A stretch of DNA of 47,682 nt, taken from the NCBI GenBank assembly GCA_945877805.1, contig CAMCSM010000009.1, positions 1 to 47,682 on the forward strand, read 5' to 3'. This DNA comes from Methylacidiphilum caldifontis (GTDB lineage: Bacteria > Verrucomicrobiota > Verrucomicrobiia > Methylacidiphilales > CAMAQI01). Both the position numbers and the translations under genes were made by a program. Numbering within the stretch: position 1 is the first letter of the stretch; the number at the start of each line of letters is the position of its first letter. The notes beneath the pieces are model-generated. The model was given only the letters and a program-made list of their open reading frames with translations, searched no databases and had not been told where the DNA came from. Below, in pieces: positions 1-47,682 of the stretch.

Positions 1-46
1 AACACGATTCGTTAGATTACCCCTCCATTGACTCCCCCCGATCCCC

Positions 47-169
47 AGCGCATTTCGAATCCTAAAGGATTCGATGCGCTCCCCTATGCATTCAATCCAT
101 CCCTCTAGGGATGGGGACTTCCGAAAACTTTAGTTTTCGGAATTGCTGACCCCGCAAGCGACCGCTTGC
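47..169. repeat. Cluster of four consecutive different hairpins (47-80, 97-114, 119-142, 154-169)
   Basis: AGCGCATttCGAATCC-TAAA-GGATTCGATGCGCT; CCATCCCT-CT-AGGGATGG; TTCCGAAAAC-TTTA-GTTTTCGGAA; GCAAGCG-AC-CGCTTGC. Confidence 0.9.
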
Positions 170-188
170 TTTGCTTGGCGCACTTAGG

Positions 189-1181
189 TTAATATTTTTC
201 AGAAGCCGGCTTTTCCTCGACAATCGGGATAGTTTGAGAGGATTTACGTCTTTCATTCCAGCTCTTCCAGTCAACCTTGAGGAGCCATCCGATTCCAATC
301 ATTCCGCCAACGGCGATGAGATAGACAAAATAACCGGCTCCCATGTGATAGGGGGAGGGATCTGCTTCGGTCCCGATCGCAAATTTTGAGCCAAATAAAA
401 TTGTGCCAAAGGTGAGAAGGAGAATTCGGATAAAATTACCAAGGATCGCCAAGGGGATCGAGCAGAGGAAGAGAAACCAGCGCTGGCCAATTTTAGGCAG
501 AGTTAAATAGCTATAGAGTGCGGTAATCATCGTGAGGGCAAAGAGGGAGCGAATGCCGCTGCACGGATTGGCGACATCGAGTTGAAATTTGGCCCCTTGA
601 GGGATTCCGAGTTGGAAGTTGGGAGCGGAGACAATGGCACTGCCGATTTGAAGATTACTGACCCCGATGAGATTGAGGAAATGATGAGAGAGATTGGACA
701 TGAAAAGTCGAAGCGGAAAGGCGATCACGTTATCGAGAAAGAGCCAAGGCCACATGAAAGTCAGAAAAAGGAGGGGAAAACTGAGGGTCAGAAGCATCTG
801 TCTTCCGGCAAACCAAAGGATCAGAGCGGCGATCGCTCCTTGAAAGGAAAGATAGGCGAGATAGTGAATATCGGTGATATAACCGAGCCAAAAGATAAAT
901 CCGCAAAGAACGAGGAGAGCAAATCCGATTTTTTCTCCCTTCCATTCGATTTTTTGAATAATGCTCCATTGAAGGTAGATCAAAAAGAGGGCAAAAAGGG
1001 GGACAATGCGACAATGTTCCCAGTCCTCCCCGGCGGAGTAGGCCCATGCGACATTGAGGATCGGCTCCGCTTTTGCGGAGATCAGAAACTTGGAGAAGGG
1101 GAACCAAGCGTATAAAAGTCCTAAAAAAAGAAGGCTTGCGATGATCGAGAAGAGTTTAGATTTATCGATAATTTTGAGCAT
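189..1181 (-). CDS. Exosortase/archaeosortase-family membrane transpeptidase
   Basis: 330-aa multi-TM ORF with the exosortase motifs NPCSGIRS (Cys), GNFIRI (Arg) and HMGAGYFVY (His). Confidence 0.9.
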   Translation of the reverse strand: MLKIIDKSKLFSIIASLLFLGLLYAWFPFSKFLISAKAEPILNVAWAYSAGEDWEHCRIVPLFALFLIYLQWSIIQKIEWKGEKIGFALLVLCGFIFWLGYITDIHYLAYLSFQGAIAALILWFAGRQMLLTLSFPLLFLTFMWPWLFLDNVIAFPLRLFMSNLSHHFLNLIGVSNLQIGSAIVSAPNFQLGIPQGAKFQLDVANPCSGIRSLFALTMITALYSYLTLPKIGQRWFLFLCSIPLAILGNFIRILLLTFGTILFGSKFAIGTEADPSPYHMGAGYFVYLIAVGGMIGIGWLLKVDWKSWNERRKSSQTIPIVEEKPASEKY

Positions 1182-1263
1182 GAGGAGAAAGGTAGATGAA
1201 AAATAGCTCTAAGGAAGGCAGAAAAGCAGGAAAATGAAAATTCTGAACAGGCCGGCTAAAATC

Positions 1264-1613
1264 AGCCTCACACCAAGCCACAAAGACACAAAGTTTGATT
1301 CAAATTTAGAATTCATCTTAAAAAGAGATTTTTAACCACGAATGGACACGAATAAATACGAATTTTAATACATTTTTCTCTAAGGAAGGCTGGAATGTAG
1401 GAAAATAAATAAGGGGAATTTAACCTGTTTTGGGGTTGGCGTTCTAAAGCTTGGCGTATTTTGTCTTTAACTTGGCGGTTAAAAATTGCTCCTTCCGATC
1501 AGCCCTACAGTCCATCAGCCGATTAACCTCTCTTTCTCAGCAACTCAGCGGGAAATACTCCCCTGCATTTGAAATGATTTTCCTTCGTGTTTTCGTGTCT
1601 TGGTGTGAGGCTG
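1264..1613. repeat. Intergenic segment bounded by a 15-bp inverted repeat (CAGCCTCACACCAAG / CTTGGTGTGAGGCTG)
   Basis: Left arm near 1264-1278 and right arm near 1598-1613, each adjoining further periodic CACAAAGACACAAAG / CTTCGTGTTTTCGTGTC sequence. Confidence 0.75.
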
Positions 1614-1683
1614 CCTTTGTATTTTCTGTTGTTCCTGCTGCAATAGAGATTGTCGAACTCTAAAAGCGGGTTAGGGTTTTGCG

Positions 1684-2208
1684 ATGCTTTCGGATCATCA
1701 TTTTCAATATGCGATGGAAAATACGGAGGTCATTTTGGCTCCGGATCGTCATATCCAAACCTTTGGCAGTACATTGATTAACTATTATCTTGTGACTGAA
1801 GATATGGATCAACTTTCGTTAACTCGTGTCCGAGAGGGGAAAATTCAGGCGGAACGACCCCAAATTATCTCCCCGGATCAAATAGCAAAGCTTTTAGTGG
1901 AGGGCTTTGGAGAAAAGGCGGAGGCCTTTGCCGATTTTATCAGCGGACATCCCGAGCGTTTTTCCTTTTTAAAGTACGGTTTTAAAATGAAAAAGGATGA
2001 GTTTCAGAGCTATGATGCCCATGAACCGAAAGAGGCGGTGTTAGAAAAGATCAAGCAGCAGGTGGCGAGTAAAAATGATCCTTTTGCGGCGATTTTAACG
2101 GGAGTCGATGATGCTTGGGAGGTCAGCCTTTTGAAGTTTATGGTCGATATGATGAACTCCTCTTCGGTGAATAATTTTAACGACTTTCGGCGTAAAGGAT
2201 TACTTTAA
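1684..2208 (+). CDS. Conserved hypothetical protein (174 aa)
   Basis: ORF with normal codon usage, directly upstream of the LysM gene on the same strand; no domain recognised. Confidence 0.7.
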   Translation: MLSDHHFQYAMENTEVILAPDRHIQTFGSTLINYYLVTEDMDQLSLTRVREGKIQAERPQIISPDQIAKLLVEGFGEKAEAFADFISGHPERFSFLKYGFKMKKDEFQSYDAHEPKEAVLEKIKQQVASKNDPFAAILTGVDDAWEVSLLKFMVDMMNSSSVNNFNDFRRKGLL

Positions 2209-2213
2209 TTCGG

Positions 2214-3323
2214 ATGATCGCAGTTATGGGGTTGATTCGTTTTTTAAAACAGGAGGCCCTCACTTTCGTCTATTTTTATATTTTTTTTCTCGCTCCCGTT
2301 TTTGCAGAGCAAGCGGTGGATCCTCAGATTTATAACCCCGATCAGGTCTCTCCGTCAGCTCCTGCGGCGATTTCAGTAAACTCCGTTTCCCCGGCTTTAA
2401 AAAAGACTGTCGTTCTTCCGTTGAACGAAGATGAGAAACCGCCGGAGCGTAAATGGTATCAAGTAAAACGAGGGGATACCCTTTGGCGTATTTCAAAAAA
2501 TTCAGGAGTTACCGTTGCTGCGATCAAGCGCTGGAATCAACTCAAGAGCGATCAAATAAAAATCGGACAACGTCTCATGATAGAGGAGAATCCGATGGCG
2601 ATTCGTCTGGCGATTCCGCTCGAAAAAGAGGGGCTCCATTCAGAGTCCAAGGCCCCTGATTTAACCCCTCCTTCTCAAGCCGCAAATCCCTCTCAAGGGG
2701 TGGAAAAGCCGAAGGAGTTAGCGGAGGTTAAAAACGTTCCCGCTCCTGTTGCAGCTCCCGTTGCCGTTCCGCTTTCGTTGAAAGAGCGTTTTCTGGTGGA
2801 GGTTCGGAAAATGGTCGCCGATCGGGTTCATTATAATGAATCGTGGCGGCCCGAGGGAGCGAGCAACAATTGGGTGATGGATTGCTCGAATACGACCCGC
2901 TTTTTATTTCACAAGATTTTTAAGATCGATATCGGCCGGACCGCTTCAGAGCAATATTATCGACTTAAAGTGAAGGGGCAGGCCTGGGAAGTTCCGATGG
3001 ATGCAAAGGGACGGCCAGATATTGATTATCTTCATGAGAATTTAAAGGAGGGAGATCTGCTTTTTTGGGAGCATACTTATAGTCCCGATCGAGAGCCACC
3101 GATTACCCATGTGACCGTTTATTTAGGAACGGATGAGGAGGGGCGGTTTCTGATGGTCGGATCGGAACAGGGGAAGGGACTATTGGACTCGAGCTTCAAT
3201 GGCCCAGATCTTTATTATTTTAATCCATTAGCTCTCAAAGGAGGACATCATCAGTTTCTCTTTTTTGGGTGGAAACCGGGAAAATTTGTGGCCCATGGCA
3301 GACCGTTGGCAGGGATGAGATAA
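2214..3323 (+). CDS. LysM plus NlpC/P60-like cell-wall hydrolase
   Basis: Signal-like N-terminus, LysM WYQVKRGDTLWRISKNSGVTVAAIKRWNQL, C-terminal DCSNT / THVTVYLG catalytic-like motifs. Confidence 0.85.
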   Translation: MIAVMGLIRFLKQEALTFVYFYIFFLAPVFAEQAVDPQIYNPDQVSPSAPAAISVNSVSPALKKTVVLPLNEDEKPPERKWYQVKRGDTLWRISKNSGVTVAAIKRWNQLKSDQIKIGQRLMIEENPMAIRLAIPLEKEGLHSESKAPDLTPPSQAANPSQGVEKPKELAEVKNVPAPVAAPVAVPLSLKERFLVEVRKMVADRVHYNESWRPEGASNNWVMDCSNTTRFLFHKIFKIDIGRTASEQYYRLKVKGQAWEVPMDAKGRPDIDYLHENLKEGDLLFWEHTYSPDREPPITHVTVYLGTDEEGRFLMVGSEQGKGLLDSSFNGPDLYYFNPLALKGGHHQFLFFGWKPGKFVAHGRPLAGMR

Positions 3324-3950
3324 ATGAGCCTTTTTAATATCGAATGGTTGCAGCAGCTCGATCTTTCGATCCTTCGGTGGATCAATCAGGCGGGAGCGAA
3401 TCCGTTTTTGGACTGGTTTTTTCCGCGGATGGCTGCTCCGTCGATTTTCTTGATTCCTGGGATTCTTTTGGGATTGCTATTAATTTGGAAAGGGGGGATT
3501 CGGGGGCCTTTATTTTTGGTCTTGATTGCGGTCGCTTTAATTCTTGGGGATGCAGTGATTGTGAAAGGATTAAAGAAAGCAGTGAATCGACCTCGACCCC
3601 ATGAATCGGTGGAGGGGGTGCGATTGGTAACCAAAGAGGAGGTTCGGATCGCTCATCCGACGGAGCTGCCGACCAAGGGTCGTTCTTTTCCCTCTGGGCA
3701 TGTCAGTAACAATCTCGCTTTGGCGCTGGTGGTGGTGGCGGTTTATGGAAGAAGGTATCGTTGGATTTTTTTATGGCCCTTGTTGATGGGATGGAATCGA
3801 ATCTATTTAGGGGTTCATTTTCCGAGTGATGTTCTCTTTTCCGCTTTGCTATCGATGACCTACACGGGCTTGATTCTTTTTGGTGCCGGCTTGATCCTTG
3901 AGCGATGGGGGGTTTACTGGAGTTTTCAAGAGGGATTAAAGAAGCGATGA
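3324..3950 (+). CDS. PAP2-superfamily phosphatase
   Basis: KGLKKAVNRPRP, PSGHVSNN and YLGVHFPSDV signature motifs. Confidence 0.9.
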   Translation: MSLFNIEWLQQLDLSILRWINQAGANPFLDWFFPRMAAPSIFLIPGILLGLLLIWKGGIRGPLFLVLIAVALILGDAVIVKGLKKAVNRPRPHESVEGVRLVTKEEVRIAHPTELPTKGRSFPSGHVSNNLALALVVVAVYGRRYRWIFLWPLLMGWNRIYLGVHFPSDVLFSALLSMTYTGLILFGAGLILERWGVYWSFQEGLKKR

Positions 3951-4831
3951 AGCGAGTCGCTTTAGCAATTTTAAATTTCGAAGGAGTCGCGCATCTGGAG
4001 ATTCTTTTGCCGACAGCTTTGGAGGCGGTACGAATTTATGGCGATCCATGCCCGATCCTCGTTTTGGATAATCAAAGTCAAACAGGGGATAAGGAATGGG
4101 TAAGGACTCATTTCCCGACGGTTGAGGTGATTATTGCCTCTAAGAACGACTATTTATTTTCTTACAACGAACTTTTACAATCAAGAGAAGAGGAGATCGT
4201 TATATTATTAAATAATGATTTAAGATTAGCTCCTGATTTTATCCCTCCGTTGGTGAAGCATTTTGAGCGCCCCGATGTTTTTGCGACGACCTCCCTCTCC
4301 TACGACTGGGAGGGGAAGAGCGTGACCTCTGGGCCGGCCTCTTTTCGGATTCATCATGGATGGTTTTATACGGAGTTCGATTTAAGTTGTTCCGTGGCGA
4401 CCCCGACCTTATTTCCGACAGGGGGCTATGCGGCCGTCGATCGAAAAAAGTTTTTGGAGCTCGGGGGATTTGATCGGCTTTATTATCCGGCCTATGGCGA
4501 GGATTTAGATTTGGGGTATCGAGCGCAACAGCGGGGATGGGTCACGATTTATGAGCCGGAAAGTAAAGTTTGGCATCGGGAAAACGGATCGATGACAAGT
4601 AAAAGGGCGGTGCATCTGATTTTGGTTTCGCAGTTTCTTTTTCAATGGAAAAACTTGCGGAGTTTTTCGATTCGATGGAGGCGCTCGATTTACATTCAAT
4701 GGCTCCGCTATTGCGGTTGGAGAAAAGGGGAGGGGGCCTTTGAGAAAGCGTATCAGGAAGCAAAAGAGAAATTTAAACCGAGTATCGTGTGCCTAGAAAA
4801 GAAGATTAACCACAATGATGAAAAATCTTAA
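3947..4831 (+). CDS. Glycosyltransferase family 2
   Basis: VLDNQS..., LLNNDLRL, GGYAAVDRKKFLELGGFDRLYYPAYGEDLDLGYR; start taken at the ATGA overlap with the PAP2 gene instead of the track start 3905. Confidence 0.88.
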   Translation: MKRVALAILNFEGVAHLEILLPTALEAVRIYGDPCPILVLDNQSQTGDKEWVRTHFPTVEVIIASKNDYLFSYNELLQSREEEIVILLNNDLRLAPDFIPPLVKHFERPDVFATTSLSYDWEGKSVTSGPASFRIHHGWFYTEFDLSCSVATPTLFPTGGYAAVDRKKFLELGGFDRLYYPAYGEDLDLGYRAQQRGWVTIYEPESKVWHRENGSMTSKRAVHLILVSQFLFQWKNLRSFSIRWRRSIYIQWLRYCGWRKGEGAFEKAYQEAKEKFKPSIVCLEKKINHNDEKS

Positions 4832-4916
4832 ACCACAAAAGGTTCGTGAAACGAACAAGTTAGATCACCGGAGGTGCTCGTAATTTTAGTGCAGTGGTAG
4901 ATGGGGGTACAAATCT
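4822..4916. repeat. ~95-bp direct repeat, copy 1
   Basis: AAAATCTTAAACCACAAAAGGTTCGTGAAACGAACAAGTTAGATCACCGGAGGTGCTCGTAATTTTAG...GGTAGATGGGGGTACAAATCT; near-identical to 6004-6097. Confidence 0.95.
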
Positions 4917-5130
4917 TCACTGATTAACGCTTATAAACCTAAAAACGGCAATCCGTTTAACCACGGATGGAGGAGTTTATGAAAATGAACCTCTGTTTTT
5001 TCCTTCACCCACAAGATGAAGGCTGATTTTTTCCTAAACCGTTGAAAATCCGTGTGATCCGCGTTATCCGTGGTTCCAACTGCTTTTTCTAGGATAAAAC
5101 AAATTTGAATTTTATCAGCGAAAATCAGCG

Positions 5131-5181
5131 ATACAACGAATCAAACCCTATTTTCTTAACGCAATCCTCTCACTTTTTTAA
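5131..5181. repeat. 51-bp repeat, copy 1 (second copy at 12455-12505)
   Basis: ATACAACGAATCAA....TTTTCTTAACGCAATCCTCTCACTTTTTTAA. Confidence 0.93.
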
Positions 5182-5238
5182 AATAAAGTCCGTTTTTAGC
5201 TCTTTGAGTTCTTTATGGCTAAATTAGTTGCTTGATCA

Positions 5239-5628
5239 TTACCAAATTGTTTTCACCGCATACTGAGCGATCAAACGATCAGGGGTGATCAACGGCTGAT
5301 CCAAAATTTGAGCGGTGGCCACAATCATTCGATCGGCAGGATCTTTATGATGCCACGGAAGAGTTTCGGAGCGATGTGCAATTTCCCGCGTGATCGATTG
5401 ACACTGAATCGAAAAATCCTCCATCACCGCCTCCAACCAAGGCTCCAGATCCCGTTCCTTCATTTGAAACTCCAAACGTCCCGCCCTTAAAAGCCGGTGA
5501 ATCTCGATCACCGTCATCGCACTGATCCAAAGATCTGAGGTCGACTCCAGCACTTTCATTGCCTTCGGCGAGATCGATTCTCTCTGACTCGTCAGCCAGA
5601 TGAGCGTGCAAGTATCCAAAACCGCCAT
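5239..5628 (-). CDS. PIN-domain toxin (VapC-like), module A
   Basis: MAVLDTCTLIWL...HKDPADRMIVATAQ; start adjusted to the TAATG junction with the antitoxin. Confidence 0.88.
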   Translation of the reverse strand: MAVLDTCTLIWLTSQRESISPKAMKVLESTSDLWISAMTVIEIHRLLRAGRLEFQMKERDLEPWLEAVMEDFSIQCQSITREIAHRSETLPWHHKDPADRMIVATAQILDQPLITPDRLIAQYAVKTIW

Positions 5629-5882
5629 TACCATCCCTCCCACACACTCGCAGGAAGCGGCTCTACCAGCTTTGAAACACTGACTTTCGATTTCAACTTT
5701 CCGTAATACTTTCGAGATTTAAATTTCTGAAGCCGTTCCTCAAATGGGCGGTTCTGAATCTGCGTTAATTTCAATAACACCTCTCCTTTTGCCCCGCGTC
5801 GAATCAACACGCTCTCCCCACGCATCGCCTCGCGGACTAACTTCGAAAAATGAGTTTTCGCTTCATGTATGGTGTACGTCAT
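5628..5882 (-). CDS. Phd/YefM-type antitoxin, module A
   Basis: MTYTIHEAKTHFSKLVREAMRGESVLIRRGAKGEVLLKL; start adjusted from track start 6020; 1-nt overlap with the toxin. Confidence 0.85.
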   Translation of the reverse strand: MTYTIHEAKTHFSKLVREAMRGESVLIRRGAKGEVLLKLTQIQNRPFEERLQKFKSRKYYGKLKSKVSVSKLVEPLPASVWEGW

Positions 5883-5942
5883 AATATTAGTCCACCTTAG
5901 TCTATTTTTACGATAAGTCAATTTTCCAACCATCTCTATCCT

Positions 5943-5975
5943 GTGGGAGAGCTCCCTCAAGTCGTCAAGGAGGGA
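5943..5975 (-). promoter_or_regulatory. Shared TA-upstream element E, copy A
   Basis: Gene strand CTTGACGACTTGAGGGAGCTCTCCCAC; similar to copies upstream of modules B and C. Confidence 0.6.
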
Positions 5976-6003
5976 ACAAAAAGAACGGTCCACCCCCATG
6001 AGG

Positions 6004-6097
6004 AAAATCTTAAACCACAAAAGGTTCGTGAAACGAACACGTTAGATCACCGGAGGTGCTCGTAATTTTAGTGTAGGGTAGATGGGGGTACAAATCT
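6004..6097. repeat. ~95-bp direct repeat, copy 2
   Basis: About two substitutions and a 1-nt indel relative to 4822-4916; contains GTTCGT-GAA-ACGAAC and CACC-GGA-GGTG hairpins. Confidence 0.95.
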
Positions 6098-6175
6098 CCG
6101 CTCCCGTCACTCTCTTCCCCCTGAAAGTTTTCAATAATTAATGATGAACGGTCAAATGCTCGGCAAGGAAAACGG

Positions 6176-6343
6176 TCACGGACCGAAACTTATCTTTTCA
6201 TCGGCGTAAATCTCCACGCGATTCCACAAATGATCCCCTCCGACCCCGACGGTATTCAATTGAAAATTGATTTCATCCTTTGGCAAAGGGATCTTCACCG
6301 CCTCCTCCAATAATCGCTGCATTTCCCCCTTAACCGATTTCAT
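6176..6343 (-). CDS. Small hypothetical protein (55 aa), absent from the ORF track
   Basis: MKSVKGEMQRLLEEAVKIPLPKDEINFQLNTVGVGGDHLWNRVEIYADEKISFGP*; preceded by a consensus sigma70-like promoter. Confidence 0.65.
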   Translation of the reverse strand: MKSVKGEMQRLLEEAVKIPLPKDEINFQLNTVGVGGDHLWNRVEIYADEKISFGP

Positions 6344-6349
6344 ACTAAT

Positions 6350-6378
6350 ATTATAATGATACTGTTATATTTTGTCAA
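6350..6378 (-). promoter_or_regulatory. Consensus sigma70-type promoter TTGACA-17-TATAAT
   Basis: Gene strand TTGACA AAATATAACAGTATCAT TATAAT ATTAGT ATG. Confidence 0.85.
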
Positions 6379-6421
6379 ACAACAGAAAGGAGATCTCTTT
6401 TCTTCCTATAGCCTAATTTAG

Positions 6422-6448
6422 GTAGATCAGCGAAAAGTCGTCAAAGAA
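6422..6448 (-). promoter_or_regulatory. Degenerate element E, copy D, upstream of the 55-aa ORF
   Basis: Gene strand TTTGACGACTTTTCGCTGATCTACC, matching the TTGACGACTT core. Confidence 0.4.
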
Positions 6449-6567
6449 TCTGGCGGACAAGAAGGAACGCAGAGAAGAAAGACAAAATTCTTTTCCTGAT
6501 TTTCAGCTTTCCTGAGAGACTCCTCGTGTTTTTTCTAAGGTACTCGTCACGATAACTTTCCTCTGAA

Positions 6568-6951
6568 TTAAATCATCTTCAGCCCATACCGAACAAAAGG
6601 CTCAAAGTCAGCCCGGTTGTTCGTCGCCAATTTCGCATTCGCAATGATCGCTGTTCCAGCAATCATCAAATCTATCCGATGTTGGCGTTTTCGTTGGATT
6701 GCGTTGAAAAGACGAGCCGACTCAAACGCTTCGGATTCCCCAAAGGGAATAATTTCAGAAAGGAATGAGCGGAGCGTCATGACTTGATTTTCCGTCACTG
6801 GCCCACAAAGGAATTCAAACCAGACGGGCATGGGAACGATTAATTGTTCTCCTGATTTCACCCATTCGATGAGTGATGCAGATTCTCTCGTTCCCTGAAC
6901 AATTCCCCGAATCAAATAATTCGTGTCGAGGCAGATCATTCTTTTCGCCAT
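6568..6951 (-). CDS. PIN-domain toxin (VapC-like), module B
   Basis: MICLDTNYLIRGIVQG...HRIDLMIAGTAIIANAKLATNNRADF. Confidence 0.9.
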   Translation of the reverse strand: MAKRMICLDTNYLIRGIVQGTRESASLIEWVKSGEQLIVPMPVWFEFLCGPVTENQVMTLRSFLSEIIPFGESEAFESARLFNAIQRKRQHRIDLMIAGTAIIANAKLATNNRADFEPFVRYGLKMI

Positions 6952-7205
6952 CGTTTACGATCCTCTCGAACCTGTTTCAGGAATAACTCCGCTTGTTTTG
7001 AATCAAGACCGCCTCCCTCACGATGGAGTTTTTGAAGAAGAAGGACCGGATCGGGCTTCTTGATTTGAATCATCCCTTCCGCCTGCTCCACCGACCGTCG
7101 AACGACCTCTGCCTGGGAGACCTGCCACTGCTTCGCCAGACGTTTGAGTCGCTGGGCAGTCACCGCATCCAATGCAAATGTGGTCCGATGGGTCATTTTA
7201 GCCAT
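6936..7205 (-). CDS. Ribbon-helix-helix (CopG-like) antitoxin, module B
   Basis: MTHRTTFALDAVTAQRLKRLAKQWQVSQAEVVRRSVEQAE; start moved from 7250 to 7205 because a promoter-like sequence lies inside the extension. Confidence 0.83.
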   Translation of the reverse strand: MAKMTHRTTFALDAVTAQRLKRLAKQWQVSQAEVVRRSVEQAEGMIQIKKPDPVLLLQKLHREGGGLDSKQAELFLKQVREDRKRWRKE

Positions 7206-7240
7206 ACCATCAGATATACCATCACTTTTTATTTTTTCAA
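7204..7240 (-). promoter_or_regulatory. Putative promoter/operator of module B with two TGATGGTAT direct repeats 12 bp apart
   Basis: TTGAAA-16-TATATC; TGATGGTATATCTGATGGTATGG overlaps the -10 and the start codon. Confidence 0.6.
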
Positions 7241-7259
7241 GGATTCGCATCCTGCTGAA

Positions 7260-7291
7260 GTGGGAGACTCTCGATAAATCGTCAAGGGGGA
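7260..7291 (-). promoter_or_regulatory. Shared TA-upstream element E, copy B
   Basis: Gene strand CTTGACGATTTATCGAGAGTCTCCCAC. Confidence 0.6.
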
Positions 7292-7319
7292 ATGAAAAGA
7301 GCGATTTACTTGTCTTCTC

Positions 7320-7691
7320 TTAGTGGTTCGTTTTATACGGAATCCGAACCCACGGTTTTCGAGGATCAAAATCTTTTGAGTTTCGAGTGACCAAAAGGCA
7401 GTGATGAACTTGTGCGGTCGCAGCGATTAAAGCATCGGGAAGCCTTATCTTTTCTTTTTGTCGAATCCGAACCCCCTCCTCAGCAATCTCTTGATCGATT
7501 TCAATCATTTTAAAAGCCTCTAGAAATTCCCGAGCGCTCTTTTGATCTTTTTCATTTTCTGCTCCTACCATGACCTCCATCCAAGAGATCCGAGAAATAG
7601 AGCGATGCCGATAGCTCTCGATCTCTTTTTTGGCCTCCGAAATACCGTTCAAAAAATCAATTAAAATATTGGTATCAAAAAGAGCCTTCAT
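7320..7691 (-). CDS. PIN-domain toxin (VapC-like), module C
   Basis: MKALFDTNILIDFLNG...LPDALIAATAQVHHCLLVTRNSKDF; start set at the ATGA overlap with the antitoxin. Confidence 0.9.
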   Translation of the reverse strand: MKALFDTNILIDFLNGISEAKKEIESYRHRSISRISWMEVMVGAENEKDQKSAREFLEAFKMIEIDQEIAEEGVRIRQKEKIRLPDALIAATAQVHHCLLVTRNSKDFDPRKPWVRIPYKTNH

Positions 7692-7915
7692 TTCTCCCAT
7701 TCTCCCCGGATTTTTCGTTGATACTGGAGTCCATCGACTTTCTTCCCTTTCCACGCTCCAAATCCCGTGAGTGATTCCCCTTTTGCCAGAGATTGCTGGG
7801 AAAGATAATAACCCACTGCCTCCTGAACTATCCTCATCCGAGGACACTTTCGATGCCGAGCGATCTTATCCAGAGCCTCCACCTGCTCCTCGGAAAAATT
7901 GATTAATACTTTCAT
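7688..7915 (-). CDS. Ribbon-helix-helix (CopG-like) antitoxin, module C
   Basis: MKVLINFSEEQVEALDKIARHRKCPRMRIVQEAVGYYLSQQ; start adjusted from 8002. Confidence 0.83.
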   Translation of the reverse strand: MKVLINFSEEQVEALDKIARHRKCPRMRIVQEAVGYYLSQQSLAKGESLTGFGAWKGKKVDGLQYQRKIRGEWEK

Positions 7916-7920
7916 AAAAA

Positions 7921-7942
7921 ATACAATATATCGATATTGTAT
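7921..7942 (-). promoter_or_regulatory. Putative autoregulatory operator of module C
   Basis: ATACAATAT-N4-ATATTGTAT inverted repeat overlapping TTGAAG-16-TATTGT immediately upstream of the antitoxin. Confidence 0.7.
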
Positions 7943-7987
7943 ATCTTCAACTCTTTTCGGACTTTGCGAGACAACCATCCCTCTCCC

Positions 7988-8020
7988 GTGGGAGACTCTC
8001 AACGAGTCGTCAAGAGAAGG
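7988..8020 (-). promoter_or_regulatory. Shared TA-upstream element E, copy C
   Basis: Gene strand CTTGACGACTCGTTGAGAGTCTCCCAC. Confidence 0.6.
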
Positions 8021-8110
8021 ACAAAAACAGATTTAACCGCAAAGGTCACAGAGGAAAAAGCCCAAAGCACTATTTCACACCAAGCACAAAGCGGCCCAAG
8101 ATTCCCTTCC

Positions 8111-8188
8111 GAAGAAAATAAAACTGTTTTTCTCTTCCTTTGTGTTCTTTGCGCCTTCGTGTGAGAAAATGCCTTTGATCCTCCCCAT
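8111..8188. repeat. 78-bp intergenic repeat, copy 1 (second copy at 15813-15890)
   Basis: GAAGAAAATAAA...TTTTTCTCTTCCTTTGTGTTCTTTGCGCCTTCGTGTGAGAAAATGCCTTTGATCCTCCCCAT; about 4 mismatches between copies. Confidence 0.95.
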
Positions 8189-8214
8189 TTCGATATCGAT
8201 GCCAAAATCTGGCT

Positions 8215-11200
8215 CTAATTATTTCTAGGGATTACCGGAGGTTGCGCCACTTTGGGACCTCGTTTCCAAAGTCCTCCCTCATTCCAACTCTTCCAGATCC
8301 ATCCCAACCATCGGATTAAGGACTGAGCAATCCAGATCGACCAGGCCAACATTAGCCCACGATAGATCCATATCGGAATCGTGATCGCCCCTGTACTTGG
8401 CATCTCTTTCTCACTGAAGGCCTCATACCAATTCAATGATAGCATGTTGGATCCATTCCCACTCACGGAGAAATTCGGAATTTGAAGTAATCCTTCGCTA
8501 ATCACGGCGGCAAACCCCGACAGAACTAAAAGGATTAATCCTAAGAATCCCAATTGAAATAGATTATAGATCCAAGGCCGTGTTTTCTCGTCAATAATCT
8601 TCGATCGATAGGCGGTCACCATGAACCAGAAAATCACTGCAAAGGAGAGGATCAAACTTGTTTGTAAAAATCCAAGCAGCAATATTCCCCACTCTTTCCA
8701 ACTCAAAGGAGAGCCCTTGAGTCTCCCGAGCCCTAACGCCACAATGATCGAGCAAAGCAACATCGCCCAGATTAAAACAGCAGGCCCCTTTCGCGGCCCC
8801 CAAGTCCATAGCAAAACTCGATCTTGAGGAATTGACCAATCGATCCGAATGTTCGAAACCGGAACAGGAAATTGGAAACCACTTTCCTGATTCCAAAATC
8901 CAACCCCTTGATTCTCTCTCCAGTGAAGCTCAATTTTCTGCTCACCCGGTTTCAGCGGAATCATTAAGTTTTCTCCTTCACGACGCACAGGGGTTCGTAC
9001 TCCCCCTACCATTAATGAGTCAATCTTTTGTGACTCCTTCCAACCGGTGATTTTAAAATCTCCGCCAAGGCTCGACTGAAGATCCATGTTTAATGTTTTT
9101 TCACTCTGCGACTTCCCCCATTGGGTCGATTGCTGAACCCGATGAACCGTGCACGTCTCCCCACTGATTGCCTCAGGTCTTGAAATTTTGAGCGTCACTT
9201 TTTCTCCAGACCACGGCCGCCAGAGGGCAGTCAAATCCGTTCTTTCACGATCAAAAAAGGGGGGAAGCCCCGAGGACTCCACACTCCAGACCGGAGAGAC
9301 GGAGAGCAACCATTGCTCCACCCAGCCCTCACCCGCAGAGGAAACTAAATTCAAATCATTCACAGGATCGAGCTCGCTCTCCCAAGAAAAGGCCCGTTCA
9401 TTTGTCCCAAGACGTACCTGAACGACTCCCTTCTCATTCAAAACACCGTTCGTTAATATCTTCTCACCCGAGAGTAGCGGAACCGTAATCGAAACCGCTT
9501 TATTGCCTCCCCAACGTCGTTCGACATGGGTGACGACTTTCCAAATCAACCCAATCTCTAATTCTCGATAAACAAGAACGACACTTCCTAGATCACTTTG
9601 ATTTTGAAAAGCCCCTTCCTGAGCCACATTTTTCTGTTTCTTTGCAAAGAAAAGTTGTGCCTCCGGAATTTCCCCAGGACGAACCCCCTTCACTTCCCAA
9701 TCCGGTGCAATCACTGTGACTTGTTTAGGTTTGAGTGCAAAAGGAAATTCCCACTCAGAGCTATTCGGGATCAATCCTCGAACGGTCACGCGACTCACCC
9801 CCTCGGGGACTAAAACCCATAACGATCCTTGATCTCGTAAAATCGCTGAGGCTGGCTGCGTGCCAATGTTGACTGAAAGAGGGGACCAAAGAGGAAGTCG
9901 ACCTGGAAGCGGAATCGCCGATTCAACCGCCGCATGAACCTCAGCCTCCATGAGCAACTGATTCCCCTCCACTTTAATCGTGAGCATCGATATCGAGGCC
10001 GCCGAAGGAAAGGCATCCGATTTTTTAAGAAGTCGTTGACGGAGTTGCTCAAGCACCTCCTTCGCTGGCGTATCGGCTCTCGTCAATCCCAGTGATCCTA
10101 TCAAGAGAATCGCTACCATGGAAATTTTAGAAAGTTTCAAACTCGATTTCAAACGCTCCTCGATCTCCTCACGAACTGTTTTCAAGTCGATGAGTCTCAC
10201 GGCACAAGCGGCCGCAAGCGCTAATCCAATCAATCGAAGCAAACCCGTTAGCCAAGGAGGGGTCATCCAAAGTTGAATCCTCTCTTGAGGGGTCACCGGA
10301 CTATTCCAAGTCAATCGTACCGAACAATGATTCCATTCCGGAATCCCCAACCCTGTTTGCACTTTTGCATCGGTTTTTTGTAGGAGATTCGATCTCGAGG
10401 CCCCAGAGCCCGCTCCACCTTCCGAAGCCCCCCAAGAGGAGCTCCTTCCTCTGATCTTTGATTTATAAGCACGATCAGCAAACTCTGCGTCTCCCATGAG
10501 ATTCATTTCCATTTTTGATTGAGAAGCTGGTGTAGGACTGAGCGATTCAACTCCGAGAAGAGCACTACTGCTTTCAAAACTCGATTCCTGAAATTGCACG
10601 ATTTCATTTTCCAATTGAGGATAGATCGAAATCCGAATCTGCTGAACTCCAAAGTCGATTAGCCGATAGGCCAACGCCAGAAAAACAATTCCAACCACAA
10701 CTTTTAATATTTTCTGGGCTTCCTGCCGCACCATGACCTTCATTAATCCGAGCGGAAGGATCAATGCCATCCAAATATATTTTGGTGCATTCGGCTCCTG
10801 TATCGTCAACCCTAAAGCTAATCCAATCATCACCGCATAGGAGACTCCCCATAAACGGAAAACCGAAAGGGTCATCAATAGCCAAAAAAAGAAATCCCAA
10901 AGGGTCCACTGCGAAATCCAATCTCCCGTAACACTCTCCGCCCCGTAGGTTCCAATCATTTTCCATCCCGGAGGAAGATGCACCGTGGCATTCACCTGCT
11001 TCATCTCCTGATCCCATCCCGCAACATCCAATTTCCTCGCTGAATCGCTCTTTCCGACCGCTTCAATCTGATAGGATTTCGAAAAACGAATCTCCACCCC
11101 TTCTTGTCCCGAAATCGGATGACGTGTGATGAGTTGTGGGAGTTGATTTAATTTCACCGATCCTAATTTTTGATGGGCACTCGAATTTAAACGCCAGATT

Positions 11201-12300
11201 GTCTGGTCATTCGCCGCTAACTTATCTCGAAAAGTAAACGCCGCCCCATTTTCATCCAGCCAGAGCTCCCGATTCAAAGTCCAGTCCCCTCGGCGCTCCT
11301 CTCCCATTCCACGCATTTTTTCTTCAAGCTTAAATCCCTTTTCTGTATTCCATTGATAAACAGGCCAGCTCCGCCATTGACTCGGAAAAGAGGTCTGTGT
11401 GACATCAATTTGATCGATCCCCTGTAAATCCAAAACCCGTAACTCAGGGTTCGCCTTAAATGCGATCCACTCCGAGCCGACGGCACTTTTAATCTCTTTG
11501 GAATATCCAAATTCGGTCAGCGGGCTGGTCCGATAGGCCTCTACCTTAATATTCCATTTTCCGGAACGGACTTGCGCCTTGAGTAATCCTTTTTCATCGA
11601 TCATCACAGGGATCGGGCTCTGGATCGTCGCAATCTTCCAACCTTCAGGCATCACAAATCCGATCCCTTCTTCCCGGCTTTTTCCCGAGACCGTCACCTC
11701 GACCTCGGTTCTGAGCCACATCGGAATTCCATCTTCCAATAAACGGTAAACCTGCGTCGTCATCTCATTTTGATCGGAACTTTCCACCTTCGCTCGCCGA
11801 AGCCAGAGATCTCCCCCTTGCTCCCAATTCGGGTTTTCCACCGACTTCCCATCGATCTTTAAATTCAAAATACCGATCGAATTCGGAACTTCGATTTTCT
11901 GCGGAATCTCCGCCCATCGATACTCTCCCGTCAGCTGATAATTTCCAGGCAACAACTTGATCGCAGGCCTTCCTTGATGCTCGACAACTGGGAGCGAACG
12001 ATCCTTCGACTTCACCTGCTGCGGCCAAATCTCCAGATTTCCCGGAAGTGCAAACCAACTCTCTGCAAAAACCTTGATCTCTAAATTAAATGAACCGTGC
12101 TTCGCATCGATGGAGAGATTAAATTCTCTTGGCCAAATAGGCAGAGGGGTCGCTGGATCGTTGTACTTAACAGGAGCCTCTTTCAGTTTATCCTCCCAAG
12201 TGACCCAATCCCTCCATTCCTTGAGTTCCGACGGCAACGACTGCGCCGAAAGAAAAGTTACCGCACTAAGTGCCATCCACATCCATCGTACCATCTTCAT
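8215..12300 (-). CDS. Very large hypothetical membrane protein (~1361 aa) with a Sec signal, extracytoplasmic beta-rich segments and two TM clusters
   Basis: Long ORF with a signal peptide (MKMVRWMWMALSAVTFLSAQS) and hydrophobic clusters in the middle and at the C-terminus; family not recognised. Internal Met used as start (track start 12324). Confidence 0.8.
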   Translation of the reverse strand: MKMVRWMWMALSAVTFLSAQSLPSELKEWRDWVTWEDKLKEAPVKYNDPATPLPIWPREFNLSIDAKHGSFNLEIKVFAESWFALPGNLEIWPQQVKSKDRSLPVVEHQGRPAIKLLPGNYQLTGEYRWAEIPQKIEVPNSIGILNLKIDGKSVENPNWEQGGDLWLRRAKVESSDQNEMTTQVYRLLEDGIPMWLRTEVEVTVSGKSREEGIGFVMPEGWKIATIQSPIPVMIDEKGLLKAQVRSGKWNIKVEAYRTSPLTEFGYSKEIKSAVGSEWIAFKANPELRVLDLQGIDQIDVTQTSFPSQWRSWPVYQWNTEKGFKLEEKMRGMGEERRGDWTLNRELWLDENGAAFTFRDKLAANDQTIWRLNSSAHQKLGSVKLNQLPQLITRHPISGQEGVEIRFSKSYQIEAVGKSDSARKLDVAGWDQEMKQVNATVHLPPGWKMIGTYGAESVTGDWISQWTLWDFFFWLLMTLSVFRLWGVSYAVMIGLALGLTIQEPNAPKYIWMALILPLGLMKVMVRQEAQKILKVVVGIVFLALAYRLIDFGVQQIRISIYPQLENEIVQFQESSFESSSALLGVESLSPTPASQSKMEMNLMGDAEFADRAYKSKIRGRSSSWGASEGGAGSGASRSNLLQKTDAKVQTGLGIPEWNHCSVRLTWNSPVTPQERIQLWMTPPWLTGLLRLIGLALAAACAVRLIDLKTVREEIEERLKSSLKLSKISMVAILLIGSLGLTRADTPAKEVLEQLRQRLLKKSDAFPSAASISMLTIKVEGNQLLMEAEVHAAVESAIPLPGRLPLWSPLSVNIGTQPASAILRDQGSLWVLVPEGVSRVTVRGLIPNSSEWEFPFALKPKQVTVIAPDWEVKGVRPGEIPEAQLFFAKKQKNVAQEGAFQNQSDLGSVVLVYRELEIGLIWKVVTHVERRWGGNKAVSITVPLLSGEKILTNGVLNEKGVVQVRLGTNERAFSWESELDPVNDLNLVSSAGEGWVEQWLLSVSPVWSVESSGLPPFFDRERTDLTALWRPWSGEKVTLKISRPEAISGETCTVHRVQQSTQWGKSQSEKTLNMDLQSSLGGDFKITGWKESQKIDSLMVGGVRTPVRREGENLMIPLKPGEQKIELHWRENQGVGFWNQESGFQFPVPVSNIRIDWSIPQDRVLLWTWGPRKGPAVLIWAMLLCSIIVALGLGRLKGSPLSWKEWGILLLGFLQTSLILSFAVIFWFMVTAYRSKIIDEKTRPWIYNLFQLGFLGLILLVLSGFAAVISEGLLQIPNFSVSGNGSNMLSLNWYEAFSEKEMPSTGAITIPIWIYRGLMLAWSIWIAQSLIRWLGWIWKSWNEGGLWKRGPKVAQPPVIPRNN

Positions 12301-12454
12301 TATCACTCCTGGGTTGAGTCCCAAACAGATTAATCACTCCCTACGCAAAGCACACGAAAAAAGAACAAATAACCCCATCTCCTGCAGTGATCCTGCATCA
12401 CAACAAATGCTTAAAATGGACTTCTTCACTATTTTTTCAATATTCGATTCATCT

Positions 12455-12505
12455 ATACAACGAATCAAGTAATGTTTTCTTAACGCAATCCTCTCACTTT
12501 TTTAA
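12455..12505. repeat. 51-bp repeat, copy 2
   Basis: Matches 5131-5181. Confidence 0.93.
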
Positions 12506-12512
12506 CCCGATT

Positions 12513-12566
12513 AAAACCGCCATTTCCATCACTCCCACACACTGGCGAGAAGCGGCTTTACGAGTT
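12513..12566 (-). pseudogene. Decayed remnant of a module-A-type antitoxin C-terminus/toxin N-terminus junction
   Basis: Gene strand reads ...KLVKPLLASVWE* ...MAVL, cf. intact SKLVEPLPASVWEGW*/MAVLD; about 85% nucleotide match by eye to 5618-5671. Confidence 0.8.
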
Positions 12567-12607
12567 TAATCTCGCATATTTATCTAAATCGAGTATTTCT
12601 CAACTCC

Positions 12608-14077
12608 ATGCTCCATCGTCGAGAGTTTTTGAAAATGATCGGCCTCAGCGCGGCATATCCATGCCTTTCATCTGCGATCACCCCATCAGGAGCGCTGGTT
12701 AATGATATCCACTCTCAGCTCAACGAAACTCGTGTTCGCGAAATTTTAGAACCCCAAACTCTTGATGATGTTTTGCGTGCACTTCATCAGGCACGTGGCT
12801 CCAATCAGTCCATCTGTATTTCCGGTGGACGCCATGCCATGGGGGGACAAGCCTTTTCAACGGATGCCATCCTATTTGATATCCGAAAGCTGAATCACGT
12901 TCTGGCTTTTGATCCCATCCAAGGACTTCTAGAGGTTGAAGCAGGGATTCAATGGCCCCAACTTCTGTCGGAGCTGATGATTCGACAAAAAGGGGATCCA
13001 CGTCCCTGGACCTTTTCCCAAAAACAAACTGGTGCCGATCATTTAACGATCGGGGGAAGCCTCTCCGCCAATATTCATGGTCGGGGACTCTCCCTACCCC
13101 CTTTCATCCATGATATTGATTCTTTCAAACTCATTAACGCTCAAGGGGATCTCCTCCGTTGTAGCCGCACTGAAAATACTGAATTATTTCGTTTAGCGAT
13201 TGGGGGCTACGGGCTTTTTGGATTTATTTATTCCGTTACTCTAAAACTCGTTCGACGCCGAAAGGTAAAGCGCATTGTTGAAATCCGGGATATGGAGGGA
13301 CTCTCCAACGCTTTCCATCAAAAAATTCACGAGGGTTATCTTTACGGTGATTTTCAATACTCCATCGACACCCCCTCTGATGGATTTTTGAGGCGCGGGG
13401 TCTTTTCCTGTTATAAGCCTGTGGAGGATTCGGCTCCCCTTCCACAAAATCAAAAAACGATCTCAGATCGTGATTGGATTCATCTCCTGACTCTTGCTCA
13501 CACCGATAAAGCCCGTGCCTTTCAACTATATTCCGATTACTACCTTTCTACTCACGGACAAATCTATTGGTCCGACGAACATCAGATGAGTTTTTATCCT
13601 GATCATTACCATACTGAAATCGATCGAAAAACAGGCTCCAAGGTCAAATGTACTGAGGCAATCACAGAAATTTATTGTGAACGTGAATCCTTGGAACCAT
13701 TTATGAATGACGTTCGAGAAGACGCACGGCGAAATCAAACCGAGATCATTTACGGAACCATTCGTCTGATCGAGAAGGATCAGGAAAGTTTTCTCGCTTG
13801 GGCTCAAAAATCTTATGCCTGTGTGATCTTCAATCTTCATGTGGTTCATACGCCTGAAGGGATTCAGAAGGCAACTTCCGCTTTTCGTCGACTGATCGAT
13901 ATCGGAATAAAATATGGAGGGAGTTATTATCCCACTTACAACCGATACGCCACTCGTGAACAATTAGATGCCTGCTATCCGCAATTTTCGGTATTTCTAA
14001 AACTCAAACGTCGATACGATCCGACGGAAATTTTCCAAAGCACTTGGTATCGCCACTACCGGAAAATGTTCGCCTAA
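12608..14077 (+). CDS. FAD-binding oxidase (FAD-linked oxidase / D-arabinono-1,4-lactone oxidase-like) with signal sequence
   Basis: MLHRREFLKMIGLSAAYP...; SGGRHAMGGQAFSTDAILFDIRKLN; DHLTIGGSLSANIHGRG; C-terminal YDPTEIFQSTW. Confidence 0.85.
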   Translation: MLHRREFLKMIGLSAAYPCLSSAITPSGALVNDIHSQLNETRVREILEPQTLDDVLRALHQARGSNQSICISGGRHAMGGQAFSTDAILFDIRKLNHVLAFDPIQGLLEVEAGIQWPQLLSELMIRQKGDPRPWTFSQKQTGADHLTIGGSLSANIHGRGLSLPPFIHDIDSFKLINAQGDLLRCSRTENTELFRLAIGGYGLFGFIYSVTLKLVRRRKVKRIVEIRDMEGLSNAFHQKIHEGYLYGDFQYSIDTPSDGFLRRGVFSCYKPVEDSAPLPQNQKTISDRDWIHLLTLAHTDKARAFQLYSDYYLSTHGQIYWSDEHQMSFYPDHYHTEIDRKTGSKVKCTEAITEIYCERESLEPFMNDVREDARRNQTEIIYGTIRLIEKDQESFLAWAQKSYACVIFNLHVVHTPEGIQKATSAFRRLIDIGIKYGGSYYPTYNRYATREQLDACYPQFSVFLKLKRRYDPTEIFQSTWYRHYRKMFA

Positions 14078-14087
14078 CCAAAATTCT

Positions 14088-14999
14088 ATGAAAGAGGATC
14101 AACCGAGTTCAACTGCGATTCTCATCGCACTCGCAACGGTCTTCATTTCAAAAAACCGTTCTCTTCAGTCCCTTGTTCCTCAGGATGCCGCTTTATGGTG
14201 CGTGCGTTCGCTGAAAGAAATTTCCCCACGCTTCTTGACGCTTATCCACCTAGGATCGCTTCCTCCCTTCCGCTGGATTCTCAAACTTGCGGAATGGGCA
14301 ACCATTCCCGGTCTTCCTCTCCATTTCATCCTTCGAAAACGCCAGATCGAGGAGTTCGTTCGAAATAATATTTCAAAGGGGCATCATCAAATCATCATCC
14401 TCGGAGCAGGCTTTGACACCCTCGGCTTACGATTAAGCACTTCATTTCCAAATGTATCTTTTATTGAAATCGATCATCCATCGACCCAAAAACAAAAACG
14501 TCGTATCGCACAAAAATATGATCGTGACAATTCTCCTTCTTTTCTCCCTGGGGATCTCGCTTTCGAAAATATTTCGGACATACTTTCCAAACACCCTTCC
14601 TTTCAACCAGCCGCCCCTTCAACCCTTATCATCGAGGGGCTTTTTATGTATTTAACCGAAAAAGAAATCGATCGAATTTTTCGATCACTTGATGGCATTT
14701 TCAATTCGCCAACTCACATCATCTTCACAATGATGGAAACAACTCCCGATGGGCGTTCAACATTTCATCATGCCTCGGGACTCGTCTCCAGATTACTCTC
14801 CCATTGGCGTGAACCGTTCAAGTCATCTGTCAAACGCCTCTCGATCGAAAATTTCTTGGCACTGCATCAATGGACCCTTAGCGAGATCTGTGATGATGAA
14901 ACATTACGGCATCGTTATCTCTCCCCTAAAGGACAAGAGCATCTGCCTCTTGCAAAAGGTGAACTCGTCATCATGGCAAAGAAAATCCCAAGACGATGA
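14088..14999 (+). CDS. SAM-dependent methyltransferase, leucine carboxyl methyltransferase (PPM1/LCM) type
   Basis: IIILGAGFDTLGLRL, FIEIDHPSTQKQK, LIIEGLFMYLTEKEIDRIF. Confidence 0.85.
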   Translation: MKEDQPSSTAILIALATVFISKNRSLQSLVPQDAALWCVRSLKEISPRFLTLIHLGSLPPFRWILKLAEWATIPGLPLHFILRKRQIEEFVRNNISKGHHQIIILGAGFDTLGLRLSTSFPNVSFIEIDHPSTQKQKRRIAQKYDRDNSPSFLPGDLAFENISDILSKHPSFQPAAPSTLIIEGLFMYLTEKEIDRIFRSLDGIFNSPTHIIFTMMETTPDGRSTFHHASGLVSRLLSHWREPFKSSVKRLSIENFLALHQWTLSEICDDETLRHRYLSPKGQEHLPLAKGELVIMAKKIPRR

Positions 15000-15613
15000 T
15001 TTCCGAACCGATGACTCTTCTCACGGACTACCTTCTTGCAGGAATCTCCGGATATGCAGGCTGGATCTTGTTTCAAAGGAGCAGCAATCAATGCTCCCAA
15101 AGAGCTTGGGCGATAGCCTTCTTTGCTCTCATGCTCGGTGCCTTTGCCGGAGGGAGCTATCATGGATTTTTTGAGTCTCCGGTACTTTGGAAAATCACTT
15201 TGTTGATCATCGGATTTTCTAATTTTTTTATGCTTGCAGGTTCCCTCTTCTCAACCACATCGAAAAATGTGTGCAGAAGCCTGTTAATTCTATCAGCCGC
15301 CAAGCTCTTCATTTATAGCGGCTGGATTCTCTACCACGACGAATTCCTCACAGTCATCCTTGATTCAGCAGCATCGATGGGGGTGATTACCGTCTTGCAT
15401 GGCCTTGCCATAGTCCGCGACCGCGATCTTGGGTCGAAATGGATTATCGGAGGAGTCTGTATTTCGATCGTCGCTTCAATCATTCAGGCCTCTCATTTCG
15501 CCATCGCCTCAGGCTTTAATCACAACGATCTCTATCACGTGATCCAAATCATCGCAGTCTCCCTCTTCTATCAGGGAGCACGTCGCTTAAAAGATTCTCC
15601 CTGTTCCGAGTGA
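14996..15613 (+). CDS. Multi-pass membrane protein (205 aa), possibly DUF6962/CREST-like
   Basis: About seven hydrophobic segments with GGSYHGFF and HNDLYHVIQ; ATGA overlap with the upstream methyltransferase. Confidence 0.6.
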   Translation: MISEPMTLLTDYLLAGISGYAGWILFQRSSNQCSQRAWAIAFFALMLGAFAGGSYHGFFESPVLWKITLLIIGFSNFFMLAGSLFSTTSKNVCRSLLILSAAKLFIYSGWILYHDEFLTVILDSAASMGVITVLHGLAIVRDRDLGSKWIIGGVCISIVASIIQASHFAIASGFNHNDLYHVIQIIAVSLFYQGARRLKDSPCSE

Positions 15614-15812
15614 TTCCATCCTTTATTTAAAAGTGGATTTTTCGGAAAGAACGATTTCTAAGTCGCCCCTCGAATCTACGGGCAACGTGGATTGCCATCG
15701 CGAGAGCGAATATGCATTCCGTGCGGAGCCTCTCATTCAAAAGAAGGAGGGAACAGGGCTTCAACTTGCCCCTCCCATTTTTGAAAGTCAAATCCCCAAA
15801 AAACGCCTCTGA

Positions 15813-15890
15813 GAAGAAAATAAAAATATTTTTCTCTTACTTTGTGTTCTTTGTGCCTTCGTGTGAGAAAATGCCTTTGATCCTCCCCAT
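15813..15890. repeat. 78-bp intergenic repeat, copy 2
   Basis: Matches 8111-8188. Confidence 0.95.
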
Positions 15891-15918
15891 CCGTGTTTAT
15901 CCGCGTTCATCCGTGGTT
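15889..15918. repeat. 3 x 10-bp degenerate repeat (ATCCGTGTTT ATCCGCGTTC ATCCGTGGTT)
   Basis: Exact 10-nt phase over 30 bp. Confidence 0.9.
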
Positions 15919-18900
15919 AAAAGAACTCTGCAATGCCACATAATCCGGCTTCCCCGAGCCCAGCACCGGAATCTTCTGCGAGATCAAGGTCCTCGGCACT
16001 AGCAACTCCGAGACTCCGCTCTTCATCGCATGGGCCAATAACTCCGCCCGCTGCGGTTCCACTTTCTCAGTAATTAAAACGATCTCTTCCCCCTTCGTCG
16101 CATGGGGAATCGCCAAGGTCGCATGGAGCATTCCCGGCCAAGTCTCGGTCGCAAGATCCTCCACAGCACTCAAGGAGATCATCTCCCCCCCCACTTTCGC
16201 AAATCGTTTCGCTCTGCCGACGATCTTCACAAATCCATCTGTACTAATCTCCGCAATATCCCCTGTATCGTACCAACCCTCATCCACCGGAACGAGAACC
16301 CCCGGATTCTCGGCAAGATAATAGCCGAGCATAATATTCGCCCCTTTCACCCACAATCGTCCCCCCTCACTAATCCCGGCAACCGGCTCTATTCGATACT
16401 CAATCCCCGGTAAAAACTTTCCAACGGTCTCAGGCTTCGAATAAAACGGCGTATTGATCGCGAGCCCCGGAGAACATTCGGTCGATCCATATCCCTCATA
16501 GATACGAACCCCAAATTGATCCATCCAGGTTTTCTTCGTCGATTCCTTGACTTTCTCTACCCCTGCAAAAACGGCTCGTACGGAGTAAAAATCGTAGGCA
16601 TGGGCCCGTCTCGCATAACCGTTTAAAAAGGTATTCGTCGCAAAGAAAAGGGTCGCATTCGATTGATAAACCAGTTCTGGAATCATCCGATAATGCAACG
16701 GCGAGGGATAAAGAAATACCGGCACCCCATTCAATATCGGGGTCAAGGCTCCCCCCGTTAACCCAAAGGAATGGAAAAGAGGAAGACAGTTAAAGATTCG
16801 ATCTTGGCGATGAATATCAAACCGAGACATCAGCTGATTTGTATTCGTCAACAAATTCCGATGCGATAGAACTACTGCTTTCGGAGCCCCACTCGATCCC
16901 GAGGTATAGAGAATCGTCGCGGGTTGATCGGCAAAATGCCCTCCAGGCGAGAGTGTTGCTTGCCAGCGTTTCCGCTCTCCACGATAAAGAGTTCCTGGAT
17001 AACGGAGTGCCCAGAAATGACGTAGTTTATCGCTGAATCCCATTTTACTCTTCAGCGACTCCAAATAGCGAATCTCGATCCCCGCCGATTTCAAAGCCTC
17101 CACCACCGCTTGCAGTTTTCCCTCTTGAATAAATTTCTCCGCACTCCAAATCACTTTTATTTTTGAGGTACGACAAGCACTCACTAAATTTTTAGATCCA
17201 GAGGAGAAATTCAAGGGTGCAGGAACTCGATGTCTCGCCTGCAGCCCAAAAAAGACCTGTAAGGAGGTCACTTGATTCGGCAACATCATTCCCACGACCT
17301 CACTAAATTCTGTTCCCTCACTCAAATGCGGAGCGATCGTTAAAACTGAGGCCACAAACTCTCCATAACTCTTCGGCGAAAAATGGTAGTCATCGACGAT
17401 TTCAAACTTCGGGCCATGTTGTTTCCGCGCCTTTAAAAGAGCACTCATCATCGTCTGATTTGAGGCCTTGGTCTTCAGCCTCATCTCCGACATAATTTCA
17501 TAAACCTGGGCCACCGCAGCCTCGCGGATTTGTCGTCCTGTCCCCTGTGGTTTCTTAATCCGAACCGGGGGGAAGATCGTCACTTTCATCCGTGGAAAGA
17601 GAGTTCGGTTCGCCCTCGTCGGCAGTTTTGAAAAATAGGAGCGCTCCACTCCATCAATCTGCACCGGAATGAAATCGGCATCGGCCCGCATCGCCACCAT
17701 CCCCGCCCCTTGGTAAATCTTCATCAAACTTCCCGTTAGCGTCAGTCGTCCCTCCGGAAAGATCATCACGGGAACCCCTTGCTTGACCCCCTTAAGCAGT
17801 GATTTAATCGCCATCGGCTTTGTTGGATCGATCGGAAAAAAAGGAATCCAGCCGAGAACTGAGGCCACAATCGGATTCCGTGCCATCGTCGTATCGACGG
17901 CAAAGGTCGGAAGTTCCGGCAAAAAAGCGGCGATCAAGGTCGAATCCAAAAAGGAGACGTGATTCGCCACAATCAATTTTCGCTCGCGAGCCGCGGTATA
18001 ATTTTCTAATCCCACCACCTCAACGCGAAAAAGCAATCGTAACGCCGCACGTGTAAAGGTGTGAAGAACCGATTCTGGAACCAGACAGATGATCTTCCAC
18101 GAAACCGCCAAATTCAAGATCGCCATCAATCCCAGAACATAAACACCCCCAAAGCCGAGCTTTGCCATGAGAATTGCCACTAAACTGGCCGTCACCATAA
18201 AAAATGAATTCAAAATATTGTTTGCGGCAATATTTCTCGCCCGATGGGTAGCCTCCGACTTTCCTTGTAAAATCGCATAAAGCGGGACACTAAAAATTCC
18301 GCCACAGGCTCCAATTCCAACCAATGAGATCATGATTAAAACTCCCTTCAACGAAAGGACTGTGAACGGTTCGACAGAGGACATCGATTCAGCGATGATA
18401 AAAATAATCGAACAGATCGAAATTCCTCCCCCTGCCAGCGGTGCATATTTTGCGCTAATCTCGCCATGAAGCAGTTTCGAGGAGAGATACGATCCGGCCC
18501 CAATTCCGATACTAAACATCATCAAAAGCTGCGTCGCCACTCCCGACCCAGCCTTTAAGGTATCGGCCACAAAAGGGGGAATATAGGCCATCCAAACCAC
18601 TCCCATCGCCCAAAACCAGGAGATCCCCAACATCGACTGCCAAACCACCGTATGTTCACGAGCCTCTCGAATCAGCGTCAGACTCGAGGTCCATGGATTC
18701 CAATCAGCCGCAGGAACCTCCCCTTCCGGTTTTGCCTCGGGGATAAAGCGACTCGAAATCCATCCTCCCACAGCCAAACCAATCAAGGCGATAAAGACCC
18801 ATAGATGGATTGATTTTGCCTCACCCGAATCAGCCAAAGCCAATCCTCCCAATACTGTTCCCAAGAGAATGGCGAGAAACGTCGCCCCTTCAAAAATCGC

Positions 18901-19329
18901 AGCCCCATCCATCAACTCCTCTTTTTTCAAATGGCACGGCAAAATCCCGTACTTCAACGGCCCAAAAAAGGTGATCTGCATCCCCGTTAAAAAAACGGTG
19001 CAAAACAAAAGAGGGGAAGACTCCAAGGCAAGCCCGATCGCCGCCAGGATCATAATTGCAATCTCCGCAAGTTTAGAGAGCCGGATCAGCCGCGACTTCT
19101 CCAAGCGATCGGCAAGCTCTCCTGAGACGGCGGAAAAAAGAATCATCGGAAGGATCAATAGCGCCGTAATCGCATTCACCGCAAGGGAGGTCGACCACCC
19201 CTGCTCCTTCGCGAGCTTGAACGTGACCAGCATCACAAAGGCATTTTTAAAAAGGTGATCATTCACCGCTCCTAAAAGCTGCGTGATAAAAATCGGAAGA
19301 AATCGTCGAGTTTGAAAGAGATGGTACAT
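15907..19329 (-). CDS. Fused MFS lysophospholipid transporter (LplT-like) / PlsC acyltransferase / AMP-binding acyl-[ACP] synthetase (Aas-like)
   Basis: N-terminal MFS; NHVSFLDSTL and FPEGRLT (PlsC); TILYTSGSSGAPKAVVLSHRN and YEGYGSTECSP (AMP-binding). Confidence 0.93.
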   Translation of the reverse strand: MYHLFQTRRFLPIFITQLLGAVNDHLFKNAFVMLVTFKLAKEQGWSTSLAVNAITALLILPMILFSAVSGELADRLEKSRLIRLSKLAEIAIMILAAIGLALESSPLLFCTVFLTGMQITFFGPLKYGILPCHLKKEELMDGAAIFEGATFLAILLGTVLGGLALADSGEAKSIHLWVFIALIGLAVGGWISSRFIPEAKPEGEVPAADWNPWTSSLTLIREAREHTVVWQSMLGISWFWAMGVVWMAYIPPFVADTLKAGSGVATQLLMMFSIGIGAGSYLSSKLLHGEISAKYAPLAGGGISICSIIFIIAESMSSVEPFTVLSLKGVLIMISLVGIGACGGIFSVPLYAILQGKSEATHRARNIAANNILNSFFMVTASLVAILMAKLGFGGVYVLGLMAILNLAVSWKIICLVPESVLHTFTRAALRLLFRVEVVGLENYTAARERKLIVANHVSFLDSTLIAAFLPELPTFAVDTTMARNPIVASVLGWIPFFPIDPTKPMAIKSLLKGVKQGVPVMIFPEGRLTLTGSLMKIYQGAGMVAMRADADFIPVQIDGVERSYFSKLPTRANRTLFPRMKVTIFPPVRIKKPQGTGRQIREAAVAQVYEIMSEMRLKTKASNQTMMSALLKARKQHGPKFEIVDDYHFSPKSYGEFVASVLTIAPHLSEGTEFSEVVGMMLPNQVTSLQVFFGLQARHRVPAPLNFSSGSKNLVSACRTSKIKVIWSAEKFIQEGKLQAVVEALKSAGIEIRYLESLKSKMGFSDKLRHFWALRYPGTLYRGERKRWQATLSPGGHFADQPATILYTSGSSGAPKAVVLSHRNLLTNTNQLMSRFDIHRQDRIFNCLPLFHSFGLTGGALTPILNGVPVFLYPSPLHYRMIPELVYQSNATLFFATNTFLNGYARRAHAYDFYSVRAVFAGVEKVKESTKKTWMDQFGVRIYEGYGSTECSPGLAINTPFYSKPETVGKFLPGIEYRIEPVAGISEGGRLWVKGANIMLGYYLAENPGVLVPVDEGWYDTGDIAEISTDGFVKIVGRAKRFAKVGGEMISLSAVEDLATETWPGMLHATLAIPHATKGEEIVLITEKVEPQRAELLAHAMKSGVSELLVPRTLISQKIPVLGSGKPDYVALQSSFNHG

Positions 19330-19351
19330 AGGAAAAATTTAAATAATTTCA

Positions 19352-19381
19352 ATTCGTGTTAATTCGTGTCGATTCGTGGTT
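19352..19381. repeat. 3 x 10-bp degenerate repeat (ATTCGTGTTA ATTCGTGTCG ATTCGTGGTT)
   Basis: Exact 10-nt phase over 30 bp. Confidence 0.9.
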
Positions 19382-20021
19382 CTCTTTGTTTTCTGCACTC
19401 CATCACAGATAGAGAGAGTTTGAACCAATAAAAGCCTCAATTTCTTTTTCCGCAGGGGGCTGATCTCTGCATCGTACGCTGCTTGTAACGTCGTTGACAC
19501 ATAAACACTCCAGAATGCGGAAAAAGGCTGTTTTGGATTTTTAACGTAAACTACATCCTCCTTCTTTGTACTCCGTCCTGCCCCGCACACCTGTCGCATA
19601 GGCGTCAACCTAACACGCTAAAAGACAGTTTAACCGCAGGGAAAACCAAGAGGAGCGTGGAGCGACGATAAGTAAAAGAAGCGGAGCTTGATCGGTTTGG
19701 CATGGGGTAGCAGGGATGCAACAAAAAGAAGTTAACCGCCAAGTAAAAGCAAAAGACGCCAAAAAATATGAAACCAAAGAAAGAGATTTATAGAGGACAG
19801 AGGACACCGGAGGAAAATTCAATTCACTATTTATTTGAAAACCAAAACAACTGCCTTTTTTACCTATTAAAAACAGTATCCACCTTCGTTTTCCTCCGTT
19901 TACCCTGTGGTTAAAATTGTAGTTCCTCTTTTCTTAGGTTGAACATTTTGCAAAGAATTCAAACAGTGAGGGACTAGAGATCCTTCTTTTCTTTTTTCTT
20001 TTGCTCCTCACTCTTTCCTTG

Positions 20022-20177
20022 ATGTCCTCTCCCTCTCCTGATGCTGCAATTCTTGATTGGATTCAGAAACTTTTTCAACTCGCTGACCCGGCTCGCGGGG
20101 CGACCGAGCACGAGATTAAAACCGCTCTCGAAAAAGCGGCACAACAATTGGGAATCAAAATCGGGGAAAGAAATTAG
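20022..20177 (+). CDS. Small protein (51 aa), possibly DUF2786-like; absent from the ORF track
   Basis: MSSPSPDAAILDWIQKLFQLADPARGATEHEIKTALEKAAQQLGIKIGERN*. Confidence 0.55.
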   Translation: MSSPSPDAAILDWIQKLFQLADPARGATEHEIKTALEKAAQQLGIKIGERN

Positions 20178-20344
20178 CCGCAGAGAACGCAAAGAACTCA
20201 AAATTGTATTTTAATGTGTTACGTTGCCACCGATTCGACATATCGCGGTTCGAATCTGATCTTTTTCCCAATGCAAGAGATGAGCTCAACGAGATTGGAA
20301 AAATTTGAGATAATTGCAGTTCTCTCTTCCCATTAAATTCCCCC

Positions 20345-21136
20345 TTGCTAACTGGGATTATGGAAATCGTCGTCGCAATTTCGGTTATTGGATTCTTTAT
20401 TCTCCTCTTCCTTAATTATCAGCAACGCACCAGTACAGAGCGGGAAACGGCTATTCGCTTTGAACCATTACCTATTGGGCTTTTCGAACGTCTTCAAAAA
20501 AAATATCCTCATTTAACAACGAAAGATTGTCAACTTGTGGCCCAAGGACTTCGACAATTCTTCATGTGCTACCATCGCTCCCAATATCAATTTATTTCGA
20601 TGCCTTCGCAAGTGGTCGATGATCTTTGGCATGAATTCATCCTCTTTACCTCCGATTATCAACTCTTCTGTCAGAAAGCTTTTGGGCGTTTCTTACACCA
20701 TACCCCCGCTGTCTCTATTGGCTCCAATAAATCCAGTAATGCCGCCTTAAGACTATGTTGGCGATTTGCCTGCAAAGAGGAGAATATTAATCCCAATAAC
20801 CCTACTCGACTTCCTTTACTTTTCGCCATCGATATCAAACTCCAGATCCCCGGCGGGTTCCGCTATTCTGCTGACTGTCGTGGCCTTCGCAAAAACTCCA
20901 CTGATTCCAGCAGTAATTCTGGCGCGGTGATTTACTGCGGAAGCGATTTCAGTTCTTCTTCCTATGATACGGGAACTTATGGATTCGCCGATGATTCATC
21001 ACACTCCGGTCACTCTCATTCTGACTCCCATGGCAGTCATTCCAGTACCGACTCTTCTAGCGATAGCGCTGGAAGCAGTGGAGATTCTGGGGGAGGATGC
21101 GGAGGAGGGGGATGTGGGGGCGGTGGCGGCGACTAA
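20345..21136 (+). CDS. Membrane-anchored protein with a GRDP-like (DUF1399-like) segment and a His/Ser-rich plus Cys/Gly-rich C-terminal tail
   Basis: VDDLWHEFILFTSDYQLFCQKAFGRFLHHTP; tail DSGGGCGGGGCGGGGGD. Confidence 0.75.
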   Translation: MLTGIMEIVVAISVIGFFILLFLNYQQRTSTERETAIRFEPLPIGLFERLQKKYPHLTTKDCQLVAQGLRQFFMCYHRSQYQFISMPSQVVDDLWHEFILFTSDYQLFCQKAFGRFLHHTPAVSIGSNKSSNAALRLCWRFACKEENINPNNPTRLPLLFAIDIKLQIPGGFRYSADCRGLRKNSTDSSSNSGAVIYCGSDFSSSSYDTGTYGFADDSSHSGHSHSDSHGSHSSTDSSSDSAGSSGDSGGGCGGGGCGGGGGD

Positions 21137-21137
21137 T

Positions 21138-21845
21138 CTATTTCTTAGTGTTCGCATGGACACTCAGATTATTTACAAAGAAAGAAATAAAGACTGAAGC
21201 AAAGGCGATCGAGGAAAGGATCTGGAAAACAATCAGTTTTTGTCCCGTTGTCCCATTTGGTATGAAATCCCCATAGCCGACGGTAGCAGAAGTAACACAG
21301 CTGAAATAAAGCAGGCTCCATGAATCGGATAAAGGGATCGAGACGGTGCTCGTTCCCGAAATCGATTGGGTATATCCATAGAAAATTGCAAACGAAACAA
21401 GGAGTTCACAAAAGTTCACTCCCAATAGCAACAGAGAGCGAGTCGGAGAGCCGGACGATTTATAAAAACGTCTTAAGAAAACTAATCCACTCAAATACAA
21501 GTAGAGATCGCATAGCAGGTAGATCGTCAGCAGAAAGGCGGCGAAATGGTGATAATTTTCAGAAAATAAAATTCCACAAAGAACCACCAGCTTTGTAATA
21601 GCATAACACTCCACGGCTATTTTCCTCGCCAAAAATCCGAAGCTTCCTGATATCGCACGCACCGCCATTGCGGGCATCAGCATTAATCCCCCACAGAGGA
21701 AAAGTAAGAAAAAATGTTCAACACCATAAATTGTCTCCGCCTGCTTTCTTCGATAATAAAGATCCTTCCATATCTGTAACTGCGCTCGATAGGGATTTCG
21801 CGGCGGCTTCATTTGTTGAAAAGGATTTGGAGAATAATCGTCCAT
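21138..21845 (-). CDS. Potassium channel family protein (Ion_trans_2)
   Basis: TM segments plus selectivity filter SATVGYGDFIPNG. Confidence 0.88.
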   Translation of the reverse strand: MDDYSPNPFQQMKPPRNPYRAQLQIWKDLYYRRKQAETIYGVEHFFLLFLCGGLMLMPAMAVRAISGSFGFLARKIAVECYAITKLVVLCGILFSENYHHFAAFLLTIYLLCDLYLYLSGLVFLRRFYKSSGSPTRSLLLLGVNFCELLVSFAIFYGYTQSISGTSTVSIPLSDSWSLLYFSCVTSATVGYGDFIPNGTTGQKLIVFQILSSIAFASVFISFFVNNLSVHANTKK

Positions 21846-21931
21846 CTCCCGTTAACAATAGGTCTTACTTCCTCAAATCAACAAGTCTAAACCTAAAAAT
21901 GGCCGGTCCGACTTGTCGGACAAGCGGGAAC

Positions 21932-21983
21932 TACCTCTGCCTGAGAGACCTGCCACTGTTTCGCAAGTCGTTTAAGACGTTGA
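21932..21983 (-). pseudogene. Decayed fragment of a module-B-type RHH antitoxin
   Basis: Gene strand translates ...QRLKRLAKQWQVSQAEVV, identical to module B residues; nucleotide match to 7104-7155 region. Confidence 0.85.
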
Positions 21984-22502
21984 TCACGATTTTTTGGGGT
22001 AAACATACTCTCCCTTAAAGAGAAGGGCTTTCGGTGCAGCACTTCCATCGGGTCGAATCAGCACTTCAACTTCCCATCCCTCTTCACTTTCCTTATGCGG
22101 AAGTTGCAGCTGACTCGGTAAATAAAAACGTTCTACATTCATCTCCACTTGGTTCCCCCATCGATAGCCACACTTCACACGAATCGCATACTCTGAAAGT
22201 GCAAGCCCGCTGGGCTTTTCGCGCACAATCCTTTTAAAGCGGGCTATTCCCTCTGCGTCATTCTTCACGATCAAATAAAACCATTGCTCTTTCTCTATTC
22301 CAGTTTGTTTAAATGCTTTTTCAATCTCCTGATTAATCTTCGGATTCAAAATAAAATATCTTCCTCGAATCGGATCATAAGGATCAATGGGCCCTAACTC
22401 TAATCGAACGGTATTACATTTATTCCAATAATGCCGATTTAATCCGTACCATCCTGAAAAAAATCCAAGTTGAATCACCAAGAGCAGGATCCACTTTTTC
22501 AT
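21984..22502 (-). CDS. GDYXXLXY-domain protein
   Basis: DPYDPIRGRYFILN and ERFYLP segments; stop/start adjacency with a DUF2157 gene. Confidence 0.8.
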   Translation of the reverse strand: MKKWILLLVIQLGFFSGWYGLNRHYWNKCNTVRLELGPIDPYDPIRGRYFILNPKINQEIEKAFKQTGIEKEQWFYLIVKNDAEGIARFKRIVREKPSGLALSEYAIRVKCGYRWGNQVEMNVERFYLPSQLQLPHKESEEGWEVEVLIRPDGSAAPKALLFKGEYVYPKKS

Positions 22503-23695
22503 AAACTCTCCTTAGCATATTTTTCAAAAAGGCTTTTCCGACTACGGTTCATCAAGAACAAAAGCCCTAAAAGGAATATCCCGGAAAGAATGAAGCCTAG
22601 TCCGCTCTTTAAAAATCCGAATTTTTCAAATAAATCAAAGTAGCGCTGAACCAGTGAGATAAATAACATCAAATACCCAATGTTCACCCATCCCTTCGCA
22701 TATTCCCGAAGTCCATCACGAATCAAAAGGAAAGAAACTCCGATTTGAGCACTCCAACAAAGAACCACGGTAAGAGTTCTTCCGAGCTCTTCAGAAGTAT
22801 GAACCGATATCAGCCCTAAAATCCAAGGAAGTGAGATCAAACCTCCGATCCATCCCAAAGTCTGCCGTTTTAACGTTGGCGAAAAAATAACCTCTGACTT
22901 CCATAAGCTCCCAATTAAAACGGGGAGAATAAGTAGGAGTATCCTCGGACTATTACTTGCTAATTCGATTAATTTCTTCGAATAATGATTCTCTGAAATC
23001 CATCCCAACACCGACCACCAAAAATAACAAACACTCAAAAACCCGAAAGTAATCCAGCCTCTCCATACCGCTAAATGAGATTGAGAAATCACTGCGGCGA
23101 TAAGCGCTGCGATTACCGGAATCGCAAACGATCCAATCATCATCCCCTCTCCGTTTTTAGCCCATTCGGTTACCTCTCCGCTTAAGGCAAAGGCCGTTGC
23201 GATCATCATCCAAAACTGCCCCCCTTGAGTGGGGGCAAAATAGAGCATCGGAGCCAGTAGTACTGCCCAGAGCCAAAATCCATCTGAAAATCGGGAATCC
23301 AATTGGAATACCTGTCCCATTAAAGCAATTCCCACCATGATCCATCCCCCCGCCAGCCACGAAAACAGTTCGGCAATAAAACTTTTTTCTGGATTCCGTT
23401 GATGCGTAATCCCCCATCCGATCATAAAGCCTGTTTGTATCGCTCCCCATCCTAAAAACTTGATCGCCTCTGGAATCGCTTGCCAATTCTCTGCGACAAT
23501 CATGGTCAGACCGCCAAGTATCAACGCCGCCGCCAAAAGCATCCCTGCCCATAGGGTCTTTTGAGAGCCATTTTCTCCCAAGAGCTTCAGACTCGCCTCG
23601 GCCATCTTTAACGCGGTTCCCTCATCAATGATCTTCTCCGATCTCCAAAGATCAAGATGAGTTCGTAGTGTTTTTGGAAGATTATTTTCGTTCAT
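22499..23695 (-). CDS. DUF2157 membrane protein
   Basis: Multi-TM ORF with ALILGGLTMIVAENWQAIPEAIKFLGWG; paired with GDYXXLXY. Confidence 0.85.
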   Translation of the reverse strand: MNENNLPKTLRTHLDLWRSEKIIDEGTALKMAEASLKLLGENGSQKTLWAGMLLAAALILGGLTMIVAENWQAIPEAIKFLGWGAIQTGFMIGWGITHQRNPEKSFIAELFSWLAGGWIMVGIALMGQVFQLDSRFSDGFWLWAVLLAPMLYFAPTQGGQFWMMIATAFALSGEVTEWAKNGEGMMIGSFAIPVIAALIAAVISQSHLAVWRGWITFGFLSVCYFWWSVLGWISENHYSKKLIELASNSPRILLLILPVLIGSLWKSEVIFSPTLKRQTLGWIGGLISLPWILGLISVHTSEELGRTLTVVLCWSAQIGVSFLLIRDGLREYAKGWVNIGYLMLFISLVQRYFDLFEKFGFLKSGLGFILSGIFLLGLLFLMNRSRKSLFEKYAKESL

Positions 23696-23765
23696 TTATT
23701 TTATTCCTTCGGAGTTTGAAAGTAGAGCTCTCGCCCACTCTCAAGTTACTCAGCTGCTTGAACAT

Positions 23766-26700
23766 TTATATTTTACCGCCGACTCCCTTAAACTTCTCAA
23801 CGAATGTAGCAATTTTTTGAAAGACGTTTTGTTTTTTTATAAGATACTGGGGATTAAGCGGACTCATTTTCGGCAGGATTACGTTTAATTCTGTACCGTT
23901 TTCACTGGCGAACTCTCGTTTTAACGAAGTTGAGATATACCGTTTAGCCGCAGCTTCATTAAGATTTTCCTCTGAAATCAAATCTCCAACTTCACGCTGT
24001 TGTTCCGCCTGTGCGAAAGCGAAGAAGGAATCAATGATGCTGGCTTTATCCTGAATAGTGTCGAGGTCCGTTTGATTGATAAAGTCGACCAGAAGACTCT
24101 CTTTTGCGCGATTGCCGATACTGGAACGAATCAAACGACGCACATCATCAATCAGAGTTGCTTTATTTTTGCGTTTTTTGTTACTTTCAAAAATCAGCTC
24201 AAGAATGTAATCAAGGTTGATTTCCAGAGATTTAAGGAGATCTACTTCAAAAACAACATTCCCCCAATCAATCGTGGAGGCCTCTTTTTCATGACTGCTT
24301 TTTTCACGATGAAGCCAATCGCGAATATCGTTATAGGTCGAGCGATAATCCTGAATCGTGCGCACGGCGGGGATCTGGATCGTCCGCATTGCAGTCAAAT
24401 CATCATCCTCGAGGTAGTACTTTGCCTTGAACTCCTCAACGGCAGTTGCGTCTGTGAAATCTAAGTTCTGCAAAGCATGGAGCCCTGCAAATTCATCGTA
24501 ATTTTGAAGAATATTTTCAGCGCGCAGGTATTCACCAAAAAGTTTTACGAAATCTTTCTTATCTTTTTCTTTTACGATTTCATCGGGATTTGGAAATCGT
24601 TCATGTAACTCTTTCACAATCTCTAAATACCCCCGACGTGCATCTCCCGTGGTGACATCGGTAAAGCCTTCCATGTACTCTTTATAGCTCTTTTCAAGAA
24701 CGACGTTTTTGGTGTTTTTATCGCCGAACAGCGTGATGGCATCAATGGTCGCCTGTTCCAAATTACGGAAGGTGACGATATTCCCAAATGTCTTTGTCGC
24801 ATCATAAATACGATTCGTTCGCGAGTAAGCTTGGATTAAGCCGTGGAACCGCAGATTTTTATCTACAAAGAGAGTATTCAATGTCGGGGCATCAAAGCCG
24901 GTGAGAAACATACCGACGACAATAATTAAATCGATTTCTTTTCTTTTAACCCGATTGGAGAGGTCACGGTAGTAGTTTTGAAATTCATGACTATCCACAC
25001 CATAACTGGTTCCGAACATTGAATTATAGTCCTTGATAGCAGAACTTAAAAACTCCTTGGCACTGCTCTCCATTGCGGTGACCTCGAAACTTTCGTCCAG
25101 AATATCGCCTATGGCATCTTGGGCTTCATTGGCGGCAAAAGAGAAAATGGTGGCTATCTTGAGCGGGGTTTCGCTTCCCTTTTGCATAGTGGTCAATGTT
25201 TCATAGTACATTTTAGCCGCATCAACACTACTCACGGCAAACATGGCATTGAATCCTTTTCCAGTAGATCCCAGTCGATGGGTTTTTTGCTTAAAGTTGT
25301 TTAAGATATACTGTGAGATTTCCTTGATACGATCCGGATGTAACAAAGCCTCTTTATTTTCAGCCGCTGAGAGCTTACTTTCGTCAAGTTCCGATTCAAT
25401 CGCCTTAAATCGTGGACGTACATCATTGTAATCCACTTTGAATTTCAATACCTTCTCATCTCGAATCGCATCGGTAATCACATAAGAATGCAGTTGATAT
25501 CCAAATACTGTGGCGGTGGTTTCTGCTCGAAGTGCGTTTTCGGGAAAAATGGGTGTACCGGTAAAGCCAAACTGACAGAATTTTTTGAATTTCTTTTTAA
25601 GGTTTTTTTGAGCCTCCCCGAATTGGGAACGGTGGGCTTCATCAAAGATAAAAACGACCTGCTTTTGATAGATAGGCAGATGATCTTCACTTTTCATCAA
25701 ATGGTTAAGTTTCTGAATGGTGGTGACAATAATTTTATTATCATCCGTCTCAATATTCCTTTTCAGACCTGCGGTGCTTTCGGAGCCGTTGACGCTATCA
25801 GGCGAAAACTTCTGGTACTCCTTCATCGTTTGATAGTCGAGGTCTTTACGGTCTACGACAAAAAAGACTTTATCGGCAAAATTGAGTTCGGTTGCCAGTC
25901 GTGCTGCTTTGAAACTTGTCAGTGTTTTCCCGGAGCCTGTGGTATGCCAAATATAACCACCACCACCGCTTGTGCTCCAAAGGTTACTCTGGTGAGTGCA
26001 GTTGATTTTCCATAAAATTCGTTCCGTCGCTGCAATCTGATAAGGACGCATCACGAGCAAGGTGTTGTTGGTATCAAATACGGAGTAGCGAAAGAGGACT
26101 TCCAATAAGGTGTTTTTTTGCAGAAAGGTAGCCGTGAAATCTTTAAGGTCTTTAATCAGGGAATTATCCGACTTTGCCCAGTTCATCGTAAAATCGAAAC
26201 TATTCTTATCCCGCTTGGTGGTGTTGGCAAAATAGCGGCTGTCGGTACCGTTTGAGATGACAATAATCTGAAGATACTTAAACAGAGAATAATCGGCGTT
26301 AAAACTCTCCTTGCTGTAGCGATGAAGCTGATTGAAGGCCTCCCGAATAGCAACCCCCCGTTTTTTTAATTCAATTTGAACCAAAGGCAAACCGTTGACA
26401 AGGATCGTGACATCGTAGCGATTGGCGTGAGTACCCGTTTGTTCAAACTGTTGAATGACCTGCACTTTATTGCGAGCGATGTTTTTTTTGTCGACGAGGT
26501 AGATGTTTTGGATATGGCCGTCATCAAAGACAAAATCATGAATAAAGTTGTCGTGAATTTTACGAGTTTTTTCGATGAGCGTTTCACTGGACTTATCCAA
26601 ATATCCCTCAACAAAACGCTGCCACTCCTCTTCAGAAAATTGTAGATGATTGAGCGTTTGAAGTTGTGCACGGACATTGGCAAGCATTAAGGCAGGAGTC

Positions 26701-26876
26701 TTTAAATCTGGAAGAAATTCGTAACCCTGATTTTGTAAATCGGAGATAAATTCTCGTTCCAAATCTTTTTCGCTCTGGTAGGTTTCACACACTTTCCAGT
26801 CACTTGTGTATTTATCGAGAACGATAAAGTGATTGGATTCTGCAATCGGCTTTGTCTGTTCAATCATTTTTCCCAT
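23766..26876 (-). CDS. hsdR: Type I restriction endonuclease subunit R
   Basis: [55 protein letters not shown]. Confidence 0.95.
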
Positions 26877-27702
26877 CCTTGCGTAAAAGGTGCCGTTGCT
26901 TCGAACTTTGAGGAGTGACTACTTTTTTTCCTGTTTCCGCCTCTAATTTCAGTCTGGCTTCTTTGGCGACACTTCCGCCACGTTTTGCCACCTCTTCATG
27001 TTCTGAGAATGATTGAGGATTCGTCACTTCCGAAATTTCCTTGGTGGACAATTCCGCGAGCATGTTGATCACTAATTCCTTATTGGTCATATTGTCTCGC
27101 AGATTTTCTTTCTTCAACCCCTTAAATTTTTTGTATTCTTTTGCCGTTTTTTCTGCCCATGTTTTGTAAATCACATCCGTTAAAAAGGCAAACTCCCCCC
27201 CTTCCTGCAAACCATGTTTTTTCCACTCATCCGTCAATTCTTTGCGAATCTCAATGCTCTTGAGGCGCTGATTAATCCAGCTGTCGGAATAGCCGAGACG
27301 CTTGTAGTCGAGCATCGCTTGCTCAATCGAGAGTTCGGGGTCCTGAAGTTGGTCGATTCGCTGATTCGCCACCTCTGCCAGCCATAATTTAAACGGTTCC
27401 GCCTTTTTGGACGGAATAGATTGGATGATTCTGAAAACTTGCTGAGTATTGGCTGCAAGGGTTTTTCTCAATTTACCCCCGGGAGTCTGCATTTCTACCT
27501 GGGGACAATTTGTCCCCAGGTATTCACCGAGGAGTGCGTCTCGTTTTCGAAGCTTTTTCAGATAATCCGTCGGATTGGTACTGTCGGTAAGCGCTTCGAC
27601 AATATCGACCACCGAAAAATACCATTCTTCCTCTTGTTCATCCCAAAAACTGCGAATGCTTTTTTCCTTGAACAAGATAACTTGAGTGGATCGATTCATC
27701 AT
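26860..27702 (-). CDS. BRO-N / DinD-like protein
   Basis: [34 protein letters not shown]...[29 protein letters not shown]. Confidence 0.85.
27496..27522. repeat. 27-bp perfect palindrome inside the BRO/DinD-like CDS
   Basis: TACCTGGGGACAA-T-TTGTCCCCAGGTA, 13-bp arms. Confidence 0.97.
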
Positions 27703-27807
27703 ACGCCCTCCGTTTTGAAAACATAAAAAAAATGCCTCGGAATAACTTCTCTTTTCAAGCGGTGAGTGAAACTAACCACTTTGAATCTTCTATGCTCGAG
27801 TTTGAAA

Positions 27808-29025
27808 TTAATTTGCATAAGGAGCCTTTTTAAAACGATAAGTCTCATTCATTTCTTTCACTAAATGACCTAAAACCCGTTTATCATCCGACGTCAGCTC
27901 AACGACCTCTTCGGCAGAATGTTTGGAATGGCTTGAGATATTGATGATTCGCGCTTCATAAGGGTTAAGGGCTCCTTCCACTTTTGGCAGTAGATCGGTC
28001 CAATTCTGATAACCCAAAAAGGTGGAGGTTTTTTCGTAAATATTCCTCAGAAAATTGAAGTGATACTTATTCAATTGACCTGTCTCAATCGCTTTCTCAA
28101 GTTCCGCTTTTAAATAGAGATGATAGGAAAAAGGCGAGTCATTCGATTGAGGTTCTAACTCATATTCCCCATCCTCATATTTTTTGAGAAGAAATTTTTT
28201 AAAGGTCTCTTTTTTGAATTCATTGTACAAAACATTATAAAAAAGAGGATTGTGGGTGGTAATGATAAATTTAAGATTCGATTTACTCGATTTAATCAAC
28301 CTTGCCAAATCGACCGCTAATTCGATCAAGTGGTTTTCATCCAATGAACTTACGGGATCGTCAATAAAGACATATTCCAATCGATCATACTTATTGGTTT
28401 CACGATCAGTAGGCTCAGGGACATTTAACGCCTCAACAACCAGTTCAAGCAAACTGAAGAAAACGCACCAAATAAAGTTGCTCTCTTCTCCCTTTGAAAT
28501 TTTGATATTTTCGGAGAGAGAATCATCTCCACGTTGAAAAGAGAACGTGACCTCCGAAAAAGCCTCAACTTTCACGACTGTCTCAATGCCTATTTCATTC
28601 TTGGTTTTGATGGTATACTCTTGATTAAATCGAGGCGTGAGCTTCTCATTCGTGTAACGCTGAAAATTCGCGATAATATTCCGGTCTTGTCCCTGATCTT
28701 TGAGCACCCAATCGGTAAACGAATTGCGCTGAATTTTTAGCTTAGGTTCGGCATCGAGTGTCAAATCATTGTCCCAATAAAATAGATCTTCCGTAAACGC
28801 ATTGTAGTAAATGATCTTGCGAGTAAGATTTTCCTGCTCTCCTTCAGAATGATTGTCTTTGGTCGCTACTAATTTTTTGAATTCACGGGAAAGACGGGTT
28901 TTACCTGTTCCATTAAAGGCGTAAATCAACTGAACTTTTACCTCTGAAACTTTTTCTGACAACGGCTTAGTTCGATGGACAGCATCCTTAAGTTCCTGAG
29001 CGATTTCACCCAAGGTCTTGCCCAT
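27808..29025 (-). CDS. prrC: Anticodon nuclease PrrC (AAA ATPase fused to ribonuclease domain)
   Basis: [12 protein letters not shown]...[22 protein letters not shown]...[16 protein letters not shown]...[29 protein letters not shown]-terminal LRNIYEKT and ISSHSKHS matching the PrrC R-x3-E ... H arrangement. Confidence 0.92.
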
Positions 29026-29026
29026 A

Positions 29027-30235
29027 TTAAGCCTCTACTTCCTTTTTTGGAAAGTCAAAGAGCAGATTGCGGTAATGCTCATACTGCTTTTGACGGAGCT
29101 CGATTTCACGGGGGAGACCATCGGTGATAGAAGTTGTAAGCGAGTCGAACTTGTCTAGAATAGAAACAATTCGTAATTTTTCTGTAGGTAAAGGATTTGG
29201 AATTTTGATGTCGTTTAAATTCTTTTGATTCAGTTTCGGCTGTGCAGCACCAGAGATATATGGTGTTAAATCAATGCTATTCAAATAATATTCAACGTAC
29301 CTGCGCTCAACACATGTCTCAAATTTAAGCACGTGAGCATGATTGTTCACCCAGCTCTTTCCACTGATACTAAAGGCGATAGGGGTATTCCGTGCCGCCA
29401 AATTAGCGCCATCTTCGGAGACGAGAAGAAAGTCACCATCAAAGATAAAGTCTTTAACGTAATCCACAATTCCTGATGCACCGTAGTAAGGAATATCGCC
29501 CGGATCTCTTAAGCCACTCGTAATTGGCTTTCGCATCGAATCAAGATTCTCAGCAAGATTCCCCAACGTCTTCCACTCCACTTCCCCCTCTTTAAAAGTG
29601 AGCAACTTATCCCGGTAGTAGTTGTATTGCTTTCTGCGAGCCGTCAGCTCGGTGGTCAGCTCGGTGGTCAGCTCGGTGAAGGCATCCAATATACGGACGA
29701 TTTCGGATTGGATTTCGAGAGATTTTTTGGGGTTGTTAGGACAGGGGATGGGGATTTGAATTTTTGCCATATCTGTGGCAGAAACATCAATAACCTTAGT
29801 TCCTTTTGCATATTTCCTTTTTTGAGTTGCAAAATGGATTGTTTGAGTGAAATAGGCGAAGTATTTACCAATAATTAGGTTTGACGGCTTAAAAACTGTT
29901 GCGTGTCCACCGGTCACCGCTTGATGTTTACCAAGATAGACCACTGCTTTTCCCACATCTTCAATATTTTCGCTTGTGTTGGTGATTACTACATCACCAG
30001 TGTCCACTTTTCTTAAAGTCTTTGCTAATTCGAGGGAGACAAAGGATTTTGTTGTAGTTGTAAATGTGTTATAGAAAGTATAAATCTGACCATAATGAAT
30101 GGCTGGTACACCTGTTTCAGTAAAATCACTTTTCTGTAAACCATTTCCACGTATAAACCTACCAACTTCCCCCAACGTCTTCCACTCCACCTCTACCCCC
30201 TCGATCAACCTCTCCATAAAACGGCGATCGCTCAT
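29027..30235 (-). CDS. hsdS: Type I R-M specificity subunit S
   Basis: Two target-recognition halves separated by [30 protein letters not shown]. Confidence 0.95.
29643..29678 (-). repeat. 12-bp x 3 tandem repeat in the hsdS central linker (TELT x3)
   Basis: GTCAGCTCGGTG x3 on the + strand, encoding [12 protein letters not shown]. Confidence 0.97.
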
Positions 30236-31242
30236 GATTCACCGCCCTTTTTCTCTAATCCTTTGATCGCTTTGTCAAAATCGGAAACGATTCTTTGGGT
30301 TTTATTGAATGCATCGTATTCCGCAGTGGCCTTCTCCTCCGCCTGTTGCTTGGAGATTTTTCCTTTTCCTTCCAAAATTTTGAATTTTCTAAAAGCTAAA
30401 AACTCGTTGATGCTCTCAGAAAAATCTTTCATCGTGAAGGTCTTTTCCTCTTCAATCAGATCCTCGATATAGTCAAAGTAACCGGAGATCGTCCGCTCAA
30501 GGCGTTTGATCTCTTTTTCAGCGAGGTAGTTTTTCGCAATGATAACATCGGATCTCAGGATGCGACCTTCGGGAGCCTTTTCCCATGTGGTCAGTCCCAT
30601 ATGTTCGGCATTTCGATCTGCCTTGGCGTACACAATTTCAGCGGCGGTTTTTCCGGCAATGGCAAAATGAAATTTATTTTGTACCATGGCAAAGAACTCT
30701 TTGGTTATCGGATCCTCAGGCAGATAGTCGATACTGCATTCGGCAAAAATGTCGGTGATTTGTTGCCAGATCCGTCTTTCACTCGCACGGATGGAACGGA
30801 CACGCTCCAAAAGCTCCCTGAAATAATCTTTGCCAAAAACCTTTGTCCCCTGCTTCAGGCGTTCGTCGTCCATCGCAAAGCCTTTTTGGATATATTCCTT
30901 TAAGGTCTTTGTCGCCCAGATTCTGAACTGGGTTGCTTTGGCGGAATTGACGCGGTAGCCGACTGAAATGATGGCATCAAGATTGTAGAATTCAACCTGA
31001 CGTGTTACGTCTCTCCCTCCCTCTTTTTGAACTATTTCCATAATGGAAATAGTTGCTTCTTTGCTCAATTCTCCTTCTTCAAAAATGCTTTTGAGATGTT
31101 TATTGATCGCTGGTGTTAAAACATCAAAAAGGGTTGCCATCGCCTTCTGGGTCAACCAAATGGTTTCATCCCGGATCACGACATTGACTTTTACCTCTTC
31201 GTGCTGCGTGCGATAGATCAAGAATTGAAGCTCTTTACTCAT
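30232..31242 (-). CDS. RhuM-family protein
   Basis: [21 protein letters not shown]...[40 protein letters not shown]. Confidence 0.93.
31030..31054. repeat. 25-bp perfect palindrome inside rhuM
   Basis: AACTATTTCCAT-A-ATGGAAATAGTT, 12-bp arms. Confidence 0.97.
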
Positions 31243-32780
31243 CCCTCAATCTCCGCAATGATCATGTCGATATCACGACGAAGGCGATCAATTTTTGTCA
31301 CCGTAGTTTGAATTTCGGCATTCAGCTTTGTAATATCGACCACTTCACGAGTATCTTTGGCTTCCACATAGGAGCTAACGGAGAGGCTATAGTCGTTTTT
31401 TGCAATCGCATCATAATCGACCGATTTTGAGAAATGGTCGATATCGGCCTTGGTATCAAAGACCTCAATTATTTTGACAATATGGTCATCGGTGAGCGTA
31501 TTGTTGTTCGTCTCTTTTTTAAACAAACCACTCGCATCGATAAATTGGGTTTTCGTATCGGGTTTATGCTTGGAGAGGACTAAAATATTGACCGCAATGG
31601 TCGTTCCGAAAAAGAGGTTTGGAGCTAAAGAGATAATCGTTTCAACAAAGTTCTTGTCGATCAGATATTGGCGGATTTTCTGCTCGGCACCCCCGCGATA
31701 AAAGAGCCCCGGAAAGCAGACAATTGCCGCACGACCCTTCGCGGAGAGATAGTGAAGTGCATGCAGGACAAAAGCGAAATCGGCCTTCGATTTTGGAGCG
31801 AGAACACCGGCAGGGGAAAAGCGATCATCGTTAATCAGGGTGGGATCATCACTCCCGATCCAATTCACTGAATAGGGGGGATTGGATACAATCGCATCAA
31901 ACGGTTTTTCATCGCCGAAATCGGGCTCTAAAAGGGTGTTGCCCAAGGCAATATCAAACTTGTCGTAGTTGATATTGTGGAGAAACATATTCATACGAGC
32001 GAGGTTGTAGGTCGTGTGATTGATTTCCTGACCAAAAAACCCCTCTTCGATGATATGGTTGTCAAAGTGCTTTTTCGCCTGGAGGAGCAAAGAGCCGGAA
32101 CCACAGGCAGGATCGTAGATTTTATTGACCGTGGTCTGTTTGTGCATTGCCAGCTGGGCAATAAGCTTGGAGACATGTTGCGGAGTGAAAAACTCCCCCC
32201 CTGATTTACCCGCATTGGCGGCGTAGTTGGAGATGAGAAATTCGTAGGCATCACCAAAGAGGTCGATCTGATTATCTTCAAAATGACCAAAATTCAGACC
32301 TGCCACCCCTTTAAGGACTGATGCCAGACGGCTGTTTTTATCTTTGACCGTATTTCCTAGTCGGTTACTGGTGGTATCGAAATCGGCAAAGAGCCCTTTG
32401 ATATCCTGTTCGGAGGGAAAGCCATTGGCCGAGCTTTCGATGGCATTAAAGATTTCTTTTAAATCGGTGTTTAGATCTGGGTTATCATTTGCATTTTGAG
32501 CAACATTGACAAAAAGCTGGCTGGGATAGATGAAATACCCTTTGGTTTTAACAGCATCCTCTTTGATCTCTGGGGTAATGACACTGTCTTCGAGGGCGGC
32601 GTAATCGATGCTCTCATCGCTGGCTTCAATATAGAGGGCGAAGTTTTCGCTAATAAAGCGGAAGAATAAAGCTCCTAGGACGAATTGTTTGAAATCCCAT
32701 CCATCGACAGAACCACGAACATCATTGGCTATTTTCCAGATTTGAGATTGTAACTCGGCTCTTTGTTGCATACTTGACAT
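31239..32780 (-). CDS. hsdM: Type I R-M DNA methyltransferase subunit M
   Basis: [45 protein letters not shown]. Confidence 0.96.
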
Positions 32781-32843
32781 GTTAGTGGCTCCTTCGGATA
32801 GAGGGTTTTATAGTTGATGTTAGGGATTTGTCCATTTTACTGA

Positions 32844-32984
32844 TCAGATCGATCGAACGCTCTTCGGGCTTACTCCAGCCGATCTCACTTCGATCCGTGG
32901 ATCATTGGCATAGATTCGCACCGCCGTAGGACTTCTCCATTGGTTTTTTCCGCAAATGAAAAGGAGATGTGGCTTTTCGATCAT
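32844..32984 (-). pseudogene. N-terminal remnant of a low-molecular-weight protein-tyrosine-phosphatase-like gene
   Basis: MIEKPHLLFICGKNQWRSPTAVRIYANDPRIEVRSAGVSPKSVRSI* with an intact CX5RS P-loop, stopping after 46 codons. Confidence 0.7.
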
Positions 32985-32996
32985 AAACTGCCCCCA

Positions 32997-34114
32997 TCAA
33001 AATTCTTTTTTAAATTTATTAAAAAAGGGGTTTGATCGCATCTTTGTATCAAGTTCCTTCTCAATTTCTAAAAAAATTTGACTAAAATCTCCTTTGAAAT
33101 TACTTTTCCATTCCGTCGCTCCCAATTTCTCGATACAATAAAGATAACGGTGTAATACACGTTCGCTCGTTTTTTCATCATATTTAATGTGGGTAAAAAT
33201 CATCCAATAATAAATCGCTGCAATATTATAATATTTTAAATCTAAAGCGATATCAGCATATTCTAATACATCTTCGGAAAAATCCTGGCCATTTGTTGAA
33301 TTTCGTTGGCGATCTCCAGTTTCCCTTCAGAAACTTCAAGATACGCTCGAAGCACATAAAAACTTGGATCGGAGCGGTCCATTTCCATGATTCCCCGCCA
33401 ATAGTTTTTATTATTAACCGCTATCGGTAAAACAAGTGCGTCAGCTAAATTCATTTTTTCAAGTAATTTTCCTGTTTGGATCACTCCATCAAACTTGGAG
33501 TCCACGCTTGGCATCATCACTCGAAAATATGGCAGCGCTTCTTTTTGCGCATATTCTATCATTTTTTGATATTTCGCCTCTGGTGCAAGTTTCTGAAAAT
33601 CGCTTTCAAATTGGGTATCAGGGTATATTAGGTCCGGCGTATAATTTCCTTTATCTCCCCCTGTTCCTCCTTTGACTTTAAACCTAAATTCAAAACAAAA
33701 TGACCCAAATTTTGTTCGAGGAAGTTTCCATGTATTGATACTATTTTTGAGATCATTTAAAACGACTATGTCGACCTGAGGTCGTGTATGAATAGAAACC
33801 TTCGCATCTGCATCAGAGGCGAGTTGTACTAAAAAGACAAGATCCACAGAGCTTTGCACTTTGGTCGCGGTAGTCTTTGCCTCCGTGATCAACGGCCCAA
33901 TCCATTCCAAATTTTTCCCCCAATTGAGCTCAATGAGCGAATCCGCTGAAATGAAAATCAGTTCAGACTCAAGTTCATCTCCCCATAATACATTACTCGT
34001 TAAAAAAAAGAGGCCGATGAGAACCAGACAAATTTTTCCTAAATTCATCTCTCGAAATTCACAGAAAATTTCTGAATAGCTAGAGAATATAATCTTTAAT
34101 CGATAGCCCTTCAA
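32997..34114 (-). pseudogene. Hypothetical secreted protein split by a frameshift (33263-34114 continued by the reading frame ending at 32997)
   Basis: The -1 frame stays open across the 33263 stop: ...QDFSEDVLEYADIALDLKYYNIAAIYYWMIFTHIKYDEK..., continuing into the 68-aa ORF. Confidence 0.7.
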
Positions 34115-34165
34115 ATGTGGCGAGGCTTATCTCTTTAGCTCCCCATCCTGAGGCCTTGGTCCTCC

Positions 34166-34195
34166 ATTAGTGAAAATTAGCGAAGATCAGTGGTT
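34166..34195. repeat. 3 x 10-bp degenerate repeat (ATTAGTGAAA ATTAGCGAAG ATCAGTGGTT)
   Basis: Exact 10-nt phase over 30 bp. Confidence 0.9.
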
Positions 34196-34239
34196 TATTT
34201 CCTTTAACGAGCTATCCCTTGGCGGGGATTTACTCCCCC

Positions 34240-34497
34240 CTACGCCACCGCATGCCTCGAAATTTCGACGTGGGCTAAAATCTGATCCTCTTCTAAATGA
34301 AACCCATTCTTCAAATGCCATTCCAGCGAATGTGCTTCGGGGTACTCTGAAAAATCGGCCAGATGTCCCTCCAACGCCTCCTTCATATGATGAAGAGTCT
34401 CCTCCACGGTCTCCCCCGCACTGACGCACCCCGCGACATCAGGAACCGCAGCGCAGTAATTTTTTCCCGTATGTTCAATGACAACCAAATAATTCAT
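34240..34497 (-). CDS. hicB: HicB-family antitoxin
   Basis: YLVVIEHTGKNYCAAVPDVAGCVSAGETVEETLHHMKEALEGHL. Confidence 0.9.
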   Translation of the reverse strand: MNYLVVIEHTGKNYCAAVPDVAGCVSAGETVEETLHHMKEALEGHLADFSEYPEAHSLEWHLKNGFHLEEDQILAHVEISRHAVA

Positions 34498-34694
34498 CGG
34501 AGTCCTCCTTGCTTGAGTATGCTCTTTAAAATAAACCCTGAAAATTCTACCTTCTTTCCGTGGAAAGGAACCGTGACTTTTCCAGGCTTCATTGGATGTT
34601 TAAAATGATAGTGACTCCCCGTCACCCCTACTTTTCTCGATCCATCATCTTCTAACATTCTCACAATTTCAGAAAAAGTCATCACCCGTTTCAT
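34494..34694 (-). CDS. hicA: HicA-family toxin
   Basis: MKRVMTFSEIVRMLEDDGSRKVGVTGSHYHFKHPMKPGKVTVPFHGK; start adjusted from 34724. Confidence 0.9.
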   Translation of the reverse strand: MKRVMTFSEIVRMLEDDGSRKVGVTGSHYHFKHPMKPGKVTVPFHGKKVEFSGFILKSILKQGGLR

Positions 34695-35003
34695 TCTCTG
34701 CATGTAGAAGTCGGTCCTTCGCACGACAAGGGGGAAGATGATATCTCCCGCAACGGCCCAGCGACGCAGCGAATGACAAAATTCATATTTTAAGCGCCGC
34801 CGAGGGCTACAATTCCACGATGAAACAGCTCCTGATCTAAAAATTTGGGATTAATAACATCATGCCGCACTGACTCGAGAGGTAGAAATAGATTAAATTC
34901 ACGATCGAGCTCTTTTTAATGATTGACTTCGATCATAAAAAAGGAACGCTCCATATAGTAGATTTTCCCTTTATTAACTTCAAATGGAACACTAGGATTA
35001 ATT

Positions 35004-37751
35004 ATGAAGAAACAGCCAGCAATAAAAGTTACCGCTAAAGGGAATTCGCAAATGGTTTATATTTTTGGAGGGGGGAGAGCGGATGGGGATGGATCGATGA
35101 AGGCTCTTTTGGGAGGAAAAGGGGCAAATTTAGCGGAGATGATGAAGATTGGTTTGCCGGTTCCTCCAGGATTTACGATTTCGACGGAGGTTTGTACTCA
35201 TTATGGCGCCCATCATCAGAAGTTTCCTGAGGGAATGATGAATCAGGTGTTGGAGGGGCTTCGTCAGATGGAGAAGGAGTTGGGGAAAAAATTTGGAGAT
35301 CCTCGGAATCCATTGCTGGTGGCGGTTCGTTCGGGGGCTCGTGAATCGATGCCAGGAATGATGGATACGATTTTAAATCTGGGCTTGAATGACCAGACGA
35401 TTCAGGGGTTGATTGCCTCAAGTAAGAATGAACGATTTGCCTACGATTGTTATCGACGATTTATTCAGATGTACGGCGATGTGGTAATGGGGGTTCAGAA
35501 AAAAGAGGGGGAAGAAGAGGAGCCCTTTGAATCAGTGATTGAAGATTTAAAGCGAGAGCTGTTTCCCAAAAAGCGTCACGTTGAGGATACGGAGTTGGAT
35601 GGAGCGGCACTTCAGCTCATGGTGGTTCGTTTTAAAGAACTGGTGAAGGAACGAACCGGGAAGGCCTTTCCTGAGGACCCGATGGATCAATTAAAGGGGG
35701 CGATCGGAGCGGTCTTTAGATCGTGGGAAAATGAGCGGGCGGTTGTTTATCGTCAAAAATATAAGATTCCTTCGGAGTGGGGAACCGCGGTGACGGTTCA
35801 GGCGATGGTTTTTGGAAATACGGGGGAGAAATCGGGGTCGGGGGTGGCCTTCACTCGGGATCCTGCTACGGGTGAGAAAGTTTTTTACGGAGAGTTTTTG
35901 ATCAATGCTCAGGGAGAGGATGTCGTGGCCGGAGTACGTACTCCGGAGCCTGTGGCGAATCTCAAAAAGAAGATGCCGAAGACTTATCAGGAGTTAGAGC
36001 TAATTCGGCAACGACTGGAGAAGCATTTTCGTGAGATGCAAGATTTTGAGTTTACGATCGAGGAGGGGCGGCTCTTCATGCTTCAAACACGGAATGGAAA
36101 GCGAACAGGGGTGGCTGCCGTTCGGATTGCGGTTGAGATGGTGAAGGAGAAGCTGATTTCGAAAGAAGAGGCGATTAAGCGGGTTCCGGCCGATTCATTG
36201 AGTCAGCTCTTGAGCCCGATCTTTGATCTCCAATCTCGGAAAGCGGCGAAAATGATTGCGCGGGGTCTTCCTGCCGGTCCAGGGGCGGCGACCGGGCGGA
36301 TCTACTTTAATGCGTATGAAGCAGAGGCGCGCGTTGCGAAGGGGGAGAAAGTTCTTCTCGTTCGTACGGAAACCTCCCCGGAAGATATTCGGGGGATGAT
36401 CGCCGCTGAGGGGACCTTAACCTCGCGGGGCGGGGTAAGTTCTCATGCGGCGTTGGTGGCACGGCAGATGGGGAAGGTTTGTGTTTGTGGAGCGGCAATG
36501 CTTCAAATTGATTATGAGCGTGGAACGCTCAAGGTTGGGGATCAGATTTTCAATAAAGGAGATTATCTTTCGATTGATGGAAGTACGGGCGAAGTTTTCG
36601 CTGGAGAGTTAAAAACAGCTCCTTCGGAGGTCATCCAAGTCTTACTTCAAGAGAGTTTGTCCCCTTCGAAAAGTCAGACCTATCGCAATTATGCGGAGCT
36701 CATGACTTGGGCCGATGAATATCGGACGATGGAGATTCGAACCAATGCCGATCAACCGGAGCAGGTTCAAAATGCGATGGCCTTTGGCGCTCAAGGGATC
36801 GGGCTTTGTCGGACGGAGCATATGTTTTTTGAAGGGGAGCGGATCGATCTCATGCGGGAGATGATTTTGGCAGAGAATCATCTCGATCGGCAAAAGGCTT
36901 TAGATAAATTACTTCCTCTTCAAAAGGGGGATTTTATCGAGATCTTTTTGTCACTGAAGGGGTATCCTGCGAATATTCGACTTCTCGATCCTCCGCTTCA
37001 CGAGTTTCTTCCGCATACCGATGTTCAGCAAAAAGATTTGGCCAAAAAACTGGGAATTACCGTCGAAAAAATTGCTCGTCGAGTTCAAGAGCTTCATGAG
37101 TTTAATCCGATGCTTGGACATCGGGGCTGTCGATTAGGGGTTGTTTTCCCAGAAATTACGGAGATGCAGGCCCGAGCGATCTTTGAGGCAGCGGCGACGG
37201 TGACGAAGGCGAAGGTTGCGGTGAAGACGGAGATTATGATTCCGTTGGTCGGTTATGATCAAGAGGTGAAGCAGCAAATTGCGATTATTCGTCGAGTGGC
37301 CGAAGAGGTCATGACCCAGAAGCGAGTTCGATTTGACTATCTTGTCGGAACGATGATCGAGATTCCGAGGGCCTGCGTGATTGCCGATCGAATCGCTGAA
37401 GCAGCAGAGTATTTTAGTTTTGGAACGAACGATTTAACGCAGACCACCTTGGCGATGAGTCGGGATGATGCCGGCTCCTTTTTGCCCTATTATCAAGATC
37501 AGGAGATCGTTCGTCATAATCCCTTTTCCTCGATCGATATCGATGGGGTGGGAGAGTTGATGAAGATGGCGATTGAAAAAGGGAGAAAGAGCCGTCCGAA
37601 GATTAAGTTAGGAGTTTGTGGCGAACATGGGGGAGATCCAGACTCAATTCAATTTTTCCAAAAAATCGGATTAAATTATGTCAGCTGCTCCCCATTCCGG
37701 ATTCCGGTCGCCCGATTGGCCGCCGCTCAAGCCGCTTTGAAGCAGAGGTAA
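35004..37751 (+). CDS. ppdK: Pyruvate, phosphate dikinase
   Basis: [65 protein letters not shown]. Confidence 0.97.
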
Positions 37752-37813
37752 ACTTAATTTGATGGAAAGCTTAAATCCATTTAAATGTATTATTGTTTTT
37801 CGCATTTTTTGAC

Positions 37814-37960
37814 TTCACCAACTTGGTGAATCTGCCTGATGGAAGAATTATGGATTGCATTCACAAATCTGCTTCGTAATCAGGCATTTATCCCATTTCT
37901 TGCATTAGAACTGGAGGGGCAGCCCCGATAGGTCGGGGCTGCAGTTGTACCCCCGTACAA
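37814..37960. repeat. Cluster of four inverted repeats downstream of ppdK
   Basis: TTCACCAA-C-TTGGTGAA (37814-37830); TGCCTGAT/ATCAGGCA (37833-37840/37879-37886); GCAGCCCCGA-TAGG-TCGGGGCTGC (37919-37942); TTGTAC-CCCC-GTACAA (37945-37960). Confidence 0.92.
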
Positions 37961-38049
37961 ATCTTCGACTTGGCCTTTTAAAAAAGCTTATCGGTTTTTG
38001 CATTTTAAGAGGATGAGGTTAGAGTAAGAAAACGGATGGGGAAACTCCT

Positions 38050-39003
38050 GTGAAACAAACGAATCGCCGAAAATTTATAACGACAACGTTAGCGGGTGGG
38101 CTTTTGACCGGAACCGGTTTATGGACCGGATTTTCCGATGCCTGGGCGGCTCGATTTCTCAGAGAACGATTTGTTGAATCCTTTCGTGAAATGAAACCGC
38201 TCGGTTTTTCACCAAAACCGAACTCATGGAGTGATCAACAGATCCGCATGTGTTGGTTGGGGCACGCCACGGTTTTGATCAATTTTTATGGGTTTTGGAT
38301 TTTCACCGATCCGAGTCTATTTTCTCGAGTCGGACTGGATCTGGGTTTGTTTACCTTTGGCCCGAAACGAGTGACTAAGCCGGCGCTTCATTTAAATGAA
38401 TTTCCAAAGATTGATTTAATTCTTCTCTCTCATGCGCACATGGATCATATGGATTTGCCTTCGCTCCGCTGTTTTTCCAAGCAGACCCCGATCATTACCG
38501 CAGCGAAGACGAGCGATATTCTTCAGGGAACCAGCACACAGGTCACTGAATTGGGATGGGGGGACTCAAAGCGAGTCACCGCCTCAACAGGAGAGTTGAA
38601 GGTCACGGCCTTTGAGGTGCAGCATTGGGGAGCCCGTTGGCAGCGAGACAGTTATCGAGGCTATAATGGCTATGTTCTTGAAAGAGAAGGGAAGAAAATT
38701 ATTTTTGGTGGAGATACTGCAATGACCTCCTCCTTTCGGTCTCTTGCGACTCAAGGACCTTACGAGGTCGCAATCATGCCGATCGGAGCCTATGATCCAT
38801 GGATTCGAGTTCATTGTAATCCAGAGCAGGCAGCGCAGATGGCCTTTGAAGCGAAGGCTCATCGGATCGCTCCAATTCATTTTAATACCTTTAAATTAAG
38901 CCGTGAATCGGAACAGGAGCCGATTCAGCGACTCGAACAGTTTTGTATTCAAGAGCCTGAACGGATTGCGTGGAGAGAGATCGGAGGAGAATGGCAGCTT
39001 TAA
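38050..39003 (+). CDS. MBL-fold metallohydrolase with Tat-like signal (UlaG/NAPE-PLD-like)
   Basis: NRRKFITTTLAGG; WLGHATVLINFYGFWIFTDP; LLSHAHMDHMD; FGGDTAMT. Confidence 0.9.
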   Translation: MKQTNRRKFITTTLAGGLLTGTGLWTGFSDAWAARFLRERFVESFREMKPLGFSPKPNSWSDQQIRMCWLGHATVLINFYGFWIFTDPSLFSRVGLDLGLFTFGPKRVTKPALHLNEFPKIDLILLSHAHMDHMDLPSLRCFSKQTPIITAAKTSDILQGTSTQVTELGWGDSKRVTASTGELKVTAFEVQHWGARWQRDSYRGYNGYVLEREGKKIIFGGDTAMTSSFRSLATQGPYEVAIMPIGAYDPWIRVHCNPEQAAQMAFEAKAHRIAPIHFNTFKLSRESEQEPIQRLEQFCIQEPERIAWREIGGEWQL

Positions 39004-39219
39004 CCCATTTCATTTATTAGGGATCTATCGGGAGACACTCCTCTGCATTTCAAAAGAATTTAAGCTATCCAGCAATTAGGCCTTCGTCAATGAGCGAGGA
39101 TTTGCAGCCCTTCAACCCCCTGCCGAATCTAGGCTAAAAGCTCCTCTTGGTTTTGTGACAACTCGGTGTCAATTTTGAACAGATCTTGAAAATAGGGAAA
39201 AGAAAGTCATTCTCTTGCG

Positions 39220-40236
39220 ATGGTCTCCATTATTTTATCGGCTTGGCTCATGCTTGGGGCGATCGCTCCCTTTACGGAAAGAGGGGTCACTGATTTTGAT
39301 GCCGTTTTAAATATTTTAAATCCCTATGGAGTTTGGGTTGAAAATTCAGTGACCCATGCCTATTCCTATCACCCTTTTTGTACCGAGGGGTGGATTCCTT
39401 TTGTCGATGGGCAATGGGTTTATTCGGATTACGGGTGGTTTTGGAAAGGAAACGAGTCACATCAATGGGTCACCTCCCATTATGGCTATTGGAAGCGTGA
39501 GAGCAGTGGAGTATGGGGATGGATCCCCAGAAGTGAGTGGCATCCGAACCCCGTCGATTGGCGAGGAACGAAAACCCATATCGGCTGGCGCTCCTCTCCG
39601 CTGAGTAAAATCGGTGATTTTACGGAAAGTGAAGAGAAACGGGTGCTCGATCCCAACGAATGGATTTTTGTAAAACGAGAAGATTTTGGAAAGCCGTTGA
39701 ACCGTGCCTTAGTGATGACAGGGGAAGAGGCAAAAACTATTTTAATGGATTCCTATTTATTATCTCATGAAATCGAACTTTATCGCGTTATGGCACGCGC
39801 AGGACCCGATCCCAAAAGCTATGAGGGAGCCCAACCGAGAAGGGAGCTGAATCAACCGCCAGCGACCGATTTAGAAAAAGTTCGTTATTACATAACGATG
39901 TCGCTGCCCTCTTATGAGACCGCAATTCCGATCGATGCAAGGCCGGAGCAGATTTACATTTATCGGCCCAAATTTTTTCAAGATAACGATGGAATTCAAC
40001 GCAGAATTAAAATTTGGAATAACCCGAAAGATCGCATAGAAGCGGTGGAAAAAGTGAATCAAGCGTTGGGGGTCACGCCAGAGCTCTCGGAGACCAAGGC
40101 AGAGCCCGTGGTACCGATTCAGAAGGCAACAGAGGTCCCAGAAGCCTCCAAGAAATCCTCGACTCCAACCGTTCCTCAAGAGATTAAAAAAGAGGAAAAC
40201 GGCCCTAAAAAGCCGACATTTCGCTCTCGATCTTAA
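39220..40236 (+). CDS. DUF6600-like Trp/Tyr-rich secreted protein
   Basis: YGVWVENSVTHAYSYHPFCTEGWIPFVDGQWVYSDYGWFWKGNESHQWVTSHYGYWKR. Confidence 0.75.
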   Translation: MVSIILSAWLMLGAIAPFTERGVTDFDAVLNILNPYGVWVENSVTHAYSYHPFCTEGWIPFVDGQWVYSDYGWFWKGNESHQWVTSHYGYWKRESSGVWGWIPRSEWHPNPVDWRGTKTHIGWRSSPLSKIGDFTESEEKRVLDPNEWIFVKREDFGKPLNRALVMTGEEAKTILMDSYLLSHEIELYRVMARAGPDPKSYEGAQPRRELNQPPATDLEKVRYYITMSLPSYETAIPIDARPEQIYIYRPKFFQDNDGIQRRIKIWNNPKDRIEAVEKVNQALGVTPELSETKAEPVVPIQKATEVPEASKKSSTPTVPQEIKKEENGPKKPTFRSRS

Positions 40237-40394
40237 TGACTTACTTGGTTGGGAGAGATAAGAAATTAGCCGCAAAAGAACGCATAGATCGCAAAAATAA
40301 AGACTCACCATAGTCTAGTCCATCATCCTAAATTCGGCAGTTGAAGTCACATTTACCTCTCCATTAGCCTTCACCCAAAGGGTGAGTCCTATTT

Positions 40395-40494
40395 GGAGGG
40401 GCACCGGCCCTGTGCCTCGGGCTACGGGGACGGCAGCCCCGACCTGTCGGGGCTGCCTTCCCCGTCCGATGAGGCACAGAGCCTGTGCCCCTCC
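40395..40494. repeat. 100-bp nested palindromic element
   Basis: GGAGGGGCAC...GGCAGCCCCGAC-CT-GTCGGGGCTGCC...GTGCCCCTCC, with 12-bp perfect inner arms. Confidence 0.95.
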
Positions 40495-40500
40495 ATTTTT

Positions 40501-40519
40501 TATCACCATTTTGGTGATA
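40501..40519. repeat. Hairpin TATCACCA-TTT-TGGTGATA
   Basis: 8-bp perfect arms. Confidence 0.95.
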
Positions 40520-40580
40520 TCGTTTGCGAGGTATATCCATTCCCAATGCAAGAAATGGGTTAAATATGGTGAAGAGGATT

Positions 40581-42050
40581 CTAAAGGATCTTCTTCCAAA
40601 CCGCCTCAACCACCTCTTGAGGAATTGACATCTCCTCAGGCCAACCGCGCTGATAGCCCTCTCCTGGAAGTTTCTTTGTTGCGTCGATTCCCATATGCGA
40701 ACCGATATTCGGCTCCGTAGTCGCATGATCGAGACTATCACAAGGGGCCTTCGTAAAGATCGTATCCCGCTGTGGATCGATATTCGCACAAAGATAAAAA
40801 AGGACCTCGCTGGTCTTCTGCACATCCACGTGGGCGTCAACGATCACAATGATCTTCGAAAACATCATCTGACCCATTCCCCATAATCCATTCATGATTT
40901 TAAAGGCTTGATAGGGGTACTGCTTCTTAATACTGACAAAGACTAAATTATGAAAAACCCCTTCGGCGGGGAGGGCGATATCGACGATTTCAGGGAAATT
41001 CATTTTTAAAATCGGCTTAAAAATCAAAACACTTGCCCAGCCGAGATAAAGATCTTCCATCGGCGGCTTCCCCACGATGGTTGCTGGGTAAATAGCATTC
41101 GCCCGATGCGTAATACAGGTCACATGAAAGGCAGAATATTGATCAATCGGGGTATAAAACCCCGTATGATCACCAAAGGGACCTTCTTCTCGTAACGGCT
41201 CCGTAGGGTCAATATACCCTTCGATCACGATATCAGAATTTGCAGGAACCTCGAGATCGATGGTCTCGCATTTGATTAAAGGAACCGATTTTTTTCTTAA
41301 AAAACCGGAAAGCAACACTTCATCTAATCCATCTGGCATCGGCGCAGTGGCGGCAAAAGTCATCACCGGGTCTCCCCCTAGACAAACCGCAACAGGCATC
41401 CGCTTCCCCTCCTCAAAGTAACGTCTTCCATGTCTTGCCGCGACCTTATGGAGTTGCCAATGCATTCCTGTTGTTTTCTCATCAAAGATCTGCATCCGAT
41501 ACATTCCGATATTTCTCTCTCCTGTGTCGGGATCGACCGTATAAACGTTCGGTAACGTCACAAAGGGGCCTCCGTCTTGAGGCCAACATTTAAGCACCGG
41601 AAGATCCTTCAAAGTGAATTTTCCTGATCCTAAATCGATCCGATGAATCACCTCTTTACAGGCTCCTGTCTTCACCCGGTTGGGCCTCGCATGAATCACA
41701 TCGATCCCGTTTTTTAAAAGCTCCCAGGCTTCAGAAAAATTCTTCGGCGGTTTCGCCTTCATTAAATACGCCATCTGGTCGCTCACCTCTTGAACGCTCT
41801 TGGCCTCCAAGCACAAAGCCATCCGCTTCCAAGAACCAAAAGCGTTGATCAACACAGGAAACTGAGAAATCGAGCCATCGGCTAAAATCGGTTTTTCGAT
41901 CAATAACGCTTTTCCCCCGCCCTCTTTTTTCATCTCCCGATCGGCAACCACCGTGATCTCTAAATCGGTCTTCAGCGGAACTGAAATACGAACAAGCTCC
42001 CCATTTTCCTCTAGGGTCTGAATAAAATCGGACATCGAATCATAAGCCAT
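40581..42050 (-). CDS. ubiD: UbiD-family decarboxylase
   Basis: EGPFGDHTGFYTPIDQYSAFHVTCITHRANAIYPATIVGKPPMED. Confidence 0.93.
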   Translation of the reverse strand: MAYDSMSDFIQTLEENGELVRISVPLKTDLEITVVADREMKKEGGGKALLIEKPILADGSISQFPVLINAFGSWKRMALCLEAKSVQEVSDQMAYLMKAKPPKNFSEAWELLKNGIDVIHARPNRVKTGACKEVIHRIDLGSGKFTLKDLPVLKCWPQDGGPFVTLPNVYTVDPDTGERNIGMYRMQIFDEKTTGMHWQLHKVAARHGRRYFEEGKRMPVAVCLGGDPVMTFAATAPMPDGLDEVLLSGFLRKKSVPLIKCETIDLEVPANSDIVIEGYIDPTEPLREEGPFGDHTGFYTPIDQYSAFHVTCITHRANAIYPATIVGKPPMEDLYLGWASVLIFKPILKMNFPEIVDIALPAEGVFHNLVFVSIKKQYPYQAFKIMNGLWGMGQMMFSKIIVIVDAHVDVQKTSEVLFYLCANIDPQRDTIFTKAPCDSLDHATTEPNIGSHMGIDATKKLPGEGYQRGWPEEMSIPQEVVEAVWKKIL

Positions 42051-42191
42051 GGGCTAAGCCTAACGGATAATCTCGATTTGCAAAAAGAAAAAACAATGAA
42101 TTTAGCCACAGAGAACGCAAAGAACTCAAAAATGAAAAAACAATTCAGGTTAAAATCTGCTCCAAAAAAAGAGAGTTTATGAGACCCCATT

Positions 42192-44069
42192 TTATTTTGT
42201 GTTCTTTGCGTTCTCTTGCAATAACTTCTCAACCCGCATCACCTCTCCTAAACTCCAGGCTTGAAACGGACACCCTCTTGCTTGATGAGGGAGCTCCCCA
42301 TCGGTAATTTCCGGATAATGTTTCTGTCCTAAAGGATCTAACCCTTTTACAAAAGGCTCAAAAAAACGACTCCTCACCTCTGCCTTCACCTCAGGACTCT
42401 CTCCATAAACTCTCAACCATGCCTCGATAAAAGGTCCGATCCACCAGACCCAAACGGTCCCTTGATGATAGGCTGCATCCCGTTCGACAACCCCTCCTTG
42501 ATAAAATCCACAGTAATGGAGATCCTGTGGCGAAAGAGATCTTAATCCTGCCGGCGTCCACAGATGTTGCTCAATCAGCGCTAAAACCGCTTTTGCTTGA
42601 TCGATTTTCAAAAGCCTCTTCGGCAATCCCCCAATCGCCAAAAGCATATTCGGTCGAATCGTATCATCCACCGTTCCAGAATGATGATCGACATCGACCA
42701 GATCACTTAAGGCGACTCCATTCCAAAACCGTTTTTGAAAACTCTTTTGGGCCTTTGTCAAAACTTTCTTCCAACAATCCTCCCAGCGCATTCCCACCTC
42801 AAGCGCATGAATCCATAAGGCCTGTATCTCCACCGGTTTTCCGATTCGTGGGGTCACCACCCAATCTCCGACCTTGGCATCCATCCACGTTAATTGGATC
42901 CCTGGTTCACCGCAGGCGATTAAAGCATCCTTATCCATCACAATTCCATAACGAGTTCCTGTCTGATATCCCTTTAAAATGGCAAGACAGGCTTGCTGAA
43001 GCGACTTCAACTCGACAGGAGTCAAACTCTTCTCCCACTTCTGCAAAAACTCCCCAACGACCACGACGTACCAAAGCGAAGCATCGACCGAGTTATATTC
43101 CGGCTCATTCCCTCCGTCGGGAAAACGATTTGGGATCATCCCTCGATCGACATACTTCGACCACTCCAATAAAATTGAAAGCGATTCCTCTCGTCGATCG
43201 TGAGCAATCAACATTCCTCGCATCGCAATCAAGGTATCTCGACCCCAATCCCCAAACCAAGGATAACCAGCGATAATCGTTAAACCCTCCCCTCGTCTCA
43301 CCAAAAAATCATCCACCGATTTCTCAAAACCGACTTTCGGACTCTTTACTGTCTGGAGTAACTTTTCTCCGACTAATCCAAACTCCAAATAAGCATTCCC
43401 GATCCACCCCATATCCCATTGAAATACCCCAGGGACATGAAGATCTTCCTCAAAATCAAGCCCTCTTTCTTTTTCCTCATTGTATTGGAATTTACGATAC
43501 CAAGAGGGATCTCGAATAAAAAAACCGTCCGAACGCATTTCAATCTCAGGACACCCCATATAAGGCTGCATTCTCCACGACTGAATCGTCTCGGTAACCT
43601 CTAAATTTCGCACTGAATTCTCATGATGTAAGGCATGAAAATCTCGTCCGGAAATCAGCGGCATGACCCAAAAAGTCCAATCCTTTTTTCGCTCCGAAAA
43701 AAGCCATTGAAGATGAACTCCGCTTTTTCCTCTCTCCATCTGAATCGAAAAAGAAAGATCGATCTCATCAAAAATCCGATAATTCCATTGAGGAAAGGGC
43801 TGTGCCTGAAAGGAAATCAATTTTACATTTTCCGTGGGAATTAAAAAATCAGGGGAGTAATTCTGTGGCACCAAACGGGCCCTGCGACCATCGGCCGTCA
43901 TCACCCCCGCCTCCATTCCATTTAAAATCAAAAAACGATCAGTCGGTGATCCCAGTGCATGCGTCCAAAGAGAATGATAGCGTCTGCTTCGAGATCCCCC
44001 CACCGTCCCCATTGCAAATCCCCCTAGACCATCGGTTACAAGCCACTCCTGTAAATCATAGGCGCTCAT
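42192..44069 (-). CDS. Amylo-alpha-1,6-glucosidase (glycogen debranching enzyme family)
   Basis: LVTDGLGGFAMGTVGGSRSRRYHSLW; AGYPWFGDWGRDTLIAMRG; EPEYNSVDASLWYV. Confidence 0.93.
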   Translation of the reverse strand: MSAYDLQEWLVTDGLGGFAMGTVGGSRSRRYHSLWTHALGSPTDRFLILNGMEAGVMTADGRRARLVPQNYSPDFLIPTENVKLISFQAQPFPQWNYRIFDEIDLSFSIQMERGKSGVHLQWLFSERKKDWTFWVMPLISGRDFHALHHENSVRNLEVTETIQSWRMQPYMGCPEIEMRSDGFFIRDPSWYRKFQYNEEKERGLDFEEDLHVPGVFQWDMGWIGNAYLEFGLVGEKLLQTVKSPKVGFEKSVDDFLVRRGEGLTIIAGYPWFGDWGRDTLIAMRGMLIAHDRREESLSILLEWSKYVDRGMIPNRFPDGGNEPEYNSVDASLWYVVVVGEFLQKWEKSLTPVELKSLQQACLAILKGYQTGTRYGIVMDKDALIACGEPGIQLTWMDAKVGDWVVTPRIGKPVEIQALWIHALEVGMRWEDCWKKVLTKAQKSFQKRFWNGVALSDLVDVDHHSGTVDDTIRPNMLLAIGGLPKRLLKIDQAKAVLALIEQHLWTPAGLRSLSPQDLHYCGFYQGGVVERDAAYHQGTVWVWWIGPFIEAWLRVYGESPEVKAEVRSRFFEPFVKGLDPLGQKHYPEITDGELPHQARGCPFQAWSLGEVMRVEKLLQENAKNTK

Positions 44070-44175
44070 CGCCCTATCTTGTCCTTTCTGGAAAATAAAT
44101 GCACGCTTTTAATTCTTTTGCGATCCCACTAACTGGTCAGTAAGAGGGTGCAGGACAAAAATGGGTTTATATATT

Positions 44176-45090
44176 TTAGGAAGTTTTCTTCACCATTTTC
44201 CTTAGAATTTTCTGGGCGAGTTGGTGGCCTAACTCAGAGGGATTATCGGAGTTCGAAGACTCCTTTTCTCGATGCTGTTTATTTTTGCCATCAGACCAAA
44301 ACCCTTCGAGGTGAAAGAGCTTTCCATCGGTTGAGGCCAGTGCGGCGATCGGCTGGGCGCACCCGCCGCCCAAGGAGAGAAGAAAGGAGCGCTCGGCGGT
44401 CACATGGGCTCTCGTGATCGGGCATTCGAGGGGGAGCAGCAGGGAGATCTGCGGATCGTTCTGACGCATCTGAATTCCGAGAGCCCCTTGACCGGGGGCG
44501 GGAAGCATTTGGCTTGCCTGGAGAGGTGTTAAGAAGAGGTTTTGAACATCGGGACGAAGTCGATTTAATCCTGCTTCGGCGAGAATGATTCCCACCCACT
44601 CGTTGTTTTCTCGAAGCTTGCGTAGCCGGGTATCGATATTGCCGCGAATATCGACGATTTGAAGATCCGGACGAAGGAGTGAAATTTGGGTGATTCGGCG
44701 TGGACTTCCGGTCGCAAGAACGGAGTTCAACGGAAGGGTGAGGAGGGAATAGTTCTCTTTCGTGATCAAAAGATCCCAAGGAGATTCACGCTCAGGGATA
44801 ATCGCAATCGTGAGGCCGTGCGGATCTTCGACCGGAAGGTCTTTGAGGCTGTGAACCGCAAGGTCGATCTCACGGTTGAGGAGGGCCTCTTCGAGTTCTT
44901 TGGTGAAGATCCCTTTTCCGGCCGGAAGCTCTTTTTGAGATTGTAAGGCCCAAGTATCGCCGGTGGTTTTAATGATCTTGAGATCGATCTGCCAATCCGG
45001 AAGCAGGGATTGAATTCGCGCTTGAAAGAGTTTCGTTTGCGTTAGTGCCAGGGGAGATCCCCGAGTGCCAATGACGAGTTTCTGGTGCAT
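44176..45090 (-). CDS. hemC: Hydroxymethylbilane synthase
   Basis: LVIGTRGSPLALTQT, VHSLKDLPVEDPHGLTI, GSPRRITQ; start at MHQKL instead of 45114. Confidence 0.95.
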   Translation of the reverse strand: MHQKLVIGTRGSPLALTQTKLFQARIQSLLPDWQIDLKIIKTTGDTWALQSQKELPAGKGIFTKELEEALLNREIDLAVHSLKDLPVEDPHGLTIAIIPERESPWDLLITKENYSLLTLPLNSVLATGSPRRITQISLLRPDLQIVDIRGNIDTRLRKLRENNEWVGIILAEAGLNRLRPDVQNLFLTPLQASQMLPAPGQGALGIQMRQNDPQISLLLPLECPITRAHVTAERSFLLSLGGGCAQPIAALASTDGKLFHLEGFWSDGKNKQHREKESSNSDNPSELGHQLAQKILRKMVKKTS

Positions 45091-45209
45091 AAAAGACAGT
45101 GGATTTACCGCCAAGAAAATTCAAAGAAACGCCAAAACAATTCTTTTTCTGTTTTAAAAAAACCTTTGTATTTTCTTTGCCTTTGACTTGGCGGTTAAAA
45201 TTTCTTGTT

Positions 45210-47300
45210 TTATGCCGGAGCGCCCTGGAAGCCAGGGAGGAGTCCATCATCCTTTTTTGGCACGGTCACGGGAGGATTCACAGGGAGCGGCTCGGAAGGG
45301 GTTGGATTCGCCGGGGGATCGATCTTTTTGATCGGAGGATTGCTCATTTTTCCCTCTTTAATCAAATCGATGACATTCTGTCCGTCGAGAACTTCGTAGT
45401 CTAAAAGCGCTTGTGTGATCAGTTCCATTTTTTCTCGATTCGTCAGAATCAGCTCTTTAGCACGAGCATAGGCAGAGCTGACGAGTTCGAGAACCTCTTT
45501 GTCGATCAATTGAGCAGTCGCTTCGCTATAGCTTCGTTGGGAGCTGAGATCGCGTCCGAGGAAGGTCATATTGGAGTCGGCGCCGTAGTGGATCATTCCG
45601 AGCTTCTCGCTCATTCCCCAATCGCAGACCATCTTCTTTGCATACCAGGTGGCCATGTTAATATCCCCTGAGGCTCCACTACTGATATCGCCAATGAAGA
45701 TCTCTTCGGCGACTCGTCCCCCCATGGTGACGCAAAGATCATCAATAATTTTCCGGCGGGAGTGACCGAGAAGATCCTCTTTAGGAAGCATCATCGTGAC
45801 GCCAAGGGCAGGACCCCGAGGGATGATCGAGACTTTATGAAGAGGATCGGTATGTTCGAGGAGAACATTGAGGAGGGCATGACCGGCTTCATGATACGCG
45901 GTGATCTTTTTCTGCTCTTCCGTCATCGCCATGCTGCGGCGTTCACGTCCCCAGCGAACCTTATCGCGGGATTCTTCAAGCTCACTTTGACCGATCGACT
46001 CTTTGCCACGACGAACAGCAAGCAGGGCCGCTTCGTTGAGAAGATTGGCAAGTTCGGCTCCGGAGAAACCAGGGGTTCCTCGAGCGATGAGTCCGAGTTC
46101 TGCTTTGACATCGAGTTTCACTTTATTGGCGTGAACCTTTAAAATCTCTTCTCGACCTTTAATATCCGGAAGATTGATCATCACTTCGCGATCGAAACGG
46201 CCGGGACGAAGTAAGGCGGGATCGAGGACATCTTTTCGGTTGGTAGCAGCAATCATGATGATCCCCTCTTGGGTATCGATTCCATCCATCTCAACGAGCA
46301 TGGCATTGAGTGTTTGCTCGCGTTCATCGTGACCCCCTCCCATGCCGCTTCCACGGGCACGTCCGACGGCATCGATTTCATCGATGAAGATTAGACAAGG
46401 GGCGTTTTTACGGCCTTGTTCAAACATATCGCGAACACGAGAGGCGCCGACACCGACAAACATTTCAACGAAATCGGAACCACTGATACTAAAGAAGGGG
46501 ACATCGGCTTCGCCGGCGATCGCTTTAGCGATCAAGGTTTTTCCAGTACCAGGAGGGCCTACCATCAAAATTCCTTTAGGAATTCGACCGCCGAGTTTGG
46601 AGAATTTTTTAGGATCCTTGAGGAAGTCGACGATCTCATGGACCTCATCTTTGGCCTCTTCGACCCCGGCGACATCCTTGAAGGTGATCTTCTTTTTATC
46701 GCGTGAGAGGAGTTTGGCGCGGCTTTTGCCGAAGCTGAAGGCCCCTTTGCCGGCCATTTTGATCTGTTGACGGAAAAGGAAATAGAGAATCACAATGAAG
46801 AGAATAAAGGGAAGGGTGCTGATGAGCATCTGCTCCCATTTATGTTCATTGAGTTTCGAGTCGAGATCCGGATACCCGTTGCTCGCAAGGAAGGTGTTGA
46901 GATCTCGATTCCAATCAGTATCAATGATCGTTTGAAAATTGGTGGAAACAATCTTTCCTGTTTTCTCCTCTTTTTTAAGATATTTTCCTTCGAGATAGGA
47001 TTTGCCGGTATTTTCTCGAACAAAGGCAAGAGATTCGATCGTTTTTTGACCGCTTTCCTTTTGAAGGCGAACCATCTCTTTAAACTTAGAGAGTTGAATC
47101 TCATCCGTAACCCCGATCGGTTGTTGGAAGAAGTAAAAGGCGAGGACAATGGCGGCGAAGCAGGAGATAAAAAGGAATACCCCTTTCATCGACTCGTTAT
47201 CCCCATCTCCATCATTGGAGTTTTGTGGTTTCTGGCGCTTACGTACTGGCGGTTTTTCGGTTTTCGACTTCTTAGGAAACTTGATTTCTGAATCAGACAT
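45210..47300 (-). CDS. ftsH: ATP-dependent zinc metalloprotease FtsH
   Basis: [38 protein letters not shown]; start at MSDSEIKF instead of 47357. Confidence 0.97.
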
Positions 47301-47391
47301 AGGGGAGAACGTAGGGGCTCTAAAGGGGAATGCAAATCCGAAATCAACAAACTGCATTCAACCCGTTTTTGTCACAGAACAAAAAAAAATG

Positions 47392-47419
47392 TTGACGAGG
47401 ATTTATTATTGAGTAATCT
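47392..47419 (+). promoter_or_regulatory. Putative sigma70 promoter TTGACG-16-TAATCT for the 47524 gene
   Basis: TTGACG AGGATTTATTATTGAG TAATCT. Confidence 0.6.
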
Positions 47420-47523
47420 GACGAGTGTTAGGAGATCCAGAGTGCTGGGTTTTCAGACACTTCCTCCCGTACTCGGGGTATGGGGACGGGAGAAAGTAAA
47501 AAACAACAACAAAAGGAGAATTC

Positions 47524-47682
47524 ATGATTAAATCATTTAAAGCAATCTTCGCTCTTCCCCTCGTTGCATCATTGGCTTTTGCCGGTGAAGTTTCGTCGGA
47601 TAAAGATTTGAAGAAAGTAATCGAAGATCAAGGTATTTACGTCGAAACATCCCAAAAGGGAATCGTTCTCAGCGGTTACGTT
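47524..47682 (+). CDS. N-terminus of a secreted, probable outer-membrane protein (truncated by the window edge)
   Basis: AAAAGGAG RBS; MIKSFKAIFALPLVASLAFAGEVSSDKDLKKVIEDQG... signal peptide. Confidence 0.8.
   Translation, partial: MIKSFKAIFALPLVASLAFAGEVSSDKDLKKVIEDQGIYVETSQKGIVLSGYV

Follow-up and report, generated by a model that had tools for sequence, protein, structure and literature searches.

The window, a 47,682-nt stretch of DNA from a Methylacidiphilum caldifontis contig, carries two near-identical direct repeats of 95 bp at positions 4822 to 4916 and 6004 to 6097. The copies are spaced 1,182 nt apart and were confirmed by alignment to differ by two substitutions and one 1-nt indel; both contain GTTAGAT. 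Eighteen nucleotides of the shared core were found twice in the window, against 0.01 occurrences expected by chance, and the copies remain weakly similar a short way beyond each end of the 95 bp (about 4818 to 4922). As stated in the original prediction, the repeats bracket a toxin-antitoxin pair. A PIN-domain (VapC-like) toxin gene (5239 to 5643; Pfam PF01850, E = 9e-15) and a Phd/YefM-type antitoxin gene (5628 to 5879; Pfam PF02604, E = 1.5e-4, 21.9 bits, below the curated cut-off) lie between the copies on the minus strand, antisense to the flanking repeats, and a larger fold-back (MITE-like) repeat occupies positions 4936 to 5093 on the plus strand. Another repeat, of about 39 bp (CATCC..GTGGGAGA..TC..GTCGTCAAG), is found just upstream of each of the window's three PIN toxin-antitoxin operons (5931 to 5969, 7248 to 7286, and 7976 to 8014) and has hardly any further match genome-wide. 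Window positions 1 to 148 recur without any difference at the end of contig C123 (reverse), as a shared repeat or an assembly branch point; adjacency of contigs C9 and C123 through this 148-bp overlap was rejected, since both start outward from the same shared sequence.

Each repeat contains three hairpins in a fixed order, H1 (loop RAA), H2 (loop GGA), and H3 (G-rich loop), and the element ends with CAAAT or CAACT. The two stems named in the original prediction, H1 and H2, were present in both copies, and a third, GTGC..GTAC, had been overlooked. In copy 1, on the plus strand, H1 pairs 4843 to 4847 with 4851 to 4855 around a GAA loop, H2 (CACC-GGA-GGTG) spans 4866 to 4876, and H3 pairs 4889 to 4892 with 4907 to 4910. 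The alignment columns place the corresponding plus-strand hairpins of copy 2 between 6025 and 6091 (H1, 6025 to 6029 with 6033 to 6037; H2, 6048 to 6051 with 6055 to 6058; H3, 6071 to 6074 with 6088 to 6091). The covariance model R1, for which 16 copies were used, matched the 85-nt core of copy 1 at 4830 to 4914 (100.7 bits, E = 2.2e-23) and copy 2 at 6012 to 6095 (89.9 bits, E = 1.2e-20), both on the plus strand.

All three hairpins are backed by compensatory changes. In H1 the outer pair varies as TA, AT, or CG and the inner pair as TA or GC (GTTCG/CGAAC, GATCG/CGATA, and GCTCG/CGAGA). H2 occurs as CACC/GGTG, CACT/AGTG, and CGCT/AGCG, and H3 as GTGC/GCAC, GTAC/GTAC, and GCTC/GAGC. Two-sided changes were seen at 6 of 13 pairs among 16 diverse copies and at 12 of 13 pairs among 102 distinct copies. 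In the 102-copy alignment, which was fitted to the model and so leans towards the model structure, there were 275 compensatory cells compared with 80 in shuffles, and the covariation score was 0.512 compared with 0.083 or less for slid structures.

The genome that holds the window (G000; a 2.94-Mb draft in 169 contigs, 96% complete) contains 70 to 80 well-supported copies of this element of about 85 nt, mostly single and without toxin genes. BLAST gave 40 matches of the repeat on many contigs, and model R1 gave 106 matches at E of 1 or less, as well as 16 and 34 matches in two genomes of the same genus. The number of independent insertions is far smaller than the number of copies, because many subfamilies always lie in the same MITE. 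For a genome with about 80 copies, chance alone predicts roughly 1.3 same-strand pairs no more than 1.2 kb apart, and the 18 PIN genes of the genome lie close to an element only in the window, the next nearest being about 2.1 kb away on contig C123. For these reasons the pair does not speak for a toxin-antitoxin cassette. The proposal that the repeats are recombination sites able to excise the module is thus unsupported: matched genome-wide, the 95-mer is dispersed singly, the outcome that the original prediction had itself named as contrary to the proposal. Its other suggestion, a recent duplication or insertion, was right in kind, as the repeats are two copies of a dispersed mobile element. 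The pair may include a local duplication; copy 2 resembles copy 1 more than it does any other copy, so that the pair probably arose through a local copy event.

Larger MITE-like repeats enclose many of the copies, and a given repeat can be found both with and without the insert. The fold-back repeat at 4936 to 5093 is itself without a three-hairpin insert, and other genomic copies of it carry one in one arm or the other. In the first case the empty AACCAC-GGAT-AACAC (GGCAATCCATTTAACCAC-GGAT-AACACAGAT) corresponds to the filled AACCAC-[AAAAGG..GCACAA]-AT-AACACAGAT (AT-AACAC), and the GGAT-site motif of the opposite arm is filled in other copies. A second empty site, CGGGGAA-GGCAGC (CGGACGGGGAA-GGCAGCCCC), corresponds to CGGGGAA-[element]-GCAGC, that is, CGGACGGGGAA-[AAGG..GTACAACT]-GCAGCCCC, and a third, TTAGGAA-TGCAGG (TCTTAGGAA-TGCAGG), to TCTTAGGAA-[AAGG..GTACAACT]-TTGCAGG. 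In these comparisons there was no target duplication, and 0 to 2 nt were lost. The element resembles MITEs (non-autonomous DDE elements) in being small, gene-free, and present in many copies, but unlike them it has neither terminal inverted repeats nor, from the empty and filled sites, a target duplication.

Elements also nest in each other. One subfamily (GGAAAACCATTCG...) is found in the H3 loop of other copies and in tandem. Nesting goes in both directions in this genome: at L110 (602 to 845) an element copy is split by a palindromic MITE with CCCATTTCTTGCATT ends. No autonomous parent, with element halves around an ORF, was found among the partial matches, the L110 case being a MITE in an element. 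A near-perfect palindrome with 50-bp arms (TGGAGGGGCAC..GTGCCCCTCCA) lies in the window at 40394 to 40495 and is elsewhere in the genome the target of one element subfamily.

Comparison with two related genomes, G001 and G002, revealed differences at matching sites. An intergenic site (L106/L155) carries an element in G000 and none in G002, and at another (L108/L222) the G000 element lies within a larger insertion, with 36 bp in G002 compared with 454. Different subfamilies occupy the same intergenic place at L021/L125 and at L003/L071, both of the latter behind an mnmG-like gene. At the place in G002 opposite L050 (L150), there is a putative H3-like stretch. For the window pair, both G001 and G002 diverge at about position 4777 and lack the whole block beyond the upstream gene, so there is no clean single-element empty site.

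The elements tend to lie in sense, just 3′ of genes. In G000 the upstream gene was on the same strand as the element 35:11 among 46 cases (P = 5e-4), and the bias recurred in G001 and G002 combined (17:6 of 23, P = 0.035); this test was exploratory and unplanned, with simple ORF calls and copies that are not all independent. The downstream gene showed no orientation bias relative to the element.

Distant relatives were found in two other families of the order, directly behind Leu, Pro, or Ser tRNA genes. In a genus of one such family (g3), weak R1 matches lie directly behind these three kinds of tRNA gene, often in tandem, and have H2, the linker, and H3 in common with the dispersed element. 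H3 pairing is kept in this distant genus (GCGC/GCGC, GGCC/GGCC, GGTC/GACC, and GTGC/GCAC). In three g3 loci, L190 (44 to 494), L214 (1344 to 1629), and L213 (2454 to 2733), three to four elements stand in tandem, together with repeated tRNA tails, behind or near tRNA genes. A complete genome of the third family (G008) has one relative behind tRNA-Ser, and G000 itself has one copy behind tRNA-Gly. At 15 of 15 tRNA loci, covering eight anticodon types, the 3′ end of that tRNA recurs in direct orientation after the element, as a repeat 8 to 21 nt long that begins in the T-loop. At the Pro loci and one Ser locus, the nucleotides preceding H2 are complementary to the acceptor strand to a greater extent than chance would give; at the Leu loci the complementarity is suggestive only (P of about 0.1). 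IS110/IS1111 elements have a DEDD transposase and a guide RNA with loops complementary to target and donor; in the present element, complementarity to the target was seen only behind tRNAs. The dispersed copies, which have no target site duplication, and the tRNA copies, which have direct repeats, are linked by the H2-linker-H3 structure that they share and not by a shared insertion chemistry.

The element appears to be confined to the order. No convincing copies were found outside it among 388 genomes across the phylum with a second model (R2), in which H3 was shifted by one column and which leaned on sequence over H3 pairing, so that remote copies could have escaped it. No element copy came from the phage, plasmid, viral, or other bacterial collections. 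Candidate matches from a pattern scan of the whole collection, both the bacterial ones outside 'Methylacidiphilum sp. Phi' and the viral ones, were rejected as coding-sequence coincidences by covariance model and by eye. Rfam gave no match to the element at the gathering score, and at relaxed thresholds it gave tRNAs and two weak matches to eukaryotic families, below the gathering score and outside the element. No description of the element was found in the literature searched.

These results indicate a new, gene-free, dispersed family of three-hairpin elements. What the data show is a high copy number, a structure conserved by covariation, clean insertion, presence or absence at matching sites, replacement of one subfamily by another, an excess of sense orientation behind genes, and, at tRNA genes, relatives flanked by direct repeats of the tRNA end. 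Each of the two repeats is in our view likely to be a short, non-autonomous mobile element that inserts at gene 3′ ends or in hairpin repeats, with the toxin-antitoxin pair probably incidental cargo. An enzyme supplied in trans would recognize the folded single strand, whether an RNA copy or the single-stranded DNA of a fork or transcription bubble, and would join it to DNA, either where a transcription unit has its 3′ end or within a hairpin-forming repeat. Copies would also be carried along in larger MITE-like repeats and nest in each other.

The arrangement at tRNA genes brings up a different origin, as mini integrative elements that enter tRNA 3′ ends by means of a tyrosine recombinase, possibly XerC/D or the integrase of a mobile element in trans, with the dispersed copies as secondary-site insertions. 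The T-loop-to-3′-end repeats that flank 15 elements and the tandem arrays behind tRNAs fit this scheme, as does the presence of Xer-like recombinases in nearly all genomes examined; in lean genomes the tyrosine recombinases are mainly XerC/D-like. However, the dispersed copies are without tRNA-type direct repeats, the units are only about 95 to 150 bp, and no dedicated integrase lies near any element: the Phage_integrase loci scanned had none, apart from one chance-level match (E = 0.95). No integrase was found at all in G049, a genome that is 71% complete. We consider this origin unlikely. Casposons, too, enter tRNA genes at the 3′ end and are flanked by direct repeats, but the Methanosarcina mazei casposon has terminal inverted repeats, coding capacity, and a 14-bp target site duplication that includes no more of the tRNA than its last 4 bp (PMC6977970), whereas the repeat described here starts in the T-loop and the element has no terminal inverted repeats and no genes.

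The sense position behind genes, the covariation, and, at Pro and Ser tRNAs, the complementarity to the acceptor strand could also be read as signs of an element that is mainly an RNA at transcript 3′ ends, with a role in stability, termination, or tRNA-tail processing, and that spread by ordinary duplication and hitch-hiking. Selection on RNA would give an excess of G.U over A.C, but the G.T and A.C wobbles stand at 37:26; with the two so similar, there is no strand preference, and RNA and single-stranded DNA are not told apart. The fold energy of one copy was likewise ordinary (z = -1.6), and nesting in H3 loops together with the differences between species at the same site points to insertion. 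An RNA role as the main explanation is accordingly hard to credit.

Direct repeats around a toxin-antitoxin pair and elements in sense behind genes would be expected of integron-like recombination sites, in which one element together with a gene or a toxin pair forms a cassette excisable as a circle. One further locus keeps this idea alive for the wider family: in G008 (L208, 14462 to 15680), behind tRNA-Ser, a second element lies 1 kb on from the first, and a DUF4272 gene of lower GC content stands between the two identical 55-bp cores, the sole cassette-like case found. Against it, nearly all copies are single, the pair spacing fits chance, and the toxin-antitoxin genes are antisense to the elements. 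No integrase lies near the elements, and G022, which has elements, holds just two Phage_integrase genes, both with XerC/XerD-like scores. G001 and G002 have nothing of the block past the upstream gene, and thus showed no single-element empty site. Like integron attC sites, the element is a structured, single-strand-like site behind genes. Unlike attC, which folds into one long imperfect hairpin, it has separate short hairpins and no GTTRRRY core (the GTTRRRY/RYYYAAC boxes do not pair), it has no linked IntI-type integrase, and it is dispersed with CAAAT/CAACT ends. Excision of this kind is very improbable as an account of the repeat pair.

Elements of the IS200/IS605 group are recognized as hairpins in single-stranded DNA, make no target site duplication, and can be mobilized in trans. 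Y1 transposases occur in G000, G001, G002, and several g3 genomes, and none is present in the complete G008, where the element copies may be fossils. The Y1 genes read have ends of their own (GGGGTCAG), and no element was found within flanks of about 1.5 kb at 16 Y1 loci in G000 to G002 and g3. Two RAYT-like Y1 transposase genes, at L073 (400 to 1450) and L076 (900 to 1920), have inverted GGGGTCAGTCCA ends unrelated to the three-hairpin element. Like REPINs, the elements are high-copy, extragenic, and hairpin-forming, show compensatory changes and some tandem clusters, and have no gene of their own (PMC3116915); unlike REPINs, they have three unlike hairpins in direct order in place of two inverted REPs, their ends are not complementary, they do not lie beside a RAYT gene, and they have relatives at tRNA ends. 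With PATEs and the ends of IS200/IS605 they share hairpins near the ends and clean insertion without target duplication, but they have three hairpins and no linked TnpA, and no constant flanking tetranucleotide was found. A REPIN or an IS200/IS605-derived (PATE-like) element moved by a Y1 (HUH) transposase, which hairpin recognition, the lack of duplication, and mobilization in trans would suit (PMC3116915), is therefore the least probable reading, as the element is not an inverted doublet, the Y1 genes have their own ends and no element nearby, and G008 has no Y1 transposase. A retro-mechanism was rejected as well, with RVT_1 reverse transcriptases absent from most host genomes (none in G000, the complete G008, or ten g3 genomes).

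A more far-reaching reading is conceivable, although we hold it to be doubtful: a new kind of structure-recognized element, confined to the order, whose insertions go in sense to the 3′ ends of transcription units. In tRNA genes it would copy or recombine the segment from T-loop to end and carry a stretch complementary to it, so that arrays, and now and then cargo genes, accumulate behind tRNAs. Its enzyme would be unlike any known integrase, Y1 transposase, reverse transcriptase, or DDE transposase, or would be a co-opted housekeeping Xer pair.

As a practical caution, direct repeats around a toxin-antitoxin pair need not mean excision sites. Many bacterial genomes are shaped by small structured repeats whose movers are for the most part inferred. 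What the present family brings to this picture is threefold: covariation supports its three-hairpin fold, it lies preferentially in sense behind genes, and it has relatives tied to tRNA 3′ ends with direct repeats of the tRNA tail. If one enzyme unites the hairpin fold, the sense bias, and the tRNA-end relatives, it would represent a new way of inserting DNA at transcript ends.

Follow-up and report, generated by a model that had tools for sequence, protein, structure and literature searches.

The 47,682-nucleotide stretch of Methylacidiphilum caldifontis DNA analyzed here, which we call the window, carries three toxin-antitoxin (TA) modules, A to C, and the remnant of a fourth, D, all on the minus strand. 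Each is preceded by a short, promoter-like element, and the antitoxin coordinates that follow are given from the ATG closest to it. Module A encodes an antitoxin (5628 to 5933) whose canonical ATG, at 5882, lies in frame 17 codons downstream, together with a PIN toxin (5239 to 5631; PF01850, E=8e-15). This antitoxin is of the Phd type, scoring above the cut-off for TIGR01552 and below it for PF02604 (E=8e-5). In module B, the antitoxin (6936 to 7250, inner in-frame ATG at 7205) is a weak RHH_1 protein and the toxin (6568 to 6951; PF01850, E=1.5e-7) is VapC-like. Module C combines a second VapC-like PIN toxin (7320 to 7691; PF01850, E=2e-18) with an antitoxin (7688 to 7978, inner in-frame ATG at 7915) that appears RHH-like by eye and has no Pfam or NCBIfam match. 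Three PIN toxins beside small antitoxins identify these as type II PIN TA modules, and the statement in the preliminary description that the antitoxins come from different families stands. Its view that a shared operator is unlikely was also right, as the modules differ in the repeats found downstream of the element, such as a dyad with 9-bp arms in module C (7921 to 7942).

The same description had pointed to a weaker copy of the element before an un-annotated 55-aa ORF. The copy is indeed present, and the ORF (6176 to 6343) proves to be the antitoxin part of module D, a FitA-like antitoxin/PIN remnant (6093 to 6387) recognized by blastn similarity to loci L080 and L079, in which nucleotides 6093 to 6194 are a toxin fragment. 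Module D is intact, with a FitA-like_RHH antitoxin and a PIN toxin, in G001, one of the two congeneric genomes that we compared, the other being G002. Also in this part of the window, a direct repeat of ~100 bp (97% identical; 4822 to 4921 and 6004 to 6102) flanks module A, with an 85% copy in locus L130 and weaker copies of 71 to 72% in L128. For a neighboring 1369-aa protein, no relatives were found among the genome contigs searched.

By inspection and pattern search, the three complete elements conform to TTGACGAYT-N9-TCTCCCA and occur, as originally written, on the minus strand before modules A (5944 to 5968; TTGACGACT-N9-TCTCCCA), B (7261 to 7285), and C (7989 to 8013). Elements B and C are matched by the pattern first proposed (≤3 mismatches, with no match in 100 shuffles), by a relaxed pattern, and by a sequence model of the element built from 33 copies; element A is picked up by the relaxed pattern and by the model. 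The decayed copy of module D (TTGACGACTTTTCGCTGATCTACCT; 6420 to 6444, minus strand) is a weak model match, and homology to module D of G001 stops at this point. Short dispersed intergenic repeats of the 'CCGTGTGATCCGCG..ATCCGTGGTT' or 'ATTCGTGTGAATTCGTGGTTAA' type lie upstream of several elements, and within the window they occupy ~5040 to 5090 and 8040 to 8180.

The element had been placed 80 to 100 bp upstream of the antitoxin ATG, a distance that overlooked an in-frame ATG only 10 nt away. When the flanks of all copies were compared, TCTCCCA was followed after 10 to 11 nt by ATG, or rarely GTG, in nearly every copy (34 of the 35 first tabulated, with a pattern that permits 9 to 11 nt). A search for TTGACGA-N-ATG that ignored the second box still gave a spacing peak at N28-29. 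The element faces its gene in every case. Orthologous copies share 97.5% and 98.4% identity in the two boxes, compared with 60% in the spacer, 66% in the following 10 nt, and 39% in the preceding 40 nt; this contrast is large, even though it is partly circular because the sites had been found by motif.

Searching the genome and its relatives revealed that the element is a feature of the genus. The strict pattern TTGACGAYTN{6,16}CTCCCA finds 16 sites in the host genome and none with a reversed control, and among 60 relatives its matches are confined to the three genomes of the genus. The sequence model (E≤0.5) yields 24, 27, and 21 matches in these three genomes and, in 57 other genomes of the order, a single borderline match (E=0.006). 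Once the downstream genes were inspected, the pattern and model searches left ~21 convincing sites in the host, with similar sets in both congeners. A concentration upstream of TA or cargo genes, which had been anticipated, is evident in that ~8 of the 21 host sites belong to TA modules. The majority of sites do not, which rules out a TA-specific tag; these are mostly single sites outside any array that precede type IV secretion and DNA-processing genes.

The secretion genes that carry the element include VirB4 (a TraG P-loop, TraC-like protein), a TrbI/VirB10 operon, a TrbL/VirB6 operon, two weak TrbC/VirB2 pilins, and, in G001 only, the VirD4 coupling protein. The same control site precedes a group of DNA-uptake and DNA-processing genes, namely DprA (in two species), ComM (assigned by sequence, without an HMM), YraN (in G001), and an exported endonuclease/exonuclease (hereafter DNase). 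An exception is comEC, which is present and at which no element was found. TA genes with the element comprise modules A to C, the FitA-type D, and Phd-PIN, YefM, Phd, YefM-PemK, and RHH-PIN units, as well as genes for an addiction-module protein and a HigA-like protein. It also precedes ORF6N, GxxExxY (PDDEXK_3), and DUF1016 genes, the last of these read by eye. At VirB2 and DprA, coding begins 51 and ~170 nt downstream, on the same strand. In another family of the order, 12 of 13 genomes encode VirB4 (36 to 38% identity), which suggests that the secretion system is a long-standing chromosomal one rather than a recent plasmid. Its genes are spread over many contigs; at host loci L081, L122, L123, and L124 they are scattered on several contigs, mostly with their own element copy. 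The virB4 gene of more distant relatives, unlike this scattered arrangement, closely follows other genes, and no obvious matching promoter was seen upstream of it.

These observations agree with the suggestion that the element is a common expression signal, and we consider it probable that it is a dedicated promoter with a nearly leaderless start, driving a competence or DNA-transfer regulon that has recruited TA modules. The sequence TTGACGACT would contain a -35-like box and TCTCCCA(C) would be a C-rich -10-like box 13 to 14 nt away, such that transcription would begin at or within a few nucleotides of the start codon 10 to 11 nt downstream. The distant starts of VirB2 and DprA fit a DNA promoter better than a translation signal. 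The regulon, as predicted for these three species of one Verrucomicrobiota genus, would be small and would serve most likely competence or DNA exchange, uniting chromosomal type IV secretion, DprA, ComM, YraN, the exported DNase, and several TA modules. The lack of the element at comEC and the restriction of the VirD4 site to G001 count against this regulon. Purine-rich, Shine-Dalgarno-like bases occur within the 10 nt before the ATG in many copies, and these speak against leaderless initiation because a leaderless mRNA would not need them; in several copies (ComM, DNase) the purine-rich stretch is entirely absent. Among 104 element-free gene starts, a leaderless-like signal (TA...T at -13 to -11) and Shine-Dalgarno signals both occur, suggesting that the organism employs both modes. 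Despite this weak general leaderless-like signal, a housekeeping leaderless promoter was rejected as an identity for the element because the full motif marks only ~21 to 27 genes per genome.

The TA modules share a further arrangement. Of 11 unrelated modules, 10 have an outer start next to the element that is in frame with, and open to, an inner antitoxin start 15 to 31 codons downstream (with frame and stops taken as random, P is about 9e-9; for frame alone, it is 1.3e-4). The extension of antitoxin A is in frame in all three species, and that of antitoxin C in the host and G001. In the HigA-like module and in module C of G002, the outer ORF instead terminates at an ATGA that overlaps the antitoxin start, an arrangement that would permit translational coupling. 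Most modules contain a sigma-70-like promoter inside the extension (combined P about 1e-8 versus mononucleotide shuffles), often in leaderless register. Such inner promoters are seen in module B (TTGAAA at 7240 to 7235, N16, TATATC at 7218 to 7213), in module C (TTGAAG-N16-TATTGT, 7923 to 7950, overlapping the dyad), and in module D (TTGACA-N17-TATAAT, 6350 to 6378, 6 nt before the ATG at 6343). The module D promoter has 12 of 12 consensus matches and is the same in G001, and its -35 box stands as far from its ATG as the TTGACG of the element does from its own. The simplest reading is that the element lies outside a sigma-70-type, presumably autoregulated promoter that would give the short antitoxin. 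Activation of the regulon would give a longer transcript that begins at the outer ATG and yields a regulon-specific, N-terminally extended antitoxin isoform plus toxin. This dual-start design recurs in unrelated families and is testable. It would give a concrete role to a set of chromosomal TA modules, which appear wired to a DNA-transfer and recombination program. From the motif, a competence-like regulon can likewise be predicted in this phylum, in which the literature searched describes none; searches that paired competence and type IV secretion with Methylacidiphilum or Verrucomicrobiota returned nothing relevant.

A more specific proposal, which we regard as possible and put forward tentatively, is that a genus-specific alternative sigma factor runs this DNA-exchange regulon together with the captured, unrelated TA modules, with outer leaderless transcription generating the extended antitoxin isoform. 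If true, altered autoregulation or stability of the extended antitoxin would link the activity of the toxin with DNA exchange. Our search of the host identified eight sigma-70-family genes. One of them, L045 (contig C13), encodes an odd 341-aa sigma factor whose N-terminal extension is unusual; the gene is present in the host and G001 and was found in none of 37 other genomes of the order. Of the two factors whose distribution was examined, L045 and L048, it is the sole genus-restricted one seen, and it is a candidate regulator only. Its apparent absence from G002 (87% complete), which has the motif, is a point against control by an L045-type sigma factor. L048 was rejected because it is absent from both motif-bearing congeners.

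An unlikely alternative is that the element combines an activator site with a main-sigma promoter and that the regulon responds to DNA damage, not competence. Mycobacterial PafBC promoters carry a TTGTCR-type motif at and after -35. The acceptance of the variant TTGTCGACT at VirB2 and at TA modules is in line with such a site, and a damage response could plausibly also include DprA, YraN, nucleases, and TA modules. Most copies, however, have no A+T-rich -10 at the usual distance and instead a C-rich, nearly invariant second box, and conjugation-type genes are not classical repair genes.

Less likely still is an RNA-level element, located in the 5′ untranslated region and bound by a protein or small RNA, in which CTCCC masks the Shine-Dalgarno sequence. 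The fixed spacing to the start codon would be explained, and by eye many copies have downstream GGGAG-type sequences complementary to CTCCC. Against this, the purine-rich stretch is missing at ComM and the DNase, the VirB2 and DprA starts are much farther off, and an Rfam search with the element gave no match. A small hairpin with a hint of covariation had been proposed, and that idea is refuted, because 36.4% of cells in the proposed stem pair versus 36.0% in shuffles. A structured RNA built on this stem was thus discarded.

We return to the putative promoter in its genomic setting, where TA modules and element behave as units. Module order is C-B-D*-A in the host, B-D-C-A in G002, and A-D-C in G001, the flanking genes also differ, and the element travels with its module when order and genomic address change between species. 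For units C and D, interspecies homology stops at the element. Units therefore move or recombine between species, and the notion of a movable unit was partly right. Locus L003 of the host (contig C5) and locus L073 of G002 (contig C11) share an almost identical promoter and first six codons (MNEKYE), which stand before a DUF1016-like gene in the former and a GxxExxY gene in the latter, a pattern suggestive of promoter capture or gene replacement. The preliminary description had favored a cassette boundary or recombination tag that moves TA modules, and the shuffled order, the homology breaks, and the promoter shared by two different genes are what it would predict. We nevertheless judge it highly improbable, as most sites are single and lie before VirB4, ComM, DprA, and other non-TA genes outside any array, orientation and spacing track the start codon, module 3′ ends have no matching boundary, and the same picture would arise at any breakpoint where shuffled units retain their promoter. 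Of the mobile TA cassette array that had been envisaged, the shuffling of modules as units between species holds; no recombinase or recombination site was found, and nothing points to site-specific recombination. An integron-like gene-cassette array was rejected, since the element is confined to the 5′ side of genes, is tied to the start codon, and in most cases lies outside arrays.

The putative promoter resembles those of several known systems and departs from each. With sigma-32 (RpoH) promoters, whose consensus is CTTGAA-N13-17-CCCCATNT (PMC4263515), it shares a similar -35 box, a C-rich -10 box, and similar spacing. The element has CTTGAC and CTCCCA with a spacer within 13 to 17 nt, as compared with CTTGAA-like and CCCCAT-like boxes, and so resembles the consensus without matching it; the E. 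coli dnaK promoter taken for this comparison was confirmed upstream of dnaK. A heat-shock regulon is unsupported. The boxes TTGACGACT and TCTCCCA differ, the genes are not heat-shock genes, no element was found at the single groEL locus (the only chaperone locus examined), and none of the eight host sigma genes reaches the cut-off of the RpoH model.

The literature searched offers one case that links TA to DNA transfer, the single toxTA module of Haemophilus influenzae. This module belongs to the Sxy/CRP competence regulon and is read from an outer competence promoter as well as from an inner one that the antitoxin represses (PMC6957337). On the reading proposed here, the host likewise places TA operons under competence control and has an additional, inner promoter that the antitoxin would repress. 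In H. influenzae, a single operon is served by a CRP/Sxy activator site, the antitoxin gene comes second, and the inner promoter is inside toxT, whereas the host has many unrelated modules with a different motif, the antitoxin first, and in-frame upstream starts. The streptococcal ComX (sigma-X) late-competence regulon is likewise a small DNA uptake and processing regulon with a dedicated promoter type, and in these respects it is like the one proposed here. ComX itself is described as the alternative sigma factor for late com genes (PMC13101493). Unlike the ComX regulon, the proposed one would use a different motif, in a different phylum, and would include type IV secretion genes.
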